DNA from: Gemmatimonadota bacterium
GTDB taxonomy: Bacteria; 4572-55; J002
Reading direction: 5' to 3'
Length of the DNA stretch: 6,291 nucleotides
NCBI GenBank assembly: GCA_003697105.1
Contig: RFFQ01000063.1
Location: 1-6,291, forward strand
Below are positions 1 to 6,291 of the stretch, in pieces. Position 1 is the stretch's first letter. Each line of letters begins with the position of its first letter. The notes under the pieces are model-generated. The model worked only from the letters and a program-made list of their open reading frames with translations. It did no database searches and was not told where the DNA came from. The position numbers and the translations under genes were made by a program.

Positions 1-554
1 TCTAAATGCGCCGCAACAGAGAATGCTAACCGGACTTTCATCCCTGAAGAGTACCGCTTGACTGGCGTATCAATAAACTTTTCAACTTCCGAAAAGGCAA
101 CGATCTCATCAAATTTTTTATCGACTTCCGCTTTGGTCATGCCTAAAATCGTCGCATTGAGATAGACATTTTCCCGTCCGGTCAGCTCTGGATGAAATCC
201 GGTACCCACCTCCAACAAACTGGAAACGCGCCCATTAATAACGGCGCGCCCGGAGGTTGGTTCGGTGATAAAAGAAAGAATTTTAAGGAGGGTACTCTTA
301 CCCGCACCATTCCGCCCAATGATCCCAATAACCTCACCCGTTTTGACCTCAAACGAGACATCTTTTAACGCCCAAATAATATCTTCGGCATCATCTTCTT
401 CAAATTTGCTCAATCTACGGAGCTTTTGTAAACTGGTGAACGGCGCTTTTGCCCACGATACCATCGCCCCAAAAAGCGTATCATGCAATTCTTCTTTAAG
501 CCCAATACGATACCGTTTGGAAATATTTTCTACCGAAATAGCAATATCACTCAT
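1..554 (-). CDS. wzt: Polysaccharide ABC exporter ATPase (Wzt/TagH type), 3' part missing
   Basis: This is the nucleotide-binding subunit of an ABC-2 exporter. It would hydrolyse ATP at the inner face of the cytoplasmic membrane to drive export of a lipid-linked polysaccharide, with the membrane subunit encoded at 1416-2261 as partner. Reading starts at the ATG at 554-552 ([18 protein letters not shown]) and stays open for 184 codons to the window edge. Visible elements are a Wzt/TagH-like N-terminal extension (about 1-60), beta strand LKDVSFEV (63-70), Walker [10 protein letters not shown] (80-88), the family segment [17 protein letters not shown] (113-129) around the Q-loop position, and the ABC signature [11 protein letters not shown] (168-178). 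Walker B, the H-loop and any C-terminal carbohydrate-binding domain lie beyond the left edge, so it cannot be told whether this is a long Wzt with its own substrate-recognition domain. The start overlaps the 3' end of rmlA by 8 bases, which suggests translational coupling. Family is near certain; the polymer carried is unknown. Confidence 0.95.
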
Positions 555-1416
555 ATTCCCGAATCACACGTTCAATGTACGTACGGTAATCGCACTGGGG
601 ATAGTGAGAAAGTGTTTCTTGCAACTGCTGGGGGGTAATAAACCCCATTCGCAAGGATGCTTCTTCAATACAACCGATCTTGAGACCCTGCCGGATTTCA
701 ATCGCCCCAATAAAACTATTGGATTCCAATAACGCTTGAGGAGTTCCAGCATCCAACCAGGCGATTCCCCGGTCCATAATTTGAACCAATAGCTGATTGT
801 CTTCCAGATAAACCCGATTTAAGTCGGTAATTTCCAATTCGCCCCGGGCGGAGGGTTTGAGATTTTTCGCCCGCGCGACGACGGTGTGATCGTACAAATA
901 AAGACCGGGCACAGCATAGTTGGATTTCGGTTGGGCGGGTTTTTCCTCCAAAGAGACGACATTCCCCGCTTTATCAAATTCAACAACCCCATACCGTTGA
1001 GGATTACGAACCCAATACCCAAAAATAGCAGCACCGTGATCAAAATCTGCAATAGCATCCCGGAAAAAGTCAAAATCACCATAAAAAATATTATCGCCTA
1101 AGATCAGGCAAACATTATCATTTTGAATAAAATCTTCTCCGATGATGAACGCCTGCGCCAATCCTTCCGGCTTTGGCTGTTCCGCATAGGAAATTTCCAA
1201 ACCGATGTGAGAGCCGTCACCCAACAACTTCTTAAACTGAGGTTGGTCATGTGGCGTAGTAATAATCAAAATCTCCCGAATACCACCCAAAATCAGCATA
1301 GAAAGCGGATAGTAAATCATCGGTTTGTCATAAACATACATCAACTGCTTGCTATACAGTTGGCTGATCGGAAAGAGCCGTGTGCCGGCACCCCCGGCAA
1401 GAATAATACCTTTCAT
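547..1416 (-). CDS. rmlA: Glucose-1-phosphate thymidylyltransferase RmlA
   Basis: This enzyme makes dTDP-glucose from dTTP and glucose 1-phosphate in the cytoplasm. It is the first step toward dTDP-rhamnose and other dTDP-deoxysugars. The 289-residue length matches the family (about 290). Motifs are the nucleotide-binding loop GGAGTRL (8-14), SKQL (22-25), [11 protein letters not shown] (29-39), EGLAQAF (84-90), LGDNIFYG (106-113) with a metal-binding Asp, EEKP (157-160), [12 protein letters not shown] (187-198) and WLDAGT (220-225) with the second metal-binding Asp. The frame stays open upstream to 1518, but homology starts at MKGIILAGG, so ATG 1416-1414 is chosen. That start shares one base with the permease stop (TAATG), a coupling arrangement. 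The gene sits between the two exporter subunits, which is unusual. RmlB, RmlC and RmlD are not in the window, so the final dTDP-sugar cannot be read here. Residues 19-28 ([10 protein letters not shown]) differ from the more usual AVSKQLLPI, which looks like family variation. Confidence 0.96.
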
Positions 1417-1418
1417 TA
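1414..1418 (-). other. TAATG stop/start overlap between the permease and rmlA
   Basis: The stop TAA (1418-1416) of the exporter membrane subunit shares its last A with the ATG (1416-1414) of rmlA. With no strong Shine-Dalgarno upstream, reinitiation by ribosomes finishing the permease is the likely way rmlA is translated. This also fixes the rmlA start over the longer open frame. Confidence 0.7.
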
Positions 1419-2261
1419 GGCAACATCCGCAAAAATACGTTCCATACGACGGAAATAAAAAAGCCCGCTCCCAAAAATCACGATAGCTGAAAGTGAACCC
1501 ATGCCAATTAAATCCCACGGCATGGGTGTAGAACCGAGTAATGCCGCGCGAAACCCTTCAATAACGCCGGCAATCGGATATAACCCGTACCACAATCGAT
1601 ACTGTGCCGGGATGAGCGAACTAGGCCACACAACCGGCGCGGCATACATCAACAATTGCGAAATAAATTGGCTGGCATGTTTCACATCCCGGTACTGAAT
1701 GCCCAATGCAGAAAGCCACATACCAAAACCAGCCGCGGTGAGCATCATCAACACAATGAGTAATGGTACGTAAATGATATTCACAGTCGGAGCAATTCCA
1801 AACCAGAACATCATGGCGGCCAAAATCGAGGACGCAATAAAAAAGTCAACTAATTTCGCCAGCACCGCGGTCATGGGAATAATCAAGCGCGGAAAATAAA
1901 CTTTGCTGAGCATTTGAGCATTGGTAATCAAGCTCGTGCTGGACGTGGTTAGTGCAGTCGAAAAATAAGTCCAGGGCAACAGGGCGGCATACGAAAAAAT
2001 CGGGTACGGAATACCATCACTGGGGACTTTAGCAAGCCCACCAAAAACTACCGAAAAGACCACCATGCTAAACAAAGGACGGATAATTGCCCACAAAAAG
2101 CCTAGCACGGTCTGAGCGTACAGGACTTTAATATCCCGCCAAACCAAAAAATAGAAGAGGTCCCGGTACCGCCATAATTCGGCGAAATTGATCAGTTGCC
2201 AGCCTTTTTTGGGTTCAATAACCGTCCTCATAGAGGAAGATTTATTCGCTGTCGTCACCAT
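1416..2261 (-). CDS. wzm: Polysaccharide ABC exporter membrane subunit (Wzm/TagG type)
   Basis: This is an integral cytoplasmic-membrane subunit of an ABC-2 exporter for O-antigen, capsule or teichoic-acid-like polymers. The protein has 281 residues, the usual family size. The signature WRDIKVLYAQTVLGFLWAII (41-60) is the cytoplasmic interface helix running into TM1. Hydrophobic segments lie at about 52-75, 86-105, 125-155, 160-187, 197-215 and 252-270, giving six predicted membrane spans. Other family motifs are PYPIFSYAALLPWTYFS (85-101), the NAQMLSKVYFPRLIIP region (114-129), IQYRDVKH (188-195) and YPIAGVIEGFRAALLG (228-243). It begins 9 bases after the upstream SDR gene. No Shine-Dalgarno is visible before ATG 2261-2259: the bases just upstream read TCCTTACAT on the coding strand. 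An internal start at Met11 (2231) is possible but has no better ribosome site. The matching ATPase is encoded at 1-554, with rmlA between them. Confidence 0.95.
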   Translation of the reverse strand: MVTTANKSSSMRTVIEPKKGWQLINFAELWRYRDLFYFLVWRDIKVLYAQTVLGFLWAIIRPLFSMVVFSVVFGGLAKVPSDGIPYPIFSYAALLPWTYFSTALTTSSTSLITNAQMLSKVYFPRLIIPMTAVLAKLVDFFIASSILAAMMFWFGIAPTVNIIYVPLLIVLMMLTAAGFGMWLSALGIQYRDVKHASQFISQLLMYAAPVVWPSSLIPAQYRLWYGLYPIAGVIEGFRAALLGSTPMPWDLIGMGSLSAIVIFGSGLFYFRRMERIFADVA

Positions 2262-2270
2262 ATGTAAGGA

Positions 2271-3260
2271 TCAAAGCCCCAACTGCTGTTGCTCGTAAAC
2301 CATTACATCGTTAAGAATATCATCTAAGGTGTACTGGGGTTGCCACCCCAGGAGGTTCTGGATACGCGATGTATCCGGTACACGACGTGCCATATCTTCA
2401 AATCCGGGTGCATACGCTTTTGAATAAGGGATATGGATAATTTCAGAGTGAGTCTGGGTGATGTCTTTGATTCGAGCCGCCAATTCATTGATCGAAACTT
2501 CTTCCGTGCTACCAATATTATAAACATACCCGGGAGCTTCTGGATGTTCCGCCAAGCCTATAATAGCTTGAATAACATCTTTGACATGCCCAAAACAGCG
2601 GCGCTGAGTACCATCCCCATATACCGTGATCGGTTCACCTTTTAACGCTTGTTGCATAAAGCGGGGAATAACCATTCCATATTGACCTCGTTGCCGTGGA
2701 CCAACCGTATTAAACAAACGGAAAAGCACCACATCTAAGCCAAATTCATCCAGATACGCTAAACCAAGAAATTCATCTACCATTTTGCTGGCGGCGTATG
2801 CCCACCGGTGTTTGTCTGTGGCACCTAAAAGGACATCATCCGTTTCGTTAAACGGAATTCGATATCCTTTGCCATAAACCTCTGAGGTACTCGCGATTAA
2901 CACCCGACAACCATATCGCAAAGCAGACTTCAAAACCGATTCCGTACCCATAATATTTGTTTCGATAGTGTGCACCGGATGTTCTACGATCAGTTGCACA
3001 CCGACTGCCGCTGCCAGATGAACCACAATATCGGCTTGAGATACTAGGCGGTCCATGACAATCGAATCCATAATAGTCGCGCGGGCAAAATGAAAATTGG
3101 GATGCGATAGTAAAGGGGCAATATTTTCCACCCGTCCTGTAGAAAGGTCATCAATAACCGCGACTCGCTTACCCTTCTTAATCAAGGCTTCGGCTAGGTA
3201 AGAACCCACAAAGCCCGCACCGCCCGTGATCAAATAAGATTCAAATGTAGATTGTGCCAT
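2271..3260 (-). CDS. NAD-dependent nucleotide-sugar epimerase/decarboxylase (extended SDR), UXS/ArnA-like
   Basis: A cytoplasmic extended short-chain dehydrogenase/reductase acting on a nucleotide sugar. Visible are the Rossmann loop TGGAGFVG (12-19), acidic NAD-ribose residues VIDDLSTG (35-42), HLAAAVG (81-87), STSEVYG (124-130), the YAASK catalytic Tyr155/Lys159 pair, RLFNTVGPRQ (181-190), VYGDGTQRR (213-221) and the C-terminal RRVPDTSRIQNLLGWQP (292-308). The Thr-Ser-Glu run at 125-127 and the RxPD segment near 293 resemble UDP-glucuronate decarboxylases (UDP-xylose synthase, the ArnA decarboxylase domain). This hints at UDP-glucuronate chemistry. However, SDR epimerases of other UDP- or GDP-sugars share most of these motifs, and databases often label such proteins UDP-glucose 4-epimerase. 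Length is 329 residues, normal for the class. ATG 3260-3258 has a recognisable ribosome site (GAAAGGG), and the gene starts 17 bases after the sulfate-activation gene. Family is certain; substrate and reaction are inferred. Confidence 0.9.
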   Translation of the reverse strand: MAQSTFESYLITGGAGFVGSYLAEALIKKGKRVAVIDDLSTGRVENIAPLLSHPNFHFARATIMDSIVMDRLVSQADIVVHLAAAVGVQLIVEHPVHTIETNIMGTESVLKSALRYGCRVLIASTSEVYGKGYRIPFNETDDVLLGATDKHRWAYAASKMVDEFLGLAYLDEFGLDVVLFRLFNTVGPRQRGQYGMVIPRFMQQALKGEPITVYGDGTQRRCFGHVKDVIQAIIGLAEHPEAPGYVYNIGSTEEVSINELAARIKDITQTHSEIIHIPYSKAYAPGFEDMARRVPDTSRIQNLLGWQPQYTLDDILNDVMVYEQQQLGL

Positions 3261-3269
3261 TTCTATGTA

Positions 3270-3276
3270 CCCTTTC
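3270..3276 (-). promoter_or_regulatory. Ribosome binding site of the second SDR gene
   Basis: The coding strand reads GAAAGGG about 9-10 bases before ATG 3260. It is the only clearly recognisable Shine-Dalgarno-like site in the block and supports the chosen start. It lies just after the TAG stop of the sulfate-activation gene (3280-3278). Confidence 0.6.
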
Positions 3277-3277
3277 T

Positions 3278-5143
3278 CTAGCCACGAAGAACCTGTTGTG
3301 TTTTCAAATACTCCAGCAAGGTCTGCACGGATTCTTCTAAAGTCAATTTACCCGTATCAATAACCAATTCTGGCGCCTCCGGTTCTTCATACGGCGCGGA
3401 AATTCCCGTAAACTCTTTGATGACCCCTTCACGAGCTTTTTTATATAACCCTTTCGGGTCACGGGCTTCGCATACATCTAAATCGGCTTTTACGAATACT
3501 TCAATAAAATCACCTTTTTCTAAGATACGACGTACCTGATCCCGATCTTTACGGTATGGTGAAATAAACGCCGTCAGAACAATATTACCGGCATCAGCAA
3601 ATAATTTAGCGACTTCACCAATCCGGCGGATATTCTCTTCCCGGTCTTCAGGAGAAAAGCCCAAATCCCGATTGAGACCGTGCCGGATATTATCTCCATC
3701 CAGTACATAAGTTTGGCAACCCATATCAAACAGAACGCCTTGTAATGCGGTTGCTAGGGTTGATTTTCCGGAACCGGACAAACCTGTCAGCCAAATCACC
3801 ACCCCCCTGTGATTGTTGCGCCGTTCCCGGTCATGCTTGGAAATACCGGTTTCATGCCACGTAATATTGGTGCTTTTGGTGGCGTTGTGTTCGGCATAAA
3901 ATCGGCGTAATACGTCGGCAACCGGCTTCCGCATGATACGCTCGTCAATTTCTTCCCCATTACGGAGTTTTTGACGCAAAACCTTCCCGGCGATAGAAAC
4001 CGTTTTATACCCTTTATCAGCGTAATCTTCAATAAGGCGCACACAGCCCAGTTCTTCAAAATAGGCGGCAAAACCCACCTTGACCGGCTTAATTTGCAAG
4101 TCTCCGTTGAGGTGATCAAACTTTTCATGGGCATCAAAATCTCCCCATGCGGGGGTACCATCATCAAAGGGGGCATCCGCATGTTTTCGCCCGATGATAA
4201 TATCTGTAAAACCGTAATTTTGACGATAAATAGCGTGCATAATCGCCTCTTTCGGTCCGGCATAAAACATTTTTACATCCAAACCTATCAACAAGAGCTG
4301 ATCATGCAGGGTATATCCTTTTTCTGCCCACAACTCGTTATCCAGATCACCTTCGCCTAACATTTGGCTTTCAAGAAGCACTTCATAGGTTTCCATCCGT
4401 ACATCCGCCGGAACATCATCCGATTTTGTTGCCCCTACCAATGGATTCAGCACGGCACCGGTAAAATATCCTTCGCGGGTGAGTTTCTCCATCGCATAGA
4501 CCATGGCATATTCATGGGCACGATGAAGCGCATTGCGGGTCTGAAACGCCACAATGCGGTCCCATCCACGACGGGCAAACAATTGGCGTGTTTCCAGCGG
4601 TGTCAACATATCTTTACGATGCGCCATATAGCCAACTTCTGGAAACGCCCAAATTTTACCGCCTAACAGATAATCCCGCGGGTCATCGTTGACAATGCGA
4701 GGTCCGGGATGATCTGTGCGCTCCGTACCATACACCGACCGGTTATAGCGAACTTTATCAAATTTATAAATATCGGAAATTTCCAAGAGACCAACAATCT
4801 TCTGTTGCTCATTTCTGACGAGAACCATCTCACCGGTCTCGTAAGTCTCCGCATCTGCTTGGCTGACTGGAAAAGCAATTGGAATCGTCCAGGCATATTT
4901 TTTACCATGACGTTCGATGGTTTCGGTATCGAGCACATGATAAAATTCAGCTTCGCTCATCGGACCTTCTAACGGAGACAACCCCCCATCTGCCATGCGA
5001 TAAAACATGGAAAGGTCGGCATCACTAATGGAATAGGATTTATAATTATCCGCGTGATGGGTATAATAATCTCGGTCTAACTCGGGTAAAATACGTGTCT
5101 TAATTTGATCTTGCCCATGAGGGCGGGGAATAACATGACTCAT
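3278..5143 (-). CDS. sat-cysC: Bifunctional sulfate adenylyltransferase / adenylylsulfate kinase (ATP sulfurylase-APS kinase fusion)
   Basis: This 621-residue cytoplasmic enzyme should turn sulfate and ATP into APS and then phosphorylate APS to PAPS, the universal sulfate donor. Residues 1-170 form the N-terminal PUA-like part, with the start motif RPHG (7-10) and [10 protein letters not shown] (53-62) typical of homomeric ATP sulfurylase. The catalytic part carries [11 protein letters not shown] (201-211, the HxxH ATP-binding motif), [14 protein letters not shown] (232-245) and IIGRKHAD (316-323), then [17 protein letters not shown] (383-399). After a linker (about 418-446) comes APS kinase: P-loop GLSGSGKST (454-462), [26 protein letters not shown] (482-507), FISPYR (526-531) and [12 protein letters not shown] (562-573). 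Domain order matches the Aquifex-type fusion and is the reverse of animal PAPS synthetase; CysD/CysN are not involved. Two active-site motifs differ from the textbook forms (Ala for Pro at 205; GRKHAD for GRDHAG). Both domains look complete. Being in a polysaccharide operon, it more likely serves sulfation than cysteine synthesis, but this is inference. Confidence 0.96.
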
Positions 5144-5173
5144 TAGTAAAGGCTCTTGAGGTTAAAGGTGAAA

Positions 5174-6145
5174 TTAAATAGTTTTGATTTCTTTTGCCCA
5201 GTCCCGATGTTCCTGATACCATTGGACGAGCCTTGCCACCCCTTCTTCATACATGGTTTGAGGTGACCAGTTTAGCATACGTTTCGCTTTGGAAATATCC
5301 GCCCAACTCGCTTTCACATCTGCCGGGTGAGCCGGTTTATATGCTAACAGGGCTTTTTTTCCGGTTAGGTCTTCGATCAGATGAATCATATCAATCAATA
5401 CCGCCGGTTTATCCGAACCCAAATTAAATACCTCATATCCGACATGTTTCAGACCGGCAATGGTGCCCCGGGCAATATCTTCGACATACGTGAAATCACG
5501 CGATTGTAATCCATCACCATAAACCACAACTGGGCGTTCTTCACAAATCCATTGGGTGAACCGGAAGAGACTCATATCCGGTCTTCCCGCGGGACCGTAA
5601 ACGGTGAAATAGCGAAAAATGGTGACATCGATTCCGCATAAATGATGGTATGAATAGCATAAGGCTTCCGCCGCTTTCTTGGAAGCCGCATAAGGAGAGA
5701 GCGGGCGACTCGTCTCGCCATCTTCAGGAGACGGCATTTGATTATGCCCGCCGTATAAGCTAGAGGTGGATGCGAGGATAAATTTACGAACACCATGCGT
5801 TTTGCACAGCTCTAGTAAATTCAGGGTGCCGGTGGTGTTCGTATCAAAATAGACCCACGGATTTTCAACCGAAGGGCGCACACCAGCACGTGCCGCGAGA
5901 TTGATAACGGCATCAAACGTCTTAAAGTCAAGCTGGGCGAATGCAGACCGATCACAAATATCAAATTGATGAAATTGAAAGTTCGAATAAGGCTCTAACT
6001 GAGACAAACGCCACTGTTTTAAGCGAATATCATACGCATCATTAATATTATCAACACCAACCACATGATGACCGTCTTCCAGCAACAACTCCGCAACTTT
6101 GGAGGCAATAAAACCTGCAACTCCAGTAACTAAATATGTGGGCAT
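5174..6145 (-). CDS. NAD-dependent nucleotide-sugar epimerase, UDP-glucuronate 4-epimerase-like (extended SDR)
   Basis: The first gene of the block, 323 residues, encodes a cytoplasmic extended SDR. The probable reaction is C4 epimerisation of UDP-glucuronate to UDP-galacturonate, or a closely related conversion. Support comes from VDNINDAYDIRLKQWRL (31-47), which matches the DNxNDYYDxxLK block of UDP-glucuronate 4-epimerases, AARAGVRPSVENP (84-96), STSSLYG (126-132), the YAASK pair Tyr152/Lys156, FRYFTVYGPAGRPDM (177-191), VYGDGLQSRDFTYVEDIARG (208-227) and the C-terminal PAHPADVKASWADISKAKRML (271-291). The nucleotide loop reads TGVAGFIAS (7-15), so the third glycine of GxxGxxG is Ala14. 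The usual GPWGRPDM of characterised glucuronate epimerases is GPAGRPDM here. Both changes look like a recurrent subfamily rather than decay, but they weaken substrate assignment. ATG 6145 is chosen because the Rossmann strand begins at residue 3. No clear Shine-Dalgarno is seen, and the stop lies 30 bases before the next start. Confidence 0.91.
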   Translation of the reverse strand: MPTYLVTGVAGFIASKVAELLLEDGHHVVGVDNINDAYDIRLKQWRLSQLEPYSNFQFHQFDICDRSAFAQLDFKTFDAVINLAARAGVRPSVENPWVYFDTNTTGTLNLLELCKTHGVRKFILASTSSLYGGHNQMPSPEDGETSRPLSPYAASKKAAEALCYSYHHLCGIDVTIFRYFTVYGPAGRPDMSLFRFTQWICEERPVVVYGDGLQSRDFTYVEDIARGTIAGLKHVGYEVFNLGSDKPAVLIDMIHLIEDLTGKKALLAYKPAHPADVKASWADISKAKRMLNWSPQTMYEEGVARLVQWYQEHRDWAKEIKTI

Positions 6146-6170
6146 TGGACCGTGCTATTTTTTGCAAATG

Positions 6171-6199
6171 AATATAAAAATACCGTTTCAGTATGGAAA
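6171..6199 (-). promoter_or_regulatory. Candidate sigma-70-type promoter P2 proximal to the first gene
   Basis: On the minus strand, TTTCCA (6199-6194, 4 of 6 to the -35 consensus) is followed after 17 bases by TATATT (6176-6171, 5 of 6 to the -10). Transcription would begin near 6164, giving a leader of about 20 bases before ATG 6145. The second near-palindrome, ATACTGAAACGGTAT (6194-6180), fills almost the whole spacer, mirroring P1. Confidence 0.4.
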
Positions 6200-6257
6200 A
6201 CCTTAGTTATAGGTGCGGTGCGATAAAAAAGGTATATAACCATACCAAAACGGTATT
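6179..6257. repeat. Inverted pair of 18-base near-palindromes (operator-like ATACC/GGTAT sites)
   Basis: On the plus strand AATACCGTTTCAGTATGG (6179-6196) and CCATACCAAAACGGTATT (6240-6257) are inverted copies of each other with 16 of 18 positions matching, separated by 43 bases. Each is itself nearly palindromic: the right one has perfect ATACC/GGTAT arms around 5 bases, and the left has one arm mismatch. An additional GGTAT half-site lies at 6231-6235. The five half-sites have centres near 6182, 6192, 6233, 6244 and 6254, with spacings of about 10, 41, 11 and 10 bases, close to whole helical turns. This fits a cooperative dimeric regulator. The pair could instead form a long hairpin in RNA. 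The regulator is not identified. Confidence 0.6.
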
Positions 6258-6262
6258 ATCAA
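6233..6262 (-). promoter_or_regulatory. Candidate sigma-70-type promoter P1 with a palindrome in its spacer
   Basis: Reading on the minus strand, TTGATA (6262-6257) matches the -35 consensus at 5 of 6 positions. TATATA (6238-6233) matches the -10 at 4 of 6, with an 18-base spacer. The spacer contains the perfect 5-base inverted repeat ATACC-GTTTT-GGTAT (6256-6242), so a dimeric regulator bound there would lie directly between the RNA polymerase contacts. Predicted from sequence only; AT-rich DNA gives such matches by chance. Confidence 0.4.
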
Positions 6263-6291
6263 CCGAGTTAAAGTTAGGTGTACCAAGATAA

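Follow-up and report, generated by a model that had tools for sequence, protein, structure and literature searches.

A fused ATP sulfurylase-APS kinase in a Wzm/Wzt polysaccharide operon of a Gemmatimonadota bacterium, a likely source of PAPS for sulfation rather than for assimilation

Sulfated capsules that are exported by ABC systems and encoded by clusters with their own PAPS genes have been described in Vibrio sp. KMM 8419 (PMC11641403) and Cobetia marina KMM 1449 (PMC11766843). In the Cobetia cluster, cysN/cysC, cysD, cysQ and a sulfate permease gene lie between kpsETMD and kpsSC (PMC11766843). The stretch of DNA analysed here (the window, 6291 bases) resembles both systems in that rml genes, an ABC exporter and PAPS-forming genes occur together in a polysaccharide cluster. 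The Vibrio and Cobetia clusters contain their own sulfotransferases, and their capsules have been chemically shown to be sulfated. The machinery differs, because PAPS formation in Vibrio and Cobetia relies on cysD/cysN/cysC (second copies in Vibrio) combined with Kps-type export, while the window carries a fused ATP sulfurylase (Sat)-APS kinase as the only copy in its genome, a Wzm/Wzt exporter and no sulfotransferase linked on its contig. Fused sat/cysC genes are also found in polysaccharide loci of Rhodobacterales plasmids (pTB2, pROLI127, Pontibrevibacter unnamed3 and Paracoccus p242883), and in pTB2 and p242883 they lie near rml genes as in the window; these fusions are only about 33% identical to the window enzyme, and, unlike in the window, no Wzm/Wzt pair is annotated in the stretches examined. 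On two Roseobacter plasmids, a protein of 636-638 aa with no Pfam match is encoded directly after the fused sat/cysC (L087, 16814-18724; L088, 13756-15672) and is a candidate sulfation partner. No papers turned up in a literature search that combined sulfated O-antigens with candidate phyla. Given the Vibrio, Cobetia and Rhodobacterales precedents, this kind of locus has already been described and the window is a further member; the preliminary description of the window, which called ABC-exported sulfated polysaccharides little described, somewhat overstated the case in view of the two published capsules. What is unusual here is that the fused enzyme is the sole sulfate-activation gene of a genome in which no sulfate-reduction genes were detected.

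The window is an entire contig (C130) of a draft assembly of 4.18 Mb in 199 contigs (96.85% complete, 0.66% contaminated), which allowed the idea about PAPS use to be tested genome-wide. All six genes lie on the minus strand. The first operon gene visible encodes a short-chain dehydrogenase/reductase (SDR) nucleotide-sugar epimerase, probably UDP-glucuronate 4-epimerase-like (5174-6145; Pfam Epimerase/GDP_Man_Dehyd), and is followed by the fusion gene (3278-5143), a second SDR gene resembling UDP-glucuronate decarboxylase (UDP-xylose synthase; 2271-3260), a Wzm-type ABC-2 permease gene for polysaccharide export (1416-2261; PF01061, ABC2_membrane, 60.5 bits; weak NF050109/NF050053 Wzm/KpsM matches), rmlA for glucose-1-phosphate thymidylyltransferase (547-1416; TIGR01207, 424.9 bits against a cut-off of 360.65) and the N-terminal 184 aa of a Wzt-type ABC ATPase cut by the contig end (3-554; PF00005, 68.5 bits). 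The truncated Wzt scores 133.8 bits with NF050108, below the cut-off of that model. Intergenic gaps of 30 bases (first SDR/fusion), 17 bases (fusion/second SDR) and 9 bases (second SDR/wzm) are followed by overlaps of 1 and 8 bases, the rmlA ATG at 1416 sharing one base with the wzm stop codon, and same-strand genes at such spacing fit a single operon. No ORF lies in the 146 bases between the start codon of the first SDR gene and the right contig end, which may therefore be where the operon starts; at the left end the operon runs off the contig inside wzt. The GC content of the fusion gene equals that of its neighbours, and promoter and terminator scans of the window gave nothing clearly above shuffled sequences. 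The coordinates and the 30- and 17-base gaps given earlier match our ORF calls exactly, as does the placement of the fusion between two SDR genes with the exporter next to them; the gene order had, however, left out rmlA between wzm and wzt. We also agree that the 6.3-kb contig holds no sulfotransferase gene.

The likely chemistry of the exported polymer can be approached through the neighbouring sugar genes. The closest solved chains to the SDR at 2271-3260 are those of UDP-glucuronate decarboxylase 1 (4gll, 2b69; 183 bits), and those closest to the SDR at 5174-6145 include 5u4q, 6zl6 and MoeE5 (6kv9), of which we take 6zl6 and MoeE5 to be UDP-GlcA 4-epimerases. Neither SDR reached an NCBIfam cut-off. 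Together with RmlA, the two SDRs suggest a polymer that may contain a uronic acid or a pentose as well as dTDP-derived sugars.

The fusion gene is an intact ORF of 621 aa with an ATG start and no internal stop, in which PUA_2 (PF14306, 110 bits), ATP-sulfurylase (PF01747, 202 bits) and APS_kinase (PF01583, 245 bits) follow one another in a single reading frame, all above their cut-offs, so that the claim of a complete ATP sulfurylase-APS kinase fusion holds. The sulfurylase part extends over residues 1 to about 418 and the kinase part from about 440 to 619; the HxxH and GRxHA motifs of the former and the P-loop of the latter are present. The bifunctional SAT/APS kinase of Aquifex aeolicus (2gks) has the same domain order and aligns over residues 35-617 (308 bits), but belongs to another sulfurylase subfamily, with TRNP and GRDHASP where the window enzyme has TRNA and GRKHADAP. 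GRKHADAP characterizes the subfamily to which the sulfurylase half of the window enzyme and its uncultured relatives belong, and most relatives with a fused or clustered gene also have TRNA. With 404.1 bits, the fusion misses the NCBIfam equivalog NF004040 (PRK05537; cut-off 669), and the subfamily motif differences may explain such missed NCBIfam cut-offs. By these comparisons the fusion belongs to a divergent subfamily and was not assigned to NF004040, and it is predicted from its sequence to be the single PAPS synthase of the genome.

At 61-68% identity, the best full-length relatives are encoded in genomes of BMS3Bbin03, Latescibacterota, Bacteroidales and Omnitrophota and in bins without a classification. 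A tree built from 25 sulfurylase domains separates, with weak support (75/70), the fused forms and those clustered with an APS kinase from the stand-alone forms found in Planctomycetota, Myxococcota and other groups. Local HMM and phmmer searches around the relatives' fused or clustered sat/APS kinase genes recovered CysQ, an SLC13-like (CitMHS/Na_sulph_symp) permease and further APS kinases, with a sulfotransferase beside them once (L009) and cysH in one of 11 relatives (L007). The cassettes closest by sequence, from Latescibacterota, Neomarinimicrobiota, KSB1 and BMS3Bbin03 (L008-L016, L062; 61-68% identical where they match), are likewise fused to or clustered with an APS kinase; they often carry CysQ, the SLC13-like permease or an additional APS kinase, whereas the window gene stands alone among sugar-nucleotide and export genes. 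In L009, the full Sat-APS kinase fusion comes directly after a gene (9782-10501) that joins an APS kinase domain to a DUF2061 membrane domain, and L011 (649-1377) probably has the same arrangement, judging by similarity. At the genome level, PF13469 sulfotransferases were present in 10 of the 12 genomes searched, and PF01507, the family of PAPS reductase, had no match in five of the 11 genomes of relatives. One other genome of the phylum examined, of the same class (G001), has cysD-cysN-cysC-cysQ, no second PF01507 gene and three PF13469 matches; a PAPS supply with no detected PAPS reductase is thus seen again in this class, there built on another type of enzyme. A sulfotransferase domain in G001 is part of an NRPS-like protein of 2787 aa (L082, contig C99, 5659-6306; ORF 1339-9702).

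Sulfate activation in the host genome is confined to the fusion gene, which is the only match of the APS kinase profile and, because a search with the whole fusion returned no second match, also the only sulfurylase match; a check for a second sulfate-activation set, proposed earlier, therefore found none. The sulfate-reduction side was searched with PF01507, which takes in both PAPS reductase (CysH) and CysD, and PF01077 (NIR_SIR), which takes in assimilatory sulfite reductase and DsrAB. PF01507 has no match in the host genome, while the same profile matches all 14 control genomes; PF01077 has none either, of the assimilatory or the DsrAB type, and matches 11 of the 14 controls. The lack of cysH, cysI and cysD first noticed near the fusion thus extends to the whole genome, of which about 3% is missing, enough to hide one cysHI cluster. 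A TIGR01331 search of the host genome revealed no clear CysQ; two IMPase-family genes, 24-35% identical to the CysQ of relatives, scored 104 and 83 bits where the model's cut-off is 228.8.

Extending the sulfotransferase search from the window to the genome, as the preliminary description had proposed, revealed nine sulfotransferase-like ORFs, all on contigs other than C130, with PF00685 matching at six places and PF13469 at further ones. Eight of the nine were counted as lying in glycan loci. Two are on C126 (L065), with three glycosyltransferases, an FkbM methyltransferase, NeuB and a cytidylyltransferase, and one is on C127 (L064), with NeuB, UDP-GlcNAc 2-epimerase-type, PglD-type and DegT genes; this mixing of NeuB, cytidylyltransferase and 2-epimerase genes with sulfotransferases suggests that sulfated nonulosonate glycans may be made. 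C176 has two among glycosyltransferases. C49 has two (one weak, 27.4 bits) with GT2, WbqC and an STT3/AglB-like oligosaccharyltransferase; this run (L067, covering 27000-46999 of C49; 7790-14707; AglB_L1, 50.6 bits) adjoins two type IV pilin-like genes, and a sulfated N-glycan on the pilins is a possible product. Reading of the sequence places the remaining two beside a flippase-like ORF (C165) and among cell-shape genes (C89). Sulfotransferase families also hold enzymes that act on lipids and proteins.

Attempts to extend the window past its contig ends were unsuccessful. Neither end of C130 overlapped with C125-C129, part of C131 or 20 further contig stretches, the set against which the left end was compared, and a DNA search of the whole genome with the right end of C130 found no overlap; these end comparisons yielded neither a continuation of the operon beyond wzt nor a sulfotransferase contig joined to C130. 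Searching with Wzt_C for the rest of wzt recovered just one other exporter, a complete one on C54, where a Wzm/Wzt pair with a Wzt_C domain is accompanied by two glycosyltransferase-like genes (L081, 4781-8869). Counted with the window pair, this gives at least two ABC polysaccharide exporters in the genome. The 3' ends of contigs C127, C128 and C129 of the host genome (G000) share about 99 identical bases, an assembly branch at a repeat.

The combination of a single APS kinase, no PF01507 or PF01077 match and nine sulfotransferase-like genes makes it likely that the PAPS supply is dedicated to sulfation and not to assimilation. Ordinary assimilation, in which PAPS would be reduced by CysH and sulfite reductase for cysteine synthesis, has in its favour that Sat and APS kinase are its standard start, that cysH adjoins the fusion in the relative L007 and that a Priestia plasmid carries sat-cysC with cysH; however, it was rejected because both reductase profiles are without a match in the host genome, where sulfotransferase-like genes are numerous, and we regard it as very improbable. 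The preliminary description had held that a locus or genome without sulfotransferases, or a sole activation gene next to cysH/cysI, would favour assimilation; sulfotransferases are present in the genome, and the fusion is the sole activation gene, yet cysH and cysI were not found. These genome-level absences would say nothing about the owner of the operon if C130 had been misbinned, as could be suspected of a short contig (6.3 kb) with no marker gene and a tetranucleotide correlation with the bin of 0.59, towards the lower limit of what the bin itself shows and similar to that of the foreign locus L013. Its correlation and GC content nevertheless fall within the values of the other contigs in the bin (correlations of 0.53-0.84), the correlation exceeds that of nearly all foreign loci (mostly <0.45), and contamination of the bin is low (0.66%), so that misbinning is improbable, if somewhat less so than assimilation.

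A further question is which glycans receive the sulfate. PAPS is diffusible, all nine sulfotransferase-like genes are on other contigs and the relatives' gene occurs in varied contexts that are not always polysaccharide loci, all of which would agree with PAPS serving sulfotransferases elsewhere (the C126/C127 nonulosonate glycans, the C49 oligosaccharyltransferase locus, or lipids and proteins), with an incidental operon position and an unsulfated exported polymer. We consider this unlikely, although clearly less so than misbinning, because the fusion is tightly packed between nucleotide-sugar genes with a GC content like theirs, and because the rest of the operon, with the expected glycosyltransferases and modifiers, is off the contig, so that the missing sulfotransferase says little. 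We think it probable that the PAPS synthase does not feed reduction but sulfotransferases on surface glycans, with the polymer of the window operon as the likeliest main acceptor, given the position of the fusion among SDR genes of UDP-uronate type, rmlA and the genes of a Wzm/Wzt exporter. The fusion would convert sulfate and ATP to APS, and then APS and ATP to PAPS, which would not be reduced to sulfite in this host and would instead be the donor for cytosolic sulfotransferases acting on surface glycans, mainly the polymer of this operon and also those of the other glycan loci. The earlier proposal of a dedicated PAPS supply is thus strongly supported at the genome level, whereas for the polymer of this exporter the argument comes from operon position, by which sulfation is our best guess. 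A broader scenario is more tentative and rather doubtful as a whole, namely that the lineage abandoned sulfate reduction and keeps sulfate activation, through the single PAPS synthase encoded in the Wzm/Wzt operon, solely for sulfating several separate surface glycans; among these would be glycans with nonulosonates and a glycan that the AglB-like oligosaccharyltransferase encoded next to the type IV pilin-like genes transfers.

If the probable reading is correct, this lineage, whose phylum is sparsely sampled, would make sulfated surface polymers and activate sulfate for nothing else, and bacterial polysaccharide sulfation would extend beyond the few cases that have been worked out. The makers of sulfated glycans in the EPS of granular sludge are poorly known (PMC10483923). 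A PAPS synthase without reductases, together with many sulfotransferases, would then be a genomic sign by which sources of sulfated glycans could be recognized.
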